In this document: positions 1-64,000 of the stretch, one piece after another
Layout of the letters: each line of letters begins with the position of its first letter
How positions within the stretch are numbered: the stretch's first letter is position 1
Origin: Fibrobacter succinogenes
GTDB taxonomy: Bacteria > Fibrobacterota > Fibrobacteria > Fibrobacterales > Fibrobacteraceae
Assembly (NCBI GenBank): GCA_902762795.1
Contig: CACWPM010000021.1
Coordinates: 1 to 64,000 of the forward strand
Length of the DNA: 64,000 nucleotides
Direction of reading: 5' to 3'
Translations under genes and position numbers: made by a program
The notes under the pieces: model-generated
Databases searched by the model: none
What the model saw: only the letters and a program-made list of their open reading frames with translations
What the model was told of the DNA's origin: nothing

Positions 1-1083
1 CCGTTCATGGGCCTCGACGGCAAGCGTATTTCTTCGAAGGCGGAATGGAAGTGCCGCCGTGAAGAAATCGGTGCGATGCTTGAAAAACTCATGTTCGGCC
101 AAAAGCCGCGCAATCCGGAAAAGGTCGAAGGCTCCTACTCTGGCGGAAAGCTCACCATCAAGGTGACTGACAAGGGCAAGTCCGGCAGCTTCTCTGTAAG
201 CATTTCAAATGCTGGCACCAAGGACAAGCCGAAGCCGGCTCTCATCGGGTTTGGCGGCGGCATGATGGGTGGTTGCGGAAGCCTTGGCAGTGCCACCAAT
301 GGTCTCGACATTGCCATGATTACGTTCAACCCGGATAACGTTGCCCCCGAAAGCGGTGGAGGCATGTTCTTCAACATCTATGGTGGCAACACGGACAAGT
401 ATGGCACCATCATTGCATGGGCTTGGGGTGTAAGCCGCATTATCGATGCTCTCGAAAAGACGCCTGAAGCCGGTATCGACGTGAAGCACCTCGCCATGAC
501 GGGTTGCTCTCGTTGGGGCAAGGGTACGCTTGCCGTGGGTGCATTCGATGAACGTATCGCACTTACCATCCCGCAGGAATCCGGTTCCGGTGGCGCTTCC
601 CTCTGGCGTGTGGGCGCCCAGGTCAACAGGCAGAAGGGCAAGCAGTTCGTGCAGGGCCTGAACAGCGCTGGTTCCGAAGGCAAGTGGATGATTTCCTCCT
701 TCAAGAGCTATGACGGCAGGGAAAATACGCTCCCGTTCGACCAGCACATGCTCGTAAGCATGGTCGCTCCGCGTCCGCTCCTCATCATCGACAACGCGGG
801 CCAGGAATGGCTTGGTGAAGTGCCGTCGAACTACTGCGGCCAGGCTTCTCTCGAAACCTACAAGGCTCTCGGTGTGACGGAAAACTACACCTACAGCCAG
901 GAAGGCGGTCATGGTCACTGCCAGCTTCCGAACAACCAGTTTGACGAAGTCAAGGACTTCATGAACAAGTTCTTGCTTGGCAAGGATGCAAAAACGGGTA
1001 AGATTGATTTCACCAAGAATACAGAAAGGATTAGCTGGAACAAATCCGAGTGGATTGACTGGGAAACGCCTAATTTGAAGTAA
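1..1083 (+). CDS. Glucuronoyl esterase, CE15 family (5' end outside window)
   Basis: Carbohydrate esterase family 15 enzymes cut the ester between lignin alcohols and 4-O-methyl-glucuronic acid on xylan, outside the cell. The reading frame is open to the first base of the window, and the residues before the first Met (P-F) fit the conserved start of the catalytic domain, so the true N-terminus and any signal peptide lie upstream. Counting from the Met at base 7, the nucleophile Ser168 sits in the family motif GCSRWGKG, an acidic residue follows in IPQESGSGG (Glu191), and the catalytic His302 is in GGHGHC. The domain looks complete at its C-terminus. Two hairpins follow the stop. Family call is confident; the substrate is inferred from the family. 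Confidence 0.9.
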   Translation, partial: PFMGLDGKRISSKAEWKCRREEIGAMLEKLMFGQKPRNPEKVEGSYSGGKLTIKVTDKGKSGSFSVSISNAGTKDKPKPALIGFGGGMMGGCGSLGSATNGLDIAMITFNPDNVAPESGGGMFFNIYGGNTDKYGTIIAWAWGVSRIIDALEKTPEAGIDVKHLAMTGCSRWGKGTLAVGAFDERIALTIPQESGSGGASLWRVGAQVNRQKGKQFVQGLNSAGSEGKWMISSFKSYDGRENTLPFDQHMLVSMVAPRPLLIIDNAGQEWLGEVPSNYCGQASLETYKALGVTENYTYSQEGGHGHCQLPNNQFDEVKDFMNKFLLGKDAKTGKIDFTKNTERISWNKSEWIDWETPNLK

Positions 1084-1109
1084 TAGCTTGAATTTCCTCC
1101 TAACCCTCA

Positions 1110-1139
1110 ACGGAACCTGTTTAGGCAGGTTCCGTTTCC
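1110..1139 (+). terminator. Intrinsic terminator after CE15 gene
   Basis: A perfect 10-bp stem (ACGGAACCTG at 1110-1119 with CAGGTTCCGT at 1126-1135, six-base loop) is followed by TTCCTT. It lies 26 bp after the stop codon of the esterase gene. Confidence 0.75.
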
Positions 1140-1176
1140 TTATGTTGAATGACAACCGAGAGTCGACGGACTTATT

Positions 1177-1206
1177 GAAAAAAAGCCTCGCAACCGCGAG
1201 GCTTTT
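1177..1206 (-). terminator. Intrinsic terminator for the thrH transcript
   Basis: An 11-bp stem (AAAAGCCTCGC with GCGAGGCTTTT) is flanked by an A-run at 1177-1184, which reads as a U-run on the minus strand. It closes the minus-strand transcription unit of thrH, and family F copy 1 lies directly between the gene and this hairpin. Confidence 0.75.
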
Positions 1207-1278
1207 GCACTTTCACATCGCTCAAGTGCTAACTGCTCGGCTCAGTCATACCCAACTACGTTGGATGCGACTCTCGCC
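1206..1278 (-). repeat. Family F two-hairpin element, copy 1
   Basis: Read on the minus strand it has the shared block GGCGAGAGTCGC, then hairpin 1 (ATCCAAC / GTTGGGT, loop GTA), the shared block ATGACTGAGCC, hairpin 2 (GCACTT / AAGTGC) and the tail GCAAAA. Copies at 5557-5636, 14433-14513 and 26440-26511 keep the blocks but have different paired stems. It sits in the 3' region of thrH just before the terminator. Confidence 0.6.
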
Positions 1279-1298
1279 TAATGCAGTTGTCGTCTGTC

Positions 1299-1916
1299 TT
1301 ATAGCGAATCCTGGAACTTGTGGAATTTGTCCAAAAGTTCAGCGTAGGTCTTTGTAGCTTCGAGCTGCGGGAACTGGGCCACAATGGAATCCGGTGCGCA
1401 GAAGAAGCAGCCTTTGTCGGCCTGCTTGAGCATTCCCGTGTCGTTGAAAGAATCGCCTGAGGCAAACACCTTGAAATTGAGTTCTTGCAAGTGTTTCACG
1501 ACCTTTGTTTTTTGGTCGCTCATACGCAAGTGGTAACCCTTGATCATGTCGTTTTCGACCACGAGGTTATGGCAGAAGATGGTCGGAAAGCCGAGGTTTT
1601 TCATGATGGGGTAGGCAAATTCCTGGAACGTATCCGAGAGGATGATCACCTGAGCTTCGTCGCGGAGCGTGTCCATGAAGTCGCGGGCGCCGTCGAGGAG
1701 TCCGAGGTTCGCAATCACGTTCTGGATGTCAGAGAGCTTGATGTTTTCGCGTTCGAGGATTTTGATGCGTCCCTTCATGAGCACGTCGTAGTCGGGAATG
1801 TCTCGGGTCGTGAGACGGAGGTCCTTGATGCCTGTCTTTTCGGCGACGGCAATCCAGATTTCGGGAGCGAGGACACCTTCAAGGTCCAGGGTAACGACAC
1901 ATTGCTTAGTAAACAT
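1299..1916 (-). CDS. thrH: ThrH-type phosphoserine phosphatase / homoserine phosphotransferase
   Basis: HAD-superfamily enzyme of 205 residues, the usual length for ThrH. In Pseudomonas ThrH dephosphorylates phosphoserine and can pass the phosphate to homoserine, linking serine and threonine synthesis in the cytoplasm. Motif I is LDLEGVLAPE with nucleophile Asp11 and Glu13 in the position that is Asp in most HADs, a hallmark of ThrH. Motif II is ILSDT near residue 95 and motif III/IV is the GDSFNDT block near residue 153; TTRDIPDYDVLMKGR is also typical. It lies downstream of hslO in the same direction with a family E repeat in the gap, so the two may share a transcript. Confidence in the family is high. 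Confidence 0.9.
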   Translation of the reverse strand: MFTKQCVVTLDLEGVLAPEIWIAVAEKTGIKDLRLTTRDIPDYDVLMKGRIKILERENIKLSDIQNVIANLGLLDGARDFMDTLRDEAQVIILSDTFQEFAYPIMKNLGFPTIFCHNLVVENDMIKGYHLRMSDQKTKVVKHLQELNFKVFASGDSFNDTGMLKQADKGCFFCAPDSIVAQFPQLEATKTYAELLDKFHKFQDSL

Positions 1917-1917
1917 G

Positions 1918-2056
1918 ATTTTAGGTTATAGGTTGTAGGTTTTAGGGATTGGGTTTTAGGTTTTAGGGGGTTCGCTTTAGGAATGTTTTTGTTTGTGGAA
2001 TAGGCGGCGAAGCCGCGATTGTAAATCCTAAAGCCTAACACCTGTTACCTATTACC
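1918..2056. repeat. Family E imperfect long hairpin, copy E1
   Basis: The left arm is built from words such as TAGGTTATAGGTTGTAGG, the centre holds GGCGGCGAAGCCGCG, and the right arm (CCTAAAGCCTAACACC, TTACCTATTACC) is the imperfect reverse complement of the left. The right arm supplies the last codons and stop codon of hslO (2045-2056). It separates hslO from thrH. Confidence 0.65.
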
Positions 2057-2929
2057 TCTTTCGTCTATAATTTCTTGCAAGTCTGCGGGCGTAATCGTGT
2101 AGTTTGTGCGGCAGAAGTCGCAGACAACGTTCAAATCCTTGTTTTCGCTGCTGAGTTCCTGCAAGTCCTTGAGCGGGAGCGTTGCAAGTGTTGCGAGCAT
2201 GCGATCCTTGCTGCACGGGCAAAATGGCTTCGGGTCTATTTCGCGCACGACTTCGATATCGTAAGGGCCGCGGAGCTGGTCTAAAAGCTCGTCAAGGTCA
2301 AAGCCTTTGTCTACCTTGTACATGTCGCAGAACTTCGGGAGATTTTGCACGATGACTTCGATCAGACCTATATCCTTGTCTTCGAGGTCAGGAAATGCTT
2401 CGATGTAGAACCCGGCGGCATAGTCCAAAATGCTCGGATCTTGGACGTTGAACTGAGCTTCGATACCCACGGCGGACCGGATCTGTTCGGATTGCAAGAG
2501 GTACATGGCTAGGTTTTGGCCCATAGACACGGATGGCGCCTCGATAATGCTTTCGTGGACGCGTTTGCCGAGTTCGTTCAGCTTGACGACGCTAACATGC
2601 TGCGGAACGAGTGCGGGCTCGTTTGCGCCTATTGCTTGGAGTTCGTCTTGCGGAATCATCGCGCGGACAAGACCCATTGGCGTGGAATCTGTTTGAATTT
2701 TTGTTATTTCGCCACCATATGTCGTGGTATAAGATACTGTTCCTGCAAACTTGAGACCTGCGCTCAAGAAAATGCTTGCGATGGAGTTTTCGGCAAGCAA
2801 TTTGAGTGCAAAACCTTTGGCGTTGTGGTGTCGTCCGATTTCGTTCATGGTCGCTGTCAAATCGGCCACAATAAGGCGGAAGGGCGTCTTTTTGCCCGTT
2901 GCGCGGATAATCCTGTCTTTGAAATTCAT
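2045..2929 (-). CDS. hslO: Redox-regulated chaperone Hsp33
   Basis: Hsp33 is a cytoplasmic holdase that is switched on by oxidative unfolding. The protein has 294 residues, normal for the family. The C-terminal zinc/redox switch is visible as Cys237 and Cys239 (FCPCS) plus Cys270 and Cys273 (CDFC), the classic CxC...CxxC arrangement. The N-terminal part carries the family pattern (TATMNEIGRHHN, then GEITKIQTDSTPMGLVRA). The final residues (RGNR) are encoded inside a family E repeat arm, so the repeat insertion has probably replaced the original C-terminal tip. It diverges from the DJ-1 family gene, with about 120 bp of AT-rich shared promoter region. Confidence 0.92.
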   Translation of the reverse strand: MNFKDRIIRATGKKTPFRLIVADLTATMNEIGRHHNAKGFALKLLAENSIASIFLSAGLKFAGTVSYTTTYGGEITKIQTDSTPMGLVRAMIPQDELQAIGANEPALVPQHVSVVKLNELGKRVHESIIEAPSVSMGQNLAMYLLQSEQIRSAVGIEAQFNVQDPSILDYAAGFYIEAFPDLEDKDIGLIEVIVQNLPKFCDMYKVDKGFDLDELLDQLRGPYDIEVVREIDPKPFCPCSKDRMLATLATLPLKDLQELSSENKDLNVVCDFCRTNYTITPADLQEIIDERGNR

Positions 2930-3001
2930 ATTCCAAATATAGAATTTAACGAGCTTTTTGCCGTCAAAATGGTGGATGAACGTAATATTTTCGATAAGAA
3001 A

Positions 3002-3030
3002 TGTTAATTAAATGCGAAAAAAGCTATAAT
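3002..3030 (+). promoter_or_regulatory. Probable sigma-70 promoter of the DJ-1 family gene
   Basis: A perfect -10 box TATAAT lies at 3025-3030, with a weak -35 (TGTTAA, 3002-3007) at 17 bp spacing. A strong ribosome binding site (GGAGG) precedes the ATG at 3052. Confidence 0.5.
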
Positions 3031-3051
3031 AATTAAATAAATGGAGGTTTT

Positions 3052-3597
3052 ATGCAGATTCTCGTTTTGCTGGCAGATGGTTTTGAAGAAACGGAATTCG
3101 TGGTTCCTGTAGATTTATGGCGTCGTGCCGACTTTAAGGTAACGCTCGCATCTGTTTCGGGGGCGGATATCGTAGAGGGGCTCCATGGGCTTAAAATCGT
3201 GGCCGATGTCGCTCTAAATAAACTTGAACCAACCGACTTTGATGCCGTTTTCTTGCCGGGTGGCGGTGTTGGCGTGCAGAATCTCAAGGCAAGCGCAGCC
3301 GTTGAGAATACAATTTGCACCCTCAACGATGATAACAAATGGTTGCTTGCAATTTGTGCTGCTCCGACGGTTCTCAGCAAAGCACGAATTCTTGTCGACA
3401 GAAAGGCAACTTGCTATCCAGGATGTGAAGTGGATCTAGTCTGTCGTGAATTTTCCGAAGAACGTGTCGTTGTGGATGGAAACATCATTACAAGCCGCGG
3501 TCCGGGTACGGCAGAAGAGTTTGCTCTAAAATGCATTGCCGTGATTGGTAGCGCGGAACTTTCTGAACAAATCCAACGCCAAATTGTCGCTCGCTAA
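3052..3597 (+). CDS. DJ-1/PfpI family protein (YajL/ThiJ type)
   Basis: A 181-residue cytoplasmic protein of the DJ-1 superfamily, whose members act as oxidative-stress proteins, chaperones or glyoxalase/deglycase-like enzymes. Family landmarks are visible: the N-terminal strand and loop ADGFEETE with Glu15 corresponding to the conserved Glu of human DJ-1, the nucleophile elbow LAICAAPTVL with Cys102, and the C-terminal block ITSRGPGTAEEFAL. The start is fixed by a GGAGG ribosome binding site 8 bp upstream. It is monocistronic, divergent from hslO and followed by a hairpin. Exact substrate cannot be told from sequence. Confidence 0.88.
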   Translation: MQILVLLADGFEETEFVVPVDLWRRADFKVTLASVSGADIVEGLHGLKIVADVALNKLEPTDFDAVFLPGGGVGVQNLKASAAVENTICTLNDDNKWLLAICAAPTVLSKARILVDRKATCYPGCEVDLVCREFSEERVVVDGNIITSRGPGTAEEFALKCIAVIGSAELSEQIQRQIVAR

Positions 3598-3630
3598 GTC
3601 ATTTTAAGCTAAATAGATCGTGATAAAGTG

Positions 3631-3660
3631 TTCCCTTACAAGTTTGTAGGGGAATTTCTT
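3631..3660 (+). terminator. Intrinsic terminator after the DJ-1 family gene
   Basis: An 11-bp stem with one wobble (TTCCCTTACAA at 3631-3641, TTGTAGGGGAA at 3644-3654) is followed by TTTCTTT, 33 bp after the stop codon. Confidence 0.7.
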
Positions 3661-3814
3661 TATATACAGTTAGTAGTTTGTTTATTTATTGCGGGGTTAT
3701 AAGTCTATAAGTATAATATTTGTATGTGATGATATTTTTTTGTTAAAAAAAAGGATAATAAGACATTTTGTTATGTAAAAAATGCTATATATAAAGTACT
3801 CCATATACACCAAT

Positions 3815-3848
3815 AAGGGTCGGAAACTAAAATTTCCGGCCCTTTCCT
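3815..3848 (+). terminator. Orphan intrinsic terminator-like hairpin
   Basis: AAGGGTCGGAAA at 3815-3826 pairs with TTTCCGGCCCTT at 3833-3844, followed by TCCTTTTG. There is no ORF between 3661 and 3814 (AT-rich, about 150 bp), so this may end a short untranslated RNA starting in that stretch or simply back up the previous terminator. Confidence 0.45.
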
Positions 3849-3889
3849 TTTGAAATAAAAGTCCACGATTTTGAATAGTTTTTTTAGCT

Positions 3890-4100
3890 TATAGGTTTTA
3901 GGGGTTAGGAACGTCGTTCTGAGGGTTTCGGGGCCATCCCGGACTTGCGATGCACCGCCTGCACTGAGTTCAATCGAAATGAGCCTGTCGAGGTGTTCTG
4001 CGATTTTCTTACGCGGATCTCTTTGCAGATGCGATTCTTTTTGCTATCTGCTGTCTACAGCCTACTTCCTACTGCCTACTGCGCCTTTGGCGCTATCCTA
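3890..4100. repeat. Degenerate repeat block between the DJ-1 family gene and sufB (E-like)
   Basis: It opens with TTATAGGTTTTAGGGG and closes with CAGCCTACTTCCTACTGCC, the same word style as family E arms, with palindromic-repeat debris between (for example GCCATCCCGGAC and a CTGTCGAGG stretch). The right end reaches the sufB stop codon at 4093. The arms pair only partly, so it is probably a decayed or composite element. No coding content is seen in 3849-4092. Confidence 0.4.
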
Positions 4101-5508
4101 CGCTGTGTTCGAGCTTGAGGGTGAGTAGTTGGCGGGCTTCGGTGGCAAATTCGCCCGGGAGTTCCTTGAACACGTCCTTGCAGAAACCGCCCACCATCGC
4201 TTGTATGGCGTCTTCGCGCTTGATGCCGCGGCTCTCGAAGTAGAACAGCTGGTCTTCGCTGATGCGGCTGGTCGTAGCTTCGTGCTCGGTTTGGGCGCTT
4301 GCGTTTGCGACGGTGATGTAGGGGAACGTGTGTGCGGCGCTCTTGGTACCGACGAGCATGCTGTCGCACTGGGTGTAGTTGCGGGCGCCTGTAGCGGACT
4401 TGCGGATGCTCACTTCGCCACGGTAGGCGTTGCTGGAGCAGTCAGCACTGATGCCCTTTGAGATAATCGTACTCTTGGTGTTCTTGCCGATGTGGATCAT
4501 CTTCGTGCCGGTGTCAGCCTGCATGTGGCCGTTCGTGAGAGCCACGCTGTAGAATTCACCGACGGAATTGTCGCCCTGCAAGATGCAGCTCGGGTACTTC
4601 CACGTGATGGCGGAACCCGTTTCGACCTGCGTCCAGCTGATGCGGCTGTTCTTGCCTGCGCACTTGCCACGCTTCGTGACGAAGTTGTACACGCCGCCTG
4701 CGCCTGTTTCTCGGTCGCCTGCATACCAGTTTTGGACTGTCGAATATTTAATGCTGGCGTTGTCCTTTGCCACCAGTTCCACGATGGCGCTGTGCAACTG
4801 CTTGCTCGAAAATTCCGGAGCGGTACAGCCTTCGAGGTAGCTCACGCTCGCATCGTCATCGGCGATAATCAGCGTGCGTTCAAACTGGCCTGCTTCCTTG
4901 TTGTTGATGCGGAAGTAGGTGGAAAGGTCCATCGGGCACTTGACTCCAGGCGGAATATAGACGAAACTACCATCGCCAAAGACTGCACTGTTGAGGGCCG
5001 CAAAGTAGTTGTCGCCAGCCGGGACTACGCTACCGAGATATTCTTCGATGAGTTCTGGGTATTCCTTGATGGCATCGCTGATAGAGCAGAAGATGATGCC
5101 CATTTCCATGAGCTTCTTCTTGTGGCTTGTGTAAATGCTGACGGAATCGAACACGGCATCGACGGCGACGTTCGCGAGTCGCTTCTGTTCGTCGAGCGGG
5201 ATGCCGAGCTTTTCAAAAGTCGCCAAGAGTTCCGGGTCCACGTCTTCGATCTTTTCGTGGCTCTTCTTGGTCTTCGGTGCGGAGTAATAGACGATGTCTT
5301 GCAAATCGACGGGATTGAAGTGGAGCTCGCCCCAGTTGGGCTGTTCCATCGTCTTGAGCTTTTCGTAAGCCTTCAAGCGGAAATCGAGCATGAACTGCGG
5401 TTCGCCACGGAGCGCTGACGCCCTGCGGATGATATCCTCGTTAAGACCTTTTTCGAAGGCTTCGTTTTCAATATCAGTGACAAATCCGTATTTGTAATTT
5501 TCGCTCAT
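4093..5508 (-). CDS. sufB: Fe-S cluster assembly scaffold protein SufB
   Basis: SufB is the core of the cytoplasmic SufBCD scaffold that builds iron-sulfur clusters. The protein has 471 residues, the usual size, and is SufB-like along its whole length: N-terminal [16 protein letters not shown], the beta-helix region ([20 protein letters not shown]), the conserved block [18 protein letters not shown], and the C-terminal [10 protein letters not shown]. Its usual partners sufC and sufD are not beside it: both flanks are repeat-rich intergenic DNA, so it is transcribed alone. The stop codon lies at the edge of a repeat block. Identity is very secure; isolation from the suf operon is the only odd point. 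Confidence 0.95.
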
Positions 5509-5556
5509 CTTATACCCGTATTAACCGCGCATTTTCCGCGCACAAATATAGCTTAA

Positions 5557-5636
5557 GGCGAGAGTCGCGACAATCAATCGCTAGATTGAATTGTCATGAC
5601 CGAGCCGTGCTGTATGCACTCTTCAGGAGTGCAAAG
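5557..5636 (+). repeat. Family F two-hairpin element, copy 3
   Basis: Blocks GGCGAGAGTCGC (5557-5568) and ATGACCGAGCC match copy 1. Hairpin 1 is 11 bp with one bulge (GACAATCAATC at 5569-5579 with GATTGAATTGTC at 5584-5595, loop GCTA). Hairpin 2 is GCACTC (5616-5621) with GAGTGC (5627-5632), followed by AAAG. This copy is on the plus strand, about 50 bp upstream of the sufB start and pointing away from it, so it is not a sufB leader. Confidence 0.6.
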
Positions 5637-5689
5637 ATAGTAAAATGTGGGAGCGATTCCAAAGGAAATGTCCCCAATTCTGATTTAAC

Positions 5690-5970
5690 CTATAGATGTG
5701 GTAGGTTTTGTTTTGCTGTCATCCTAGCGTCATTGTCATCGGATTTATTTCGGGATCACCATATTCCCTTAGCATCGTCATCCTGAACGCGAAGCGTGAA
5801 GGATTCAGTGACAGAACTTATTGCCTTTGTCATCCCGGACACTGTTCCGGGATCACCTTCTTGTCATAGATGTTCGTGCATGACTCGGCGACTCAGCCAT
5901 GTCAGTCAGCGAGCTGTCTGATGCGGCATTCGTCTTGTTTGTCATTCCCGGCTCCGACCGGGAATCTCCC
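5690..5970. repeat. Cluster of short palindromic intergenic repeats
   Basis: This otherwise empty 400-bp stretch holds several short repeats in a row. One is GTCATCCTGAAC...GAAGGATTC at 5777-5806, one is GTCATCCCGGAC...CCGGGATCAC at 5829-5856, and one is GTCATTCCCGGC...GGGAATCTCC at 5941-5969. The same classes occur inside topB and the aminotransferase gene. No ORF with coding character is seen. Confidence 0.6.
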
Positions 5971-5980
5971 TATTTTTTGG

Positions 5981-6012
5981 AAAACTCTTGCGTTTTTGCA
6001 GGAGTTTTTTTA
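5981..6012 (+). terminator. Intrinsic terminator upstream of the FISUMP gene
   Basis: AAAACTCTTGC (5981-5991) pairs with GCAGGAGTTTT, followed by a T-run to 6011. A longer possible FISUMP start at 5988 falls inside this stem, which argues for the downstream start at 6042. Confidence 0.55.
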
Positions 6013-6041
6013 TTTGCATATCGTTTATTATATTTTGTAAT

Positions 6042-6788
6042 ATGAATAAATTTACTTTTTGTGGATTTTTATGTGCGTTATGTTTTATTATCGCTTGCGG
6101 TGACGGATTAATAGAACAAAATGCAGTTGACCCGTCAACGGTGATTGCTGGTTCTTTAACAGATTCTCGCGATGGCCGGACCTACAAAACAGTCACAATC
6201 GGTACGCAAACGTGGATGGCACAGAACCTGAACTACGAAACGGCGAATAGCTACTGTTACAGCGACAATGTGGGCAAATGCACCCAATATGGTCGTCTTT
6301 ACACATGGGCTGCCGCGATGGACGGTGCTGGCACATGGAGCTCAAATGGCAAGGGCTGCGGCTACAATAAGACATGCTCTCCGACGTACCCGGTGCGTGG
6401 TGTTTGCCCAACAGGTTGGCACCTGCCTACGCAAACGGAATGGTGGACGTTGTTTACCGCAGTTGGTGGTTCCAGTACAGCGGGGACAAAACTCAAATCG
6501 ACAAGTGGCTGGAACAGTAGCGACAACAGCGTAAGCGGCACTGATAATTACTCGTTCTCGGCGTTGCCTGCCGGCGGCGGGTACGGCAATGGGGATTACC
6601 ACGGCGAGGGCGACTACGCGTACTTCTGGAGTTCTACAGAGTACGATAGCTACCTCGAGTACTTCTGGAGTTTTATAGAGTACAATAGCTTCGCGTACAT
6701 CATGTACTTGGACTACAACGACGACGGTGCGTACCGGGACAACATCAACAAGGACTACGGGTTTTCTGTTCGTTGCGTAAAAGACTAG
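6042..6788 (+). CDS. FISUMP-domain lipoprotein
   Basis: A 248-residue member of the F. succinogenes major paralogous domain family, whose role is unknown. The chosen start gives a clean lipoprotein signal: MNKFTFCGFLCALCFIIAC with a lipobox ending in Cys19. An in-frame start at 5988 would put the first codons inside a terminator stem. The domain follows in canonical order: DGRTYKTVTIGTQTWMAQNL, YGRLYTWAAAM, PVRGVCPTGWHLPT, YFWSSTEY and the terminal YGFSVRCVKD. A 13-residue unit (YFWS..EY.S) is tandemly duplicated near residues 194-219, at 39-nt spacing in the DNA, so one extra copy sits where relatives have one. Probably displayed on the outer membrane; function not predicted. Confidence 0.85.
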   Translation: MNKFTFCGFLCALCFIIACGDGLIEQNAVDPSTVIAGSLTDSRDGRTYKTVTIGTQTWMAQNLNYETANSYCYSDNVGKCTQYGRLYTWAAAMDGAGTWSSNGKGCGYNKTCSPTYPVRGVCPTGWHLPTQTEWWTLFTAVGGSSTAGTKLKSTSGWNSSDNSVSGTDNYSFSALPAGGGYGNGDYHGEGDYAYFWSSTEYDSYLEYFWSFIEYNSFAYIMYLDYNDDGAYRDNINKDYGFSVRCVKD

Positions 6789-7017
6789 CAAACCGGAAGT
6801 CGCGGAAATAAGCTTAACTTTTTCCTATTTGTCGCCTTTTGTTTGCTAAATGAACGGCCAACAAAGCGCCCCCTTGTTTTTCTTTTTCGGACATACTATA
6901 TTAAGAATTACCACCCTCGATGGTGTGTTGCCGGGTTCAAAAAATGGTTTTGCCTGCCCCAAGTTTTAATATATCGTTTGCTAAATCATCATATATAAAA
7001 CAAACAAAGGACGTGTT

Positions 7018-7236
7018 ATGGCCAGACCCATCAGAGAAACCCCGATACTCTTTGGCGAAGATGCTCGTCGTTTTTTAGCTAGAATGCAAGAACGTCATCC
7101 GGAATCTCCAGAAGTTCGTGCCCGCCGCTTGCGAAACTACGAACTTATGAAAAGGGCTTACGAAGAGGGTATGCGTGAAAAACGTGCCCGAGAAGCTGCT
7201 AATGGAGGTATCGATCCGTGCTTCAAAAAAGTATAG
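7018..7236 (+). CDS. Small basic protein, possible antitoxin partner of the GNAT gene
   Basis: A 72-residue charged protein (MARPIRETPILFGEDARRF...), mostly predicted helix and rich in Arg, Glu and Lys. Its last 19 bases overlap the start of the following GNAT gene, and the GNAT ribosome binding site (GGAGG at 7204-7208) lies inside its coding region, so the two are translationally coupled. An AAAGGA ribosome binding site precedes the ATG. Small basic proteins in this arrangement often serve as antitoxin to a GNAT toxin. That role is inferred from layout only; I do not recognise a named DNA-binding fold in it. Confidence 0.7.
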   Translation: MARPIRETPILFGEDARRFLARMQERHPESPEVRARRLRNYELMKRAYEEGMREKRAREAANGGIDPCFKKV

Positions 7237-7778
7237 AAAAACCATATATTAAATTTATACGCTTAAATCCAATAGATTCCGTCAAAAACTTTGATTGTGG
7301 TGATAAGGATTTGAATGATTTTATTCTTAATCAATCTGCTGCATTTCAAAAGCATAAAATTGCTGTAAATTACGCTTGTGTTGATGTTGAAGACGCAAGC
7401 AAGGTTTACGCCTATTGCAGTCTTGCTTACGATAAAGTAGCCATGGGTGATTTCAAGGATAAAACGGAGTTTAACCGTTTTCATCGAGAACGTGGATTCC
7501 CGAATGCAAAACGTCTGAAAAGCTACCCGGCGGTAAAGCTGTGTAGGCTGGGGGTTGATATTTCCTTCAGAAAAAAGCAAATCGGGACTGCAATTATCGA
7601 TTATGTCAAGTTGATGTTTGCTTTAAATAATAAAGCGGGTTGTCGCTTTTTGACGGTTGATGCGTATTTGGAGGCGGTTCCCTTTTACGTGAAAAATGAA
7701 TTTCAATTTATGAACGCAGAGGATAATGATCCGCATACACGACTCATGTATTATGACCTGATGGATTTGAGTGCGTAG
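7218..7778 (+). CDS. GNAT family N-acetyltransferase
   Basis: A 186-residue GNAT-fold protein. The N-terminal block FDCGDKDLNDFILNQSAAF is typical of GNATs paired with small antitoxin-like genes. The acetyl-CoA region is seen as KLCRLGVDISFRKKQIGTAIIDYV (beta4-alpha3), although the usual Q/RxxGxG/A is KKQIGT. A VDAYLEAVPFYVKNEFQF block marks the C-terminal strands. The start is GTG at 7218 with GGAGG 10 bases upstream, overlapping the previous gene by 19 bp. It may be a toxin acetylating tRNA or another target, or an ordinary acetyltransferase; sequence alone does not decide. Confidence 0.8.
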   Translation: MLQKSIEKPYIKFIRLNPIDSVKNFDCGDKDLNDFILNQSAAFQKHKIAVNYACVDVEDASKVYAYCSLAYDKVAMGDFKDKTEFNRFHRERGFPNAKRLKSYPAVKLCRLGVDISFRKKQIGTAIIDYVKLMFALNNKAGCRFLTVDAYLEAVPFYVKNEFQFMNAEDNDPHTRLMYYDLMDLSA

Positions 7779-7786
7779 TTCTGTCG

Positions 7787-7831
7787 TACAAAACAGTCAC
7801 CATAGGATCTCAGACATGGATTGCCCAAAAG
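7787..7831 (+). pseudogene. FISUMP domain fragment
   Basis: Right after the GNAT stop codon, 45 bases translate as YKTVTIGSQTWIAQK, nearly the same as YKTVTIGTQTWMAQN in the gene at 6042. No start codon or rest of the domain is present. It abuts the broken topB copy at 7841. Confidence 0.75.
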
Positions 7832-7840
7832 CTGCTGCGG

Positions 7841-8267
7841 TTACCCCTTCTTAATCACTTCTACGGTGAGCTTGTTGAACGCAATCTTCCCGCCTTCGCG
7901 AAGCTCCAGCGCGGCCCTGAATGTCGTATCGTTTTTCTTGAAAGGTTCAAGGATTGGCGTGGATTTGTTCTTGAGGAGCGTTTCGACTTCTTCGTCTTTA
8001 AATTCTCACTGGAAAAACGTCTTGGGAATCCCGTAATTGCAGGCGGGGTTCATGCACACGTATGCCGCAAGTGTTTGCTCTTCGCCGTTTGGCGTTTGCG
8101 TGGTCGTGCCGCTACGGAATCGCAGCTGGTCGCCGCAGCAAGGGCAGGGGAGGTCTCTATGGACGAATTCAAAGCTTGTGCGACCGTCTTCACCGAGCTT
8201 TAGGTAGGCATCGAATTCTGTTCCTTTCTTGCTCTTGAATCCGGTTAATAGTTCAGTTTTGCCACCA
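7841..8267 (-). pseudogene. Duplicated 3' end of topB (nonfunctional)
   Basis: About 427 bp match the last part of topB (9589-10015), including the same C-terminal VEVIKKG followed by a stop codon (TAA at 7841-7843). A nonsense codon has arisen at 8006-8008, where intact topB has Arg: the intact protein reads FFKREFSDEEVETLL and the copy FFQ*EFKDEEVETLL. The piece lacks the enzyme's catalytic part and a start. The open part, 8006-8272, could still be read as 88 residues with four zinc-ribbon cysteines, but there is no sign that it is used. It forms a direct repeat with topB around the rpn gene. Confidence 0.85.
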
Positions 8268-8400
8268 TCCACGTTTGCGAGCCGATTTTCACCGTCTTGT
8301 ACTTTTGCCCATCGCGTTTATCAATCAAGGTTCCTTGTGTTGCTGCCATATCCAAAGATGCCATAAGCAAAAGAGCCGGTATCAAAAGTGAAAATTTCAT
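8245..8400 (-). pseudogene. Truncated FISUMP gene (N-terminal 51 codons)
   Basis: On the minus strand a signal peptide (MKFSLLIPALLLMASLDMAA) is followed by the start of a FISUMP domain (GTLIDKRDGQKYKTVKIGSQ, then TWMVAKLNY) and a TAA at 8245. The last codons coincide with the joint to the topB fragment, so the rest of the domain has been replaced. It starts at 8400, with about 220 bp of AT-rich DNA between it and the rpn gene in which I see nothing else. Confidence 0.7.
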
Positions 8401-8623
8401 ATGAAGTCCACTTGATAGAAAAGTTTATTTTGCCACTAGCGTTCATTAAAAAATACAAAAGAAGCCAAGGAAATTTAAAAGAAAAATATGCTTTGTATGG
8501 CTTGCCGTTAGCCTTTAATCCTTAAATCTTTGACGCATCATTTTTTTTACAAAAATTTTTCAGGACAAATCCAGCAAAAATGCGTGTCTATAAAACAGAA
8601 GCCAAACTGTTTCAAGGATGCGT

Positions 8624-9586
8624 ATGACAAAAAATTTTGAAAAAATAAAGCAAGAGACTGAACTTCGTAAGCAGATGTTTTACGATCCGACACTAGACCC
8701 CGTTTTCAAGAAGATATTTGACAATAAATCGACACTCATCAATTTTCTAAACGCATTTTTGCGATTGGAAAATGATCGTAGGATTACGGAAGTCGAGCAA
8801 ATCCGTAGAACCGTGAAATTGAAAAAGGCTGGGGGTGGCGACTCGATTGGTCGTTTCGATATTCATGCCCGCACAGCGGACGGACGATTCGTCAACATAG
8901 AGATGCAACGCATTGACCACGATGATTTTTTGGATCGCATTGAACTGTACAGTTCACTTTTGACGATTAACGCAAAAATCACCATGGACAGTGAGGTTTC
9001 GAAAGACCAGTTCAAGGAACATCCTTACCTGATGCCTACGGTCTATTCTATATGGCTGTGTAATTTCAAAGTCCCTTTTTGCAATGGATATCGTGAGGAT
9101 TTGGGGTTGTTTCGCTACTCCGATTTGGGTGACAAACGGGCCCTTCCCATCTATGGGAAAAAGAGGTATATTGTTATTGATATAACAAGATTTGTTCCCG
9201 CCAAGGGTAATGAACTAGAACAACAGTGGCTCGAAATATTCAAGAATGCTCCGAACGCAAGACGTATCCCTGCAAACGTTGCGGACGAAATTAGGGATGT
9301 CTATGAACGGCTGTTGGTGAAAAATTCGACCAGGGACTTTTTAAAGAAGGTGGTTGGCAGTATGACTGACAAAAGAGAATATTGGGCCGGACTTGCAACT
9401 GCCCGTCGCAGGGCCGAGGCTGAAGGTTTTGCTAAAGGTGAGGCAAAAGGCTTGGCGAAAGGTTTGGCGAAAGGCTTGGCAAAAGGCTTGGCAAAAGGTG
9501 AAAAGAAAAGCGCCAAGATGGCAAAGTTCCTTCAGAAAAACGGAGTGTCGCCAAAGTTATTGGCTGCGGCTCTCGCATTGAAATAA
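8624..9586 (+). CDS. Rpn family recombination-promoting nuclease / putative transposase (PD-(D/E)XK)
   Basis: Members of this family are PD-(D/E)XK nucleases linked to RecA-independent recombination. The N-terminus is typical (DPTLDPVFKKIFDNKSTLIN), and the nuclease core shows Asp79 (GRFDIHA) and Glu93-x-Gln95 (NIEMQ), the D...ExQ signature. The tail has a run of four-residue repeats (GLAKGLAKG...), common in this family. The ATG at 8624 is preferred over 8618 because AAGGA lies 6 bp before it. About 320 residues. It is bracketed by direct repeats of the topB 3' end (7841-8267 and 9589-10015) and converges on topB with a 2-bp gap. Confidence 0.88.
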   Translation: MTKNFEKIKQETELRKQMFYDPTLDPVFKKIFDNKSTLINFLNAFLRLENDRRITEVEQIRRTVKLKKAGGGDSIGRFDIHARTADGRFVNIEMQRIDHDDFLDRIELYSSLLTINAKITMDSEVSKDQFKEHPYLMPTVYSIWLCNFKVPFCNGYREDLGLFRYSDLGDKRALPIYGKKRYIVIDITRFVPAKGNELEQQWLEIFKNAPNARRIPANVADEIRDVYERLLVKNSTRDFLKKVVGSMTDKREYWAGLATARRRAEAEGFAKGEAKGLAKGLAKGLAKGLAKGEKKSAKMAKFLQKNGVSPKLLAAALALK

Positions 9587-9588
9587 GA

Positions 9589-12500
9589 CTATCCCTTCTT
9601 AATCACTTCCACGGTGAGCTTGTTGAACGCAATCTTCCCGCCTTCGCGCAGTTCTAGCGCAGCCCTGAACGTCGTATCGTTTTTCTTGAACGGTTCAAGG
9701 ATCGGTGTGGATTTGTTCTTGAGGAGCGTTTCGACTTCTTCATCGGAAAACTCACGCTTAAAGAATGTTTTCGGAATCCCGTAATTGCAGGCGGGATTCA
9801 TGCACACGTATGCCGCAAGTGTTTGCACTTCGCCGTTTGGCGTTTGCGTGGTCGTGCCACTACGGAATCGCAGTTGGTCGCCGCAGCAAGGGCAGGGGAG
9901 GTCTCTATGGACAAATTCAAAATTCGTGCGACCGTCTTCGCCGAGCTTTAGGTATGCATCGAATTCCGTCCCTTTCTTGCTCTTGAATCCGGTTAAAAGT
10001 TCGGTCTTGCCGCCGGTGAGGAGCGCTTTGATATCTGCCACGCGGAGCTTTTTGCCTGCAACAGATTTGAACAAGGTAAAGTTGCAAGCCGGGCAGAAAA
10101 TGGCGTTCTTGTTTTCTTCGAGTTTCTTTTTGCACATCGGGCAGTTGAACTTGGTTTCGGTGCCGTGGAAATGCCCATCGTTCTCGAAAGCGAATGTCGC
10201 TTTGAAATCCTTGTCCCAGACGATTTTTGCGTTGAAAGTCGTACCTTTCTTGGTCAAGAAGCCGCTGATGATTTCGGTTGTGCCATTGCTGAAGAGTTCT
10301 GCAATTTCTGTGTCGCTCATGACGTGCCCGGCAATCGTCTTGTAGAAAACGAAGTCGCAAGTCGGGGCTGTGTCCGGTGTGAGTGTGGGGTCGCCATTTT
10401 CGTTGTTCGATGTGGTGACGTCGCTTCCTTCGCAGATGAGACGGTTCCCAGAATCTAAAAGCGTCTTGCCGCACTTGGGGCATTTGTAGTTGGTCGGCGT
10501 TTTGGCGCGGGCGTCGTCGGAAAATTCAAAGCCGATGTTGCCGTCATTGCTTAACGTGAGCGTGGCACTGAATGTCGTTCCTTTTTTGCTCTTGAAACCG
10601 CTGAGCAAATCGGATTTGCCGGTTCTGAGGAGTGTCGTCATTTCGGCGTGGCTCAAGGTGCGGCCTGCAATGGTGTGGCCTGCCTTGAAACCGCATTCCT
10701 CGTTTTTGCAGACATAGCCCCACGGCGCAATTTCGAGCGGGCTGGAACATTTCGGGCATGGAATCGCGTCGGTGACGGTTTCGCGTTCGAATTGGCTGCC
10801 GTATTTTTGACGCAAATGTTCGAAGAGTTCCTTGACGTAATTCACGATGCCGTCGCGGAATTCAATCGGCGTGAGTTTGCCTTTCTCGACTTGAGAAAGC
10901 TTGAATTCCCATTCACCGGTCATTTCGGGCGATTTGACTTTCTCGTCCATGAGCGCGATGACTTCGCGTCCGCGCTGGGTGCTGACAAGATAATTCTTTT
11001 GCGCTTCGATGAATCCGCGTTTTTTGAGCGTCTCGATGATGCCTGCTTGTGTGGCCGGCGTTCCGAGACCGCGTTCTTTCATAGCTTCGGCAAGTTCTTC
11101 GTTTTCGATTTGCTTGCCCGCCGTTTTCATTGCGGCAAGGAGCGTCGCTTCGGTGAAGTACTTGGGCTTGCTCTTCTTTTTCTTTTGCAGTTCTAGACTG
11201 TCAAATGGTGCATGGTCCCCGAGATTCCATTCCGGGAATGTCTCGACGATGTTTGTGATGTCATCACCATCGCCCTTTGACTCTTCCGCTGTTGCATTAT
11301 CTCTCGTCTCTCGTCTCTCGTCTTTCGTCTTTTTTCCTTTCTTCTTTTCTTCCTTGACGAGTGCGCGGAAACCCAAATCCTCATTCCGCTTGAGCTTCAA
11401 ACGGAATAGATCCTTCGACTCCGCTGACGCTCCGCTCAGGATGACATCGGGTGCGTTCATGCCGGATTCTGTTCCGGCATCGGCGTTCTCGGCTTTTAGC
11501 AGAACTTCCATTTCGCTCCAGACATACGGCTTGAGCCATGCCTGCACAAAGCGTTCTTTCGCGAGTTTGTAGATGTTCTCTTCCATCTCAGGGAGATTTT
11601 GCGGTTCTTCTCCTGTAGGGATAATGGCAAAGTGGTCTGTGACTTTGCTGGAGTTGATGAAAACAAAGTTTTCGTTACCGCCGCGCATGACGGATTTTTC
11701 TTGCGGCGTAGCGAGCCTTTGTGCAAGTGCGTATGCCTCTTGTTGCATCGTGTCCGGCAGATATTGCGAGTCCGTACGCGGGTAGGTGAGCAACTTCTTT
11801 TCGTACAAGTTTTGTGCGCAGTCGAGAACTTGTTGGGCGCTGTATTTAAAACGCTTGTTGCCTTCTTTTTGCAGTTCCGTCAAGTCGAACGGTTTTTGCG
11901 GGAACTGCTTTTTCTGTTGGATGTCGACCTTTGCAATCGTCGCTTCTTCCGGCGGCGAGCATTTGTCTATAACAGCCTGCGCTGGTTCTTCTTTCTCGAA
12001 AATTGCAACTTTGAGATTGCTTTGCTTGTCCGATGGGGCAGATTTGTCATTGCGAGGGGGCGTGTCCCCCGAAGCAATCTCTTGCATTGTCATTCCGGCC
12101 TCCGAACCGGAATCGCCTTTTATTACTTCACTGGATCCTTCACGTTGTTCAGGATGACGTTGCCCTCTTTCGTCTTTCGTCTCTCGTCTTTCGTCTAATA
12201 ATTGCGCCTGGAACCCTTTCCAAGTCCCCACAACACTGTAATAAAACAGTTCCTTGAACTGCTCGACAATCGCATCGCGTTCCACGACCAGATTCAGCGT
12301 CGGAGTCTGCACGCGCCCCACAGAAATCATCTTTCCGCGCCCGGCGGTGAGCGTGTATGCACGAGTTGCGTTCAGTCCGACCATCCAGTCGGCACGCTGG
12401 CGGAGTCTTGCCGCATAGCTCAAGTTCAAACGCTCAGTCGCGTCTTCCAGATTCTTCCAAGCCTTGTCCAAATCCTTCGCCACATAGCTGTTCACCCACA

Positions 12501-12900
12501 AACGCTTGATCTGCTTTTTGCGGAAGTCCGGCGTGTAGTCGAGAATCAAGTCAAAAATCAAATTACCTTCACGGCCCGCGTCCGCGCCGTTTACAAGAAC
12601 ATCCGCCCTTGCCATCATATCGCGCACAACCGCGAGCTGCTTTCGCGTGCTCTCGATTTCCATCAACTTGAATTTTTCGGGCAAAAGCGGCAAGTTCGAA
12701 AGCCGCCAACCGCCCTCGAAACCGGGGTAGGCGTCCAACGGTGCAAGCGTAATCAAGTGACCCACGCACCAAGTGATGCAATGGTTCTTGCCGATTAGGC
12801 ACCCGTCGCCTTGCGTAAACTTTTCACCCTCAATACGCTCCAACATTGGCTTGTAATGCTGATTGGCAACAGAAGGTTTTTCGGCGACGAGTAAAATCAT
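9589..12900 (-). CDS. topB: DNA topoisomerase III with repeat-derived insertions
   Basis: A type IA topoisomerase that relaxes and decatenates DNA. The Toprim domain opens the protein (LLVAEKPSVA, with NGADAGREGNLIFDL), and the active-site Tyr373 is in LLTYPRTDSQYLP. It has 1103 residues, far longer than E. coli TopB at 653. Part of the extra length is a C-terminal series of zinc-ribbon/topoisomerase repeats (CPKC, CPMC, CPCC motifs). Part is low-complexity sequence translated from short genomic repeats: residues about 234-287 (including ERRETKDER and RHPEQREGSS), 473-498 and 523-534. These are in frame and sit in loops between conserved blocks, so the enzyme is probably active. A nonfunctional copy of its 3' end lies at 7841. 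Confidence 0.92.
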   Translation of the reverse strand: MILLVAEKPSVANQHYKPMLERIEGEKFTQGDGCLIGKNHCITWCVGHLITLAPLDAYPGFEGGWRLSNLPLLPEKFKLMEIESTRKQLAVVRDMMARADVLVNGADAGREGNLIFDLILDYTPDFRKKQIKRLWVNSYVAKDLDKAWKNLEDATERLNLSYAARLRQRADWMVGLNATRAYTLTAGRGKMISVGRVQTPTLNLVVERDAIVEQFKELFYYSVVGTWKGFQAQLLDERRETKDERGQRHPEQREGSSEVIKGDSGSEAGMTMQEIASGDTPPRNDKSAPSDKQSNLKVAIFEKEEPAQAVIDKCSPPEEATIAKVDIQQKKQFPQKPFDLTELQKEGNKRFKYSAQQVLDCAQNLYEKKLLTYPRTDSQYLPDTMQQEAYALAQRLATPQEKSVMRGGNENFVFINSSKVTDHFAIIPTGEEPQNLPEMEENIYKLAKERFVQAWLKPYVWSEMEVLLKAENADAGTESGMNAPDVILSGASAESKDLFRLKLKRNEDLGFRALVKEEKKKGKKTKDERRETRDNATAEESKGDGDDITNIVETFPEWNLGDHAPFDSLELQKKKKSKPKYFTEATLLAAMKTAGKQIENEELAEAMKERGLGTPATQAGIIETLKKRGFIEAQKNYLVSTQRGREVIALMDEKVKSPEMTGEWEFKLSQVEKGKLTPIEFRDGIVNYVKELFEHLRQKYGSQFERETVTDAIPCPKCSSPLEIAPWGYVCKNEECGFKAGHTIAGRTLSHAEMTTLLRTGKSDLLSGFKSKKGTTFSATLTLSNDGNIGFEFSDDARAKTPTNYKCPKCGKTLLDSGNRLICEGSDVTTSNNENGDPTLTPDTAPTCDFVFYKTIAGHVMSDTEIAELFSNGTTEIISGFLTKKGTTFNAKIVWDKDFKATFAFENDGHFHGTETKFNCPMCKKKLEENKNAIFCPACNFTLFKSVAGKKLRVADIKALLTGGKTELLTGFKSKKGTEFDAYLKLGEDGRTNFEFVHRDLPCPCCGDQLRFRSGTTTQTPNGEVQTLAAYVCMNPACNYGIPKTFFKREFSDEEVETLLKNKSTPILEPFKKNDTTFRAALELREGGKIAFNKLTVEVIKKG
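11301..11331. repeat. TCTCGTC-type tandem words inside topB
   Basis: Four to five 7-nt words (CTCTCGT, CTTTCGT) in tandem, read in topB as KDERRETRD. The same words occur at 12170-12198, 23345-23357 and 61930-61965. Confidence 0.7.
11409..11483. repeat. Two palindromic repeats inside topB
   Basis: GATCCTTCGACTCC...CTCAGGATGAC (11409-11445) and CATGCCGGAT...CCGGCATCGG (11459-11483) are in-frame insertions of the classes seen at 5777-5806 and 5829-5856. They encode part of topB residues 473-498. Confidence 0.65.
12041..12200. repeat. Composite 160-bp repeat insertion inside topB
   Basis: Four repeat classes lie in a row inside the reading frame: GTCATTGCGAG...GAAGCAATC, GTCATTCCGGCC...CCGGAATCG, GGATCCTTCACG...CAGGATGAC, and tandem CGTCTTTCGTCTCTCG words. 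Together they add about 53 residues and shift the catalytic Tyr from the expected ~328 to 373. Confidence 0.8.
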
Positions 12901-12946
12901 AATTGCCGAAAAGATATAAAATTTTTCAGAAAACCATGAATGCTGA

Positions 12947-13312
12947 TTACACTATGTCATATCCCGCGTCTGATAAAACTTTTAGCGCTTTTTCGAAATT
13001 CTCAGCTTTCACAAGAATATAATCCGTATTGAATGTGGATATTGCAAAAATTCCAATGCTATTTTCTGCAAGAATGGCCGAGATCTTTGAAAGAATGCCA
13101 ATAAGAGAAAAATCAAGCAATCCCTGAATGCGGAATCCTCGCCATCCATCGTCTCGTTCAGTTGTGTTTTGGGGAGTATCTTCTGTTTTGCATACAAGGG
13201 ATATTTCTTCATCGGTCTTGCCAATGAAATAGAAATCCTTGCTTGTATCGACATCAGTAATGTTTGCTACTTTACAGACTGTTAGTTTGTACTCTAGTTT
13301 CTTTAGTTCCAT
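12947..13312 (-). CDS. ACT-domain protein (ACT_7 type)
   Basis: A 121-residue cytoplasmic protein made of two ACT-like halves. The C-terminal half is clear: FRIQGLLDFSLIGILSKISA followed by LAENSIGIFAISTFNTDYIL, the small-molecule binding fold of the COG3603/ACT_7 group. Such proteins bind amino acids, but no partner enzyme is adjacent and the ligand is unknown. It lies 46 bp upstream (minus strand) of topB and could share its transcript. Confidence 0.8.
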   Translation of the reverse strand: MELKKLEYKLTVCKVANITDVDTSKDFYFIGKTDEEISLVCKTEDTPQNTTERDDGWRGFRIQGLLDFSLIGILSKISAILAENSIGIFAISTFNTDYILVKAENFEKALKVLSDAGYDIV

Positions 13313-13368
13313 AAATTATTCTATCGCTTATTAGAGTTTTGATTTAAACATGCCTTGTAAGACCAAAT

Positions 13369-13728
13369 TTAAAACAAACCGACTAAAAATTCGAAAAAAT
13401 GTTTTATATAGTAGATGATTTCAAATACGAACAAGATTAACCTAAACAAGGCTAATGGCAAAATTGGAACAACTCCGATTGCAGCAAAAATCATCCATAC
13501 CTTTCTTTGGACAATCTCTATTTTCAACGAAAACAAATCAAGCAACAACAAAACAGCCGAAGCCAACGTCATTAAAGGGAATAACAAATATACAATGTCA
13601 TCCGACCAAAAGCTATAGGTCCTTTTTATCAAGGCTGCCGGCGTATAATGAACGGTCAAGCACGCCACAGAAATAAACGCAGTCAAGGTAAAGAACTTAT
13701 CTATCAATTTCTTAATCAATTGGACCAC
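13369..13728 (-). CDS. Small integral membrane protein, unknown
   Basis: A 119-residue hydrophobic protein with about three predicted membrane segments (FFTLTAFISVACLTV, IVYLLFPLMTLASAVLLLL, MIFAAIGVVPILPLALFRL). It starts with GTG inside the last codons of the upstream gene (overlap 13716-13728), so the two are translationally coupled. No family recognised; AT-rich compared with housekeeping neighbours, consistent with accessory DNA. Confidence 0.6.
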   Translation of the reverse strand: MVQLIKKLIDKFFTLTAFISVACLTVHYTPAALIKRTYSFWSDDIVYLLFPLMTLASAVLLLLDLFSLKIEIVQRKVWMIFAAIGVVPILPLALFRLILFVFEIIYYIKHFFEFLVGLF

Positions 13729-14270
13729 CTCATAAAACAGCGTGCCGTGCTAATTCCACGATTGAGATATTCTTTCTGGATTACAATTTTATCGCTGAAC
13801 GGGCTTGGCTTTATTGTAAAGCCATCTAATGGTTCAGTATCATAAATAATTATGATAGAATCTTGCCTGTCATCAATCCCAATACCCGTCCCCTGAACAA
13901 CGGCCCCAATACCTCTACGAGGTTCAAACCGATATGTTAAAATATCTTTCTTAACGTTATCTTTGTCCTGATACTTAAGGCGCCAAAAATAATCAGCCCA
14001 AGAATCAACAAAAAAATTATACCAAAAGGATTTGTTCTGATACTCTTGTTCTAGAAAAAGCTTCTTGCCATCCAATTCGCACTGCTTTAGATTTTTATCT
14101 CCATATTCATAAATAGGATAAGTTTCCCCTTCTTGGGGATAAGGATTATAACACGTGTGAATAAAAGACAAATATGAAAGGAAAACTATGGTAAAGGCTA
14201 TTTTGGCCCACAAATCATTCTTTTTTAAAAATTGAACCGCTTGAGAGACTTTTGTTTTAATTATTTGCAT
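13716..14270 (-). CDS. Membrane-anchored hypothetical protein
   Basis: Starting at the ATG at 14270 (MQIIKTKVSQAVQF) it has 184 residues: a short cytoplasmic tip, one membrane segment (IAFTIVFLSYLSFIHTC) and a periplasmic or outer domain with no motif I recognise (WADYFWRLKYQDKD, GIGAVVQGTGIGIDDRQDS). An upstream in-frame ATG at 14357 adds 29 residues and is less likely because it gives a long uncharacteristic leader. It overlaps the small membrane protein gene downstream; together they look like a two-gene accessory unit. Confidence 0.55.
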   Translation of the reverse strand: MQIIKTKVSQAVQFLKKNDLWAKIAFTIVFLSYLSFIHTCYNPYPQEGETYPIYEYGDKNLKQCELDGKKLFLEQEYQNKSFWYNFFVDSWADYFWRLKYQDKDNVKKDILTYRFEPRRGIGAVVQGTGIGIDDRQDSIIIIYDTEPLDGFTIKPSPFSDKIVIQKEYLNRGISTARCFMRWSN

Positions 14271-14432
14271 ACAACAGATAGAATATACAAAATCTAGGTT
14301 GATTTCGTGTGATATCACATTGATTGGGCTTGACAGAACCGTTACTTTAGAGTGCATTTGTGAATATGAGTAACGAAATTGACCAACTGGGAAATGCTTC
14401 TAAACGTTTGCTATAGTTGACAAAATGAACGA

Positions 14433-14513
14433 TTTTGCAAGCGGTTGATTGTAGAACAACCAATCGCCTCAGTCATGACAACTTTTGCAAGCAACGTTGT
14501 CGCGACTCTCGGC
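14433..14513 (-). repeat. Family F two-hairpin element, copy 4
   Basis: Minus strand: GCCGAGAGTCGC, hairpin 1 (GACAAC / GTTGTC), ATGACTGAGG, a possible hairpin 2 (GATTG / CAATC) and TGCAAAA. Its left end on the plus strand abuts the remnant of an Rpn-family gene beginning about 14514. The spacing of hairpin 1 is wider than in other copies. Confidence 0.5.
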
Positions 14514-15053
14514 TTGAAGTTGTTTGCAAAATTTGCAAAGATTCCGCAGCTTGTCAAGTACTGGTTTCAGATTATGTTTCGCAACCAGAAGAACATCCCG
14601 ACAGTAGCTATCGTTTTGTAGAACGGAAAAGATCCTTATCGCATCGAAAAAGAAGTCATGTTTCCGAATTATCCCGAATATTATCACAAGATTGGGTTGC
14701 CGTTCCTGCTAGAAATTGTCGATGTTGGCGATATTTTTGAGGATGAAGAAATTCCACTTATTTTGCCCAAAATTGCACTCGCATTGGTCGCCTTGAAGTA
14801 TGTTTTTAACGGAGAAAAACTTAAAAAACATCTGAAAGCGGCTATGGCGGGACTCACATCGCTCCCCCGCGAAGTTTATGGCTACAAGTCTATCGCCGAA
14901 ATCGAAGAAGAAGAACTTGAAACCAAGATTAAAGATACCAAGCTCGAAATGGTCGATGCCATGCTCGCCAACAATAAATTAACTGACGAAGAAATCGCCA
15001 TTATTTCTGGCATTCCGCTAGACGAAATCCAAAAGCGTAGAGCACAACGTTAA
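14514..15053 (+). pseudogene. Remnant of an Rpn/YhgA-like transposase-family gene
   Basis: The frame reads [19 protein letters not shown], then IPTVAIVL, a TAG stop at 14616-14618, then [20 protein letters not shown]. In this family the interrupted spot is normally L-Y-x-G, so TAG probably replaces a Tyr codon. The 5' half of the gene (nuclease core) is missing where family F copy 4 begins. From an ATG at 14658 the 131-residue 3' part is intact and ends in a helical tail ([20 protein letters not shown]) typical of Rpn C-termini. The family assignment rests on the tail and the L(Y)NGK..P block and is moderate. Confidence 0.6.
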
Positions 15054-15064
15054 GAATTCCATTT

Positions 15065-15100
15065 AAAAATCCACGGTGTCATCGCTGTGGATTTTTTTTT
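15065..15100 (+). terminator. Intrinsic terminator after the Rpn remnant
   Basis: AAAAATCCACGG pairs with CTGTGGATTTTT around a short loop and runs into nine T residues. On the minus strand it also faces the end of the outer-membrane TPR gene at 15119, so it may serve both. Confidence 0.75.
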
Positions 15101-15118
15101 GCTTTCTTTCATTCCGTT

Positions 15119-17341
15119 CTATTCTAAATCATCGGAATCGTCGATATTTGAAAAAGATGGAACGATAATATCGTAATTACATCGAATCGTGGCTAATGTA
15201 AAGCCTGCGTCATCCAAGATACGTTTACGATTGTATTCGAAATGGTCGCTCTGGATTGCTCTCTGCATAAGCATTACGTAATCTTCAATAGCTTGGTTAA
15301 CCTTGTCGAAGGTCGGACGAAAAGCTTTACGCTTGCTTTCCACACGCGGGGTCGGCAACTGACGAGCAAGATCCAAGGCGAGAACCTGGACTGAGTCTAA
15401 CTGACCCTGCATTGCATCGAATGCCTGACGAGCGCTATCGCGAACAGCATTAGTCACCATCGGCTGTTCCGTGCGGTTTATAGCTTCGTACAAAGCTTCA
15501 ATGGCTTTCTGATTGTCCCTCTTTATCTTGTAGCAGTAACCGATCACGGAATAGGCTTCTGACACGAGGAAAGATTCTGGAAGGTTGTCAATAATCCATT
15601 TGGCATACTTTATAGCTTCATCCGGCTTGTTGGCCTTGATAAATGCCCATGCAATGCCGAGCATTGCTTCGTCGAACACCGGAGAATCCTTTTGAACCAG
15701 ACCGTACATCTGAGCGGCAGCTGCGAGATCCGGCTTTTCTGCAGAGAAGTAGATGTGTCCGAGCTTGACCTTGGCTGCATCCTGAATGTCGCGTTCGGAC
15801 TTGTTGGAAACCGGCTGTTCTATAATAGCGCGGAAGCAGTTTTCTGCATCGTCCCACATCTGCATACGGCTATAGGCGATGCCCATTGTATAGCGGGCGT
15901 AGACGTAGTTGGCGTTACCTGGATGGATTGTGGCGAGCTGGTCTACAGCATCATAATAGAACCCCCGTTCGAACAGGATTTGACCGGCAACGTAGTCAGC
16001 GTCAGCCTTCGCATCGCTTTTGCCGAACTTCTGAGCAATGTACTGGTACTTATTCATTGCTTCTGTATATTTTCCTTCCTTATAGTCGATGTTCATCAAC
16101 TGGAAGTGATACTTGGCGCGTAGATTACTCTGCGGATAGCGCTTGATGGCGTCTATATAGACAGACTTTGCTGCCTTGTACATATAGAGGTTTTCAAAGG
16201 ACTTTGCCTTGTAGAAAGCGGCCTGGTCCACAAGGCGGAATAATGGGTACTTCGTCTGGATTTCACCAAAGGCGTAAGCAGCTTCCAAAAATTGGCGGTT
16301 CAAGTAGAGACTCTCGGCTGCATGGTAGTCGTTTTCGGGCTCAATCTTCAAGCGGCGATAACGTTCTTTGCCGATTTTCTCTTCGCGGGTATCACCGAAT
16401 CGGGTCGTGAGCTTGGCTGCCCACACAAAACCACGGTTCTTTTTAGCCCAGAGGTCGTCGTGGGACATTTCGAGGTTGAGTGCGAGGTAACGGAAGATGC
16501 TCAAGTCCTTGAAATTAACAGTAGCACCGAGGACCGGATTGCCATCCTTCGTGTAGCGAGCGCGAACGCCGAGGTGAGGAAAAAGATAATAGGTCAAGGA
16601 AAAGCTCATTTCGAGGTCGCAACCCTTGCCATCTTTAGAATCGTGGATGAGGTCCAAAACGGAGAATTCCGCCTTGAATTCGAGGAGACGATTGAATCCG
16701 CGATAGAACAAAGAGATGTTCAAGTTCGTCGGAAACTTGTAAGCGTCGTCAGCGCCCATGAACACGAACTTGAATTTATCATCGCCATCAACTTCGCTGA
16801 TGGCCGGAGCAAGGAGGTTCTGGATGGCGACACCGATGAGCAAGTAACCATACTTTGAAGAAGCTAGCGGGTTCCAGCTCAAGCCTACATCAGCACCGAC
16901 TGTAAGCTGCTTGTTTTCATCAAACTGGTTGATGTAAAGCACATCGAGGTTGACACCGAGAGAGAGAAAGTGGAAAAGCCTGTAAGCGTAACCGAATTGA
17001 GCGGCAATTTCTCCATAAGATTCGCCACCTTTAATGGGAGCGCCGTTTTCAAAAAGGGTGAAGCCCAAAGTGTGCTTGTAGTCAAACGGGTACGTCAAGC
17101 TGATGTATTCTTGGCTAGCTTCGCCACCAGTGGAGCTAAAAAATGCTGCGCTGAATTCGAGCTGATCCGTTTCAGAAATACCAGCCGGGTTCACATACAT
17201 CGAGTTGTTTCCACCAAATTCGGCAAACCAGTCATTCTGCTGATACTGATTCGGCGTGTCGATGGCCTTTGCAAACAAGGATGTGCAGGCTACGGCAAGC
17301 CCGATAGCGGCCGCCTTGATGAAATTAGTACGCAACACCAT
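15119..17341 (-). CDS. Outer-membrane beta-barrel protein with TPR domain
   Basis: A 740-residue exported protein. Residues 1-26 form a signal peptide ending SLFAKA. Residues about 30-310 resemble PorV/PorQ-type barrels: an N-terminal NPAGIS motif and many alternating strands with aromatic ends. Residues about 340-620 are tetratricopeptide repeats (for example EAMLGIAWAFIKANKPDEAI, AYSVIGYCYKIKRDNQKAIE). The C-terminus is acidic (NIDDSDDLE). The barrel-plus-TPR layout suggests an outer-membrane protein that docks partner proteins, perhaps in secretion or gliding-type machinery; that is inference. It is transcribed alone on the minus strand. Confidence 0.75.
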   Translation of the reverse strand: MVLRTNFIKAAAIGLAVACTSLFAKAIDTPNQYQQNDWFAEFGGNNSMYVNPAGISETDQLEFSAAFFSSTGGEASQEYISLTYPFDYKHTLGFTLFENGAPIKGGESYGEIAAQFGYAYRLFHFLSLGVNLDVLYINQFDENKQLTVGADVGLSWNPLASSKYGYLLIGVAIQNLLAPAISEVDGDDKFKFVFMGADDAYKFPTNLNISLFYRGFNRLLEFKAEFSVLDLIHDSKDGKGCDLEMSFSLTYYLFPHLGVRARYTKDGNPVLGATVNFKDLSIFRYLALNLEMSHDDLWAKKNRGFVWAAKLTTRFGDTREEKIGKERYRRLKIEPENDYHAAESLYLNRQFLEAAYAFGEIQTKYPLFRLVDQAAFYKAKSFENLYMYKAAKSVYIDAIKRYPQSNLRAKYHFQLMNIDYKEGKYTEAMNKYQYIAQKFGKSDAKADADYVAGQILFERGFYYDAVDQLATIHPGNANYVYARYTMGIAYSRMQMWDDAENCFRAIIEQPVSNKSERDIQDAAKVKLGHIYFSAEKPDLAAAAQMYGLVQKDSPVFDEAMLGIAWAFIKANKPDEAIKYAKWIIDNLPESFLVSEAYSVIGYCYKIKRDNQKAIEALYEAINRTEQPMVTNAVRDSARQAFDAMQGQLDSVQVLALDLARQLPTPRVESKRKAFRPTFDKVNQAIEDYVMLMQRAIQSDHFEYNRKRILDDAGFTLATIRCNYDIIVPSFSNIDDSDDLE

Positions 17342-17556
17342 TTTATTTATGATTGAAAAACTCTTCTATAAAACCCACCTCAATATACTTTATTTTGTTT
17401 GGGTGAACAAGCGATTGGGCTTAGAAAAGTTTTGTACAGTCGATTTAAATCCGGGACCGATAAAAAGACAAAATTGCGTTTTATGAGAGGGCGTGACAGA
17501 AATTTTTTTGAAATAGTATATATTTGTGCATGAGCATAAAAAGGAGTAGATTGCTC

Positions 17557-17760
17557 ATGAGCAAGTTCAACAATTTATGGGTTTGGATATCGAAGAATGG
17601 CGAAGAACGTTTCAAACTGACGTTCAAGCAAATTGAAAACATCGCGGGTATTCCAATAGATCACTCCTTTTTGACGTATAAAAAAGAATTGCCGGATTAC
17701 GGCTATAAAATCGGCTAAATATCAATGAAAGAACAAACCGTATCGTTCGAAAAAATATAA
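17557..17760 (+). pseudogene. Small DUF7662-like protein gene with premature stop
   Basis: Starting at the ATG at 17557 (AAGGAG 10 bp upstream), 53 codons read MSKFNNLWVWISKNGEERF...GYKIG and stop at TAA 17716-17718. The frame then continues ISMKEQTVSFEKI to a second TAA at 17758. Relatives I recall have Lys at the stop position followed by the same continuation, so the gene seems truncated by a single substitution. Function unknown; the short product may still be made. The 215 bp before it (17342-17556) contain only the back-to-back promoter region of the TPR gene. Confidence 0.5.
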
Positions 17761-17766
17761 ACCCCC

Positions 17767-17797
17767 TTGACTCGTCCCTTGGGGCAGGCCTTATATT
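17767..17797 (+). promoter_or_regulatory. MerR-type promoter/operator of the regulator gene
   Basis: TTGACT (17767-17772) and TATATT (17792-17797) are 19 bp apart, the over-long spacing typical of promoters activated by MerR proteins. The spacer holds an imperfect dyad, CTCGTCCC TTGG GGCAGG. The gene downstream encodes a MerR regulator, so autoregulation is likely. Confidence 0.7.
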
Positions 17798-17831
17798 TCT
17801 AGCAGATTCGAATCCTAACCAAAATCGTACG

Positions 17832-18659
17832 ATGACAAACTACAAAACCAAACTCAAAATCGGAGAGTTCTCGCAGCTGATGCAGGTGACCGTAAAGACC
17901 TTGCGTCACTACGAACAGAAAGGTCTGCTATTGCCCCAAGACGTGGACAACCTGACGGGTTACCGTTACTACAGTATCGAACAGATGCAGAAGTTGAAAA
18001 GCATCCGCGAATTGCAAAATCTCGGATTCTCGCTGGACGAAATCAAGGAACTGTACGAAGACGATTCGCACACGCCGAGCATCCACCAGATGGAAGAGAA
18101 AATCAAGGAAACGGAAACGCAACTGAAACTTTTGATCGCCCGCCGCGACCAACTGCTCAATTGGAAGAATTCTCTAAAGGAAATGAATTCAATGGATAAA
18201 TTTAGCATCCAGTCTCTGCCGGAAATCATCGTGGCAAGTCATCGGGAAATCATTCCCAACTTCGAAGCGCTGGGCCCCATGTGCTATGAAAAAATAGGCC
18301 CTGAAATGAAACGTCTCGGTTGCAAGTGTCCCAAGCCCGAATACTGCTTTACTGTCGGGCACAACAAGGAATACACCCCGACAGACATCGATATCGAATA
18401 CTGCGAGCAAGTTGTGGAAATGGGAACTGATAGCGACATCATCAAGTTCAAGCGCATTCCGGCAGTCCCCAAGGCGCTCTGCATGAAGCATGTCGGTCCC
18501 TACGAGCGCTTCTACGAGTCGTTCATCGAAGCGTTCCGCTATATCGAAGAAAAGGGCTACAAAATCGCAGGGAAGCCCCGCACCAGTTACATCGACGGGC
18601 CCTGGAACCAAGAAGACCCTGAAAAATGGCTCTCGGTTATCCAGTTCCCCGTAGAATAA
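17832..18659 (+). CDS. MerR-family regulator with GyrI-like effector domain
   Basis: A 275-residue transcription activator of the BmrR/multidrug type. The N-terminal winged helix is clear (KIGEFSQLMQVTVKTLRHYE, LTGYRYYSIEQMQKL), followed by a coiled-coil dimerisation helix (residues about 75-120) and a GyrI-like ligand-binding domain (from about 130; AVPKALCMKHVGPYERFYES, IDGPWNQEDPEKWLS). Such regulators sense bulky, often toxic small molecules. Its own promoter carries the expected 19-bp spacer dyad. It is followed by a stand-alone GyrI-like gene that shares half-sites in the gap, so the pair probably forms one response unit. Ligand unknown. Confidence 0.9.
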   Translation: MTNYKTKLKIGEFSQLMQVTVKTLRHYEQKGLLLPQDVDNLTGYRYYSIEQMQKLKSIRELQNLGFSLDEIKELYEDDSHTPSIHQMEEKIKETETQLKLLIARRDQLLNWKNSLKEMNSMDKFSIQSLPEIIVASHREIIPNFEALGPMCYEKIGPEMKRLGCKCPKPEYCFTVGHNKEYTPTDIDIEYCEQVVEMGTDSDIIKFKRIPAVPKALCMKHVGPYERFYESFIEAFRYIEEKGYKIAGKPRTSYIDGPWNQEDPEKWLSVIQFPVE

Positions 18660-18670
18660 ACTATATCTAT

Positions 18671-18695
18671 AGTCTGCCCCGTTTTGGGACGGACT
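18671..18695 (+). promoter_or_regulatory. Inverted repeat between the two GyrI-domain genes, possible second MerR operator
   Basis: AGTCTGCCCC and GGGACGGACT form an imperfect stem. The half-sites CTGCCCC and GGGACG are the same words (in the reverse sense) as in the promoter dyad at 17771-17788. No T-run follows, so an operator is favoured over a terminator. Confidence 0.4.
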
Positions 18696-18751
18696 GTGAA
18701 CTATTTTTGTACAGCGCAACTTGATAGAAAAAAATGCTGGATGGAGTTGTT

Positions 18752-19387
18752 ATGCCTTTTGACTTTAAAAAAGAATACAAGGAATTCTACATGCCGAAAG
18801 GCAAGCCCGAAATCGTCACCGTTCCGAAGATGAACTACATCGCGGTGCGGGGCAAGGGCAACCCGAACGAAGAAGATGGCGAATACAAAAAGTCTATCGA
18901 ACTTTTGTACGGCATCGCTTACACGATTAAGATGAGCAAGAAAGGGGACCACAAAATCGAAGGATACTTTGATTACGTGGTGCCGCCGCTAGAGGGGTTT
19001 TGGTGGCAAGAAAATGCTGACGGAATCGATTACTGCCATAAGGAAAATTTCCAGTGGATTTCTGTCATCAGGCTGCCTGACTTTGTGACTAAAGCCGATT
19101 TCGATTGGGCGATTGAAGAAGCGACCCGCAAAAAGAAAATGGATTTTTCGAAAGTCGAATTTCTAGAAATCGAAGAAGGGCTTTGCGTGCAGTGTATGCA
19201 TTCCGGCTCGTACGATGACGAGCCTGCAACCGTTGCTGCAATGGACAAGTTCATCGCCGATAATGGCTACGAAAACGACATTTCTGACACGAGGCGTCAC
19301 CACGAGATTTACCTTTCCGATGCGCGCAAGGTCGCCCCCGAAAAATTGAAAACCGTCATTCGCCACCCGATTCGAAAAAAGTGGTAG
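18752..19387 (+). CDS. GyrI-like small-molecule-binding protein
   Basis: A 211-residue stand-alone GyrI-like (SOUL/GyrI superfamily) protein. The start at 18752 (MPFDFKKEYKEFYMP) is chosen over 18734 because GGATGGAG lies just upstream. Family features include VPKMNYIAVRGKGNPNEEDG near the N-terminus, the WWQENADGID region and the C-terminal RRHHEIYLSDARKVAPEKLK. Proteins of this type bind or hydrolyse toxic compounds, or act as ligand sinks. It follows the MerR-GyrI regulator in the same direction and probably belongs to the same response. Confidence 0.85.
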   Translation: MPFDFKKEYKEFYMPKGKPEIVTVPKMNYIAVRGKGNPNEEDGEYKKSIELLYGIAYTIKMSKKGDHKIEGYFDYVVPPLEGFWWQENADGIDYCHKENFQWISVIRLPDFVTKADFDWAIEEATRKKKMDFSKVEFLEIEEGLCVQCMHSGSYDDEPATVAAMDKFIADNGYENDISDTRRHHEIYLSDARKVAPEKLKTVIRHPIRKKW

Positions 19388-19420
19388 TTTCTAAAATGGA
19401 AACAACACCTCCGTGCCCCC

Positions 19421-19449
19421 TTGCCATTCCCCTCGAAACTTTGTATATT
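19421..19449 (+). promoter_or_regulatory. Promoter of the leucine leader
   Basis: TTGCCA (19421-19426) and TATATT (19444-19449) are separated by exactly 17 bp. The predicted start of transcription (about 19456) falls on the leader-peptide ATG at 19457, so the leader may be translated without a 5' UTR. Confidence 0.6.
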
Positions 19450-19450
19450 C

Positions 19451-19516
19451 ATGCACATGAGAAAAACCTTGAACCTTCTACTTCTACTTAGCATCGCTAC
19501 CGAAGCGAGGTTTTAG
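19451..19516 (+). CDS. leuL: Leucine-rich leader peptide of the leu attenuator
   Basis: A short frame reading MRKTLNLLLLLSIATEARF from the ATG at 19457, or two residues longer from an in-frame ATG at 19451. Six of seven consecutive codons after Thr are Leu, with one Asn between. It sits between a promoter and an intrinsic terminator directly upstream of a 2-isopropylmalate synthase gene, which is the classic layout of an amino-acid attenuator: starvation for leucine stalls the ribosome on these codons. The leader is too short for database-style gene calling but its composition and position are telling. Confidence 0.75.
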   Translation: MHMRKTLNLLLLLSIATEARF

Positions 19517-19590
19517 GGATTTTTCAAAGATTTTCAAACGAATTTCAACCTAAAAGCGCCCGCTTCGAGAACGAAGCGGGTTCTTTTTTA
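19501..19590 (+). promoter_or_regulatory. leu transcription attenuator (terminator/antiterminator)
   Basis: The terminator is CCCGCTTCG (19559-19567), loop AGAA, CGAAGCGGG (19572-19580), then TTCTTTTTT. The last codons of the leader peptide contain CGAAGCG (19501-19507), which is perfectly complementary to CGCTTCG (19561-19567) in the left arm. A ribosome stalled at the Leu codons would leave 19501-19507 free to block the terminator; one that reaches the stop codon would cover it. Confidence 0.7.
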
Positions 19591-19662
19591 TGGCGAAATT
19601 CTATTTTTGGAATTGAAAAATTAAAGGAACTTTGCGGTCTTGAAGCCGGCAAGGAGATAAAA

Positions 19663-20706
19663 ATGACTGAAACGAGAAAACCATTCTTCTATGACGTAAC
19701 ACTGCGTGATGGTAACCAGGCTCTTCCGAAGCCCTGGAACAACGCCCAGAAAAAAGATGTTTATCTGTTGCTCTTGAAGCTTGGTGTGCAGGGGGCCGAA
19801 GTCGGGTTCCCGGCCTCTAGCGAAATGGATTTTGAATCGGTCATGGAACTTGCAAAGCTCACCGCTCAGATGGCGGAAGAGGGCGACGAAACGGCAAAGA
19901 ACGTCGTGGTTTCTGGCCTTGCCCGCTGCATCGAAAGCGATATCCAGCGTTGCTGGGAAGCGGTCCAGTACGCTCCGCACCCGCGCATCCACACGTTCCT
20001 CGCGACAAGCCCGCTCTCGATGGAAAACGTGCTGCGCATGACTCCTGAACAAGTGAAGGAACGTGCCGTGCGTTGTGTCAAGCTCGCCAAGTCGCTCGTC
20101 GGCGACAAGGGCGATGTGGAGTTCAGTGCCGAGCATTTTGGCGACTGCCTCCAAAATATGGATTTTGTGATTGACGTTCTGAAGGCTGTTGTCGAAGCGG
20201 GTGCTACGACGATTAACCTGCCGAATACGGTGGAACGCTACCGCCCGAAGCTCTATGTCGATCAGGTCAAGCAGGTCTACGAAGCTCTGCCGAAGAACAT
20301 CACGATTTCAGTGCACTGCCACAATGACCTCGGCATGGCGACTGCGGCGACTGTCGAAAGTTTCTTTGTCGGTGCAACACAGCTGGAAGTCGCATTGAAC
20401 GGCCTCGGCGAACGTTGCGGCAACACGAACTTCTACGAAGTGGCGATTGGCCTGCACAACTCCGGCGTCGAAACGGGGCTGCATCTGGAACGCATTTACG
20501 AAACCGCAATTCTCATCAGCCATTGGAGCGGCGTGCCTATCTACATCCGTGCTCCTTTGATCGGAACCGAAGCTATCGTCCATCGCAGTGGTATCCATCA
20601 GGATGGAGCTTCCAAGACGAAGGACATGAAGAAGGGCGCTTACCGTCCGATTGATTACTCTATCATCGGCCGTAACCAGAACGATACGCTCAGCTTTACA
20701 AGATGA
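19663..20706 (+). CDS. leuA: 2-isopropylmalate synthase, catalytic part (split gene)
   Basis: Catalyses the first committed step of leucine synthesis, joining acetyl-CoA and 2-oxoisovalerate. The 347 residues form the TIM barrel: VTLRDGNQAL with the catalytic Arg-Asp, the metal-binding HCHNDLGMATAA, and GLGERCGNTN. After the subdomain sequence GRNQNDTLSFT the frame ends (TGA 20704-20706), where intact relatives read on through SQSG...; the missing part of about 18 residues and the new frame suggest a short deletion. The next ORF begins at the overlapping ATG. The gene is behind a leucine attenuator with an AAGGAG ribosome binding site. Close relatives include citramalate synthases, but the leader favours leuA. 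Confidence 0.85.
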   Translation: MTETRKPFFYDVTLRDGNQALPKPWNNAQKKDVYLLLLKLGVQGAEVGFPASSEMDFESVMELAKLTAQMAEEGDETAKNVVVSGLARCIESDIQRCWEAVQYAPHPRIHTFLATSPLSMENVLRMTPEQVKERAVRCVKLAKSLVGDKGDVEFSAEHFGDCLQNMDFVIDVLKAVVEAGATTINLPNTVERYRPKLYVDQVKQVYEALPKNITISVHCHNDLGMATAATVESFFVGATQLEVALNGLGERCGNTNFYEVAIGLHNSGVETGLHLERIYETAILISHWSGVPIYIRAPLIGTEAIVHRSGIHQDGASKTKDMKKGAYRPIDYSIIGRNQNDTLSFTR

Positions 20707-21167
20707 CTTTGCAAGAAGCGTCCATGCTGCAGCCTATCCTCAAGCAACTGAGCGAAAAGGAAGGTGAACTCAGTGCCGAACGCGTGCTCGATGTGTTCCG
20801 TGAACAGCGTGTGAACGTGAATGGTCGCCTGGTGTTCAACAACATCGAGGTTATCCCGGACGAGAACCGCTTCATTTTCCACTTCAAGAAAGATGGAGAA
20901 ACTCTAGTGAAGTCCGTGACGGCGGAAGGCCCCATCGAGGCGGCCTTGATGCTCATGCGTGAAATCGGCATGCCGGTCGAACTCGTGAAGTACCGCCAGC
21001 TCGTTGTTCCCGAAAAGGACAAGTTGTGGGCCGGCCGTGGTTTAAGCCGCATCGTGTTGAAGGCTAATGGCGAAGAAGTCGAAGGCCGTGGCGTTTCGAG
21101 CGATACGCTCAAGGCGAATATGCGAGCCCTTTTTGGCGGCGTGAACTTGCTGTATAAGAAGGCGTAA
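20703..21167 (+). CDS. 2-isopropylmalate synthase, C-terminal part (split gene)
   Basis: 154 residues corresponding to the second subdomain and the C-terminal LeuA allosteric (dimerisation) domain. It opens MTLQEASMLQPILKQLSEKE, which in one-piece enzymes follows the SQSG segment, and continues with GELSAERVLDVFREQ and the regulatory fold (FHFKKDGETLVKSVTAEGPI). Its ATG overlaps the stop of the catalytic ORF (ATGA, 20703-20706), so it could be made by translational coupling and assemble as a separate chain. It could also be the downstream half of a frameshifted, inactive gene, or a sequencing/assembly error. No separate ribosome binding site is obvious. Confidence 0.75.
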   Translation: MTLQEASMLQPILKQLSEKEGELSAERVLDVFREQRVNVNGRLVFNNIEVIPDENRFIFHFKKDGETLVKSVTAEGPIEAALMLMREIGMPVELVKYRQLVVPEKDKLWAGRGLSRIVLKANGEEVEGRGVSSDTLKANMRALFGGVNLLYKKA

Positions 21168-21170
21168 ACG

Positions 21171-21205
21171 TCGTTGCACGTCATCGCGAGCGAAGCAATC
21201 CATAG
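21171..21205. repeat. Short palindromic repeat before the 21212 gene
   Basis: GTCATCGCGAGCGAAGCAATCC-type element (21178-21203 approx.), the same class as the first unit of the topB insertion at 12045. Its right end supplies part of the ribosome binding region (AGGAG) of the next gene. Confidence 0.55.
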
Positions 21206-21211
21206 GAGAAA

Positions 21212-21598
21212 ATGATGTTAGAACAACTTAAGACGCCGTTCAAAAAAGTCTATGGTAAGGTTCGTTCGCGTGCGGACGGATTCGTGGGACCTGTTAAGGA
21301 ATCGACGTCCAAGTTGTTGGCGCTTTTCCCGAACATCAAGGCGTTTGCCGGTTCCGAAGATTTGGCGAATGCGAACGATGCTGAAGGCGCTCCCGTGGAT
21401 GGCGAAAATGTCGAAGGTTCCGAAGACATCGTAAAGCCTGGCCTGCGTGCTCGCTTCAAAAATTTCAAAAAGTCGCTCAAGGGTTTAAGTGACCTTCAAA
21501 AGCTGATCCTCCTCACGATTGCTGTCGTTCTCCCCGCGGGCATCTTGATTGCGGTTGCGCTTGCGAGTTTCCTCAAAAGACGTAAGAACAAAACTTAA
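21212..21598 (+). CDS. Single-pass membrane protein, unknown
   Basis: 128 residues: a basic N-terminal part (LKTPFKKVYGKVRSRADGF), an acidic, low-complexity middle (residues about 50-72), a basic amphipathic stretch (RFKNFKKSLKGLSDLQK) and one C-terminal membrane segment (LILLTIAVVLPAGILIAVAL) ending KRRKNKT. The topology suggests a tail-anchored inner-membrane protein with its soluble part in the cytoplasm. It lies 44 bp after the leuA C-terminal ORF and may share that transcript. No family recognised. Confidence 0.65.
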   Translation: MMLEQLKTPFKKVYGKVRSRADGFVGPVKESTSKLLALFPNIKAFAGSEDLANANDAEGAPVDGENVEGSEDIVKPGLRARFKNFKKSLKGLSDLQKLILLTIAVVLPAGILIAVALASFLKRRKNKT

Positions 21599-21601
21599 AT
21601 C

Positions 21602-21660
21602 GGTACACTACTTGGTGGACCACCGTTTGGTGTACTATTTGGTACACTATTTGGTGGACT
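21602..21660. promoter_or_regulatory. Array of GGTGTAC / GGTGGAC half-sites upstream of the ATPase gene
   Basis: Within 59 bp there are two perfect dyads, GTGGACCAC and GTGTAC-TATTTG-GTACAC (21630-21635 with 21642-21647), plus single copies of GGTACACTA and TTGGTGGAC separated by TTTG/CTTG spacers. The density of alternating half-sites suggests an operator or a slipped repeat. It ends 40 bp before the ATPase start. Confidence 0.45.
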
Positions 21661-21701
21661 GATGAGAAAATTAATGTATATTTTATGCATGGAGGTCTAT
21701 T

Positions 21702-22826
21702 ATGGCTGATGCATTTATATATGGTTCTTCTGTTGAAGGCGAAAATTTCACGGATCGTGAAACAGAAACCAAAAGATTAAAGGCGAATTTTGAGCATGGT
21801 GTGAACACTTTGCTTATTTCCAATCGTCGAATTGGCAAGACATCTCTTGTTCGTCATGTAAAGAATCAAGTTAATGCAAAGAAAGTTTCTGTTGTTTATT
21901 TGGATATTTTTGATTGCCGTAGCGAATACGATTTTTACAACAAGCTTGCAACGGCGGTGCTTCGGCAGACTGCGTCTAAGATGGATGTGCTCATGCAGAA
22001 TATCAAGACCTTTTTGGGGCGTGTGTCCCCAAAAATTAGCGTGAGTCCTGATCCGACTATGGATTTTTCGTTGTCTCTTGGCATTACACCCAAAGAATAT
22101 GCCCCTGAACAAATTTTAAATCTTGCGGAAATCATTGCTCAGAAACAGGGAAAGCGAATTGTCGTTTGCATTGATGAATTTCAACAAATTGGTGAATTTC
22201 CTGATTCTGTGACTGTGCAGAAACGTCTTCGTGGAGCATGGCAGTTGCAGCAGAATGTTTCTTATTGCTTGTTTGGTAGTAAAAAACATTTGATGACGAA
22301 CATGTTCCAAAATAAAAGTATGCCCTTTTTCCAATTTGGTGATGCCATATTTTTAGGTGTTATTCCTGTAAAAAAATGGGTGCCGTTTATTTGTGAAAAA
22401 TTCAAGAAGCATGGACTTTCTATTCATGAAGAATTTGCTGCTCGAATTAGCGATGAAGTCGAAGGTTATTCATCTTATGTACAGCAATTAGCGTGGCTGG
22501 TCATGCTGAAAACAGAAAGTGTTGTGACCAAGGAAATTGTAGATGCAGCCGTTAACGAACTTATCGCCCAAAATACAGCTTTGTTTATGCAACAGACTGA
22601 GGGGCTGACGAGCTATCAGATGAACATGTTACGAGCACTTGCTAGTGGCGTTCATGATGGATTCTTGTCTAAAGAAGTAATGGACGAGTTTAGGTTAGGA
22701 ACGAAATCGAATATTTCAAAGGTGAAAAAAATTTTGATAGATCGCGATTTGGTTGAAGTTCGTGAAAATGGATTGTATATTAGCGATCCCGTATTCCAAA
22801 TGTGGTTCAGAAAATATTGCTTGTAG
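21702..22826 (+). CDS. AAA-type ATPase (ATPase_2 family)
   Basis: A 374-residue P-loop ATPase of the archaeal/bacterial ATPase_2 type. Walker A is SNRRIGKTSLV (residues about 40-50), Walker B is VVCIDEFQQIG with the catalytic Asp-Glu, and the C-terminal third is a winged-helix region (LTSYQMNMLRALASG, SKEVMDEFRLGTKSNISKVK). The family is common in genomic islands and is often of unknown role; some members pair with nucleases, but no nuclease is adjacent here. A GGAGG ribosome binding site lies 7 bp before ATG, and an unusual half-site array lies upstream. The aminotransferase gene follows after 11 bp. Confidence 0.85.
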   Translation: MADAFIYGSSVEGENFTDRETETKRLKANFEHGVNTLLISNRRIGKTSLVRHVKNQVNAKKVSVVYLDIFDCRSEYDFYNKLATAVLRQTASKMDVLMQNIKTFLGRVSPKISVSPDPTMDFSLSLGITPKEYAPEQILNLAEIIAQKQGKRIVVCIDEFQQIGEFPDSVTVQKRLRGAWQLQQNVSYCLFGSKKHLMTNMFQNKSMPFFQFGDAIFLGVIPVKKWVPFICEKFKKHGLSIHEEFAARISDEVEGYSSYVQQLAWLVMLKTESVVTKEIVDAAVNELIAQNTALFMQQTEGLTSYQMNMLRALASGVHDGFLSKEVMDEFRLGTKSNISKVKKILIDRDLVEVRENGLYISDPVFQMWFRKYCL

Positions 22827-22837
22827 GAGTTTAATTC

Positions 22838-24292
22838 ATGCTCTCATCTCGACTCCCCAAAGACCTTTCTCCGTCGCCGTTCTTTGCTGAACTGGAACGT
22901 GCGAAAGCCGATGTGCTTGCGAAGTGTGCTAATGCGAATGGTCGTGTAGAGGATGCAGCCGCACTTCCGTTTATCGACATGACTGTTAGTTCGCCCGTGA
23001 AAGCGGGCTTGCCGGTGGAAATGGATGCGGCTATTGATGAAGGCCGCAAAGATTTTGGCAACTGGAATCCGGATGCGGCGGGCTGGAAATCTGCTCGCGA
23101 GGCGGTGGTGGAGTATTACCGCGAACGCGGAGGCTGTTTTACTGCAGGGCAGATAATCCTTACGGCAAGTACGAGCGAAGCTTATTCCGTTTTGTTCAAG
23201 ACATTCTGCGATCCGGGCGATGTAATCCTCACGCCGATGCCCGGCTACCCGCTTTTGGATACGCTTGCGCAGTTGGAACATCTGGAATGCGCACCGTACT
23301 TTCTTAAGATTAGACGAGAGAACGCTCGCGGGCTCGCTACAGATGAGAGACGAAAGGGCGCGGGTTTCCGCAATGACAAATCTGCTGCGAAAAACAACGT
23401 CATTCTGAGCGAAGCGAAGAATCCAGTAAAATCTTCCTTCCGCTTTGTTCTGGATTCCGACAGCTTCTTGGCGGCGCCGGAGCGTGCAAAAATCTTGTTG
23501 CTCGTCTCGCCGCATAACCCGACGGGACACTGCATCTCGCGTGAAGAATGGAATGCTGCAGTCCGTTTTTGCGAAGAGAACAACATGATTCTCGTTGTCG
23601 ATGAAGTTTTCGGCGATTACACTTTCTCGGATAAAGTCTCGCGAACTTGGCAATATGTATTAGACGAGAGTGCGGATGTCATCCTCGACCCTGGAGTGCG
23701 TAGCACGATAGGGGAGGGGATCCATACAAGTTCCGATTGCGATAACTCTGCATCGAAAGATCTCTGGGATGCGGGCGGGGGCGACCTCATCAACCTCCCG
23801 GAAAACGGTCCGAAGTGCCCAATCTTTTGGCTGAACGGTCTCAGCAAAGCTGTGGGCTCGCCGCAGCTAAAACTCGGTTGGATGGCTTTTTATGCCCCGC
23901 GTGAAAAATTTGAAGAGATCCGCGCGGCGCTCGAATTTGTCGAAGACGCCTACTTGAGTGTATCTGCGCCAGCGCAGGCTCTCGGCGCATCCCTGCTCAA
24001 ACATTCCGCTGCTTATGAATCTAAAGTCCTCGACCGCTTGCAACAGAATTGGCAGACGCTTCACGAAGCTTTTCCGTCCAAGTATTGCCCTGAGGTTCTT
24101 GGCGGTTGGTACGCCGTTGTGCGCCTTGGCGACGATGACGAAGAACTCGTACTTCGCTTGCTTCGCGAAAAGCACGTGCTTGTGCAGCCTGGCTTCTTCT
24201 TCGATTTTGATGAAGACGGCTGGGTCGTGATGAGTTTATTGCAAGACCCAGTGTTGTTCAAGGAAGCCATAGAGCGTATAAAAAATAAATAA
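22838..24292 (+). CDS. Class I/II aminotransferase with repeat-derived insertions
   Basis: A PLP-dependent fold-type I aminotransferase, 484 residues against about 400 for relatives. Recognisable blocks are TASTSEAYSVLFKTFCDPGD, SPHNPTGHCISREEW, ILVVDEVFGDY and the Schiff-base lysine in LNGLSKAVGSPQLKLGWM. Two stretches are foreign. Residues about 157-201 (with DERRKG, FRNDKSA and VILSEAKNP) and about 274-296 (DVILDPGVRSTIGEG) are translations of short palindromic repeats found between genes elsewhere. Both keep the frame and lie in surface-loop positions between conserved blocks, so activity may survive. Substrate cannot be told. Confidence 0.88.
   Translation: MLSSRLPKDLSPSPFFAELERAKADVLAKCANANGRVEDAAALPFIDMTVSSPVKAGLPVEMDAAIDEGRKDFGNWNPDAAGWKSAREAVVEYYRERGGCFTAGQIILTASTSEAYSVLFKTFCDPGDVILTPMPGYPLLDTLAQLEHLECAPYFLKIRRENARGLATDERRKGAGFRNDKSAAKNNVILSEAKNPVKSSFRFVLDSDSFLAAPERAKILLLVSPHNPTGHCISREEWNAAVRFCEENNMILVVDEVFGDYTFSDKVSRTWQYVLDESADVILDPGVRSTIGEGIHTSSDCDNSASKDLWDAGGGDLINLPENGPKCPIFWLNGLSKAVGSPQLKLGWMAFYAPREKFEEIRAALEFVEDAYLSVSAPAQALGASLLKHSAAYESKVLDRLQQNWQTLHEAFPSKYCPEVLGGWYAVVRLGDDDEELVLRLLREKHVLVQPGFFFDFDEDGWVVMSLLQDPVLFKEAIERIKNK
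23308..23440. repeat. Composite repeat insertion inside the aminotransferase gene
   Basis: TTAGACGAGAGAACG and GAGAGACGAAAGG words flank further repeat sequence, then CAATGACAAATCT and CGTCATTCTGAGC...GAAGAATCC follow. It is in frame (residues about 157-201) and separates LKIRRE from RFVLDSDSF. Confidence 0.75.
23659..23726. repeat. Second repeat insertion inside the aminotransferase gene
   Basis: TAGACGAGAGTGCGG is followed by GTCATCCTCGACCCTGGAG and CGATAGGGGAGGGGATCC, a palindrome-type repeat read as DVILDPGVRSTIGEGIH. It lies between VVDEVFGDY and the PLP-lysine block. Confidence 0.65.
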
Positions 24293-24429
24293 TGAGTCCT
24301 GTGTTCGCTTAAACATGAATCTTGCTGTCGTAAACCCATCAACGATAATGGGCATCCGCAGAATTGATTTTGGGCGGCTAAACGGCTTGTTTTATAGCGA
24401 CATGAAAATAACATCCTTAAGATTGATTA

Positions 24430-24514
24430 TGTGAATAATCACATTTTATGTGGTTTTATGAAAGAACTGATAAGAAAAAATGGTAGAAATGGTAAAATGT
24501 CATATTATGACATT
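24430..24514 (+). promoter_or_regulatory. Two palindromes upstream of the 24561 gene
   Basis: TGTGA-ATAA-TCACA (24430-24443) and the perfect 19-bp palindrome AATGTCATA-T-TATGACATT (24496-24514) lie in a 268-bp AT-rich gap. A -10-like TATATT is at 24524-24529, so the second palindrome overlaps the -35 region, as expected for a repressor site. The first resembles a Crp/Fnr half-site pair but with a 4-bp spacer rather than 6. Confidence 0.45.
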
Positions 24515-24560
24515 GTTTGAACCTATATTTGTCTTGTAACCTTCAAAAAGGAGGCCTACA

Positions 24561-25571
24561 ATGGCAAATGAAACCTTTTATGTCAGTGTTAAAACGCCAA
24601 AGGCTGCGACTGTTTATGCATTCACTCGTAGCGTGACGGGAATTCTCGATTATGCGGGGGTGGCAACTCCGGCAGAAGACGAGCTTTCGCAGATGCAATG
24701 TGTTGAAGGTAGTGCTTATTTCACGCCTTCGTGGTACACGTACTTGCCTACGGAATTGCATGCAGCAGTCGATGTTTATTTGCCGGGCAATGTTGAAAAT
24801 TTGGATGTCGGGCAGTATTCATTCTTGTTGCATGTGGGGGCGTTGTTGCTTGCCGTTCAGGAACGAGATGGTTTGCTTGTCGCGGAACTTTTACGGCGAC
24901 GTTCGATGGTGTTTGCAAATTTTTTACCTCTTGTGCTGCACATTGTAAAGCCGGTTGCGGTCGAGGCGCTTTTTGCAAATGTCTATGGCGGCTTCCATGG
25001 CAATAGCGGTTTTGAACAAGTTTATAAGAATGATGCTCCAATCGCGACTGGTGAGACTGATGTGTCGGCAATTCTTTTTGCGGCTGCGCGTGACGTTCTT
25101 GAACCCAATCCGGGGAAAGAAACTCCAGAAGGGATGTTCATCCGCTATTTCAAGGATTGCAAACATGCGGACTTTACAATCGGAATTGTCGGTGCCACTA
25201 ATCACCCGTGGGTGGATGGTATCGAAAAATACGAATCCGTTGTAAACGCTGCTACGGCATTCCGTTTCCTTGACGATCCTTCAAAGATTGAAATGAAAAG
25301 CCTGTCGATTTATAACTCGCTTACGACCAAGGTCCAAGCGGAATCGTATAATCCTCACGACCATAATGCTATCAGCGTGAGCATAGATGATTTAGGGTTA
25401 GCGCTGAAGGGAATAAAATCCAAGAGCAAGGCGGGATATTTACGCGCAACGGCCGCAGCCATCTTGCGCAAGGCTCGCCCGAACCTTTTTGCTTATGGTT
25501 CCAAGCTGTGGCGCTTGGGGGCGAATCCGGACTACTTTGAAAATGCTATTGTACTACGGATAACATTTTAG
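24561..25571 (+). CDS. Conserved-looking protein of unknown function
   Basis: 336 residues, no signal peptide and no membrane segment. It starts MANETFYVSVKTPKAATVYA after a very strong ribosome binding site (AAGGAGG). The composition is that of a globular alpha/beta protein: a hydrophobic helix (SFLLHVGALLLAVQE), an acidic middle, and a basic C-terminal part (KGIKSKSKAGYLRATAAAIL, RKARPNLFAYGSKLW). I do not recognise a family or catalytic motif. Two palindromes upstream suggest specific regulation. It is a single-gene unit between the aminotransferase and convergent gmk, and could be a nucleic-acid-associated protein given the basic end, but that is only a guess. Confidence 0.7.
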   Translation: MANETFYVSVKTPKAATVYAFTRSVTGILDYAGVATPAEDELSQMQCVEGSAYFTPSWYTYLPTELHAAVDVYLPGNVENLDVGQYSFLLHVGALLLAVQERDGLLVAELLRRRSMVFANFLPLVLHIVKPVAVEALFANVYGGFHGNSGFEQVYKNDAPIATGETDVSAILFAAARDVLEPNPGKETPEGMFIRYFKDCKHADFTIGIVGATNHPWVDGIEKYESVVNAATAFRFLDDPSKIEMKSLSIYNSLTTKVQAESYNPHDHNAISVSIDDLGLALKGIKSKSKAGYLRATAAAILRKARPNLFAYGSKLWRLGANPDYFENAIVLRITF

Positions 25572-25615
25572 CGGTTGACTTTTTTCTTATTGTAATAAGT
25601 TTACACCTCATACAA

Positions 25616-25643
25616 AAATTCCCGTCATCAGTGACGGGAATTT
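25616..25643. terminator. Shared bidirectional terminator
   Basis: AAATTCCCGTCA and TGACGGGAATTT form a perfect 12-bp stem with loop TCAG, with T-runs on both strands. It ends the 24561 gene and probably gmk from the other side. Confidence 0.75.
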
Positions 25644-25777
25644 CAATGCTTTTTGATTGCCGTGCTCGCAATGCTAGCCAGGAACAACATTACAAAAAGG
25701 TGTGCTTCTCTCGTGGCGTTTCGGCTTTTTGCTTGCTTTTGCGATACGCCTTGTTTCTTTTCGGCTCTTGACGTGTC

Positions 25778-26338
25778 TTACTTTTGGCTCAAAATTGCGC
25801 GGAGTTCATCTGCGGCTTTTTGAAGATCGTCATTCACGATGGTGTATTCGTACTTGCCCTTGGTCTTTGCGAATTCGATTTCTTTCTTCGCGTTAGCGAG
25901 GCGGAGCTGGATGACATCTTCGCTGTCGGTACCGCGTCCACGGAGACGGCGTTCGAGTTCTTCGTCGCTTGGCGGCATGATGAAGATGCCTGTGGCGTCG
26001 GGATAGACTTTATCGAAATTCACTTTGCCAAATACATCAAGGTCGAACAGAACGCGGTTCCCTTCGGCGAGAGTCTGCTCGACAAAGCTCTTGGGCGTTC
26101 CGTAGTAGTTACCGTGCACCAAGTTGTATTCGACTAACGCATTGTCCTTGATCATTTGTTCGAATTCTTCCTTGGTCTTGAAGAAGTAGTGGACTCCGTC
26201 GATTTCACCTTCGCGCGGCTTGCGGGTTGTCGCGGAAATTGAATATTTTATGTCCGGGAAATCCTTGATGACCAGGTCCTTGAGGGTGGTCTTGCCGGCG
26301 CCACTGGCGGCGCTCATAACGAAAAGCTTGTTTTTCAT
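25778..26338 (-). CDS. gmk: Guanylate kinase
   Basis: Phosphorylates GMP to GDP with ATP in the cytoplasm. At 186 residues it has the normal length. The P-loop is SAASGAGKTTL (residues 9-19), followed by the GMP-binding signature YSISATTRKPREGEIDGVHYFF, GNYYGTPK, and the lid region RRLRGRGTDSEDVIQLRL. It is last in a minus-strand group behind two glycosyltransferase genes, separated by family E and F repeats. No unusual residues. Confidence 0.95.
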   Translation of the reverse strand: MKNKLFVMSAASGAGKTTLKDLVIKDFPDIKYSISATTRKPREGEIDGVHYFFKTKEEFEQMIKDNALVEYNLVHGNYYGTPKSFVEQTLAEGNRVLFDLDVFGKVNFDKVYPDATGIFIMPPSDEELERRLRGRGTDSEDVIQLRLANAKKEIEFAKTKGKYEYTIVNDDLQKAADELRAILSQK

Positions 26339-26438
26339 TTTTTAGTCAATGGTCAATAGTTGTTAGTCAATAGCCATTAGCTTTAACTAGGCTCTATATG
26401 CGCCAAATATAACTAATAACCTATGACTAACAAGTCTT
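26339..26438. repeat. Family E imperfect long hairpin, copy E2
   Basis: Left-arm words GTCAATAGTTGTTAGTC and ATAGCCATTAG match the reverse complement of right-arm words CTAATAACCTATGAC and TAACAAGTC. The right arm runs into family F copy 2. It separates the glycosyltransferase gene from gmk. Confidence 0.6.
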
Positions 26439-26439
26439 T

Positions 26440-26511
26440 GGACTTTCGCTTTGCTCCAGTCCCAACTGATTGGCTCGGTTATGCCCAACTTCGTTGGGCG
26501 CAACTCTTGTC
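26440..26511 (-). repeat. Family F two-hairpin element, copy 2
   Basis: Minus strand: GACAAGAGTTGC, hairpin 1 (GCCCAAC / GTTGGGC, loop GAA), ATAACCGAGCC, hairpin 2 (GGACT / AGTCC). It begins at the stop codon of the glycosyltransferase gene (26511-26513). Compared with copy 1, the outermost pair of hairpin 1 and the second pair of hairpin 2 have both changed with pairing kept. Confidence 0.65.
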
Positions 26512-27422
26512 TACTTTTTGTCTTCGATGTACAGCGGGCGCTGCTTGACTTCGTCGTAGATTCGACCGATGTATTCGCCGAGAATGCCGATGGTCAAAAG
26601 CTGCACTCCTGCGAAGAACACGATGGCGGTCATGAGCGATGCCCAGCCAGGAACCGTAGTAGCAGGAGAGAGGAACTTTTCGAGAATTGACCAAACGAGT
26701 AGCGCGAAACCGACGATTGTCGCGAGAAAGCCCATGTAGAAGCTAATCTTGAGCGGCGCCGAGCTGAAGCCCGTGATACCGTCGAAGGCGAGGCGCAACA
26801 TCTTCTTGAGCGGATACTTCGAAGTACCTGCGGTGCGTTCGGCGCGATCGTACTTGACGCCAATCTTCTTGAAGCCGACCCAGCATACGAGTCCGCGCAA
26901 GAAGCGGCTGCGTTCCGGAAGGTTCTTGAGCTGGTCCACCACGCAGCGGTCCATGAGTCTGAAGTCGCCGGTGTCTGGCGGAATATCGATGCTTGTAAGT
27001 TTGCCAATTAAACGGTAGAAGCAGAATGCCGTGAAGCGCTTGAAGAGCGTCTCGCCTTTGCGCTTGTTGCGTTGGGCGTAAACGACCTGATAGCCTTCGC
27101 GCCACTTTTTGAGCATTTCGTGGATGAGGCTCGGCGGGTCTTGCAAGTCGCCATCGATAATGACTACTGCATCGCCCGTGCAATGGTCGAGGCCTGCGCT
27201 GAATGCAGCCTGGTGTCCGAAGTTGCGACTGAAATTGATAATCTTGTTGTTCGGGTTTCCGGGGAGGAGACCTTCCACGATTTCGCGGGTGCGATCCTTG
27301 GAACCGTCGTTGACAAATATGAGCTCGTGCTCGATGTCCTTGAGTTCTTCTTCGAGAACGCGGTAAGTCTCAGCAACGATTTCTTCTTCATTAAAGACTG
27401 GTATAATTACGGATAAAAGCAT
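26511..27422 (-). CDS. Family 2 glycosyltransferase (GtrB/DPM-like), membrane-anchored
   Basis: A 303-residue enzyme that likely moves a sugar from a nucleotide donor to undecaprenyl phosphate at the cytoplasmic face. The GT-A domain starts LSVIIPVFNEEEIVAETYRV and has FVNDGSKDRTREIV, the metal-binding DGDLQDPPSLI and GDFRLMDRCV. Two C-terminal membrane helices (about residues 230-285) give the typical GtrB/PglD-like topology. It follows the GT39-like gene in the same direction across a family E repeat. The neighbouring polyprenol-sugar-dependent transferase makes a donor/user pair plausible. Sugar specificity is unknown. Confidence 0.88.
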   Translation of the reverse strand: MLLSVIIPVFNEEEIVAETYRVLEEELKDIEHELIFVNDGSKDRTREIVEGLLPGNPNNKIINFSRNFGHQAAFSAGLDHCTGDAVVIIDGDLQDPPSLIHEMLKKWREGYQVVYAQRNKRKGETLFKRFTAFCFYRLIGKLTSIDIPPDTGDFRLMDRCVVDQLKNLPERSRFLRGLVCWVGFKKIGVKYDRAERTAGTSKYPLKKMLRLAFDGITGFSSAPLKISFYMGFLATIVGFALLVWSILEKFLSPATTVPGWASLMTAIVFFAGVQLLTIGILGEYIGRIYDEVKQRPLYIEDKK

Positions 27423-27439
27423 GGTGTAAGTATAGTAAT

Positions 27440-27542
27440 TTTAAAATTAGGTTATTAGTTGTTGGTCGTTAGTCATTAGCTAAATAATTGCGGCTCTGTC
27501 GCCTTGCATAAAAACTAATGACTTGTGACCATTGACTAATGA
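27440..27542. repeat. Family E imperfect long hairpin, copy E3
   Basis: The left arm reads TTAGT-TGT-TGGTC-GTT-AGTCATTAG. The reverse complement of the right arm reads TTAGT-CAA-TGGTC-ACA-AGTCATTAG, so matching blocks alternate with mismatched triplets. The centre is GCGGCTCTGTCGCC. It fills the whole gap between two co-directional glycosyltransferase genes. Confidence 0.7.
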
Positions 27543-30104
27543 TTATGGTATAAGTACAGGATTGATGATGTCCACGTGACTACAATTGATACCTTCCTTG
27601 GGCATGGTCCTGATTGTGAGCTTCTGGATACCGGCGATATTCGCCTTGACTTTTTGCAGGTCCCCATTCTTGAAGAACGGAGTCTTTGTAATTGTTTTGC
27701 CATCTCCGAGAACTTCTACGGCAACACCTTCGCTACACAGGGATTCGTCATCAAGTCCGACGGAGAAACTGACTGTCGAGAATTTTTTACCGATATCGAA
27801 AACTGTCGTGGACGAGGCGTGTGTGCCTATACCGTAAGCATAATGGAGTCCGTTCACGTTGAATTTGTTTCCATCGATGCTTTCGTTCATGTGTATCTTG
27901 CCCCATTCCTGCTTGTGGCTTTCGATTGGGTATTCCGAGAGCGCGACGGCGCCGTTTGCCGCTTCGAAGAAAAACTTTGAAATATCGACAAGCTTGGTTT
28001 TGGTAGCCACGTCCTGCACGGTGAAACGGACTTGGTTAAAACCTGGCTGAAGTTTTTCGATGCCGACTTCCTTGCTGTACGAGCCGAATTGATAAGGGGC
28101 TATGGAAACTGGTTCTTCGTTTAACGTCAGCATAAATAACCAGTTGGCTGTTGCTTGTCCTTTTTCCTTGAGGTCGTACTTTATTCTTAATGAATTCTCT
28201 TTGCTCTCTGCGGAATCGGCGGGGATAATTTCCAAGTCATTTGTGTTGATGATTTTTTCGGGATTGTAATTTTTGCGGCCGTTGAACTTTGCGATTTGAA
28301 CCCAATAGTTATTTGTAATCAAGATGTTCTTGACTCCAGTCAAATCCATTTCGCGTTCGAATACATCGCAGGTTGTGGCGATGCGGTGTTCCACGGCTTT
28401 CTTGTGGTAGGTGTGGCTGTCCCAGCAGTCCAATCCGCGGATGTAATAGACTTCGCCTTTATATTTTTCGATAAGGTCCTGCATTTCGCGGTCCTTCATT
28501 TGTCGGGCGTTGTCGTAATGGATTGAAGATATGCCGTAACCGACAAAGTGCCATGGACGTCCGTAAATAAAGAAACGGTCCGCCTTCGGTTGTTCCTTGA
28601 GCCATCCGAGAATTTCGTGTTCTTCGATGGTTAGGTGGTTGCGGTTGTACATGATGTTATTGTTGAAGTCTTTCTTGTAATGGAACGTCCAGCCGGTGGC
28701 AATCAATGCTGCGATGAGAATTCCTATGATGGCGCCCTTGCTGTTCTCTTTTGTTTCTCCGATCGGGGTCGCAAAATATTGAATCATGTGCGTGATGGGA
28801 AGGGCTGCGACAAAGGCCATCGAAGGCAACATTACAAGGCTATAGCGCTGGTTGATTTCGATGCTGAAATCTCCAGAAACGTTTTCGAGAATGACATATG
28901 TTTGGACGTGATATAAAAGCAAGAAACCGAGAATCTTGAGGTAAGTGAAGTTGCTCTTTATTGCGTCGTTGATGGCGCGATAGACGAGGTAGAAAGCGCC
29001 GACTGCAAATAGGTAGTTGAAGTAGCTGAGGAACGGATTTGTCAGTTCTCCGTGATCTCCGAGCTTCATTGTCATCACTTCCCAGTTCTTGCCAAGGTCT
29101 TCAAAGAAATGCCCGTGAGCTTCGAATTCGCCGCCCTGGAAACCGAAGCCTTGGAAATAGCTAATGGTGAGTAGGGCCGGTATGGAGAAAATCGAAAACA
29201 CTACGAAAAATACGGGAGCTTTTGCGTCTTGCTTGTCGAGAAGTTTCGGGAGAGCAAAGATGATGAATGCGAAAATGCAGAAAATGGTTTCCTGGCGGGT
29301 CTGCGCAAAGAAAGCTAGAATGAGCGCGAGGAACGTCCAGTGCAAAACGGTATTTCTGTCGTATGCCCATTTAAAGACTAAAAGCGAAAGGGCGGAGAGG
29401 AATATGTACAACGGTTCGACGGACATCGATCGGAACTGGAATAGCACTGTTGGTTGAAGTGCCATGAGGAGCGATGCGAAGAATGCTAGGAGGGGCTGTC
29501 TAGTCCATGCGACGATTGCAAGGAACATGAGCAATATTGAAAGCGGGAGCATCAAGAACTCCGCTTTGAAAATCCAGTGAAGATCATTTCCTAACAGCGG
29601 GATGCCGAGGAAGTAAAGGAATGAAAGTCCCTTGGTTTTAAAACTGTTGGATGTCGATTTGCACTTGAGACCGCCGTTGTCGAACTCGCCCTGGTTGCAG
29701 GTCGCGGATTTGTGATTGTAGAACATGTTCTGGGCGACTGCCATAAAAACGCTTTCGTCGCTCTGGACTCTGTGGCGGGCTTCGATCTGGGTGCCTGCAA
29801 AAATGGATACGCCGATAGCAAAGACGATTGCCATGATGCTTATGGACTTTTCCGGGAGAATGCCCTTAATCCATTCACGAAAATCCTTGTTCAAGAAACA
29901 GAAAAGTCCGATTCCCAAGGCGAACTGTACTATGAAAAGGTTGAGGGGGAGATTCAAATCCCACTGTCGGATGAGATCTTTATAGTTGCCATCGGGTTTT
30001 CCTATGAAATATATAAGGAGCGGAATGGCTATGGCGATTACGGTGCCGAAGATGCCGGCGGGGTGAGCTAAGTTTTTAAGCAGTCCGATAATAAAGTTTT
30101 TCAT
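27543..30104 (-). CDS. Polytopic glycosyltransferase (GT39/PMT-like) with C-terminal NPCBM domain
   Basis: 853 residues. The N-terminal part (1-460) has about eleven membrane helices (AGIFGTVIAIAIPLLIYFIG, SISIMAIVFAIGVSIFAG) and an early luminal loop with IEARHRVQSDESVF, as in GT-C transferases that use polyprenyl-phosphate sugars. The C-terminal part is soluble and ends in a domain (residues about 735-853) with the NPCBM pattern: NVNGLHYAYGIGTHASSTTVFDIG and VEVLGDGKTI. NPCBM binds carbohydrate, so the enzyme may tether to its glycan product. It heads a minus-strand unit with the GtrB-like gene. The GT-C plus NPCBM pairing is uncommon in my knowledge of the family. Confidence 0.8.
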   Translation of the reverse strand: MKNFIIGLLKNLAHPAGIFGTVIAIAIPLLIYFIGKPDGNYKDLIRQWDLNLPLNLFIVQFALGIGLFCFLNKDFREWIKGILPEKSISIMAIVFAIGVSIFAGTQIEARHRVQSDESVFMAVAQNMFYNHKSATCNQGEFDNGGLKCKSTSNSFKTKGLSFLYFLGIPLLGNDLHWIFKAEFLMLPLSILLMFLAIVAWTRQPLLAFFASLLMALQPTVLFQFRSMSVEPLYIFLSALSLLVFKWAYDRNTVLHWTFLALILAFFAQTRQETIFCIFAFIIFALPKLLDKQDAKAPVFFVVFSIFSIPALLTISYFQGFGFQGGEFEAHGHFFEDLGKNWEVMTMKLGDHGELTNPFLSYFNYLFAVGAFYLVYRAINDAIKSNFTYLKILGFLLLYHVQTYVILENVSGDFSIEINQRYSLVMLPSMAFVAALPITHMIQYFATPIGETKENSKGAIIGILIAALIATGWTFHYKKDFNNNIMYNRNHLTIEEHEILGWLKEQPKADRFFIYGRPWHFVGYGISSIHYDNARQMKDREMQDLIEKYKGEVYYIRGLDCWDSHTYHKKAVEHRIATTCDVFEREMDLTGVKNILITNNYWVQIAKFNGRKNYNPEKIINTNDLEIIPADSAESKENSLRIKYDLKEKGQATANWLFMLTLNEEPVSIAPYQFGSYSKEVGIEKLQPGFNQVRFTVQDVATKTKLVDISKFFFEAANGAVALSEYPIESHKQEWGKIHMNESIDGNKFNVNGLHYAYGIGTHASSTTVFDIGKKFSTVSFSVGLDDESLCSEGVAVEVLGDGKTITKTPFFKNGDLQKVKANIAGIQKLTIRTMPKEGINCSHVDIINPVLIP

Positions 30105-30133
30105 AGATAGAAATATAGGTAAAGCAAAATAGT

Positions 30134-30751
30134 CTAGTTGGAGGTGTATTTCCTTTCGTGAGTCAGCGAGAAGCCAATTGAAAGCTGGAGTCCCAAGCGG
30201 CCCGAAGAAACTCGGAATTTAGTATTCCTGTCGTCAAACGACTTTTGTACGGAAGAATAGTCGTAATTTACTTCAAGACCGAAATTGTATGGCAGTATGA
30301 AGCCTAATCCCGCGTTTACAAAAAAATGGAAGGGACGTTCCCACCAGCATCCTCTGCTGCTCAATGCCGCCATGGCTCCACCTCTTACGACTAGGTAGGG
30401 GACGGCGAACCATTCCTTGTTGTAGAAGCCGAAGGAAAAATTTCCCCAAATAGGCAGGAATGCGGGTGTTATCGTGCTATTGCCGTCTTTCTGGGAAGAC
30501 CTGTAACCGAGACCGAAACCGTAACGTATCGGGGCAAATTCTGCTGAAAAGAGAAATTCCAGGCCGCCAACAAGAATATGATCTGTTTCCCATTCCTTTT
30601 CCTCCTTGACATCTTCGACTTTTTTATTGATAGTGACATCGGCGGGAAAGTCGAATTGGGCTAGGGGGCGAAGTTCAATGGCGTTTGCCGTGACGCATAG
30701 GGCGATGGGGAGTAATAGCGCTTTTATAAAATTCATTTTTAATAACTTCAT
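30134..30751 (-). CDS. Outer-membrane beta-barrel protein, unknown
   Basis: 205 residues with a signal peptide (MNFIKALLLPIALCVTANA after a few upstream residues) and alternating hydrophobic/aromatic strands (YGFGLGYRSS, FFVNAGLGFILPYNFGLEVNY, GRLGLQLSIGFSL), an 8-strand-barrel-like pattern. An in-frame ATG at 30736 would give a shorter signal peptide; both are possible. It is 29 bp upstream of the GT39-like gene on the same strand and may share a transcript. No function is assigned. Confidence 0.7.
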   Translation of the reverse strand: MKLLKMNFIKALLLPIALCVTANAIELRPLAQFDFPADVTINKKVEDVKEEKEWETDHILVGGLEFLFSAEFAPIRYGFGLGYRSSQKDGNSTITPAFLPIWGNFSFGFYNKEWFAVPYLVVRGGAMAALSSRGCWWERPFHFFVNAGLGFILPYNFGLEVNYDYSSVQKSFDDRNTKFRVSSGRLGLQLSIGFSLTHERKYTSN

Positions 30752-30877
30752 ATTTCAGTCTCGTTTGTAATGTGTTATAAATTAGAAATTTTTCAAACGG
30801 AATAAAAATAAAATGTGTTTTTTTTGTTATGAAATTTTCTATATTGTTCCATCGAAGTTTACTAGGATGAGGACTGT

Positions 30878-33800
30878 ATGAAACGATTGACAACCTTGTG
30901 TGTTGTTTTTTTTACAATGCTCGGTTTTGCTGCTGTTGAACATGGAACTGTGTTCCCGATAACGGAAACTGCGCAAAACTACTCCGCTAATGACAATTAC
31001 TACGATTCGACAAATACTGATCAAGTCCGCTTTAGCTATACGCCAACAAGTTCTGGGCTTTGCACCGTAACGAGTTCTTATACAAATTCTTCGTTCTATA
31101 GGTATCTCTATTATTATGGAACGGACGATACTTTTTCGAACCGTGAAGATTATACCAGTAGCTATTATTCTCCAAGCATCTCGTTTGACTGTAAACAAAA
31201 TGAAACTTATTACTTTATTGTTTATGTGTACTATTCAAGCGGTTATTCCAGCTATTTTGACATTAAGGCGGCGCTGGACAAGTATTATTACGTGACTATT
31301 CAGGGCAGTGGAAAAACAGAATCGGTTCTTCAAGGAAATCGTCTGAGTATCAAAGCCCCTGTTAAGGTTGGTGAACGTTTTATCGGTTGGAAAATCGAAA
31401 CGGGAACGGGAACCTTTGGCAACGCGAAAAATATTGGCACCACGTTTACTCCGACTTCGGATACCGTTACGCTTTCATATGATGTTGAAGAAGGTAATGT
31501 GTACTTGCTTTCGGATGTGTTTGTTCCTTATACCTATGCTTCAAATGGAAGCGCGGCAAGCGATGGCTATTATGGCGTCAGGACTGTTTATGAACCTAGC
31601 AAAACGGGATTGTACACTTTAATTTCAAAAGGAAAAAGATCCCATAGCGATTATTACTACGATAAGGACTCAACGTTTGCATCGAGGAAATCCTATTTTA
31701 ACATTTCCTCGGCTGGTGGCCGTTCCTTATATTCGCTCACTGCTGGCGAAAAATATTATTTCTTGTTGTATCAGAGCGATGTCGATTATTATGGCGACAC
31801 GATCTCTGTCCGGATGGCACCGACATTCAAGGTGAACGCCGATACTGTCGGTGGAGGCTATGCTTATGTGGGAACGGGTTCCCGCAATTACGATTCTTCT
31901 TATGTCGCAAACGATACTGTACCGCTGTCCGCGTCTTCGGGCAGTGGTTTCCGCTTTTCCAAATGGGAAAAGGTGTCGGGAACATGCACTATTTTGGATA
32001 CCGCATCGGCAAAAACGGGCGTGGTCATAAATAGCGATTGCAAGGTTCGTGCCGTATTTAAACCGGGTGTCATGTATCCGATTACGAAAACGAAAACGAA
32101 ATATACTCCATATGAGCATTATTTTTCGGGTTCCCCGACTAGTGGCGTCCGTTTTACGTTTGTCGCACCTGCTGATGGCGGGTATATCATTAAGTATGAA
32201 AAGGACAGTACGGAATGGAGCTATTTTAGGCGTTATAAGACGAGTTACTTCTCTAGCTATGAATTCTCCCGGAATACAAGATATTCCGTGATGGATACAG
32301 TTCTCCTCAAGGCCGGGGATTCTGTTTTTTATACAGTGTCGAATGACTACCTGAAAGATTCTCTGTTGTCGTTCAGCATGAGCTACGATACTATATCGTC
32401 GTTCAGGGTTACTGTGGATCGTGTTTCTCCGGAATGCTCTACAACTGTCGAATCTCAGCTGGCTTTTAAAGGCATGGTTGTTTATTTTGAAGCTTATGCC
32501 CAAAGCGGTTTCCGTCCGGATGGCTGGAGCTTCGTAAGTGGCTCGCACAAGTTTAGGGATTCATCCGCTTATAGCATTGGGGATACGATTTATGAGGATA
32601 CAAAGCTCAAACTGGGTTGCAGGGCGGCTAAGATAATCGACATAACCGATAAGCCGAAGAATTATACGCCCTATAATGATTTTTATGAAAAATCTCCAGG
32701 TGCTGGCATACGGTTCCGTTATGTGGCGCCGACAACGGGTGTCTATGTATTGCGATTCCGACCGTACGATTTTGATGGATTGTATCGTTATTATGATTTG
32801 GATTCTACGTTTACTACAGCAAAGCGGTCGAATTCGACTTCTGGGAAGGTTTCATATATTGCTATAGCGGATTCAGCCAAAAGAAAATTTTATGTGAATG
32901 TCGCTCCTTATACGTCGAGTTATTGGGGTGATTCCTTTTCCGTGGTGGCTCTTCCGGCTGCGTTTGTTCAAATCGTGGGGAATACGCGAATAGATACGAT
33001 TGCCGTAGGGGATTCGCTCGATGTATCGAAATCATTGCTTGATTATGATGAAAATTTTGTAAAGTGGACTGTTGTTTCTGGAAAGGGGCATTTTATCGAT
33101 AGTACTTCCCGTTCGACACAGTTTATTCCGGATGCGCCCTCTACTGTCAAGATAGAAGCTGTTACAAGAAAGCTCCCGGTCTATGAGCTTACAGATGTTT
33201 TTAAAACCTTTACGTTCAATGAAAATAGTAGCTACATTCGTGACGATTATTATGGCATCCGTACGGTGTTCGAGGCGCCCAGTTCTGGAACTTATGCCGT
33301 TATCGTGAATAGTCCATATAACTCGTATATCATGGATTATGCGAAGGATAGTACATTCTATAGCTTTAATAATTCATTTTATTGCTATGCGAGTTACTGT
33401 AAATACGTTTTGAATTTGAATAATAATGATAAACGGTATCTTTTCCTGTACCAAGGTACCGATTCGCACATGAAGGATACTGTGCTTGCTAGAGTGCAAA
33501 AAACGGTTCATTTGTATACGGATACAGCGGGCGTGGGGTACGCTTATGTAGGTGCGTATTCTAGAACCTATGATTCAACCTACGTGCCTGGCGATACTGT
33601 TTCTATAAGAGCTGCGACAAATTCTATCGACCATAAGTTTAGCAAATGGAGCGTGTCTTCGGGGAATTGTAGTATTCTCGATTCCTCAAGATCCAATACT
33701 TATATCGTTGTAAAAGGCGATTGCAAGGTCAAGGCGCATTTTGTAGAGGGATCGATGTATCCGATTACCGATGTCGCTACAAAATATACGACTGCGGAAA

Positions 33801-36800
33801 CCTATTATTCCCGTAGCGCTACTTATGGTACAAGGTTTTTCTTTGTAGCTCCGAGTTCAGGATCTTATTCCTTTATCTTTACGGGACTTACAAGTATTTC
33901 TGGGGTTAGATATCCGAACGGGAGTTTTAGTTCAAGCGCTTCGTCTTTTAGCGGTTATACCAACAGAACAGAAACGTTGTCACTCAGTGCCGGGGATTCC
34001 GTATTCTACAATATATCGAATTATTATAGGGCCGATTCCACGGAAGCTTTCTGGGTGAGCTATTCACAATCGAAGGTATCGATTGTCTTGCTTGCTGACA
34101 GTAATGGCTCCGTCACCCCGAGTAATGGTTATTCTTCGGCATGGGTCAATGCCGCGTACCCGATTACGGCGAATCCTGGCAGCAATTACCGCTTTGACCG
34201 GTGGAAAATTGAATTTGGTACAGGCGTGATCGATGATCCTTACGCTATGAAGACTGTGGTTATCCCTCAGGATTCTATTAAGGTAAGGGCATATTTCAAG
34301 CGGGGTGAAATTTACCCGTTGACAAGCACTGAACAAGTTTTCAATTTCCAGAAGCACCATTATTCCGTTGGGCGGAAATCTTCGGTCATGTTCAGTTGGA
34401 CTCCAGCCGATACCAATCACTATTTGTTGAAGCTGGATTCTGTCAAGGGACAGTGCGTATTTTATGGAATGGATTCGCTTTTGACTACGGGTAAGGAAAC
34501 CTATAATCTCGGTGGAGGTGCTTCCTATATTCATCTTCAAGGGAATCCTGGTAATACCTATTATTTGTCCGTGACGGATTCTGTGTCAACGGTGTCTCGC
34601 AACGTGAATTTTACGGCGCAGATTATTGTTCCTAATGTCTTGTATGTCGAATCGACTCGCGGTCGAGCTATTCCATCGGAATATGTCTATGTGGCTCCCG
34701 GGGTTGATACAGCTTTGTATGTAATTCCCTATGGCGGTTATTTCTTTGATTCCTGGACTAAAGTTTCGGGGACCGTAACGATTGCTAATCCGTCAAGCTC
34801 TAAAACGAGAGTCGAGCCGCAATCGAGCTATTGCCATGTAAAGGCCAACTACATATTGGATTCTGCGACCGTTCCTGAGGTCTCGATTACGAATCTCGAC
34901 ATAAGTAATCATCCTAGCATTTGCGCTCAAGTTTCCGTCGTCGATAAGAGAAACGGAAGGCCTATTGCGGGTCTGGATTCATCGGACTTTATTTTGTCTC
35001 AAGATAATCTTTCCTTGTCTGCACAAACGACCACCATTCAAAGTCTTGGTGGCGTGTCTGTAGCGCTTGTTGTCGATGAAAGCGGTTCCATGAGTGGTTC
35101 CAGAATGATTGAAGCCAAGAACGCCATTCGTCAGTTTATCAACGAAATGGGCCCTTACGATAGAACGGCTATTGTCGGTTTTACGGGCGGTTACAATGCC
35201 GATGTGCATCAGACGATGACTTCTGACAAAAATCTGCTGTTGAATGCCGTCAATAAATTGAGTGCCGATGGTCCTGGAACCAACATCAACATGGGTACGA
35301 AGGTCGGTGTGGATCAAGTTGTAGGGGAGACAAACCCGACGGCGGTTATCGTCTTCTCGGATGGTGCCAATAATGATGATGTCATTACTACAAGTGAAGT
35401 GTTGACGCATGCCCGTGGCTTGAATACGACCATTTATTCTATTGCTGTGGAAACGCCTTCGAATTCTACTTTGAAAAACTTGGCTGAAGGTTCCGGCGGT
35501 ACGTTCACGGATGCACCGAGTGCGTCTCAGCTCGCTAGCATTTATTCCGATATCCGTGGTATGGTGCAGTCGCGTTATGTGCTTTGCTACCAGAGTCCGG
35601 ATGCTATTTGGGATGGGGATTCCCACATGGTGGAAATTAAGACCAAGTTCCTGCATAAGGATGCAGCCGATACGGCTTATTGGGATGAAGGATCCCGTCC
35701 GCCTGTTGTCGAATTGACTCCCGCCACATGGGACTTGGTCGGGGTTGAACAGCTACAGAATGTGAGCTTGACAATTGATGTTTTCGTGCGTGCAAAGACA
35801 GGGCTTTCGAGTGTCGTGCTTTACACAAGGAACGTAAGTCTCTCGAATGGGGCGTTTGAATCGTACGAAATGACTCGTGTAAACGATACTCTATGGCGTT
35901 ATGTTATTCCTGATAGCAAAGTGCAATACCCGGGCATTGATTTTTATGTCGTGGCGACGGATTCAAACGGCCTTACAGGAAAGGCGCCTGCTGTGGCGAA
36001 CCCGCTGAAAGAGCCCTATACAATCCCTGTGAAGAACAATGTTCCAGTGATCAAGATGGATTCGCTTGCTTGTGTCGATACTGTGGGCGGCAAGGGAACG
36101 CTTCGCTTTAACATTATCGATGACAACAAGATTAATAGCGCTATGCTCTATTATAAGGATTCTGCTGCTGTCCTCTTTGATGAAAATTCGATGAAACTGT
36201 CGGGCGGATTCTGGGTAGCGTCTATCGCGTCTAGCGCGTTTGAACATGGTGTCGTTGAAATCTATGTCCGTGCGGTTGATGGCGTTGGCGCATCGGTTCG
36301 CTGGCCCAAGAATCAAAATGTCATGGTTCCTGTGTGCGGGCGTAAATACCGCGCTCCTGATGTACCTGATACCATCAAGATTGTAAATGCGGATTCGGCC
36401 CAAAAGATTGTGCCTGAAACGGAAAAGCTGAACTTGACTCTTGTGACGGAAGACTTTACGAATGTCGCAGATACCGTCAATGCAAAACTTTCCTGCCTTA
36501 TCTCGGGCGATGTTGAAAACAATATCAAGCTTGTTGAAATCCGTTCAGGTTATTATGTGAACCCCAAACCGATTTTGAAGAATGAAAAGACGGCGAAGAA
36601 GGACGACGGCACGATTTCGTGTATCGGTCGTGACACGCTTGTTGCTGAATATAAAGATCCGCTTTACGGCACATTTGCGCGCGACACGGTAGTTATAGTT
36701 TATTCTGTCGCGGATGTACCTGATACCATCAAGATCGTGAGTGCGGATACTTCTAAGAAGACGATTGGACGTAAAACGGATAAGTTGAATCTTAATGTTG

Positions 36801-38542
36801 TGACGGAAGATTTCTCGAAAGGGACCGATGCTGTAAAAGCGAAACTTTCATGTCTTGTTTCGGGCGATGTCGAAAACGATATCGAACTTGTGGAAAAACG
36901 TTCCGGCTACTATGAAACCCGCAAGTCCATTCCGAAGAACGAAAAAGCCGTCAAGAAAAACGATGGCACGATTTCGTGTAGCGGTCGCGATACGCTTGTC
37001 GCAGAATACAAGGATCCGCTTTATGGCTCTTATGCACGCGATACGGTGGTTATAAAGGATTCCGTGACTTTCAGTTACAAGTTCCTTGATGCAGAAGGCA
37101 AAAAAGATCTTGAAACGGTTGAATCGGGTGATTCGGCTAAATTCAAGATTCGCTTGACCGCCTTCAGCAAGTCTATCCATGTCAAGGATACTCTGGATGT
37201 GCTTCTTTATACAGACAAGGGCGATTCTTTGTGGGTCAAGGCTATCGAAACCGATAATTATTCTTCGACCTTTGAATATAGCGGTACGTTCAACTTTGTT
37301 TATGACAAGAAAGATCTCAAGAGTTCAAAACTCGACGCCCTGTTTGATTTGAAGTCTTCTTCTAATCGTGTGACGATTAAGGCTAAAGTCAAGAACGATA
37401 ATCTTGGCGATAAACGAAAATCCTTGGTGGTGTATTCGAACTACATCCCGGCTGATATTGCAGAAATTTACGATGCCGATAAGGATGGCAAGGCCGATTC
37501 TATTCGAATTCACTTTATTAAGCGCAATACCAACGGTTTCGAGGGCATTGACTCGCTGTTCTGGAATAAGGCCGGTGGCACATGGCGCAGCGTGGCCAAG
37601 AAAAAGTTCAAGTTTGTAGGCGATAGTTCCTGGGTCGAAGCCCGATTGGAAAAGACGTTTGATTACGGTGCGACGACTGCCGATAAGGAAAAAGAACCTT
37701 ACCTTAAATTGAGTAAGGTCAAGGGCGGTTTTGCACAGAAATTGAAGATTAACGATAAGGTCGGTGCTGTTCCGGTGAAGGCCGTCAAGCGTCCAGGCGT
37801 GATCGGCATCGAAGATTATATGGAATGTTCACAGAAAGTTCCTCCAGATACATTGGAAATCACATTGTCTGAACCGGTCAAGAAGACGGGGAAGGATTCG
37901 GAATGGAAGAAACTGTTTACGTATTCGACGGATTGCAAGGATACCGTTGAGCATTCGTTGAACATTTCGAAATTGATCGAAGCGGATTCCACAGGGCGAG
38001 TTTGGAAATTTGTGCTTGGCGACTATAAGATCGTGACCGATAATTGTATTCGGACTAATCCCAAAGCTAATTACACCGATAAAAACAAGAATTCGATGGG
38101 ACGTGGTGGGATAAAGATTGAAGGTAGTAATGGTAACTTGTATCTTTATGAAGTGGTGCCTACGCCTGCCGTGAGCGGTATCCCTTCTAAAGCCAAGTGG
38201 ATTGCTCCTGACGAACACGACTGGAGCCCCGTCCCTGATACGCTTTCTGTGGTAAGAGTGGCAAGTATCATGCCTTACAAGGCCAAGGTGATTATTTATG
38301 ACGGCTTGTCTAACGTTGTTGCTTCGTTCACAAGAAAATTTGGCGAAAAAGGCGAAATGGATGAGAAAATCCGTGGAAATGAAGACAATCATGCCAAAAT
38401 AGGCTTCTTACATTGGAATAACCGTTCTGATAAGGGACGTAAAGTAGGGACAGGAGTCTATATCTGGCGTATCGATTTCAAGTTCAAGGACGGCCATTCC
38501 GAGTCTCGACTGGTGAAAACAGGCTTTAAAAGAAAGAAATAA
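30878..38542 (+). CDS. Giant secreted multidomain protein with VWA domain
   Basis: 2554 residues. A signal peptide (MKRLTTLCVVFFTMLGFAAV) is followed by about seven tandem modules of roughly 185 residues, starting near 24, 208, 399, 585, 767, 960 and 1145. Each joins a Tyr-rich beta-sandwich (for example MYPITKTKTKYTPYEHYF) to an InlB-like bacterial repeat (FSKWEKVSGTCTILD). A von Willebrand A domain at about 1395-1560 has the MIDAS motif DESGSMSG (Asp1400), and further Ig-like domains follow, two created by a 354-bp tandem duplication. The C-terminus has GTGVYIWRIDFKF and the tail TGFKRKK shared with both GH9 enzymes. Likely a cell-surface adhesin; binding partner unknown. Confidence 0.82.
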   Translation: MKRLTTLCVVFFTMLGFAAVEHGTVFPITETAQNYSANDNYYDSTNTDQVRFSYTPTSSGLCTVTSSYTNSSFYRYLYYYGTDDTFSNREDYTSSYYSPSISFDCKQNETYYFIVYVYYSSGYSSYFDIKAALDKYYYVTIQGSGKTESVLQGNRLSIKAPVKVGERFIGWKIETGTGTFGNAKNIGTTFTPTSDTVTLSYDVEEGNVYLLSDVFVPYTYASNGSAASDGYYGVRTVYEPSKTGLYTLISKGKRSHSDYYYDKDSTFASRKSYFNISSAGGRSLYSLTAGEKYYFLLYQSDVDYYGDTISVRMAPTFKVNADTVGGGYAYVGTGSRNYDSSYVANDTVPLSASSGSGFRFSKWEKVSGTCTILDTASAKTGVVINSDCKVRAVFKPGVMYPITKTKTKYTPYEHYFSGSPTSGVRFTFVAPADGGYIIKYEKDSTEWSYFRRYKTSYFSSYEFSRNTRYSVMDTVLLKAGDSVFYTVSNDYLKDSLLSFSMSYDTISSFRVTVDRVSPECSTTVESQLAFKGMVVYFEAYAQSGFRPDGWSFVSGSHKFRDSSAYSIGDTIYEDTKLKLGCRAAKIIDITDKPKNYTPYNDFYEKSPGAGIRFRYVAPTTGVYVLRFRPYDFDGLYRYYDLDSTFTTAKRSNSTSGKVSYIAIADSAKRKFYVNVAPYTSSYWGDSFSVVALPAAFVQIVGNTRIDTIAVGDSLDVSKSLLDYDENFVKWTVVSGKGHFIDSTSRSTQFIPDAPSTVKIEAVTRKLPVYELTDVFKTFTFNENSSYIRDDYYGIRTVFEAPSSGTYAVIVNSPYNSYIMDYAKDSTFYSFNNSFYCYASYCKYVLNLNNNDKRYLFLYQGTDSHMKDTVLARVQKTVHLYTDTAGVGYAYVGAYSRTYDSTYVPGDTVSIRAATNSIDHKFSKWSVSSGNCSILDSSRSNTYIVVKGDCKVKAHFVEGSMYPITDVATKYTTAETYYSRSATYGTRFFFVAPSSGSYSFIFTGLTSISGVRYPNGSFSSSASSFSGYTNRTETLSLSAGDSVFYNISNYYRADSTEAFWVSYSQSKVSIVLLADSNGSVTPSNGYSSAWVNAAYPITANPGSNYRFDRWKIEFGTGVIDDPYAMKTVVIPQDSIKVRAYFKRGEIYPLTSTEQVFNFQKHHYSVGRKSSVMFSWTPADTNHYLLKLDSVKGQCVFYGMDSLLTTGKETYNLGGGASYIHLQGNPGNTYYLSVTDSVSTVSRNVNFTAQIIVPNVLYVESTRGRAIPSEYVYVAPGVDTALYVIPYGGYFFDSWTKVSGTVTIANPSSSKTRVEPQSSYCHVKANYILDSATVPEVSITNLDISNHPSICAQVSVVDKRNGRPIAGLDSSDFILSQDNLSLSAQTTTIQSLGGVSVALVVDESGSMSGSRMIEAKNAIRQFINEMGPYDRTAIVGFTGGYNADVHQTMTSDKNLLLNAVNKLSADGPGTNINMGTKVGVDQVVGETNPTAVIVFSDGANNDDVITTSEVLTHARGLNTTIYSIAVETPSNSTLKNLAEGSGGTFTDAPSASQLASIYSDIRGMVQSRYVLCYQSPDAIWDGDSHMVEIKTKFLHKDAADTAYWDEGSRPPVVELTPATWDLVGVEQLQNVSLTIDVFVRAKTGLSSVVLYTRNVSLSNGAFESYEMTRVNDTLWRYVIPDSKVQYPGIDFYVVATDSNGLTGKAPAVANPLKEPYTIPVKNNVPVIKMDSLACVDTVGGKGTLRFNIIDDNKINSAMLYYKDSAAVLFDENSMKLSGGFWVASIASSAFEHGVVEIYVRAVDGVGASVRWPKNQNVMVPVCGRKYRAPDVPDTIKIVNADSAQKIVPETEKLNLTLVTEDFTNVADTVNAKLSCLISGDVENNIKLVEIRSGYYVNPKPILKNEKTAKKDDGTISCIGRDTLVAEYKDPLYGTFARDTVVIVYSVADVPDTIKIVSADTSKKTIGRKTDKLNLNVVTEDFSKGTDAVKAKLSCLVSGDVENDIELVEKRSGYYETRKSIPKNEKAVKKNDGTISCSGRDTLVAEYKDPLYGSYARDTVVIKDSVTFSYKFLDAEGKKDLETVESGDSAKFKIRLTAFSKSIHVKDTLDVLLYTDKGDSLWVKAIETDNYSSTFEYSGTFNFVYDKKDLKSSKLDALFDLKSSSNRVTIKAKVKNDNLGDKRKSLVVYSNYIPADIAEIYDADKDGKADSIRIHFIKRNTNGFEGIDSLFWNKAGGTWRSVAKKKFKFVGDSSWVEARLEKTFDYGATTADKEKEPYLKLSKVKGGFAQKLKINDKVGAVPVKAVKRPGVIGIEDYMECSQKVPPDTLEITLSEPVKKTGKDSEWKKLFTYSTDCKDTVEHSLNISKLIEADSTGRVWKFVLGDYKIVTDNCIRTNPKANYTDKNKNSMGRGGIKIEGSNGNLYLYEVVPTPAVSGIPSKAKWIAPDEHDWSPVPDTLSVVRVASIMPYKAKVIIYDGLSNVVASFTRKFGEKGEMDEKIRGNEDNHAKIGFLHWNNRSDKGRKVGTGVYIWRIDFKFKDGHSESRLVKTGFKRKK
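36359..37066 (+). repeat. 354-bp tandem duplication within the VWA protein gene
   Basis: The segment beginning GATGTACCTGATACCATCAA at 36359 recurs at 36713, a period of 354 bp (118 codons). Each copy encodes one Ig-like domain that ends RDTLVAEYKDPLYG and RDTVVI. The copies have diverged at many positions, so the event is not recent. Confidence 0.8.
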
Positions 38543-38628
38543 GCTAGTTTTATAAATATTACCTTGAGAGAAAAAAGTAAAAAAACTAAATTTGCCGCGT
38601 AAAAACAAAACTCTAAAGGGGTTAAACC

Positions 38629-40704
38629 GTGCAAGATTCTTTAGTTACAAAAGCAGCTGATAACGTCCGTATCCTTTCTGCCGCGATGGTGCAGAAGGCC
38701 AAGTCCGGACATCCGGGTGGAGCCATGGGCGCTGCCGACGCCATCACGCTTTTGTTTGCCGAATTCTTGCGTTTCGATCCGGACGATGCCAATTGGATGG
38801 CTCGTGACCGTTTCTTTATGGATCCGGGGCACATGAGTCCGCTCCTCTACTCCGAATTGGTCCTCACGAACCGCCTCACGCTTGAAGATGTGAAGAATTT
38901 CCGCCAGCTCGGAAGTCGCACACCGGGACATCCGGAATTGGATGTCGCTCTTGGCATTGAAAACTCTTCGGGCCCGCTCGGTATCGGTCACGGTATTGCT
39001 CTCGGTTCCGCTATCGCCGAACGCTTCATGGTCGAACGCTTTGGCTCGATCCTTGAACACAAGACTGTCTGCCTCGTTTCTGACGGCGGTCTCGAAGAAG
39101 AAATCGCATACGGCGTGGGCCGCATTGCTGGTCACCTCAAGCTTTCGAACCTCATTTTCTTCTACGACGCAAACCAGGTCCAGCTCAGCTGCAAGACCGA
39201 AGACGTGATGGACCACGACTTCGTGAAGCAGTACGAATCCTGGGGCTTCCGCGTGATTGAATGCGATGGTTCCAATATTGCGGAACTCCGCAAGGCTTTC
39301 AAGGCCGCTTGGGCCGAAACCGAAAAGCCGGTTCTCGTCTACGGTCACACCACGATGGCCAAGGGCGCTATCGCCGAAGACGGCAAGAGCTACGAAGGCG
39401 CGGTCTCTACGCACGGTCAGCCACTCAATGCCGCAGGTGCTTCTACCTCTGCTACGGTCAAGAATCTCGGTGGCAATCCGGACGATCCGTTCCAGGTCTT
39501 TGACGACGTGAAGGCCGGCTTTGAAGCCCGCGCATGCGAACTCCGTAAAGAAGTCGCCGAATGGAAGAAGGCTAAGGCTGCCTGGGACAAGGAAAATGCC
39601 GAAAAGTCCGCAACACTCAATGAATGGCTCTCGGGCAATGGCATCAAGATCAATCTTTCGAACCTCCCGATTAAGGAAGGCGTTGCAACTCGCGTGACAA
39701 GCGGTACAGTTCTTGGCTACCTCGCCGAAAATTATCACAACATCATCTGCAGCTCTGCAGACCTTTCGAACTCCGACAACACGCAGGCGTTCCTCGACAA
39801 GACGGGCATTTTCCGCGCAAAAGACTTCAAGGGCGCGTTTGTCCAGGTCGGTGTTGCTGAACTCACGATGGGCGCGATTGCTAACGGTATCGCTCTCCAA
39901 GAAGGTCTCTATCCGATTTGCGCTACGTTCTTCGTGTTCAGCGACTTCATGAAGCCGGCAATCCGTATGGCCGCTCTCATGGGTCTCCCGGTCAAGTATG
40001 TGTTCACGCACGACAGTTTCCGCGTGGGCGAAGACGGCCCGACGCACCAGCCGATTGAACACGAAACGCAGATCCGCTTGCTCGAAAGCCTCACGAAGGC
40101 AAACGGCAAGGCCGAAATGCTCGTACTTCGCCCGGCAGACGCTTTTGAAACGCTCGCTGCATGGGAAATGGCTTTTGAAAACAACGATAGCCCGACGGCG
40201 CTTATCCTCACTCGTCAGGTCGTGAACACGCTTCCGGGTGAAAACCGCTATGAAGCAGCCTCGGCTTGCCGTAAGGGCGCTTACATCGTCAGCGACAACA
40301 CTGCTGACGGCAAGAAACCGGAACTTACTTTGGTTGCAAACGGAAGCGATGTGCTTCTCGAACACCAGGCTGCTGAACTCCTCCGCGCCGAAGGCAAGGC
40401 CGTTCGCGTTGTCTCCATGATCAGCCCGGCTCTTTTCCTCAAGCAGGACAAGGCTTACCGCGACAGCATCATCACTCCGTGGACTCCGGTGTTTGCTAAG
40501 TCTAGCGGTCTCCCGCTCCTGTTTGCCCAGGTCGTGGGCGGTTTCGGCAAGGTCTCCGGTCTCGAACGCTTCGGCGCTTCTGCTCCGGCTGGCGTCCTCG
40601 AAAAGGAATTCGGCTACACTCCCGAGGCTGTTGCTGCAGCCGCGAAGGAATACCTCGCTGAATTTGCCCAGAACGTCGCCGATTTCAAGAAGGCGAACGG
40701 GTAA
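38629..40704 (+). CDS. tkt: Transketolase
   Basis: A thiamine-diphosphate enzyme of the non-oxidative pentose phosphate pathway, 691 residues. N-terminal MVQKAKSGHPGGAMGAADA and MDPGHMSPLLYSE, the TPP-binding block SDGGLEEEIAYG...FYDANQVQLS (the Bacteroidetes/Treponema-like variant of GDG..NN), and the C-terminal HDSFRVGEDGPTHQPIEH with catalytic His and Glu regions are all present. It starts with GTG at 38629 behind AAAGGGG. Codon use is strongly biased, consistent with high expression, which creates a long meaningless ORF on the other strand. It is monocistronic, with a hairpin terminator after a 48-bp gap. Confidence 0.95.
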   Translation: MQDSLVTKAADNVRILSAAMVQKAKSGHPGGAMGAADAITLLFAEFLRFDPDDANWMARDRFFMDPGHMSPLLYSELVLTNRLTLEDVKNFRQLGSRTPGHPELDVALGIENSSGPLGIGHGIALGSAIAERFMVERFGSILEHKTVCLVSDGGLEEEIAYGVGRIAGHLKLSNLIFFYDANQVQLSCKTEDVMDHDFVKQYESWGFRVIECDGSNIAELRKAFKAAWAETEKPVLVYGHTTMAKGAIAEDGKSYEGAVSTHGQPLNAAGASTSATVKNLGGNPDDPFQVFDDVKAGFEARACELRKEVAEWKKAKAAWDKENAEKSATLNEWLSGNGIKINLSNLPIKEGVATRVTSGTVLGYLAENYHNIICSSADLSNSDNTQAFLDKTGIFRAKDFKGAFVQVGVAELTMGAIANGIALQEGLYPICATFFVFSDFMKPAIRMAALMGLPVKYVFTHDSFRVGEDGPTHQPIEHETQIRLLESLTKANGKAEMLVLRPADAFETLAAWEMAFENNDSPTALILTRQVVNTLPGENRYEAASACRKGAYIVSDNTADGKKPELTLVANGSDVLLEHQAAELLRAEGKAVRVVSMISPALFLKQDKAYRDSIITPWTPVFAKSSGLPLLFAQVVGGFGKVSGLERFGASAPAGVLEKEFGYTPEAVAAAAKEYLAEFAQNVADFKKANG

Positions 40705-40752
40705 AACGTAATTGCTCGCGATTCGCGTCGACAATCCTTTGCAAAAAGTGTC

Positions 40753-40781
40753 ATGGCGGCCTCCGAGCCGCCATGTCCTTT
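40753..40781 (+). terminator. Intrinsic terminator of transketolase
   Basis: ATGGCGGC (40753-40760) and GCCGCCAT (40767-40774) form a perfect stem, followed by GTCCTTTTAT. The sequence is also of the short-palindrome repeat type seen elsewhere, which suggests a repeat serving as a terminator. Confidence 0.65.
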
Positions 40782-41613
40782 TATATTTTATTGTTCTGGT
40801 GGCGAGAATGGTGAATATCACGCTATGAGCGTATCATTTCGAAACAACGTGGATACTCTTTGTTCTTCCTGGAATACAATGAAAAATTATGGTTATTCTG
40901 TCCGATGCTACAAGCCTGTCGACGAGCTGGCTCAGCCTTGCAAGACGGACAGCACGGATACTTGTGAATATGGTACCCTTACCGATGAACGCGATGGCCA
41001 AACATATAGGACCGTGAAAATCGGAGACCAGTGGTGGATGGCGCAGAACCTGAACTATGCCTATCCGGAATCCGATGACGGTCTGGACACGCTCAGTTAC
41101 TGTTATGAAAGCATCGCGAAAAATTGTGACGTATATGGCCGTCTATATACGTGGAGCGCGGCGATGGATAGCGCTGCCGTATTCAGCGAAAACGGTAAGG
41201 GCTGCGGTGAGGGAGTGGTATGCACGCCGGTCTTGCCGGTGCGCGGAGTATGCCCTGAAGGGTGGCGTCTGCCGGATACGACGGATTGGAACAAACTCTT
41301 TACGGCGATTGGTGGAAAAGTTAATGCGGGCAGATTGCTCAAGACTGACACCTGTTGGAGGTATGAATCCTTTGCGTCTGGAAAGAACGCCTATGGATTC
41401 TCCGTCAATTCCGTCCGGTTTGGTCGCAAAAGTGACTTTGATGGCAACCGCGGTTATGCGGACATGTGGGCTCGTTTTTGGACGTCTAGGCAATACGTTT
41501 TCTTAGCATCTGATTGGGCGTTATATTATACGTTTAAATATAACGATACTGATGTCTCTTTATCAAGAACCGCGAAAGCAGGCGGAATGAGCGTCCGCTG
41601 CGTAAAGGATTAG
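40780..41613 (+). pseudogene. FISUMP gene lacking its N-terminus
   Basis: The open frame enters directly from the transketolase terminator stem (an ATG at 40753 lies in the stem). It shows first the end of one FISUMP domain (SWNTMKNYGYSVRCYKP) and then a complete second domain (DGQTYRTVKIGDQWWMAQNL, YGRLYTWSAAM, PVRGVCPEGWRLPD, MSVRCVKD). No signal peptide or credible ribosome binding site exists. It looks like the 3' part of a gene that once had two FISUMP domains and lost its 5' end next to tkt. An internal start, for example at 40825, might still produce protein, but export would fail. Confidence 0.65.
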
Positions 41614-41638
41614 ATTCGGCCAGAAAAAAGAAATAATT

Positions 41639-41667
41639 TTGCCTTTTGTCTAGAAAAAACCTATATT
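41639..41667 (+). promoter_or_regulatory. nrdR promoter, probably giving a leaderless mRNA
   Basis: TTGCCT (41639-41644) and TATATT (41662-41667) have 17-bp spacing. The ATG of nrdR follows only 6 bp after the -10 box, so transcription should begin at or within a base or two of the start codon. No ribosome binding site is present. Confidence 0.6.
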
Positions 41668-41673
41668 CAAGCC

Positions 41674-42117
41674 ATGATTTGCCCGTTCTGCAGAAAAGAC
41701 AACGATAAAGTGGTCGATAGCCGCGTGAGCGGGTCCTCGATTAGGCGACGCCGTGAATGTTGCGAGTGCGGTCGTCGCTTTACGACCCGTGAATATATCG
41801 AAGTGCAGCCGTTGACAGTCATCAAGCGCAGTGGTGAACGTGAACCGTTCCAGCGTGAAAAGCTTTTGCGCGGTATTATGAACTCTTGCAAAAAGCGTCC
41901 GGTGTCTGTTGACGATATCGAACAGCTTGCGACCCGCGTTGAAAATTCCTTGCAGATGTCCGAAGGCTTTGAAGTCGGTTACGACCAGATCGGTAACCTC
42001 GTTATGCAGGAACTCAAGAAACTCGATGCCGTTGCTTATGTCCGTTTTGCGTCCATTTATCGCGAATTCAAGGAAGTGGGCGAGTTTGTGGATCAAATCA
42101 AGACTCTGGATAAATAG
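41674..42117 (+). CDS. nrdR: Transcriptional repressor NrdR
   Basis: NrdR senses (d)ATP and represses ribonucleotide reductase genes. At 147 residues it is the usual length. The zinc ribbon is CPFC (Cys3, Cys6) with CCECGRRFTT, followed by the RRRREC basic stretch that contacts NrdR boxes, and the ATP-cone (TVIKRSGEREPFQREKLLRG to about residue 130). No nrd gene or NrdR-box pair is seen in the window. It is probably translated from a leaderless message. The methyltransferase gene follows across a family E repeat. Confidence 0.95.
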   Translation: MICPFCRKDNDKVVDSRVSGSSIRRRRECCECGRRFTTREYIEVQPLTVIKRSGEREPFQREKLLRGIMNSCKKRPVSVDDIEQLATRVENSLQMSEGFEVGYDQIGNLVMQELKKLDAVAYVRFASIYREFKEVGEFVDQIKTLDK

Positions 42118-42236
42118 GTAGGCTTTAGCTATTAGGTGCTAGGTTTTAGGATTATAATTGTGGCAGAGCCGCCTCTGATGATGCGCGAAGCGCGATTTTT
42201 CTTCTAAAACCTATAACCTACAACCTGTAACCTTGT
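42115..42236. repeat. Family E imperfect long hairpin, copy E4
   Basis: Left arm TAGGT-GC-TAGGTTTTAG and the reverse complement of the right arm TAGGT-TA-TAGGTTTTAG differ only in the spacer. The centre carries GGCAGAGCCGCC and GCGCGAAGCGCG palindromes. It fills the gap between nrdR and the methyltransferase gene, overlapping the nrdR stop codon. Confidence 0.7.
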
Positions 42237-42241
42237 TGTTT

Positions 42242-43327
42242 ATGGCTTTTGATTTAAAAAACAAGTTAGCGATTGCGTTTGAAAAGCGTTCTTCTTTGTG
42301 CTGTGTTACGGATGCGTTTCGTGTCGTGAATGGCGCTGCTGATGGATTTCCGGGACTTACGATTGACAAGTTCGGTGACCGTTTTCAGATGCAGTTTTTC
42401 GGTCCGGAGCTTTTGACGAAAAAAAACGAAATTGTCGAGGCTTTGGATGTCCTGTTCAAGCCTGTTTGCGTCATCGCAAAGGAACGCCTTTCTAGTGCTG
42501 GTCGCTCTCTTGAAAACGCCCCGATGGAAGTCTTGATTGGTTCCCGTGAAGATGCTATTGGCATTGTTTGCGAGGGTAAAGCCCGATTTCATGTGGACTT
42601 GATGGATACGATCAATCCAGGACTTTTTCTCGATATGCGTCATGTGCGCCTTGAAGTTGAAGAACGTTTCCGTAAAATGTCCGCGCAGTTTAACCAAGAA
42701 ACGGCGCCTCTTGAAAATGTAAATGCATCTTCGGCGCCTCTCGAAAACGCAAATGCATCTCCGGAGCATCATGAAGCGGCGACTCAGGAAGCCGTGCTGT
42801 CCGGTCTCCGTTTCTTGAATTTATTCAGTTACACGTGCAGTTTCTCTGTCCATGCTCGTCTTGGCGGTGCTACTGTTGCTACAAATGCGGATATCAGCGG
42901 GAAAATTCTTGACAAGGGTCGTGAAAATTACGCTTTGAACGGCCTTGATTTGCAACCTGGAGAGTTTTTTCGCGGTAATGCGATTGAGTATGTGCATTGG
43001 GCCCAAAAGAAGGGACTTCGTTTCGACGGTATTGTGCTTGACCCGCCGAGCTTTGCGCGCTTCAAGGGCTTTAACTTTAACGTACGTGAACATTTGATGC
43101 CGCTTGTTGCCGAATGTGCAGAACTTCTGAATCCAAATGGATTCATCATGGTGAGTTCTAATTACAGTGAATTTAATTTGAACGCATTTGCGCGTGATGT
43201 TCTCGTGGCTGTTTCTTCTGTTCACCCCAAAGCAAAAATGTCTTGGAAAAAATCCCAAGACATAGACTTTGTCGGTAGTGGTTCGACGAAAGATTCATGC
43301 TTAGTCGCAACGCTCGTTGAGGTATGA
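42242..43327 (+). CDS. RlmI-like 23S rRNA (cytosine-C5) methyltransferase
   Basis: A class I SAM-dependent methyltransferase of the RlmI/RlmK group, 361 residues from the ATG at 42242 (an in-frame TTG at 42233 lies in a repeat arm and is less likely). The substrate-binding N-terminal part has FRVVNGAADGFPGLTIDKFGD. SAM motif I is FLNLFSYTCSFSVHA and motif IV is LDPPSFAR. Residues about 155-180 hold a short internal repeat (APLENVNAS, APLENANAS) absent from relatives, a low-complexity loop. The PUA domain typical of E. coli RlmI is shortened. Target nucleotide is not proven. Confidence 0.85.
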   Translation: MAFDLKNKLAIAFEKRSSLCCVTDAFRVVNGAADGFPGLTIDKFGDRFQMQFFGPELLTKKNEIVEALDVLFKPVCVIAKERLSSAGRSLENAPMEVLIGSREDAIGIVCEGKARFHVDLMDTINPGLFLDMRHVRLEVEERFRKMSAQFNQETAPLENVNASSAPLENANASPEHHEAATQEAVLSGLRFLNLFSYTCSFSVHARLGGATVATNADISGKILDKGRENYALNGLDLQPGEFFRGNAIEYVHWAQKKGLRFDGIVLDPPSFARFKGFNFNVREHLMPLVAECAELLNPNGFIMVSSNYSEFNLNAFARDVLVAVSSVHPKAKMSWKKSQDIDFVGSGSTKDSCLVATLVEV

Positions 43328-43328
43328 G

Positions 43329-43447
<119 letters not shown>

Positions 43448-45001
43448 TCACTCCTCTCCGCCGTCCATTTCAATCTTTAACTCTTTGAGCTTTCTCCAAA
43501 GAGTTGCACGGCTGATGCCGAGCTTTTTACACACTTCGGTTTTGTTTCCTTTGCAAATGCTCAGCGCATGCAGTATATGTCTGCGTTCCATTTCATCGAG
43601 CGAAAGAATTTCTTCTTCGTCTGGTTCAGGATTATGCGTTAAGTACTTTGTCGGATTGTGCGTCAAAAGCCCTGCATTGTCCATTTTGCTTGAAACTGGC
43701 TCAAAAGGAACAGGCTTGCCCAGCGGATTTTCGGCGGTCTTCTCGATATCTTCCGCATCTTCGATATTGTCGCGTACAAAGTTTTCGCTTGCAACCTTTT
43801 CTTCTTTGTCCTTGAGGTGTGGAATGGCTACAGTCTTTTCGCGGGCTTCAACCTGCACGTATTCTGGCAAATCTTCGAGCTTGATTATACCGCCTTCCGA
43901 AAGCACAATCGCGTGTTCCATGATGTTTTCAAGTTCACGGATGTTGCCGGGGTAGGGGTACTTCGAAAGTGCGTAAAGCGCAGCCGGTTCAAGGTCATGA
44001 ATTTCTTTTCCCTGTGCTTCCTTGTTCTTTAGAATAAAATAACGTATCAAGTTCGGAATGACAGGCTTTCGTTCTCTCAGCGGCGGGAGTTGCAAATGGA
44101 ACGTGTTCAGGCGGTAGTAGAGGTCCTCGCGGAATCGACCTTCGTGCATGGATTTTTGCAAATCGCGGTTTGTCGCGGCGATAATGCGGATGTCCAGATA
44201 TCGGGCTTCTGTTTCTCCCACTCGCCTGATTTCGTGACTTTGTAAGAAACGTAAAAGCTTGACCTGCGTTGCAAGAGACAGTTCGCCGACTTCATCGAGG
44301 AATAGCGTGCCGCCGTTTGCAGATTCAAACAAACCTTTTTTATCGGCGGTTGAACCTGTGTACGATCCTTTCTTGCTGCCGAATAGTTCGCTTTCGACAA
44401 GGTTCTCGGGAATGGCTCCGCAGTTGACCGGCACAAACGGCTCGTTTGCCCGCTTGCTGTAACGGTGTACTACGTTTGCTAAAAATTCCTTGCCCGAGCC
44501 TGATTCGCCTGTAATGAGGAGCGTGCTGTTGGTCGGTGCTACTTTGTATACAGTCTTTAAAATTTTACGCATCTCGGGCGTGTCGCCGAGAAGACTATCC
44601 AACACTTGCGATTCCATGAGTTGCGTGTTGGACTTGTTTTGCTGTTGGGCCTGGATTTTACTGGCGGTGCTTTCGAGGAGCGATAACGTTACCGGCTTTT
44701 TCAAAAAACTGCTAGCTCCACGTGTAATGGCGCTAGCGGCTCCCTGCCAGTTGCGGTCATCGCATAACACGAAAATTTCGATACCAGGCTGGCGTTCCTT
44801 TAAGTAGCTGATCATGTCCATATTGTCGAGCATTAAAAAAGGAACCTCGATAAACGCAAGGTCTATCGACGTTTTTTTTACCAGCGGCATCAAGGTCTTT
44901 TCGTCAGAGCAGACCAGGAGGTTCGTTCCGGCGATGGACCAGTTGCGCTGTAGCTCCTCGACAAATTTCCGATCAAAATCAGCGATCAGGATATTCATCA
45001 T
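43448..45001 (-). CDS. Sigma-54-dependent activator with degenerate receiver
   Basis: 517 residues: pseudo-receiver (1-120), AAA+ domain (about 135-370), acidic linker, and Fis-type helix-turn-helix at the end (GNKTEVCKKLGISRATLWRK). Walker A is GESGSGKE and Walker B GGTLFLDEVGEL. The receiver keeps acidic residues Asp8 and Asp10 and Lys102, but the phosphorylated Asp is replaced by Glu52 (FIEVPF), which could mimic permanent activation. The sigma-54-contacting GAFTGA loop reads GSYTGS, an unusual variant. It ends the GH9-kinase-receiver cluster and starts 8 bp after the receiver gene. Target promoters unknown. Confidence 0.9.
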   Translation of the reverse strand: MMNILIADFDRKFVEELQRNWSIAGTNLLVCSDEKTLMPLVKKTSIDLAFIEVPFLMLDNMDMISYLKERQPGIEIFVLCDDRNWQGAASAITRGASSFLKKPVTLSLLESTASKIQAQQQNKSNTQLMESQVLDSLLGDTPEMRKILKTVYKVAPTNSTLLITGESGSGKEFLANVVHRYSKRANEPFVPVNCGAIPENLVESELFGSKKGSYTGSTADKKGLFESANGGTLFLDEVGELSLATQVKLLRFLQSHEIRRVGETEARYLDIRIIAATNRDLQKSMHEGRFREDLYYRLNTFHLQLPPLRERKPVIPNLIRYFILKNKEAQGKEIHDLEPAALYALSKYPYPGNIRELENIMEHAIVLSEGGIIKLEDLPEYVQVEAREKTVAIPHLKDKEEKVASENFVRDNIEDAEDIEKTAENPLGKPVPFEPVSSKMDNAGLLTHNPTKYLTHNPEPDEEEILSLDEMERRHILHALSICKGNKTEVCKKLGISRATLWRKLKELKIEMDGGEE

Positions 45002-45009
45002 TTATGCTA

Positions 45010-45384
45010 TTACGAATGTGCTTTGATTATCTCGTCAACTTTATTGCGGAGCAGCTGGAGATCCAGCGGCTTGCTGAATATTGCGGCAACATCGAAATGC
45101 TGTGCCGTTGCAAGGTAGTCTTCTGCAGAAGTACGGCCACCGCCGCTGATGGCTATCGTGCGGTCGCTCATGCCCATTCGACGGAGATCAAGAACGACTT
45201 CAAAACCATCGCCTTCCGGCATGATGATATCGGTGATAATCACATCGTACGTATTCTTCTGATAAAGCGACTTTGCTTTTTTACCATTGCATGCAGTATC
45301 GACAATGTAACCTTTCAATTCTAGGGCAGACTTCAACATGAGGTTGAGTTGAGCGTCATCGTCAATGATGAGTATTGTAGACAT
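45010..45384 (-). CDS. Single-domain response regulator
   Basis: 124 residues, a complete receiver without output domain. The acidic pocket (Asp8-Asp10), phosphoacceptor Asp52 (VIITDIIMP), the AISGGG switch residue and the SKPLD lysine are present. Its ATG overlaps the kinase stop codon (TAATG), which indicates coupled translation and fixes the start at 45384. A CheY-like diffusible receiver lying between a soluble-core kinase and an activator whose own receiver is degenerate suggests a branched or relay circuit; this is inference. Confidence 0.9.
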   Translation of the reverse strand: MSTILIIDDDAQLNLMLKSALELKGYIVDTACNGKKAKSLYQKNTYDVIITDIIMPEGDGFEVVLDLRRMGMSDRTIAISGGGRTSAEDYLATAQHFDVAAIFSKPLDLQLLRNKVDEIIKAHS

Positions 45385-47762
45385 TAAGCCTCCATTTTCT
45401 CGTTTCTTATAGACCAATATAGATTAAAAATAGTTCCTTCGCCCAAGGTTGTTTGTACTGTATAGCCTGCATTGCCTTCTTTTAGCAGTCTAAGGGCCGA
45501 AGAAAGACCTAAACCGAGCCCTTCACCCGGTGCTTTGGTCGTAAAGAAAGGTGAAAAGATGCGTTCGAGCGTGGCGGTATCCATGCCGGTACCTGTATCC
45601 TCGACGGTGATTTTGGCGTATGTGCCTGCATCGATCTGCGGGGCGTATGGCGTAATGAGCGGTTCCGTGAGCACTTCGCGTTTTAGCGAGATTGTAAGAG
45701 TTCCTCCGTTTTCCTTCATGGCGAAAACGGAGTTGTTCGCGAGGTTGCTGATGATGCGGTCGAGTGCAGAGACGTTTCCAACAATGCGGATGTTCTTGTC
45801 GATGTCGTTCGCCTTTACTTTTACGTTGGGAGGAAGCGTAATCCAGAGCTTCTTTACAACATCATCGATAATCATGTACGGTGCGAATTCTGTGAGTTTG
45901 TCCTTTTCGGAAGTCTTTCCACGAATGGTACTGAGCAGTTCTTCGAGGGATTCCTTACCGCGGGTTGCCGCCTTTCTTGCTTCCTGGATGAACATGTAAG
46001 CTTGGTTGTCTTTGTCTAGCACTTCGAGGGCCAGATCGCAGAAACCGATTTGCGAACCGAGGATATTGTTGTAGTCGTGCGCAAAACCACCGCAGATGGT
46101 TCCCAGTTCTTCGAGCCTTGAGTGGATGTGCTTTTGTTCTTGCAACATGTCGCGTTCTTTTTCAAGGCGCATTTCCTTGGTGATGTCTATTTTGATGCCG
46201 ATGATTTTGTATGGTTTGCGAGGGGCCATAATCGGGATGAACATGTTGTTGAAAATCATGATATCCTTGCCAAGCCCCTTGCGAACAGCCTTGTTGTAAT
46301 CATCCTGCTTCAGGATTTCGATGTCATCTTCTTCTTCGTTGTCTTCGTTGATTGTTTTCTTAATTCGTTCGTAAGAGATGAAACTTTGCGGTTCTCCTTC
46401 GTTACGGGCTAGGAGTTCTTGCGGTAAAATTTTGCTGTCCGGTTCAGATGTTTGCAACAAGTTCCCGCGATCCTTGATATCGTTCTGGTTTTGCGTCATG
46501 AACACGCCTTGTTCGTTCTTGGACCAGAACCGGAAGGGAAGCGTACTGATAAGCGTATCCAGGAAGTACTTGCTCTCGTCAACTTTCTTTTTCCAGATAT
46601 TCAAGCGCTCTTGATATCGGATCTGGTCGAGTTGGTATTCCTTGAACTGCTCGTCGCGGTTTCTGATTATTTGTTGGTAATGTAGTGTGTTCGAAACATC
46701 GCTAAAAAATGCAACGTTGTAGCTGGTTGTCAAAGATTGTCGAATTTCAAAAATTGAAACGTTAAAAATATGGTCTTCGTTGTCTATCTTGACTCTTATT
46801 TTGTTGTAAGCCGATTCTCGCGAAGGGTCCGTAATTTGCGGAAAGATCGATGTCATTTTCTTGTTGTGGAGCGCTTCTTGCGTGGTGTGCAAAATGCTGA
46901 GCGCCGCCGGATTTGCAAGCTGAATTTCGCCTTTGTAATTGTAAAAAATGAGCCCATCGACCATTTTTTCTTTTAATTTATCTAAAAACCACGAAGCGCT
47001 CTTGTTCTTGAACGATACGGATGTGAAATATTGTCCCGAAAGAATTGCCAGGAAAACCGAGATGAACTGAGACCATTTCAGGAACTGGTCGTATTCTTTG
47101 AATTTTGTCGAAACGGGAATGATAAAATCGAAGAGTACGGCTAGAGCCACGAAAAAGGTGAATGATGTCAACATGTAAATGCTGACTTGATAGGGAAGCG
47201 TCGTGTCGCTAGATTGCACAATGTTGCGGAGGTAAACGTAAGCCGTTACGATTATATTGGGGACTACAAAAATGCAGAACAACATTGTATAGAAATAAAA
47301 TACTGGTCTTTCGGCGAACGGCCTATAGCTAAAGAAATTGAAATTCGGGATATAGGCGGGCTCTTTGATAAAAAGATATGTCGAAATAGCAACGGCCAAA
47401 GCTCCAAGGATGTTCATGAGCTTCCAGCCGTTTTTACGCTTTATCTTGAGACTTATTTCTGCAGTGTGTTGTACCGCATTGCCTAGCTGAATCCAGCCAA
47501 GGGCGGCGACTCCAAAGACAAGCTGTCTTGCCGTATAGGCTTTGGTGCCTGCAATGAAGTTTTCGCCGCTAAAGAATATATCGCCTATCAAGTTGCTCGC
47601 CTGCCAGAATATGCTGATGATGACCAGCTGGTGGATGGATCTCGGGAGCTGCTTGACAGACGTCTTTTGCCCAAGCATGATGGGAAAATAGCATACGATG
47701 ATTAACGCTACAACAGATAGCGCGATGACGTAGGGCGAGTTTGCAAATAGACTCTCTTGCAT
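45384..47762 (-). CDS. Membrane sensor histidine kinase with PAS domains
   Basis: 792 residues. About seven membrane helices fill residues 8-250 (VIALSVVALIIVCYFPIML, VFYFYTMLFCIFVVPNIIV), a 7TM-type sensor rather than a periplasmic loop sensor. PAS-like domains follow (MVDGLIFYNYKGEIQLANPA; FLDTLISTLPFRFWSKNEQG), then the dimerisation helix with His562 in FAHDYNNIL and the ATPase domain (GGTLTISL, VEDTGTGMD, GLGLGLSSALRLL). It starts 22 bp after the GH9 gene and ends overlapping the receiver gene, so it likely shares a transcript with both. Signal unknown; linkage to cellulase suggests a plant-wall or energy cue. Confidence 0.9.
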   Translation of the reverse strand: MQESLFANSPYVIALSVVALIIVCYFPIMLGQKTSVKQLPRSIHQLVIISIFWQASNLIGDIFFSGENFIAGTKAYTARQLVFGVAALGWIQLGNAVQHTAEISLKIKRKNGWKLMNILGALAVAISTYLFIKEPAYIPNFNFFSYRPFAERPVFYFYTMLFCIFVVPNIIVTAYVYLRNIVQSSDTTLPYQVSIYMLTSFTFFVALAVLFDFIIPVSTKFKEYDQFLKWSQFISVFLAILSGQYFTSVSFKNKSASWFLDKLKEKMVDGLIFYNYKGEIQLANPAALSILHTTQEALHNKKMTSIFPQITDPSRESAYNKIRVKIDNEDHIFNVSIFEIRQSLTTSYNVAFFSDVSNTLHYQQIIRNRDEQFKEYQLDQIRYQERLNIWKKKVDESKYFLDTLISTLPFRFWSKNEQGVFMTQNQNDIKDRGNLLQTSEPDSKILPQELLARNEGEPQSFISYERIKKTINEDNEEEDDIEILKQDDYNKAVRKGLGKDIMIFNNMFIPIMAPRKPYKIIGIKIDITKEMRLEKERDMLQEQKHIHSRLEELGTICGGFAHDYNNILGSQIGFCDLALEVLDKDNQAYMFIQEARKAATRGKESLEELLSTIRGKTSEKDKLTEFAPYMIIDDVVKKLWITLPPNVKVKANDIDKNIRIVGNVSALDRIISNLANNSVFAMKENGGTLTISLKREVLTEPLITPYAPQIDAGTYAKITVEDTGTGMDTATLERIFSPFFTTKAPGEGLGLGLSSALRLLKEGNAGYTVQTTLGEGTIFNLYWSIRNEKMEA

Positions 47763-47784
47763 ATTTTCCCTATCTCTTGTTCTT

Positions 47785-50700
47785 TTACTTTGTCCTCTTT
47801 ATGCCGAATGTTCTTTTCTGCTCGAACGATGATTTTGTCGAGAAGTTCTTGATAATCTTTTCGTCGTTCTTGACTTCGGGGTTATTCAAGTTAGGCGAGA
47901 ACGTTGCCTCGATTTCGGCCTTGTAGATGAAAGCTCCTGTGCCTACAGCTCTGTCGTCCTTGGAACGGATGCCGGACGGGGACTTGTTCGCCCATTCGAT
48001 GACGAAATCCACCTGGTTGCTGGAAGAAAGGTAAAGCTTTGGATCTACGTTAAAGGATTTGTGGAATCGATTGACGAAGCTGCCCAGGTTCGAATAAATG
48101 GGAATGCTGAACTTGACGAGGAGCTTTTCCCAAGCGCATTCGTCGCCAACCGAGATACCGCGTGGCACGGTGAGTTTTACATCGAAAATTGCGCCACCGA
48201 TATCGGTAGAATCATAGCCCGGTTGAGTTACCTTGCCGTCCTGAATGAGGTCGAACTTGTTGGTTGCCGGGTTCTTGACATAGAAGCGCATCGTTTCGTT
48301 AACATTGACCTTTGACTGGTTGTTCATATTGGCGTTGGTGACTGTTTCGCGCAGCTTCATGTCGAACTTGATTTTCGGAGCGCCCTTGCCGTTGACCAGG
48401 ACCCAGGGCACATCGAATTCCGGATAGTTGCCGTTTTCATCCTTGAACGCGCTTGTCGTCAGGGATCCCATTCTGACAAAGTCTCCTTCCATGATGGCGC
48501 CGGCGGCTTCACCCATGTAGTAGATGCTGAGGCCTGCGTTGTTGTACGTGAAACTCCAGTTCGAGAAAGAATCCTTCTTCATGTTGCCAAGTTTTTCGGC
48601 GCGCTTGTGTCTGAAGAATTCTTGCGAGGAGTCGGCGATAACGAGTGGTTCGCTTGCAGTGATGGAAAGAATGTCGGCTGTATTTGTCTGGTTGATAACC
48701 GCAGAAACATAGACCGGTCCCACCTTGTCCTCGGCGAGTACTGAATTTGTTTCAAGGGCTGCACCCGTTCCGATGAACTGCGTGACGAGACCTGCGTTCG
48801 TGATGTACTTTCCGCCCGGAAGCGTTCCTTCGTATGTGCCTGCAGTATTGCCGAACTGGAATGGCTTTTCAAGATCGATGGACAGGTTTTCTCCGACAAA
48901 GGCGAGCTTGCCCTTTTCGACTGTAAGTGTTTCTGGTTTTGCTGTACCAAAAATGATGTCTAGCTTTTCTGGCGTATGCATGGCATCGGGAACTCTTGCA
49001 AACGTGATATCGACATGGCTTGCGTAGCCATTTTGGTTCTTGTCGGTAATGACTGCATATATCATCGGGATGGGGAGAATCTTCAAGAGAATTTGAACCT
49101 TAGCCGGTGTACAGATGCCTGCCACTCCGTTGCCGTTCAAGTCCGTAATGGAGCCTATCGGGTCGAGTTGCCCCCACATGCCGGCGGTTATGAGAGATCC
49201 GTTGCCTGCATCAAAGGCGATTTCGAAGTCCCAGATGTTCTTTTCTTCGTTGTAGAGTTTTGCGCTGGTGACCGTAGGTATGGTGGCCTTGGTCGTTGCG
49301 TCCGAGCTGTACAAAATAAGCGGGAAGTTCGTGCCCGGGGCAGAAATCGGCTCGCTGAACTGCAAGTAGAGATGGTCTACCGTTGCCGTGTCCAAACGTT
49401 CGAGTATTGTAGCCGAAATAAGGGCTGGCGGCATTCCGTCGGAGTAGGAATCTTCGACCGTCTTGGATTGGCCCTGGATTTCGCTCGTGAGCGTTATCTT
49501 ACCGGTGGCGTTTGTCTTGATTTCTTGAGGCACGCTGATTTCGACAATGAGGGACTTGCCGTTCAGGGACTTGACTTTGCTAGAAGTAAGAGTTTCGTTT
49601 CCGTAATTAAATGTGATGGAGGAGAATTTCTGGTTCTCCATGTATTCCGACGAAAGCGTGATGTCCATGGCGTCAGGAATATTATCACAGTCTAGGTCTA
49701 CAATCTTTGCCACATCGATAATCGGCCATGGCGGAAGTTCCTCGATGATGAGCTCGGCTGTTGCCGGCGTGTAGGCGTAATCCGCGGTATTGGCATGCGT
49801 TGCTGAAATGGTCGTATTTACGGCAATCTTTGAGCTTACGTAAATGGTGGCAACTCCATCGTAAAGCGTAACTGTCGTTACAGGAATTGTTGCGGCAGGA
49901 TCTGTGTAGAAGAGAACGTTCGGATCGTCCGAGACGAGGTCTACGTTCATGTTCTTTTCGTCCTTTATTAGTGCCAGATTGCTATCGAGGAGCGATATCT
50001 GCACTTCGACGAACTTGTCCTTATAACCGTTGATCTTTATTTTGTCGAATGTCAGGTAGCGCGGTTCAAGAGGTTTCGTGATACTGTCGATTTCGACATT
50101 CGTACGGGCAACGGCGCAGGCACAGTCGTACATGTTTTCGGTCTTCTGGTTGGCGTTCCTGTTGTGCCAGCTGACCCATTCCATGTAGTTGTTGCCGTAG
50201 GCGAGCGTCGTATCGCCACCGAAGGAGATGGCATCCGTGCGCTTCGGATTGTCATATGTGAACGGATAGGGGTTGCCGTTCATTTCAACAGCGTCGAGGC
50301 GACCTGTCGGAGTGATTTTGCTTGTGGCTGCGTACGTTGTCAGGGGATCGACCTTTTCGGTGGAGTGGATCGGCGTGACAAACGGGCTTGAGAATGATAG
50401 ATCGATTGTGCGGTTCAATTGAGGACCCGAGTCCGGAGTATCGTTCGGACCGTAACCATAAATATGTTTGCCGTGATAATAGACGGTGATATAAGGATCA
50501 TGTTGATAGGCGATTACCTTTGTGCCAGTGCCGTCTTTTTCCAAGTCTTCTGTTTCTGCTCCATTGAAATAAGGCCCATTTTTCAAATTTATTCCTTCAA
50601 AGTATTCCGGATCGTCTTCGCTCGTGTGGGCCTTAATGGACCATCCATCGACAAAGTCCCCGTATTTTCCTGTGGTGAACATGAGCTGGTATATCATTCG

Positions 50701-53664
50701 GCCAGAAACATAAAGGGTGTCCTTGATTGTTGCCGGAATGTAGTATTCTTCTCCATCAAGTTGTGGAGCTCCGATAGAGATTTGTTTTATTGATGTCGGC
50801 TGTCCATTGCCGGGCCAATTCTGGGTCATCGGCTGCCAGTTGATTGTCTGGATATTTTTGTTCTTGCCCAGATACACCCTGACTTCAAAGTCATGGAAAT
50901 TGATGGTGTCGTTATTGGATAAGGCTACCCAGAATTCGTAACAGTCTTCCCACTTTGAGCAGGCTGCTTGGTAGCTGCTGGGTTTTACAGCGATTATGAG
51001 ATCTGCGTAAGAGGCTTCTTTTTCTGTCGTAAAGCTATAATATGCCCCGCCATTATCATCCGTGGTCATTCCAGAGCTTACGCTGAAATAATAGGTTGTA
51101 CCGGGTTGCAGGTTTGTAAGTTTCGCTTCATGGAAAAGAACCATGCCGGCTGATGCGACTTGCTTCTCGGTGAGATTGCCCTTAGTTGTACCGTAGTTTA
51201 CAATCCCGTTCGAGCGGTCGCTAGTCCACCAGTAAATTTTTGCGCTGCGGTTGTCAACCTGGCAGATGGTCACGCCACTTATAGTCGTCTTTGTGAACGT
51301 CATGGTGAATTTGTACCAGTATCCATGGTTGTCGTCTGTAGAAAGGTTACCTTTTGTGTCCATGCCTTCGAGGAAGAAATAGTAGGTCTGGCCGGGAACA
51401 AGTCCTGTGAGCGTTACTGAACCTTCCTTGGTCGCTTCGGTGATCTGGACGGATTTTGCCGTATTCTTGTTTGTTGTGACATCGTAGAACACGGTTACGA
51501 GGGCAAGTTCGTTTGTCTTCCAGCTGATGATTGCTGTCGAATCCGAAGTCGGGATACCCACGATATCGCTGAAAAGCGGTCCTTCGTTATCTGGAGGGAG
51601 TACTTCGGCAAGGCTTTGTGCCGGGAACAGGAACTGAGCCGAAAAGTCGATACAGGTTTCTGTTGACGTGTATTTACTCCAGTCTTCAATCAATGGCAAC
51701 TCTGGGGCGCGTCCGCCCATCAATGCTCCGATAGGGCATTTGTATTGATAAGGGATGGCGCCGGCGTTATAGCCGTCCGGGTTTGCGGAACGGTTATGCG
51801 GGTGCTGCGGGTTCTTGTCACCTGCACCAAGCAGTAACGAAATATCCCAGGGATTAGCTCCCAGTACGTAGTACATGTTATCTAGGGCGACTTTCAAGTA
51901 GCGCTCGTCCTTGGTGAGTTCGTACAGCAGGAATACGGCTACGGCGGAACCCATGTTATAACGCATTACGCCCCAGTCAAAGTCTGCCCATACCAAGTTG
52001 TAAGGGGGCTTCACATGAACTACAGAAGCGTCTTCACGGGGCTCGCCATTGTTGGTCCCCGGATACCGCACTGCCACGGAATCTCCTATTGAATTGGTTT
52101 GGACCTGCTTACGGAATGCGGCCATTACGCGCATCGAAAGAGAGTCCCTTTCTGCCTTTGAAATGTTGTATTTAGCTTCGTAGTCGGGGTCGTTCAGGAT
52201 AAGTTTTTGAATACCGAATAATACGTAGGCAAAAAGGTTTTGGTAGTCTGTTGCCCAGGAGTTATTAAAGCCCTGGTCCATAGCAAGAATTCCTTTTGGG
52301 AAAAACGCCAAGTCGTATTTTGCATGCCCGTTAGTATTCATTTCCGGGTTCTTGTACAAATCGTATGCGTAAATTGTGTCACCGGTGGCATACCAGAGCG
52401 ATACGGCTGCTGCGGCTGCGTCATCTTCGCAAAGCCCCATACCGCTATAGTATCCTTTCCCGCTAAAGGATACTCCTTTGTCGTTATATTCGTATAAAGT
52501 AGCCTTTCCTCTTTTAGCGCATTTGTCTCGACCTTCATAAGATTCGGTGTATTTTAAATATGTCGGTCTCACAATCTTTGCGTAGATCGTCTTTGCTGCT
52601 TCCAGCAGTTCTTTTGAATACTCTGGTTTAATGCGCTGGAAACCGGCGGCGACGTTAGCCAATGTGGCGGCGTAAATACCTGCGACGTTGGTTCCGATGC
52701 CCTTCAATACAAGTCGGTCCGGTCCGCCGCGGTCTTGAGACTGCTTTTCCTGGCGTTCGGGCAAATCCCAATAGTTATGGTCCCAATCGCTCATGCCTAC
52801 AGTGTGGTACATGTCGCCCTTTTCGATAAGGCCGTCTGTAACGGATGCCCTATAGAGCTTCATGATGTAATCAGCACCGACCGAAGCTTCGTACAGGACA
52901 TCGGGAATATCGTCCGTAATCACCGTATCTGCATAGGAATGTCCGTAGCGGTCTTCTGCTTTGTCCTGGTAGGTGAGGTAAACCATGGAAAGCACGTAAG
53001 CTGCATAGCCGACCGTTTCTGCAACTTTGAAATGGTCTCCGCAGTCATGCCAGCCTCCGCTCATGTCATGTCCAACCAGAGAACCGTCCAGAAGATGGCA
53101 GGGCTTATGGAAATGCGAATCCGTGTTCCCGCAACGCTGGATACCGAAGAACATCAGCGATTTTTCGAGAATCGAGTTGTAAATGGCGGGATGCACATGG
53201 AACGTCGCCGAAGTGTCGTTCCCGACGACAAGAAAATATTCGCCTACAGTCGAAAGTGTCGTGAAGTCTGCACGATATAGGGTTTCTTTTGCATTGCTCG
53301 CGGAATCCCCGAGGTCATAGACTGTTGAAATGGAATTGTATGCGCCTTTTATAAATATTCCAGGTCTTGTATAGGTGCCGATCAAGGATAAATTGCCGCC
53401 GCCGGGTACTTCTTTACCGCTGTTGGCGTCAATGACCTTGAACGTCTTTTCTTTGGTGTCCGCAACATAGGCGTACTTGTAATCCTGTGGCCTAAAACCG
53501 CTCTGGTTCAAACGTATTGGACGCCTGTTGAATACGTTTACCGAGTCGTTGTGTTGACGGGAACAGGTCTTGCATGTCCTGTCGAGATTGGGGAGCGCGT
53601 CTGCCGAAGAAATATCGAAGCAGAGCATCGCGAATAAGAAAATTGCACTAATAAGTTTTTTCAT
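47785..53664 (-). CDS. Secreted GH9 cellulase, multidomain (1959 residues)
   Basis: A cell-wall-degrading endoglucanase. Signal peptide 1-23; N-terminal Ig-like domain (PIRLNQSGFRPQDYKYAYV); GH9 catalytic domain about 160-690 with the base/nucleophile pair Asp207 and Asp210 (GGWHDCGDHFK), HPHNRSANPDG, and proton donor Glu669 (TETCIDFSAQ). Two fibronectin type III domains follow (for example LVPGQTYYFFLEG and LQPGTTYYFSVSS), then a large set of Ig/cadherin-like beta domains (SADILSITASEPL) with a VGTGAFIYK module and the basic tail GIKRTK. It stands downstream of a paralogue, separated by a terminator, and upstream of a kinase gene at 22 bp. The long C-terminal half is probably for surface attachment or secretion. 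Confidence 0.9.
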   Translation of the reverse strand: MKKLISAIFLFAMLCFDISSADALPNLDRTCKTCSRQHNDSVNVFNRRPIRLNQSGFRPQDYKYAYVADTKEKTFKVIDANSGKEVPGGGNLSLIGTYTRPGIFIKGAYNSISTVYDLGDSASNAKETLYRADFTTLSTVGEYFLVVGNDTSATFHVHPAIYNSILEKSLMFFGIQRCGNTDSHFHKPCHLLDGSLVGHDMSGGWHDCGDHFKVAETVGYAAYVLSMVYLTYQDKAEDRYGHSYADTVITDDIPDVLYEASVGADYIMKLYRASVTDGLIEKGDMYHTVGMSDWDHNYWDLPERQEKQSQDRGGPDRLVLKGIGTNVAGIYAATLANVAAGFQRIKPEYSKELLEAAKTIYAKIVRPTYLKYTESYEGRDKCAKRGKATLYEYNDKGVSFSGKGYYSGMGLCEDDAAAAAVSLWYATGDTIYAYDLYKNPEMNTNGHAKYDLAFFPKGILAMDQGFNNSWATDYQNLFAYVLFGIQKLILNDPDYEAKYNISKAERDSLSMRVMAAFRKQVQTNSIGDSVAVRYPGTNNGEPREDASVVHVKPPYNLVWADFDWGVMRYNMGSAVAVFLLYELTKDERYLKVALDNMYYVLGANPWDISLLLGAGDKNPQHPHNRSANPDGYNAGAIPYQYKCPIGALMGGRAPELPLIEDWSKYTSTETCIDFSAQFLFPAQSLAEVLPPDNEGPLFSDIVGIPTSDSTAIISWKTNELALVTVFYDVTTNKNTAKSVQITEATKEGSVTLTGLVPGQTYYFFLEGMDTKGNLSTDDNHGYWYKFTMTFTKTTISGVTICQVDNRSAKIYWWTSDRSNGIVNYGTTKGNLTEKQVASAGMVLFHEAKLTNLQPGTTYYFSVSSGMTTDDNGGAYYSFTTEKEASYADLIIAVKPSSYQAACSKWEDCYEFWVALSNNDTINFHDFEVRVYLGKNKNIQTINWQPMTQNWPGNGQPTSIKQISIGAPQLDGEEYYIPATIKDTLYVSGRMIYQLMFTTGKYGDFVDGWSIKAHTSEDDPEYFEGINLKNGPYFNGAETEDLEKDGTGTKVIAYQHDPYITVYYHGKHIYGYGPNDTPDSGPQLNRTIDLSFSSPFVTPIHSTEKVDPLTTYAATSKITPTGRLDAVEMNGNPYPFTYDNPKRTDAISFGGDTTLAYGNNYMEWVSWHNRNANQKTENMYDCACAVARTNVEIDSITKPLEPRYLTFDKIKINGYKDKFVEVQISLLDSNLALIKDEKNMNVDLVSDDPNVLFYTDPAATIPVTTVTLYDGVATIYVSSKIAVNTTISATHANTADYAYTPATAELIIEELPPWPIIDVAKIVDLDCDNIPDAMDITLSSEYMENQKFSSITFNYGNETLTSSKVKSLNGKSLIVEISVPQEIKTNATGKITLTSEIQGQSKTVEDSYSDGMPPALISATILERLDTATVDHLYLQFSEPISAPGTNFPLILYSSDATTKATIPTVTSAKLYNEEKNIWDFEIAFDAGNGSLITAGMWGQLDPIGSITDLNGNGVAGICTPAKVQILLKILPIPMIYAVITDKNQNGYASHVDITFARVPDAMHTPEKLDIIFGTAKPETLTVEKGKLAFVGENLSIDLEKPFQFGNTAGTYEGTLPGGKYITNAGLVTQFIGTGAALETNSVLAEDKVGPVYVSAVINQTNTADILSITASEPLVIADSSQEFFRHKRAEKLGNMKKDSFSNWSFTYNNAGLSIYYMGEAAGAIMEGDFVRMGSLTTSAFKDENGNYPEFDVPWVLVNGKGAPKIKFDMKLRETVTNANMNNQSKVNVNETMRFYVKNPATNKFDLIQDGKVTQPGYDSTDIGGAIFDVKLTVPRGISVGDECAWEKLLVKFSIPIYSNLGSFVNRFHKSFNVDPKLYLSSSNQVDFVIEWANKSPSGIRSKDDRAVGTGAFIYKAEIEATFSPNLNNPEVKNDEKIIKNFSTKSSFEQKRTFGIKRTK

Positions 53665-53690
53665 ACGTTTGTCTTTTGTTCTAAAAATAA

Positions 53691-53727
53691 AGAGCCGCCA
53701 GGACGGCTAAATCCTGGTGGCGGCTTG
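53691..53727 (-). terminator. Intrinsic terminator between the two GH9 genes
   Basis: AGCCGCCACCAGGA and TCCTGGCGGCT form an 11-bp core stem, followed on the minus strand by TTTATTTTTAG. Only 26 bp separate this hairpin from the downstream GH9 start, leaving little room for a promoter of its own. Confidence 0.75.
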
Positions 53728-53734
53728 TTTGTAA

Positions 53735-56700
53735 TTACTTCTTTCTCTTAAAGCCGAGAGTCTTAGTCTTGTTGTCCGTTGTCTTTTCGACCTTCGCTCC
53801 GACTTCAGAGCACGTTGCCTTGTAGTCGTTGCTTGTTGCGTCGAAGGTTGTCGCACAGAAGGATTCTGCCGTGAAATCGAACTTCGCGATGTAGGCTCCG
53901 GTTCCTATCTTGTTGCCCTTCTTTGCTACAGGCGCTTCGTTGTCTTTCGCGGTCCATTCCAAGTTGAGCTTGAGAGTTCCGCTTTCGACCAGGTTTCTTA
54001 TTGTCGCGAACTTTTCCTTGGGAATGTCTATTTTGTACGTGTTAATATATTGCCCGAGGTTGTCGTAGAGATCCATGGCGATTTTCAAGTGGTAGTCGTA
54101 CATGGGCTGACCATCGCGAGTGGTGAAGTTTGCAGAAGGCATTGTCACTTCAATTTCGAAGTTTGGACCCGAGCCAAAGTAGGCTACTGTATCAGCTTCG
54201 CCGATAAGGGTTCCTTCGCCATTGATGAAGTTGTTCTTGCCTCCGGCTACAGCGCTTGTAATAAACGCATGGTCCTTTGTAACTTCCGGGCGCCCGATAT
54301 AAGCACCATCCTTTGGCGTTGCCACAGGCTTTGTAAGGGTAACCCTAAAGTGTACTTTATCGTCACCCGTAATGCGAATATAGGGATTATTGACTGTAGG
54401 CTTATTGTTGCTCTGGTCGCTATATGCCGCACCGAGAATGTCTGGAACGAGACGGATGCGGTCGCCTGCATGGATGACATTGTCTTTTTCGTTATAGGAG
54501 AAGAGATAGGTTGCTTCAGAACCTTGCGGCTTTTCGGGCGGAATGTATTCATCGCGTTCGCGTTGGATATATTTGCCGTTTTCGATCAATGAAAGCGGTT
54601 CGGACATGTTGACCGACAGCAATCCGTTAATCATGCGTGCAGAGGCTATCACTGGAGCGCAGTTGTCATACAGTGTATAGCTGGATTCGAAGAAGCCGTT
54701 AGCGGCACCCTTGAGCGGAGAGACCGTTCCGTTTCCGTTCTTTTCGCCGCTTGTGGATCCGTAAGGATAGGCGTGGCTTGCTGGAATGTTGATTTCGATA
54801 ATGCTGTAGGTGTTGACCGAATCCTTTGTTGTCGAATCGGCTTGCATAACTTTGAACGGCGCCGAGGAGGAGTCGCGGATAGTCCAGTAATTTTCCCTGG
54901 GCTTGATTATTCCACCAGTGGTGTCCGCCGTCGTGATGAACGAGCGCGTAATTCCCGGATCGCCCCAAACGGTTACGATGCTATCGAACATATCCTTAGT
55001 CTTGAGCTTACGTTCGAACATGATATAGACCTTGTCCGGAATGCCGTCGCCCTGTAGGTCGATCATTTCGGCGTGATAAACCGGGACCGGTCGAGAAATC
55101 AGCGTGATAGGCACTGTCGGCTTACAGCCAAGAACATCTATCGGATTGAAGCTCTGGTCGGTTATCGAGAAGCCGCCTGAGGTTCTTGCTCCGGCCTGAG
55201 CGCCAACAGGAACAAGCGAATTGTTTGTGTTGCCTGTGATGATGTATTGCCAGCTTTTGCCGTTGTTCGTTGTCGTCGCATTTCCGACAACGGTCGGTAT
55301 GCCGGTGGCCCCCGATACGTTCAATGGCCATTCGGTCAAGGATGACAAGATAACCGGTTCGGAGAATGCAATCATTACGGTATCGTATCCGCTAATATCG
55401 TCGTCAGCCTTTTCGAGAATTGAAACGCTTTCGAGAGAGGGGAGAATGCCGTCAGTAATTTTGACGGTTTCTGCGTTTGGAATACCACGATCGGCAACGT
55501 ATGTCGTAATCTTTCCAGACGGGCTTGCGTTAGTCTGGAGAATTGCTGCGCTAATAGGAATGAGTACTTCGTTCTTATCGCTGAATGATGCCGCAGACAG
55601 CGGAAGCTTGACTGTATCGGTCATGCTTTCGATAAAGTACCTGATGCTGTCGAGCGTGTAACCATCGGCGAGCTTGTTCGTGAAGGTTATTTTCAACTGG
55701 TCGGCCTTATTGTCGCAGTCAGTATCTATGGCGAGAACCGTTTGCGGTGAAGGCACCTTGGATTCGGCGAAGAAGGTCTGCTTGGAAACATCGTCTTCAT
55801 CGTCCGGGTCGGTATAGACGACCTGGATCGTATCGCCTGCATAGAAAGAAATCTCGGAAGTCGGGTTCCTTGTTTCCTTGGAGTGGTTTACTGCCGTAAT
55901 CGGGCCTCCTACAAAGTGGCCTGGGTTTGCAGGGTCTGCCGTCAAGGTGACGTTGAGGGCATCGTTCTTCTTGTTGTTGATAATCTTGACGTCGAGCGTT
56001 TGCGTATTGGCCTTTACCTTGTCCTTGTCCGTCAAGTCGATGTAGAATACGGTTCCTTCCGGATTTGCCGGGCTTATGATCGGTTTGCCCTGGGAATCCT
56101 TGAGGACAAGCTGGGATTCCGTTGCATCGCCCTTCGAGAAGTTCACGTAATAGGTTCTGTTCTCGAATGCGCAGCCACCATTTGCCATACATTCGTCACA
56201 GGTGGGATTGGGACCTGCAAATACGGTGATGTCTACTTTCTTGGATCCAAGGCTCATCTTGACCGGGAGATCGAGTTCCCATTTATCCGTTGGAATGTCG
56301 TATTTTGCAATGATTTCGGTTCCGTCTGCGTTCAAGAGCCACTTGTTCAGCCCTTCAACGAAACCCTGGCCGCTAATCTTGACGCCGTTCGCCCAGATCT
56401 TAGTGATGTAGCCGCCTTCGCTTACCGTTGCTGTACCCTTGACGTGGACGGTGCTGCTATTTTGGTCTATATCGATATGGGAACCATTGGGGCCGTCGAA
56501 CGGGGCTTCGAGTACCATATTGATCTTGTAGTTCGCTTTCTTGGTTTCCATTTCCTTTTTAGAAGGACTGTAACCCCAGATAAATTGGTCTTTGCGGTAG
56601 ACAGATACGTACGGATTCACCGGAGCTACTTCGAAATCTATGTCACCTTCATCTTTACTTATGCAGGGCATGCCGGGGTAATCCAGTTCTTCGCCGTTTG

Positions 56701-59700
56701 CACGGGAGTGCGGCATCCAGCTCCAGTCACCCGGATTTTCAGCCAATGTGGGTGCTCCCGGAGTTTCGTTGGACGGGGCATACCATTTGTTACCGGAGCG
56801 GCAATAAAGTTTTTTCTTAGGAGCTTCGTTCATCAAGTCCTTGTATGGAGGGAACGGACTGCGGTGGTCGAATCTCACGTCAAAGCGCAGACGGCTGGAG
56901 CTCCTGATGACCGTAGAACCGAGATGCAGCGGGAAATACCATTGCCAGGTTCCCGTAGCGGCATCGTAGGTATCTTCGATTTTGACAGGATGGGCATCGC
57001 GCAGAAGCCTTGCTAGTTCATCGATCGTTGATTCAGGGCATGCTCCGTTGAAACCGGCTTCATCATACGAGTTGCAAATATCTGTACCCATACCGATATC
57101 GTTCTCGATTTCATCGGTACCGCGCATGTAGAGGCGGATGGTCAAACTGTCAAATGCTCTTCCTTCGTTATTGAATATGTTGATATTGAGCATGGCCATA
57201 TCGCCTTGCCAGGGATATTGGTACGTTTTTACGCTAAAGTCGTACCACGTGACAGGCGTTGTGAACTTGAGTGGTTGACTGTTATCGTCCACATTTGTTT
57301 GTGCGCCATTGCTTTCGACCATGAAGTAGTAAGTCGTTTTTTCCTTGAGACCGCCAATCTTTACGTAATGGAACTGGGTCGGAATGCCGGAAATATCCGC
57401 GTTTCCTGCTCCAGAATTGAACGCGTATTCCGAGGCGGTGGCATGGGGTTGTGTATCCCAATAAATCTTGGATTCGTATTCGCCGTTCGGTGTGTACCAC
57501 ATGATTTCGGCACTGTCTGAAGAGACGTTACAGACGGTAACGTTTACAATTTCAGCGCTTTCAACATTGCTACGAGTGGTGAACGAGAACGGAGTTTGTG
57601 TGCTATCGACCAGATACTTTGTCGTTATGTTTTCTGGCTTGTAGGCGTTGGCGCCCGTAACATAGAAGTAATAAGTTGTACCAGGAGTCAAGTCACGGAG
57701 AACAATATCGTGCTGGATATCCTTGTTCCCGTTTGTTGCTTCCAGAGTGTATTCGCCCTCTTTAGTGCCGTAATGAATGACTGATGTACCGCGTTGGGTG
57801 AGGTTTACTCTCACGATGGCGGAATCGGCGCTTCTGTGTCGAATTTCGACGCTGATTTTCGGAGCTACCGTTTTGTCAAATTTGTGCGCAACAAGGCTGA
57901 CGGTACCCAGGAATATTGCCGAAGCGTCAATACAGACTTCGGATTTATGAAAATCTTCCCAACTCATGAAATCGGGAACCCAGGAGTTGTTTAAGCCGGG
58001 TTTGACACCGCCGAGAAATGCCCCTGCAGGGACTTTATACGGGTAGCGCGCCCCTGCAACATTCCTGCCTTCGGGGTTTGAAGCGCGGTGGTGCGGGTGT
58101 GCATCGTTCTTGTCGCCAATGCCATAAATAAACGAAATATCCCATGGGTTCACGCCAAGCATGTAGTTCATCTGGTTGATTGCCAGCCGATACATTTCAT
58201 CGGTTTTCCAGTTCGGTGTTCCCATGTGGGGGAGGGATATCCCTTGAGCTTCTATGCTCTTGGCTACATCGACATATGCCATGACGTCAAAAATGTTGCC
58301 AGCCTGGTAGCGGTTGTAAATCCATTCTCCTGAGGGCGATGCCATGGAGTACCAATCAGCGTCGTATTTAACAATATTCGGTTTCCAGATGATGCCGCCC
58401 ATGGGCAGTTCGATGGATGCATTTCCGCTTCCTTCTGACATGTCGGAAACGTTGTAAATCAAGTTTGCAACGCAGTCTTCAACGGCGTTCAGCCATTCTT
58501 GTTCGGTCAGGCCGTAATTTTTTATAGCTTGCTCTTTATCGGCTAGAATTAGTTTGTAAAGGGCGTAAAGCGCAAATGTGTAACTGTTTGCCCAACTTGT
58601 CGATTTTACGTTCTTCAAAAAGCCTTTGTCGTTAGTGACAAACCAACCACCTTCGAAACAGCCCGCGCAATTATCCATGTATTCCTGAGCGGGAGCTCCA
58701 CTTGCTGCAGATACTAAGTTCCTCGTGCGGATCATATCATCGGCGTATTTTTCTTTCCTGGTTGCATAGAGGAGTGCTACAGAGGCTAGAGCAATGTCAT
58801 CGATGAATTCGTTGTTTCCCTGATAGGCTTTACTTTCCCAACCGATAGCTTTATTGTTCTTGATGGTTTTTCCACCATCGTAAGTCTTTTTGCCTTGCGC
58901 TAAAGCCTTAATCATGTCGTACATTTTTTCTGCAACCATAAGGCAGCTGTCGGCAAAATCTTGATCGAATTCGGCGTATAGCTTGCCGAGAATGGCAAGC
59001 CCGGTAACTGTTTCACCACCGACGTTGGCTCCAATTTCACCTAAGCGGACCATTCTAGAGGCCGGACCGCCACGGTCTGTTGCTGATGGAGTACCGTTTA
59101 CCGGGAGGTTATCTTGATATTCAGGGCGTTCCCACCAGCCATGGTCAGAATCCTTTGTTCCGATAGAAAGTGCCATGTCATCGATAACGCCTTTTGCACG
59201 GACGAATGCTCGGAGTACAAAATCGGCACCATGCTTAGCTTCGCGGAGCATGTCGGGGATACCGTCGTAGCCTCCCTTTCCATGGTTAAATTGATAATGG
59301 TCCACGTCGACATCCGGATTTGTTGCGGCCATGAGCGCTGCGACCATGAACGCATACATCTGGGTTTGGGATTCCTTCAAGTGGTCGCCGCAGTCATAGT
59401 ACCCTCCCTGGAGTGTTCCTGCCAGAGAAGCATCATAATGATTTCGGATTTCTATCCCGTCACCTACGGCAACACCACCTGCACCGTCCTTGGTGTGGCT
59501 TGCCGGATGGAACCACGAATCGCCATAACCACTACGGTTAATACCGTAGAACTTGATGGCGGCGTCCTTCACCATCGTGTACACTTGTTCGGAGACAATG
59601 AAGGTGCTTGAAATATCTTTGCCAATCTTGATACGGAGACGTGTGTCGGTGGGAACCCCTTGAGGAATGTTACCGATCATGATTGTACCGGATTGACCGG

Positions 59701-60196
59701 TGATATTTACTTGATATCGCCTTTTATCGTTTGTGGCTGCGTTTGTACCTGCGATAATGGTCCAGTCAGAGGAGGTCTTGCGGCCAGAAGATTTAAGCGT
59801 GCCAGTTATGGCTGGGGTAAGGGAGGCTCCATTTACATCTACGACTTCGAAGGTTGTCGCGTTTCCGATGAAATAGAATTGACGTTCCTTGTCGCTTTCC
59901 AGATAGCCGGCCTGGTTCACGCGAATAGGCGACATGCGGTAGTTGATCGCGTCCAAGTACGCCTGGTCCAACGTATCGACGATATATGCGTTCGGTGCAT
60001 AAAAAGGAGTCGTCTTGACCGATGGCACAGTGTTCTTTTTCTGGGTGACCGAAGCGTCATAATGATCAAAAACGGTCGTATCCCACGTTAAGGGGAATGT
60101 TGGCCTAATCAAATCATAAGGAGTCGATTGTTCTTGCTGTGCGAACCCCAATGTTGTTACTGCGCACAACGCTAACAGATACTTCTTGATACTCAC
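53735..60196 (-). CDS. Secreted GH9 cellulase, multidomain (2153 residues)
   Basis: The paralogue of the neighbouring GH9 gene. The start is GTG at 60196 with AAGGAG upstream (signal peptide SIKKYLLALCAVTTLGFAQ); an in-frame ATG 39 bases upstream lies inside a terminator stem. Domains: N-terminal Ig-like (SPIRVNQAGYLESDKERQFY), GH9 catalytic with Asp268 and Asp271 (GGYYDCGDHLKES), HPHHRASNPEG and Glu753 (KSEVCIDAS), two fibronectin type III domains (TPGTTYYFYVTG, LKEKTTYYFMVES), a carbohydrate-binding-like region, and many Ig-like domains. The C-terminus has IGTGAYIAKFDF and ends TLGFKRKK. It is the first gene of the minus-strand cluster. Confidence 0.9.
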   Translation of the reverse strand: MSIKKYLLALCAVTTLGFAQQEQSTPYDLIRPTFPLTWDTTVFDHYDASVTQKKNTVPSVKTTPFYAPNAYIVDTLDQAYLDAINYRMSPIRVNQAGYLESDKERQFYFIGNATTFEVVDVNGASLTPAITGTLKSSGRKTSSDWTIIAGTNAATNDKRRYQVNITGQSGTIMIGNIPQGVPTDTRLRIKIGKDISSTFIVSEQVYTMVKDAAIKFYGINRSGYGDSWFHPASHTKDGAGGVAVGDGIEIRNHYDASLAGTLQGGYYDCGDHLKESQTQMYAFMVAALMAATNPDVDVDHYQFNHGKGGYDGIPDMLREAKHGADFVLRAFVRAKGVIDDMALSIGTKDSDHGWWERPEYQDNLPVNGTPSATDRGGPASRMVRLGEIGANVGGETVTGLAILGKLYAEFDQDFADSCLMVAEKMYDMIKALAQGKKTYDGGKTIKNNKAIGWESKAYQGNNEFIDDIALASVALLYATRKEKYADDMIRTRNLVSAASGAPAQEYMDNCAGCFEGGWFVTNDKGFLKNVKSTSWANSYTFALYALYKLILADKEQAIKNYGLTEQEWLNAVEDCVANLIYNVSDMSEGSGNASIELPMGGIIWKPNIVKYDADWYSMASPSGEWIYNRYQAGNIFDVMAYVDVAKSIEAQGISLPHMGTPNWKTDEMYRLAINQMNYMLGVNPWDISFIYGIGDKNDAHPHHRASNPEGRNVAGARYPYKVPAGAFLGGVKPGLNNSWVPDFMSWEDFHKSEVCIDASAIFLGTVSLVAHKFDKTVAPKISVEIRHRSADSAIVRVNLTQRGTSVIHYGTKEGEYTLEATNGNKDIQHDIVLRDLTPGTTYYFYVTGANAYKPENITTKYLVDSTQTPFSFTTRSNVESAEIVNVTVCNVSSDSAEIMWYTPNGEYESKIYWDTQPHATASEYAFNSGAGNADISGIPTQFHYVKIGGLKEKTTYYFMVESNGAQTNVDDNSQPLKFTTPVTWYDFSVKTYQYPWQGDMAMLNINIFNNEGRAFDSLTIRLYMRGTDEIENDIGMGTDICNSYDEAGFNGACPESTIDELARLLRDAHPVKIEDTYDAATGTWQWYFPLHLGSTVIRSSSRLRFDVRFDHRSPFPPYKDLMNEAPKKKLYCRSGNKWYAPSNETPGAPTLAENPGDWSWMPHSRANGEELDYPGMPCISKDEGDIDFEVAPVNPYVSVYRKDQFIWGYSPSKKEMETKKANYKINMVLEAPFDGPNGSHIDIDQNSSTVHVKGTATVSEGGYITKIWANGVKISGQGFVEGLNKWLLNADGTEIIAKYDIPTDKWELDLPVKMSLGSKKVDITVFAGPNPTCDECMANGGCAFENRTYYVNFSKGDATESQLVLKDSQGKPIISPANPEGTVFYIDLTDKDKVKANTQTLDVKIINNKKNDALNVTLTADPANPGHFVGGPITAVNHSKETRNPTSEISFYAGDTIQVVYTDPDDEDDVSKQTFFAESKVPSPQTVLAIDTDCDNKADQLKITFTNKLADGYTLDSIRYFIESMTDTVKLPLSAASFSDKNEVLIPISAAILQTNASPSGKITTYVADRGIPNAETVKITDGILPSLESVSILEKADDDISGYDTVMIAFSEPVILSSLTEWPLNVSGATGIPTVVGNATTTNNGKSWQYIITGNTNNSLVPVGAQAGARTSGGFSITDQSFNPIDVLGCKPTVPITLISRPVPVYHAEMIDLQGDGIPDKVYIMFERKLKTKDMFDSIVTVWGDPGITRSFITTADTTGGIIKPRENYWTIRDSSSAPFKVMQADSTTKDSVNTYSIIEINIPASHAYPYGSTSGEKNGNGTVSPLKGAANGFFESSYTLYDNCAPVIASARMINGLLSVNMSEPLSLIENGKYIQRERDEYIPPEKPQGSEATYLFSYNEKDNVIHAGDRIRLVPDILGAAYSDQSNNKPTVNNPYIRITGDDKVHFRVTLTKPVATPKDGAYIGRPEVTKDHAFITSAVAGGKNNFINGEGTLIGEADTVAYFGSGPNFEIEVTMPSANFTTRDGQPMYDYHLKIAMDLYDNLGQYINTYKIDIPKEKFATIRNLVESGTLKLNLEWTAKDNEAPVAKKGNKIGTGAYIAKFDFTAESFCATTFDATSNDYKATCSEVGAKVEKTTDNKTKTLGFKRKK

Positions 60197-60214
60197 TTTG
60201 TCTCCTTTACATAA

Positions 60215-60245
60215 GTAAAAAAGCGGGCAAAACACGACTTGCCCT
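60215..60245 (-). promoter_or_regulatory. Terminator-like hairpin in the 5' leader of the GH9 gene
   Basis: On the minus strand GGGCAAG...TTTTGCCC forms a stem (60223-60244) followed by GCTTTTTT, 10-20 bp before the ribosome binding site. The only feature upstream that it could terminate is a doubtful 60-codon ORF (60246-60428), so conditional termination of the cellulase transcript is possible. Confidence 0.5.
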
Positions 60246-60572
60246 CTAGTTATATTCTCTCAAAAGATAAAATAGATTATTTATGTCAAAATGTTTTGGG
60301 ATAAATGCTTTTTTTGTTCTCAAATTATACTCTATTTTTGTGTTTTTTTCTTGCTGTGTAGCATATAGGCTAAATGCTTTAAAATACGCCGTTTCGGGTT
60401 TTTGCTTCTGCAAAATTGCAAAGCGCATGTATCGAAAAGTTTACAAATACGCGGTGCGAACTGCGTTCGTTGCAACGGACTGGGTGGCAAAAAAAATGCA
60501 GGTGTAGGACGTTTGCCTAGATGTGAAAACCGCTTGTGACGAGTAGAGACTAAAAGGACAAAGCTTTACGGA
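60246..60572. other. Intergenic stretch upstream of the GH9 gene
   Basis: AT-rich. It contains a possible 60-codon minus-strand frame (60246-60428, MRFAILQKQKPETAYFKAFS...) with no ribosome binding site and no family resemblance, which ends directly at the leader hairpin. TTGACA on the minus strand near 60286 could belong to the cellulase promoter but lacks a well-spaced -10. Otherwise I see nothing. Confidence 0.4.
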
Positions 60573-60601
60573 AAATAAAAAAACCGCCTTTGAGGCGGTC
60601 C
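60573..60601 (-). terminator. Intrinsic terminator of the Ala-rich protein gene
   Basis: ACCGCCT, loop, AGGCGGT (60583-60599) with an A-run at 60576-60583 that is a U-run on the minus strand, 37 bp after the stop codon. Confidence 0.75.
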
Positions 60602-60637
60602 TTAAATTCGCAATAAAGCGTTCTTAAAAAGCGCTTG

Positions 60638-61408
60638 TTAGTCCCCAGTGAAGATAATGACGAGGACGGAAGCGATGAATGCTGCGGAAACGGCAATGAA
60701 TTCCCACGGATTGTCCATGACGGCGGACTTGGCAGTGCCGCTTGTTTCGTCTTCGACTTTCTTCTGTTCTTCTTCGGCTTTTGCCTTTGCTTCTGCTTCG
60801 GCGGCTTTCTTTTCTTCTTCGGCCTTGGCGAGTGCGGCGGTGTCTACCGGGGCTTCAGTCTTGGCTTCGAGAACTTCAGTGGCTTCGGCAGCCTGGGCTT
60901 GTGCTTCTGTAGCCTGAGTCTGGACTGCGGCCTGTGCGGAATCTGCTACGCCTTGAACCTGAGCTGCTGCTGCCTGAGTAGCGTCCGTTGCTTGAGCTTG
61001 TGTGGCTGCTGCTGCGTCAGTTGCTTGAGCCTGAGCGGTAGCTGCTGCATCCGTTGCTTGTGCTTGGACCGTTGCTGCTGCGTTCGTGGCCTGGGCTTGA
61101 GCTGCATCTGCTGCTGCGGTTGCCTGAGCCTGGGCGTTTGCTGCCGTGTTTTCTACAGTCTGAGTTGCAGTGGCGGTTGCGGTTGCTGCTTGTGCCTGAG
61201 CTGTTGCTGCTGCATCGGTTGCCTGTGTCTGTGCGGCTGTGGCGGTTTCAGCAGCTTTTGCTTCTACTGCTGCCGGAGCTTCGGCGGCTTTTTCTACCTT
61301 GGCGGCGACAGCTTTCTTTGCCGTTGCTGCCTTACTGACTGTTTTTGCTGTCGGGGCTGCAAAAACCATGGCTGCCGAAATCATCGTGGCGAGCAAAATT
61401 TTTTTCAT
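60638..61408 (-). CDS. Ala-rich hendecad-repeat membrane protein
   Basis: 256 residues: a signal peptide (MKKILLATMISAAMVFAA), a low-complexity region of Ala, Thr, Gln and Asp at about 40-170, a charged Lys/Glu helix (AEEEKKAAEAEAKAKAEEE), and a C-terminal membrane segment (PWEFIAVSAAFIASVLVIIF). The core has an 11-residue period, for example QAQATDAAATA, QAQATDAAAAT, QAQATDATQAA, repeated in DNA as 33-bp units. An 11-residue period gives a right-handed coiled coil or a long amphipathic helix, as in LEA-like or type I antifreeze-like helices. It probably spans part of the periplasm from an inner-membrane anchor. Function unknown. Confidence 0.7.
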   Translation of the reverse strand: MKKILLATMISAAMVFAAPTAKTVSKAATAKKAVAAKVEKAAEAPAAVEAKAAETATAAQTQATDAAATAQAQAATATATATQTVENTAANAQAQATAAADAAQAQATNAAATVQAQATDAAATAQAQATDAAAATQAQATDATQAAAAQVQGVADSAQAAVQTQATEAQAQAAEATEVLEAKTEAPVDTAALAKAEEEKKAAEAEAKAKAEEEQKKVEDETSGTAKSAVMDNPWEFIAVSAAFIASVLVIIFTGD

Positions 61409-61651
61409 CTTTCAATCCTCTTAGAAAATAAAGTTTCTGTTTTTCGCTATCAAAAATAATACTTATTATGTGATTTTGGTCATAAGAAAAGTAAAAAAGT
61501 TAAAAAAAATTGTGAAAAAAGGAGATGAACGGTCGGTTTTGGGGGACAAGTCGCAGATTTAACTAGTGGCTCTGGATCCCCACGCTTTGGTCGAGAAGGA
61601 CGGTTCCGGGATGGCAAGGTTGAGGAAGACTCTCACTAACCACTGTTCACC

Positions 61652-61694
61652 AACCACAGGATTAGACGAAAGAACGGACCTTCTGCCCTACAGA
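61652..61694. repeat. 43-bp direct repeat, first copy
   Basis: AACCACAGGATTAGACG, AAAGAACGGACC and TTCTGCCCTACAGA; the second copy (61846-61888) differs at one base. Both carry the TAGACGAAAG word. Confidence 0.75.
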
Positions 61695-61737
61695 TGCCAA
61701 GTGAATGATTTATCTTTATAGCCGAAGTAACGAAAAA

Positions 61738-61850
61738 AGGTCTTAGGTAGTAGGTTGTAGGTCTTAGGTGAGTTAGGCGGCATAGCCGCGTGTGTATGAA
61801 CCTAAAGCCAAACTCCTGTTGCCTAATCCCTAACCACTAATCACTAACCA
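61738..61850. repeat. Family E imperfect long hairpin, copy E6
   Basis: Left arm GGTCTTAGGTAGTAGG, TTGTAGGTCTTAGG; centre GGCGGCATAGCCGCG; right arm CCTAAAGCCAAACTCC, TTGCCTAATCCC. It lies between divergent genes (Ala-rich protein and fumarase), framed by the 43-bp direct repeats. Confidence 0.65.
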
Positions 61851-61888
61851 CAGGATTAGACGAAAGAACGGACCTTCGGCCCTACAGA
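61846..61888. repeat. 43-bp direct repeat, second copy
   Basis: Second copy of the 61652-61694 repeat. The two copies flank family E copy E6, as if the pair had been formed by duplication on insertion or by recombination. Confidence 0.75.
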
Positions 61889-61929
61889 CGAAAGATATAA
61901 GAATGGATAGTTATGCTTGGCATGAGCAA

Positions 61930-61965
61930 ACACTCTCGTCTTTCGTCTCTCGTCTCTCGTCTAAA
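61930..61965. repeat. Tandem CTCTCGT/CTTTCGT words before the fumarase gene
   Basis: CACTCTCGTCTTTCG, TCTCTCGTCTCTCG and TCTAAAAC, the same words that occur inside topB. They end 11 bp before the fumarase ATG, so they form its 5' untranslated region. Confidence 0.7.
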
Positions 61966-61976
61966 ACAAGGAAACT

Positions 61977-63614
61977 ATGGCATTCAAATACGAAGCTACC
62001 GTCCAGCACGGTGAAGATACAACCGAATACGTAAGTCTCGGCAAGGAAGGCGTTTCCGTCGCCGAATTCGAAGGCAAGAAGATTCTGAAGGTCGCCCCCG
62101 AGGCGCTCACCAAGATCGCCCAGGCCGCATTCGAAGAAGTCGAATTCTGCCTGCGCCCGGCCCACACGGCCAAGGTCGCCAAGATTCTCCAGGACCCGGA
62201 AGCTTCGGACAACGACAAGTTTGTCGCCCTCACCATGCTCAAGAACGCATGCGTTGCCGCGAAGGGCATTCTCCCGTTCTGCCAGGACACCGGTACGGCT
62301 ATCTGCGTTGCCCACAAGGGCCAGCAGGTGTGGACCGGCTTTGACGATGCCGAAGCGATTTCCGAAGGTATCTACAACGCTTACACCACCAAGAACCTTC
62401 GCTACAGCCAGATTGCACCCTTGACGATGTACGAAGAAAAGAACACGGCTTGCAACCTCCCGGCCCAGATCGACATCCACGCCGAAGAAGGCGCCGAAAT
62501 GAAGTTCCTCTTTGTGGCCAAGGGAGGTGGCTCTGCCAACAAGACTTACTACTGGCCGATGACCAAGGCGCTCCTCAACCCGAAGTCCTTGGAAAAGTTC
62601 CTCGCCGAAAAGGTGAAGACGCTCGGTACTGCGGCCTGCCCTCCGTACCACCTCGCGATTGTGATTGGCGGTACCTCTGCCGAAATGAACACTCACATGG
62701 TGAAGCTCGCTAGCTGCGGTTACCTCGACGATATTCCGACAAGCGGTTCCGAAGGCGGCCGTATTTTCCGCGACCTCGAAATGGAAGAAAAGGTTTTGCA
62801 CATTTGCCAGAAGACAGGCATTGGCGCCCAGTTCGGCGGCAAGTACCTGGTGCATGATGTGCGCGTAATCCGCGCTCCGCGTCATGCCGCAAGCTGCCCG
62901 GTTTCTATCGGCGTTTCTTGCTCTGCAGACCGCAACATCAAGGCGAAGATTGACGAAAACGGCCTCTGGCTCGAAAAGATGGAACACCATCCGGAAAACT
63001 ACATCCCGGCTGGCAACGCCGTGAACCTCGCTCCGGCAGTCGAAATCGACCTCGACCGTCCGATGAAGGAAGTGCTCGCCGACCTCACCAAGTATCCGGT
63101 GAAGACGCGCCTCAGCCTCAAGGGCACGATGATTGTGGCCCGCGACATGGCCCACGCGAAGATTGCCGAAATCTTCGACAAGCAGGAACGCGGCGAAGAA
63201 CTCACCGACGAAGAAAAGACCGTGCTCAAGGTCGTGTCTGACCACCCGATCTACTACGCCGGCCCGGCCAAGACTCCGGCAGGCATGCCCACCGGTAGCT
63301 TCGGCCCGACGACGGCTAACCGCATGGACCCGTACGTGATGCGCTTCCAGAGCAAGGGTGCTTCGATGATCATGGTCGCTAAGGGCAACCGCTCTCAGGA
63401 CGTGACCGACGCTTGCAAGAAGTACGGTGGATTCTTCCTCGGCTCTATCGGCGGTCCGGCAGCCATCCTCGCTGAACAGAACATTCTGTCCAATGACATC
63501 GTGGCCTTCCCGGAACTCGGCATGGAAGCCATCCGCAAAATCACCATCAAGGACTTCCCGGCATTCATCCTCGTGGATGACAAGGGCAACAACTTCTTTG
63601 AAGGCCTGATTTAA
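61977..63614 (+). CDS. fumA: Fumarate hydratase class I (4Fe-4S)
   Basis: Interconverts fumarate and malate. Fibrobacter makes succinate as its main product through the reductive branch, so this step is central to its fermentation. The 545 residues cover both class I domains: [13 protein letters not shown] with cluster-ligand candidate Cys102, the iron-sulfur blocks [11 protein letters not shown] and [27 protein letters not shown], and the C-terminal swivel domain [15 protein letters not shown]. An AAGGA ribosome binding site precedes ATG at 61977. Codon use is strongly biased, implying high expression. The 5' region consists of repeat sequence, and a 99-nt tandem array begins 16 bp after the stop. 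The choice of symbol is by class, not proven orthology. Confidence 0.95.
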
Positions 63615-63630
63615 AGGATGTTGCCCTTGC

Positions 63631-64000
63631 GCCAAGCGGATGCGGCTCGTTTTAACGAGCCGTAGAAGCGCGGAGTATTTGACTTTGTACATTCTTTATT
63701 GTAGTAGTCAAATACGGAGTCTCTCAATCGCCAAGCGGATGCGGCTCGTTTTGACGAGCCGTAGAAGCGCGGAGTATTTGGCGTCGTAAGTTCTTAGCTG
63801 CGGTAGCCAAATACGGAGTCTCTCAATCGCCAAGCGGATGCGGCTCGTTTTGACGAGCCGTAGAAGCGCGGAGTATTTGGCATCGAAAGTTTTTTACTGC
63901 ATTAGCCAAATACGGAGTCTCTCAATCGCCAAGCGGATGCGGCTCGTATTAACGAGCCATAGAAGCGCGGAGTATTTGGCGTCGTAAGTTCTTTAATGCG
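63631..64000. repeat. 99-nt tandem repeat array with two conserved hairpins (continues past window)
   Basis: Units start at 63631, 63730, 63829 and 63928, each exactly 99 nt; the fourth is cut by the window end. Hairpin A is CGGCTCGT-loop-ACGAGCCG. Hairpin B is GTATTTGGC...GCCAAATAC with a 23-nt variable loop. In unit 1 the stem reads GTATTTGACT...AGTCAAATAC, so three bases changed on both sides with pairing kept. No frame runs through the array without stops. Confidence 0.85.

Follow-up and report, generated by a model that had tools for sequence, protein, structure and literature searches.

Element copies in the window

Copies of a short element with two hairpins are dispersed across the window, i.e. 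the whole 64,000-nucleotide stretch of DNA analysed here. Copy 1, a full two-stem-loop unit of type A (1207–1289, minus strand), lies between the 3' end of a gene for a HAD-type hydrolase (1299–1916, minus strand) and a terminator-like hairpin; its outer stem (CAACTGC/GCAGTT) is followed by the core and then by hairpin 1 (model match 1237–1280), with hairpin 2, GCACTTgagcgatgtgAAAGTGC, at 1207–1229 on the minus strand. Copy 2, a full unit of 87 bases (5546–5632, plus strand), is located upstream of sufB (4093–5508, minus strand) and has an outer stem (ATATAGC/GCTGTAT), the core, an 11-bp hairpin 1 and hairpin 2, GCACTCttcagGAGTGC. It is flanked by a direct repeat of CAA (5543–5545, plus strand, and 5632–5634). 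The 5' core strand of this copy, GAGAGTCGC (5560–5568, plus strand), consists of the GA that forms G.A pairs, a G, a bulged A, the helix strand GTC and the invariant GC, while the 3' core strand, ATGACCGAG (5596–5604, plus strand), consists of the invariant AT, the helix strand GAC, a pyrimidine (Y), the G.A-forming GA and a G.

Copy 3 (14436–14526, minus strand) comprises a core (model match 14464–14515) and a 3' hairpin, and lies beside a putative gene remnant, the interval 13716–14357, for which a Pfam search returned no match. Copy 4 (26440–26510, minus strand) has lost the 5' arm of its outer stem and begins right behind the stop codon of the gene for a family-2 glycosyltransferase (26511–27422, minus strand); its core helix carries a C-to-T/G-to-A double change (GTTGC..ATAAC). 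These four copies had been described in a first-pass annotation, and the coordinates, strands and stems given there were all reproduced, with covariance-model E-values of 2e-13 to 5e-11 for copies that were themselves part of the model-building set. The same annotation put the unit at 80 nt; its two hairpins stand, but its 5' boundary was set too short, since the outer stem encloses hairpin 1 and the true unit is longer on that side. An additional copy, copy 5 (5880–5945, minus strand; model match 5888–5936), lies outside the model-building set and was detected at 33.8 bits (E 9e-7). It has a stem-loop 1 with outer stem ATGAC/GTCAT and core GCCGC..CATGGC, and its sequence was also seen in genomes G060 and G082.

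Family size and detection

The genome from which the window derives (3.93 Mb in 89 contigs; the own genome hereafter) was searched with the pattern AGAGTYGCN{10,38}ATRACYGAG, which gave 37 matches, versus 0 for the reversed pattern, and with covariance model R1, built from 31 copies, which matched approximately 125 copies (E below 0.01). Compensatory change in the stems, as proposed from the initial four copies, proved to be strong among the 122 distinct own-genome copies: 15 of the 16 modelled pairs vary on both sides, and 444 double-change cells were observed, as against 132 ± 9 in shuffles. Ninety per cent of cells are paired, a value that falls to 26–37% if the partner columns are offset by one to three positions. 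The absence of a match to a known RNA class was upheld at two thresholds, with 0 matches in the window for Rfam 15 at the gathering threshold, and nothing convincing on the element when ten loci were searched at a relaxed E-value.

A tandem array of seven copies with a period of 78–81 bases is present at a contig end (G000:C15:102724-103251; locus L038), and is followed by copies of opposite orientation. Tandem arrays of this kind could be mistaken for CRISPRs, 29 of which have been reported as annotated in F. succinogenes S85 (PMC4852346). No published description of the element family in Fibrobacter was found in the literature searched, and the main text of the S85 genome paper does not mention the element (PMC3079729).

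Conserved architecture

The element is approximately 70–100 bases in length and is composed of two abutting stem-loops, the first comprising an outer stem, a fixed core and an inner hairpin, with the second following directly. The stems are exchanged almost freely around a small constant core. From the outside in, the core has C-GA-G facing Y-GA-G, in which both GA steps are nearly invariant, indicating tandem G.A pairs; a single-base bulge that may be A, T or C but is never G; a 3-bp helix that is freely exchanged (GTC/GAC, GTT/AAC, GCT/AGC, GAA/TTC, ACA/TGT or GAT/ATC); and, innermost, a nearly invariant GC facing AT. The inner hairpin has some 6 to 11 pairs, the second of which is often G.A (29) or A.G (27) and never pyrimidine–pyrimidine, and its commonest loop is CTTG. 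A kink-turn was considered for the core and rejected: the tandem G.A pairs fit but the 3-base bulge does not, whereas the single-bulge pairing accommodates all variants. Comparison with self-cleaving ribozyme cores, conducted by eye, gave no match.

A perfect outer stem of at least 6 bp is found in 68 of 144 copies, compared with 9 expected from mismatched partners and a maximum of 20 in 1000 permutations, and these 68 stems represent 44 different sequences. The second hairpin reaches at least 5 bp in 103 of 144 copies (38 expected by shuffling); frequent versions of it are closed by a C(GNA)G or C(AAA)G triloop or take the form NNGA-GC-GAA-GC-GANN. Several sub-types exist that are distinct in outer stem and second hairpin. 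Three successive copies, with core variants GAGTGTCGC and GAGAGTCGC, were seen at ~450–640 of a Fibrobacteraceae contig (L066).

Insertion polymorphism

Related genomes differ in the presence of individual copies. The copy 2 insert, of 89 bases, is present in G114, G128 and G082, whereas G060, G064 and G106 have an uninterrupted empty site, GTGCAA^AGATAG, within GTGCAAAGATAG; the copy is absent also from G117 and G130, where the flank is slightly altered. At the copy 1 locus, beside the same neighbouring gene, the own genome carries the type A unit, G064 an 85-base unit of type B, G063 an oppositely oriented element and G060 a short gap, while the locus is empty in G114 and G130 (a site of the type GTAGGA^AGTCGG). 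A 72-base in-frame insert in the own-genome CobA/HemD gene, at the site GTCGGA^AGTAGG, is absent from G064 and G130, and a 79-base unit is absent from G106. Copy 4 is likewise absent from G106, a sister genome, with a border that is not clean.

The inserted unit in these comparisons corresponds to the two stem-loops, with lengths of 72, 79, 85 and 89 bases, and the flanking repeat is A in two cases, CAA in one and as long as GAGTGCAAA in another (1, 1, 3 and at most 9 bases). Sequence upstream of the element is near-random until an A at position −14 (115 of 145 copies), one base before the outer stem. The direction of gain or loss was assigned by eye using parsimony as opposed to a dated tree. 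Imprecise empty sites, such as those of copy 4 and of the SNF2 gene in G060 and G106, suggest that part of the polymorphism may be due to deletion. The SNF2 sites of the latter genomes (LKGLDDNAASQ) were rejected as clean empty sites, as the first bases of the element are retained and they may be deletions; for SNF2, the pre-insertion heptamer arrays of other species are the better comparison. The element family is very probably mobile.

Units of type A were also observed within (AGACGAG)n heptamer arrays, and units of type B within (GTAGGAA)n arrays (L254, L284, L405), such that the two repeat systems seem linked as target and guest.

Copies within genes

Five own-genome copies are embedded in long open frames that show coding signal to either side of the copy, all in the sense orientation and with the frames remaining open. 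The host genes encode an FeoB C-terminal region, an SNF2 helicase, an FAD-dependent protein, CobA/HemD and a protein without a Pfam match; G106 has two more intragenic copies. Orthologues of the invaded genes that lack the insert exist. The SNF2 insert is situated between the SNF2 domain (201–487) and the Helicase_C domain (542–655), and in relatives this linker holds either a different element sub-type or other repeat families. As a consequence of such in-frame inserts, peptides encoded by the element form part of some annotated Fibrobacter proteins. Use of a single reading frame by intragenic copies was considered and rejected: it is true of the five own-genome copies (5' half) but is broken by the type D copies that other species carry in SNF2.

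The other in-frame repeat families, present in the CobA/HemD (L254–L283) and SNF2 (L284–L313) linkers of different species, include heptamer arrays of GACGAGA, translated as RETRDER, GTCATCCTGAGCGAAG..GGATCC (VILSEVRSTKSKD), and the VIPAQAGI and VIASEQSERGN types. Elsewhere in the own genome, two identical element copies flank a gene of 1041 amino acids (L207:1656-4781) with repeated DSRDGQxYKTVKIGxQxWMAENLNY modules that resemble the Fibrobacter major paralogous domain.

Distribution

All 79 other genomes of the genus that were searched have copies, as do five other genera of the family. No copies were found in the 12 searched genomes of genus g4 or in the other families of the phylum tested. 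A pattern scan of GTDB genomes gave further matches in termite-gut Oscillospiraceae, Treponema, one Bacillota, one Clostridiales and one Peregrinibacteria record, and these have the same core and paired hairpin at 2–13 copies per genome. Most of the remaining matches in other phyla are without a good hairpin and look like chance. A stricter pattern applied to IMG/VR viral contigs found no copies. Copies from the termite-gut Oscillospiraceae and their relatives have TATAAT(C/G), a −10-like sequence, as the 5' arm of their outer stem (L434, L443, L449, L453, L456, L459, L435, L446, L451), and these copies might therefore carry or create promoters.

Folding as DNA or RNA

The first-pass annotation left the choice between a structured RNA and a hairpin-processed mobile repeat. 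The second of these is favoured by the empty sites, in-frame inserts, tandem arrays and random orientation, while the first is weakened by the pattern of mismatches and the lack of a sense-strand bias. Relative to the 5' neighbouring gene, 63 copies have the same and 58 the opposite orientation (P = 0.7; genes predicted by a simple coding score), and relative to GC skew in 1.2 Mb of sister genome G106 the count is 16 to 14. Mismatches in paired columns, with the fixed G.T left out, comprise 47 G.T and 46 A.C, whereas tRNA stems of the same genomes have 26 G.T and 0 A.C, a biased control, given that G.U pairs are allowed by the gene finder. Since selection at the RNA level should favour G.U, the parity of G.T and A.C suggests that the hairpin matters as DNA, and folding at the DNA level is considered probable. 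Exceptions are confined to the core, where pairs 8-96 and 10-95 have 18 G.T and 0 A.C, and pair 14-92 is a near-invariant G.T. These could mark positions contacted by a binding protein or reflect residual function as RNA.

A structured RNA that has spread by duplication and acts as RNA, either as a 3'-UTR or leader element or as a small RNA (stabilising an mRNA or offering a protein a binding site, for instance), would also explain the exceptions. Consistent with this, covariation is very strong and the internal loops are fixed, two core pairs are G.T-only and an invariant G.T stands beside C.A, some copies follow stop codons directly on the sense strand, and CTTG loops, common here, are stable in RNA as well. 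However, it sits poorly with the overall equality of G.T and A.C, with the absence of strand preference towards genes and the occurrence of copies in convergent, divergent and codirectional gaps alike, and with sister species that differ in presence at one and the same gene; an RNA acting in this manner seems unlikely. The idea that the copies are chance-alike terminators or unrelated intergenic hairpins can practically be dismissed. A/T-rich sequence does follow hairpin 2 in some copies, and copy 1 adjoins its terminator-like hairpin, but the insertions are discrete, and the empty sites, the reversed-pattern control (37 versus 0) and the excess of double changes (444 versus 132) already refute it.

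Mode of movement

A further question concerns the mobilising enzyme. Movement of a REP-type element by a RAYT or IS200-family HUH transposase would be in keeping with small palindromes that have bulges and G.A mismatches, are genic as well as intergenic and number many per genome, and with GTAG just 5' of 20 of the 145 copies. Most copies lack this tag, however, and the near-complete genomes G060, G062, G063 and G067 have no Y1_Tnp match, yet hold 12–36 elements among the matches listed; additionally, close element pairs enclose no transposase gene, and 30 copies in G106 show no replication-strand bias. Such a transposase is accordingly judged improbable as the mobiliser. Even less credence is given to a retroelement route, in which insertion follows reverse transcription of a two-hairpin RNA that carries a short A tail: units do end in A or AA after stem-loop 2, but a reverse transcriptase domain is found in only 18 of the 80 genomes of the genus, none was detected in G000, G060 and G106, which hold many copies, there is no strand bias and G.T is not favoured. 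Both Y1_Tnp and RVT_1 were rejected as candidates, as the distribution of the element does not track either, and the mobiliser is neither a resident IS200-type transposase nor a reverse transcriptase. Neither a mobilising enzyme nor an autonomous copy was found between close element pairs, where the genes are ordinary-looking (Smr-like, macro-domain-like, rpsP and acyltransferase-like, named by eye).

The preferred reading, with a probability of roughly 0.8, is that of a small non-autonomous mobile family whose two-stem-loop unit is inserted whole and is recognised via one folded DNA strand. The working form would be folded single-stranded DNA, with a protein binding to the core; cleavage would presumably take place at the foot of stem-loop 1 and behind stem-loop 2, and the unit would then be joined after an A, giving rise to a flanking repeat of 1–3 bases. 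A bolder version, in which an unrecognised enzyme reads the folded tandem-G.A/bulge core of a single-stranded DNA element and inserts the exact unit after an A, is offered tentatively and is, taken as a whole, doubtful. If true, the family would span several phyla and remodel proteins by in-frame insertion.

Gene-invading palindromic repeats have so far been described mainly from Rickettsia, which lends the Fibrobacter family its importance. Some members of the genus are in culture, each genome holds on the order of a hundred copies, numerous species pairs can be compared that differ at one site, and neither a resident Y1 transposase nor a reverse transcriptase is there to account for the movement; together these features render the mechanism testable, with the fixed core as a defined candidate binding site.

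Comparison with known repeat families

The Rickettsia palindromic elements (RPE; Ogata et al. 2000, as described in PMC2229807 and PMC10969869) are likewise small mobile stem-loop repeats with many copies, several sub-families and no known transposase, located both intergenically and in frame inside conserved protein genes, as is the case here. The Fibrobacter inserts of 72–89 bases fall short of the RPE length of 105–146 bp (PMC2229807), and the unit as a whole measures 70–100 bases against 105–150. Unlike RPE, the Fibrobacter element has a fixed tandem-G.A/bulged-base core and two abutting stem-loops, and its hosts are Fibrobacteraceae and gut bacteria of other phyla as opposed to Rickettsia. 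The two are not known to be related in sequence.

Like the element, GTAG and CGTC REPs are palindromic, show compensatory changes in their stems, now and then have an unpaired GA or a bulge of 1 base, and occur between genes and at times within them; the CGTC type, too, has no dedicated transposase (PMC3733652). The survey describing them does not mention Fibrobacter, and reports a GTAG at the base of the palindrome for >90% of GTAG members and, for the CGTC type, CGTC at one end, a stem of 8–9 bp, a loop of 4–5 bases and a CCA-like tail (PMC3733652). Here, GTAG was found within 16 bases upstream of 20 of 145 copies and several near-complete bearers have no Y1_Tnp, in contrast to the tag and the associated Y1 transposase of GTAG REPs; CGTC occurs in 5 and GACG in 18 of 145 copies, with stem and loop sizes that differ from those of CGTC REPs. 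The Fibrobacter unit is also two to three times longer than REPs, and its internal core is fixed. R boxes like those of integron attC sites (RYYYAAC/GTTRRRY) lack conservation and are confined to a subset of type A stems (GCCCAAC/GTTGGGC).

A MITE of the DDE-transposase kind was discounted: the terminal inverted repeats and fixed-length target duplication of such elements are lacking because the outer stem closes stem-loop 1 only and not the unit ends, and because the flanking repeats vary in length. Miniature elements derived from IS200/IS605 (PATE type) have strand-specific bulged hairpins and little or no target duplication. The Fibrobacter element shares both features, but several bearers lack a Y1 gene, there is no fixed tetranucleotide target beyond an A and the G106 copies have no bias to one replication strand. 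The family is thus a mobile palindromic one, similar in operation to Rickettsia palindromic elements or REPs while falling outside the definition of either.

Follow-up and report, generated by a model that had tools for sequence, protein, structure and literature searches.

What kind of element forms the 99-nt tandem array that follows the fumarase gene of Fibrobacter succinogenes? The array lies at the right edge of the window, the 64,000-nt stretch analyzed here (contig CACWPM010000021.1, positions 1 to 64,000, forward strand). The initial annotation of this DNA likened it to small structured RNAs or to structured recombination sites.

The array behind the fumarase gene

The fumarase ORF matched the NCBIfam class I fumarate hydratase model at 1.2e-240, under that model's curated cut-off, and exceeded the cut-offs of TIGR00723 and TIGR00722. 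Tandem Repeats Finder placed the array at 63,630 to 63,999 (period, 99; 90% matches; no indels; score, 600), starting 15 nt past the fumarase stop codon. Four units had been counted in the initial annotation; upon extension of the contig (L003, contig positions 60,001 to 69,135), the 99-nt period held but the count rose to five (63,630 to 64,124 in window numbering), with the fifth unit just beyond the window edge and the array stopping after it. The extension also revealed that the array is flanked by the fumarase 3' end twice (T-left and T-right below), which was invisible from within the window. The features at this site are as follows.

61,977 to 63,614, + strand: class I fumarate hydratase gene, host gene of the array site (ORF of 545 aa; NCBIfam)
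63,581 to 63,591, + strand: X, CAAGGGCAACA, overlapping the start of T-left; perfect inverted partner at 63,619 to 63,629
63,586 to 63,613, + strand: T-left, the last codons of the fumarase gene (direct repeat family D16)
63,619 to 63,629, + strand: X', TGTTGCCCTTG, reverse complement of X, directly before unit 1
63,630 to 63,728, + strand: unit 1, 99 nt including a TCAAT linker (covariance models R1 and R2)
63,642 to 63,663, + strand: hairpin A of unit 1
63,675 to 63,715, + strand: hairpin B of unit 1
63,729 to 63,827, + strand: unit 2, with a B hairpin identical to that of unit 3 of genome G019
63,828 to 63,926, + strand: unit 3 (covariance models)
63,927 to 64,000, + strand: unit 4, cut by the window end and running on to 64,025
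64,026 to 64,124: unit 5, past the window end
64,126 to 64,153 of the contig: T-right, second copy of the fumarase end, downstream of the array and outside the window

Unit 4 shares its B hairpin, letter for letter, with the lone unit present in each of three other genomes (G003, G010, and G071). Judging from these hairpins, the units of the array are not plain copies of one another, those of units 2 and 4 matching units in other genomes.

Across 30 Fibrobacter loci, the sequence and genes that follow fumarase vary greatly between species, and for this reason the fumarase gene end looks like an insertion hotspot. Downstream of the array, we observed two full tandem paralogues of 639 to 640 aa (L003:4756-6675 and 6854-8776) and the start of a third at 9096. 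These have signal-peptide-like starts and, by eye, a subtilisin-like motif; the first had no match in NCBIfam. Before the fumarase gene lies a 62-nt direct repeat (..CACAGGATTAGACGAAAGAACGGACCTTC..) at window positions 61,633 to 61,694 and 61,827 to 61,888, and its GACGAAAGAACGGACC text is also present close to other Fibrobacter gene ends.

A two-hairpin family nearly restricted to Fibrobacter

Each unit carries two hairpins: A, which is closed internally, and B, whose loop varies. Compared with dinucleotide-shuffled sequence, all three units lying wholly inside the window gave better folds (z, -4.7, -3.4, and -3.7), and the fumarase 3' end together with the first unit, folded with DNA parameters, reached a z of -7.3 against shuffles. 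At the inner end of stem B, units 1 and 5 carry TTTGACT/AGTCAAA and units 2 to 4 carry TTTGGC/GCCAAA. This is the compensatory change described in the initial annotation, and many further pair changes now back it. When 20 units drawn from several sites were aligned, both sides had changed in 9 of 22 pairs, 99.5% of cells remained paired, and none of 500 shuffles was as good. Covariation was stronger in a second subtype (19 of 22 pairs, 156 cells), again with no equal among 500 shuffles. The two hairpins per unit proposed from the first reading are borne out by both the fold test and the covariation, which includes G-U pairs. It is important to note that covariation in a palindrome, and likewise of X with X', can also arise by template switching during replication.

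When the array was used as a query, related sequence turned up in 18 of 61 genomes, each belonging to the same genus. A covariance model built from the 20 aligned units (R1) had hits at E up to 0.01 in 70 of 80 Fibrobacter genomes; among 168 genomes of the phylum, it had hits in one genome outside Fibrobacter. Unit ends are conserved as GTGAGC / GAGAG / CGGTC or CCAAGCG / GCGGAG / CGGAGTC, and subtype 2 has the layout GTGAGC - A - GCGAGAG - B - CGGTC. A second model, R2, was built from subtype 2 without any subtype-1 unit and nevertheless recovered the window array (E down to 6e-10); subtypes 1 and 2 thus form one superfamily. For instance, unit 1 scored 106.9 bits with R1 and 39.9 bits (E, 2.2e-9) with the independently built R2. 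In 15 well-assembled Fibrobacter genomes, R2 found 6 to 67 copies per genome (44 in the window's own genome), and it found none in G165, of the sister genus. The subtype-2 core pattern occurred in 98 stretches among 84,980 GTDB species genomes; among the 80 matches listed, all were from Fibrobacter. The covariance model and genome search suggested in the initial annotation therefore yielded further copies genus-wide, with covariation that grew as more units were aligned.

An Rfam search of the array gave no match, in agreement with the earlier remark that no known family has this layout. For nine related loci, Rfam returned only tRNA, tmRNA, and hits below the gathering score. In the literature searched on Fibrobacter repeats, RNAs, and gene-end elements, we found no description of the family. 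By these comparisons, the units are a family of ∼95 nt with two hairpins, nearly restricted to Fibrobacter.

Several simpler origins were considered and dropped. Slippage alone was ruled out, as the same core is present at dozens of unrelated sites. A phage or plasmid origin was set aside: the array has no match in phage or plasmid records, and the subtype-2 core pattern was absent from viral contigs. A DNA uptake sequence was ruled out because copies are too few (1 to 10 exact cores per Fibrobacter genome).

A second array was observed in the window's own genome (contig C8, L287:9763-10385). It consists of six tandem subtype-2 units of at least three kinds and terminates where an opposite-strand, malate-dehydrogenase-like gene has its stop codon. 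Some units also carry a nested insertion (CCTTTGGCCACTT..GCGC..GGTGG) at one recurring place in P1 (L287:10141-10292, L274:7337-7500, L017, and L021), perhaps a second small element targeting the first.

Gene ends, duplicated copies, and complementary arms

Upon reading the flanks of about 80 loci, we found the units at gene 3' ends, some pointing along the gene and others against it. Family-checked genes with units include class I fumarase, trpS, pheS, typA, groEL, EF-G (fusA), adk, and a murC-like gene; PFOR, dppC, leuB, rplT, and malate dehydrogenase were assigned by reading C termini alone. The RNA genes with units at the 3' end are tRNA-Arg and tmRNA. In 62 unit blocks, drawn from pattern-selected 8-kb loci with gene starts placed imprecisely by longest ORF, the nearest gene end was a 3' end in 37, versus 560 of 1,380 random intergenic windows (P = 0.0035). 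In the same sample, convergent outnumbered divergent settings 22 to 11, versus 275 to 420 in random windows (P = 0.003). The bias toward gene 3' ends is real, yet not absolute. Unit strand showed no bias relative to GC skew (13 of 27), a bias that some single-strand mechanisms would produce. At L017, L019, and L022, we also noted PFOR-like genes whose 3' part contains a unit and other hairpin insertions; these are likely broken or partial copies.

The gene end is often present twice. At fumarase, 13 of the distinct arrangements listed have the last ten codons of the gene again after the unit or units; where a genome lacks the fumarase unit, the end is present once, and the sequence behind it resembles that after the second copy, as expected of empty sites. 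The two fumarase copies differ by 44 synonymous codons and 1 nonsynonymous codon, a count that includes one synonymous change from L080, which has no unit of this family. By codon position, 42 changes fall on the third, 5 on the first, and none on the second (P ∼3e-15 versus a uniform expectation). In a copy no longer in use, changes should accumulate evenly over the three codon positions; hence, both copies were translated in the recent past. At dppC, there were 48 synonymous and 5 nonsynonymous differences; in several genomes the second dppC copy also includes where the following gene starts and is therefore not free to drift. PFOR copies had 15 synonymous and 21 nonsynonymous differences, 13 of the latter in one decayed copy.

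A duplicated 3' end with a restored gene was found at fumarase, dppC, PFOR, tRNA-Arg, and other genes, and an automatic direct-repeat test detected duplicated ends at 9 of 66 site clusters. Duplication is thus common at the best-sampled sites, and elsewhere a second copy is often missing, through decay or another origin of the unit. At the fumarase end of two other genomes (L038 in G079 and L044 in G034), a different hairpin (ACTAAGCACTAAAGTGCTAAGTGCT) lies between two gene-end copies of ∼59 nt, which show synonymous differences only.

On the gene strand, the unit is directly preceded by X', which is the complement of X, where the duplicated end begins, and, at fumarase, pairs with X in the predicted single-strand fold. 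In the best members, exact X/X' runs reach 8 to 15 nt at fumarase, PFOR, dppC, tRNA-Arg, and L144, against a 99% value of 8 when unrelated sites were swapped; the remaining sites were not above this null. At dppC, X' tracks the coding variants: GAT occurs with GGATCCAT and GAC with GGTCCAT. The 21 such cases in the table used lack phylogenetic independence, and L117 has a variant arm, GGATTCAT, at its second unit. PFOR shows matched variant pairs as well (GTGGACGCCCGC/GCGGGCGTCCAC, GTGGATGCACGC/GCGTGCATCCAC, and GTGGATGCCCGC/GCGGGCATCCAC). Template switching could likewise keep such arms matched.

These arms bear directly on whether the unit acts as RNA, either as a cis-acting 3'-UTR element or as a small-RNA array that stabilizes or regulates the upstream gene, with X and X' forming a switch over the stop codon. 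Strong covariation that includes G-U pairs agrees with this idea, as do the fold of the fumarase end with its first unit, far better than that of shuffles under DNA parameters, and the fact that no terminator was seen between the fumarase gene and the unit. At tRNA-Arg, however, the gene end and X' are separated by a terminator-like hairpin, which speaks against pairing of X with X' within one transcript. Similar sequence was seen by eye between target and X' at PFOR, where the terminator scan did not list one. Units also occur antisense to the gene (leuB and pheS), the duplicated gene ends would be left unexplained, and Rfam holds no match. Given the two orientations and the hairpin at tRNA-Arg, the RNA reading fits worse, and we regard it as unlikely. 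Of the two possibilities raised in the initial annotation, structured recombination sites are therefore favored, and the duplicated ends also point this way.

Units and gene ends also form longer series and are shared between species in a larger block. Tandem T-X'-unit-T-X'-unit-T arrangements were found at dppC and fumarase. In four species, a block of ∼2.06 kb is near-identical while the fumarase body is 94 to 96% identical; it comprises X'-unit, the second gene end, and a cargo gene that reads as a secreted protein, and it begins no more than 25 nt from the unit. By its sequence identity, the block shows a recent exchange with an edge at the unit, although the sharp left edge rests on G003 versus the other three and may reflect one event.

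Such an exchange would also suit an immobile unit, an old hairpin at a few gene ends that spread between species by homologous recombination, with X' and the covariation produced by template switching. Consistent with this, ComEC was found in all 15 genomes tested, and a T-right refreshed by recombination would yield the synonymous pattern. Nevertheless, dozens of genes with no relation to one another carry the same unit, unlike units stand together in tandem arrays, and homologous recombination does not create new sites; we consider this explanation quite improbable.

Candidate movers and comparison with known systems

RAYT, TnpB, reverse transcriptase, and integron integrase were dropped as movers, since they are missing from unit-rich genomes. 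The Y1 transposase (PF01797) was found in 5 of 16 genomes and was absent from the other 11, including G033 (67 units) and G030 (42 units). TnpB (PF07282), the expected partner if the units were TnpB/IS605 omega-RNAs, was found in 0 of 15 genomes and reverse transcriptase in 2 of 15. None of 16 genomes had an integron integrase (TIGR02249) over the curated cut-off, lower hits being tyrosine recombinases of other kinds. A crude motif scan of ORFs up to 3 kb from units found no tyrosine or serine recombinase, with many loci offering less than 3 kb per side. XerC/XerD-like recombinases were found throughout the tested genomes and, with ComEC, make host machinery the default candidate, which is not itself a finding.

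Another possibility is that a transposase, of the IS200/IS605 (RAYT) type or otherwise, moves the units as REP- or MITE-like DNA transposons. Like the GTAG and CGTC REPs, they are short palindromic interspersed repeats, clustered and largely intergenic (PMC3733652). REP/BIME elements with RAYT likewise form tandem clusters, often downstream of genes. Fibrobacter units, in contrast, lack a terminal GTAG/CGTC tag, and the distribution of Y1 transposase and TnpB given above leaves several unit-rich genomes without a RAYT. The target-specific X' arm and duplicated coding ends are foreign to REPs. This origin therefore seems very improbable.

Overall, we lean toward the view that the units are non-autonomous mobile DNA cassettes of Fibrobacter, which would enter conserved genes at the 3' end and keep the host gene intact. 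The duplicated ends, their synonymous divergence at fumarase, the empty sites, the matched X', and the bias toward gene 3' ends all argue for cassettes, as do the near restriction to one genus, the covarying structure, the tandem arrays of unlike units, and the 2.06-kb block. Counting against them are the small share of site clusters with duplicated ends, the nonsynonymous changes at PFOR, and template switching. At the best-sampled sites, the layout on the gene strand is gene, X, rest of the 3' end with the stop codon, X', structured unit, X, and the 3' end again, and it would result from insertion of a cassette bringing its own copy of the gene end. The unit, as a single strand of P1, hairpin A, and hairpin B with X' complementary to X, would travel as folded DNA. 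Because no dedicated enzyme was found, joining is attributed to host machinery, such as RecA-type recombination or XerC/XerD, possibly after DNA uptake. The fumarase array would then be five such units built up at one site. A narrower proposal, which we put forward only tentatively, is a new kind of mobile DNA, an enzyme-less structured cassette with a recoded gene-end copy and a short complementary address arm, in which one folded core would serve many gene ends across a genus and the gene would always be restored.

If the cassette interpretation is correct, ∼95 nt of folded DNA would suffice to colonize gene ends across a genus, with no transposase of its own and no damage to host genes. It would provide a testable case of target-adapted insertion and of gene ends that are recoded while the host protein stays intact. 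Whichever interpretation holds, Rfam lacks a structured element that reaches tens of copies per genome.

Among known systems, the units most closely resemble integron cassettes and those integrative elements that rebuild the gene 3' end they enter; they are set apart from both, as neither an integron integrase nor an integrase of their own was found. Group IIC introns, diversity-generating retroelements (DGRs), and retrons also target gene ends or terminators or use inverted-repeat arms, but reverse transcriptase is present in just the two Fibrobacter genomes noted above. Integron cassettes with attC have a hairpin-forming site at gene 3' ends and build tandem arrays of unlike units, as the Fibrobacter units do. 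The latter, in contrast, occupy scattered chromosomal genes in genomes without an integron integrase over the cut-off, and no attC core was noticed in them by eye. With integrative elements (phages, ICEs, and IMEs, whose attB sites lie at the 3' ends of tRNA, tmRNA, and protein genes), the Fibrobacter units share the type of target and the duplicated end, one copy being a synonymous version of the other. They differ in being only ∼95 nt plus the end copy, with no integrase found within reach, and in having many unrelated targets per genome and an arm complementary to the target.
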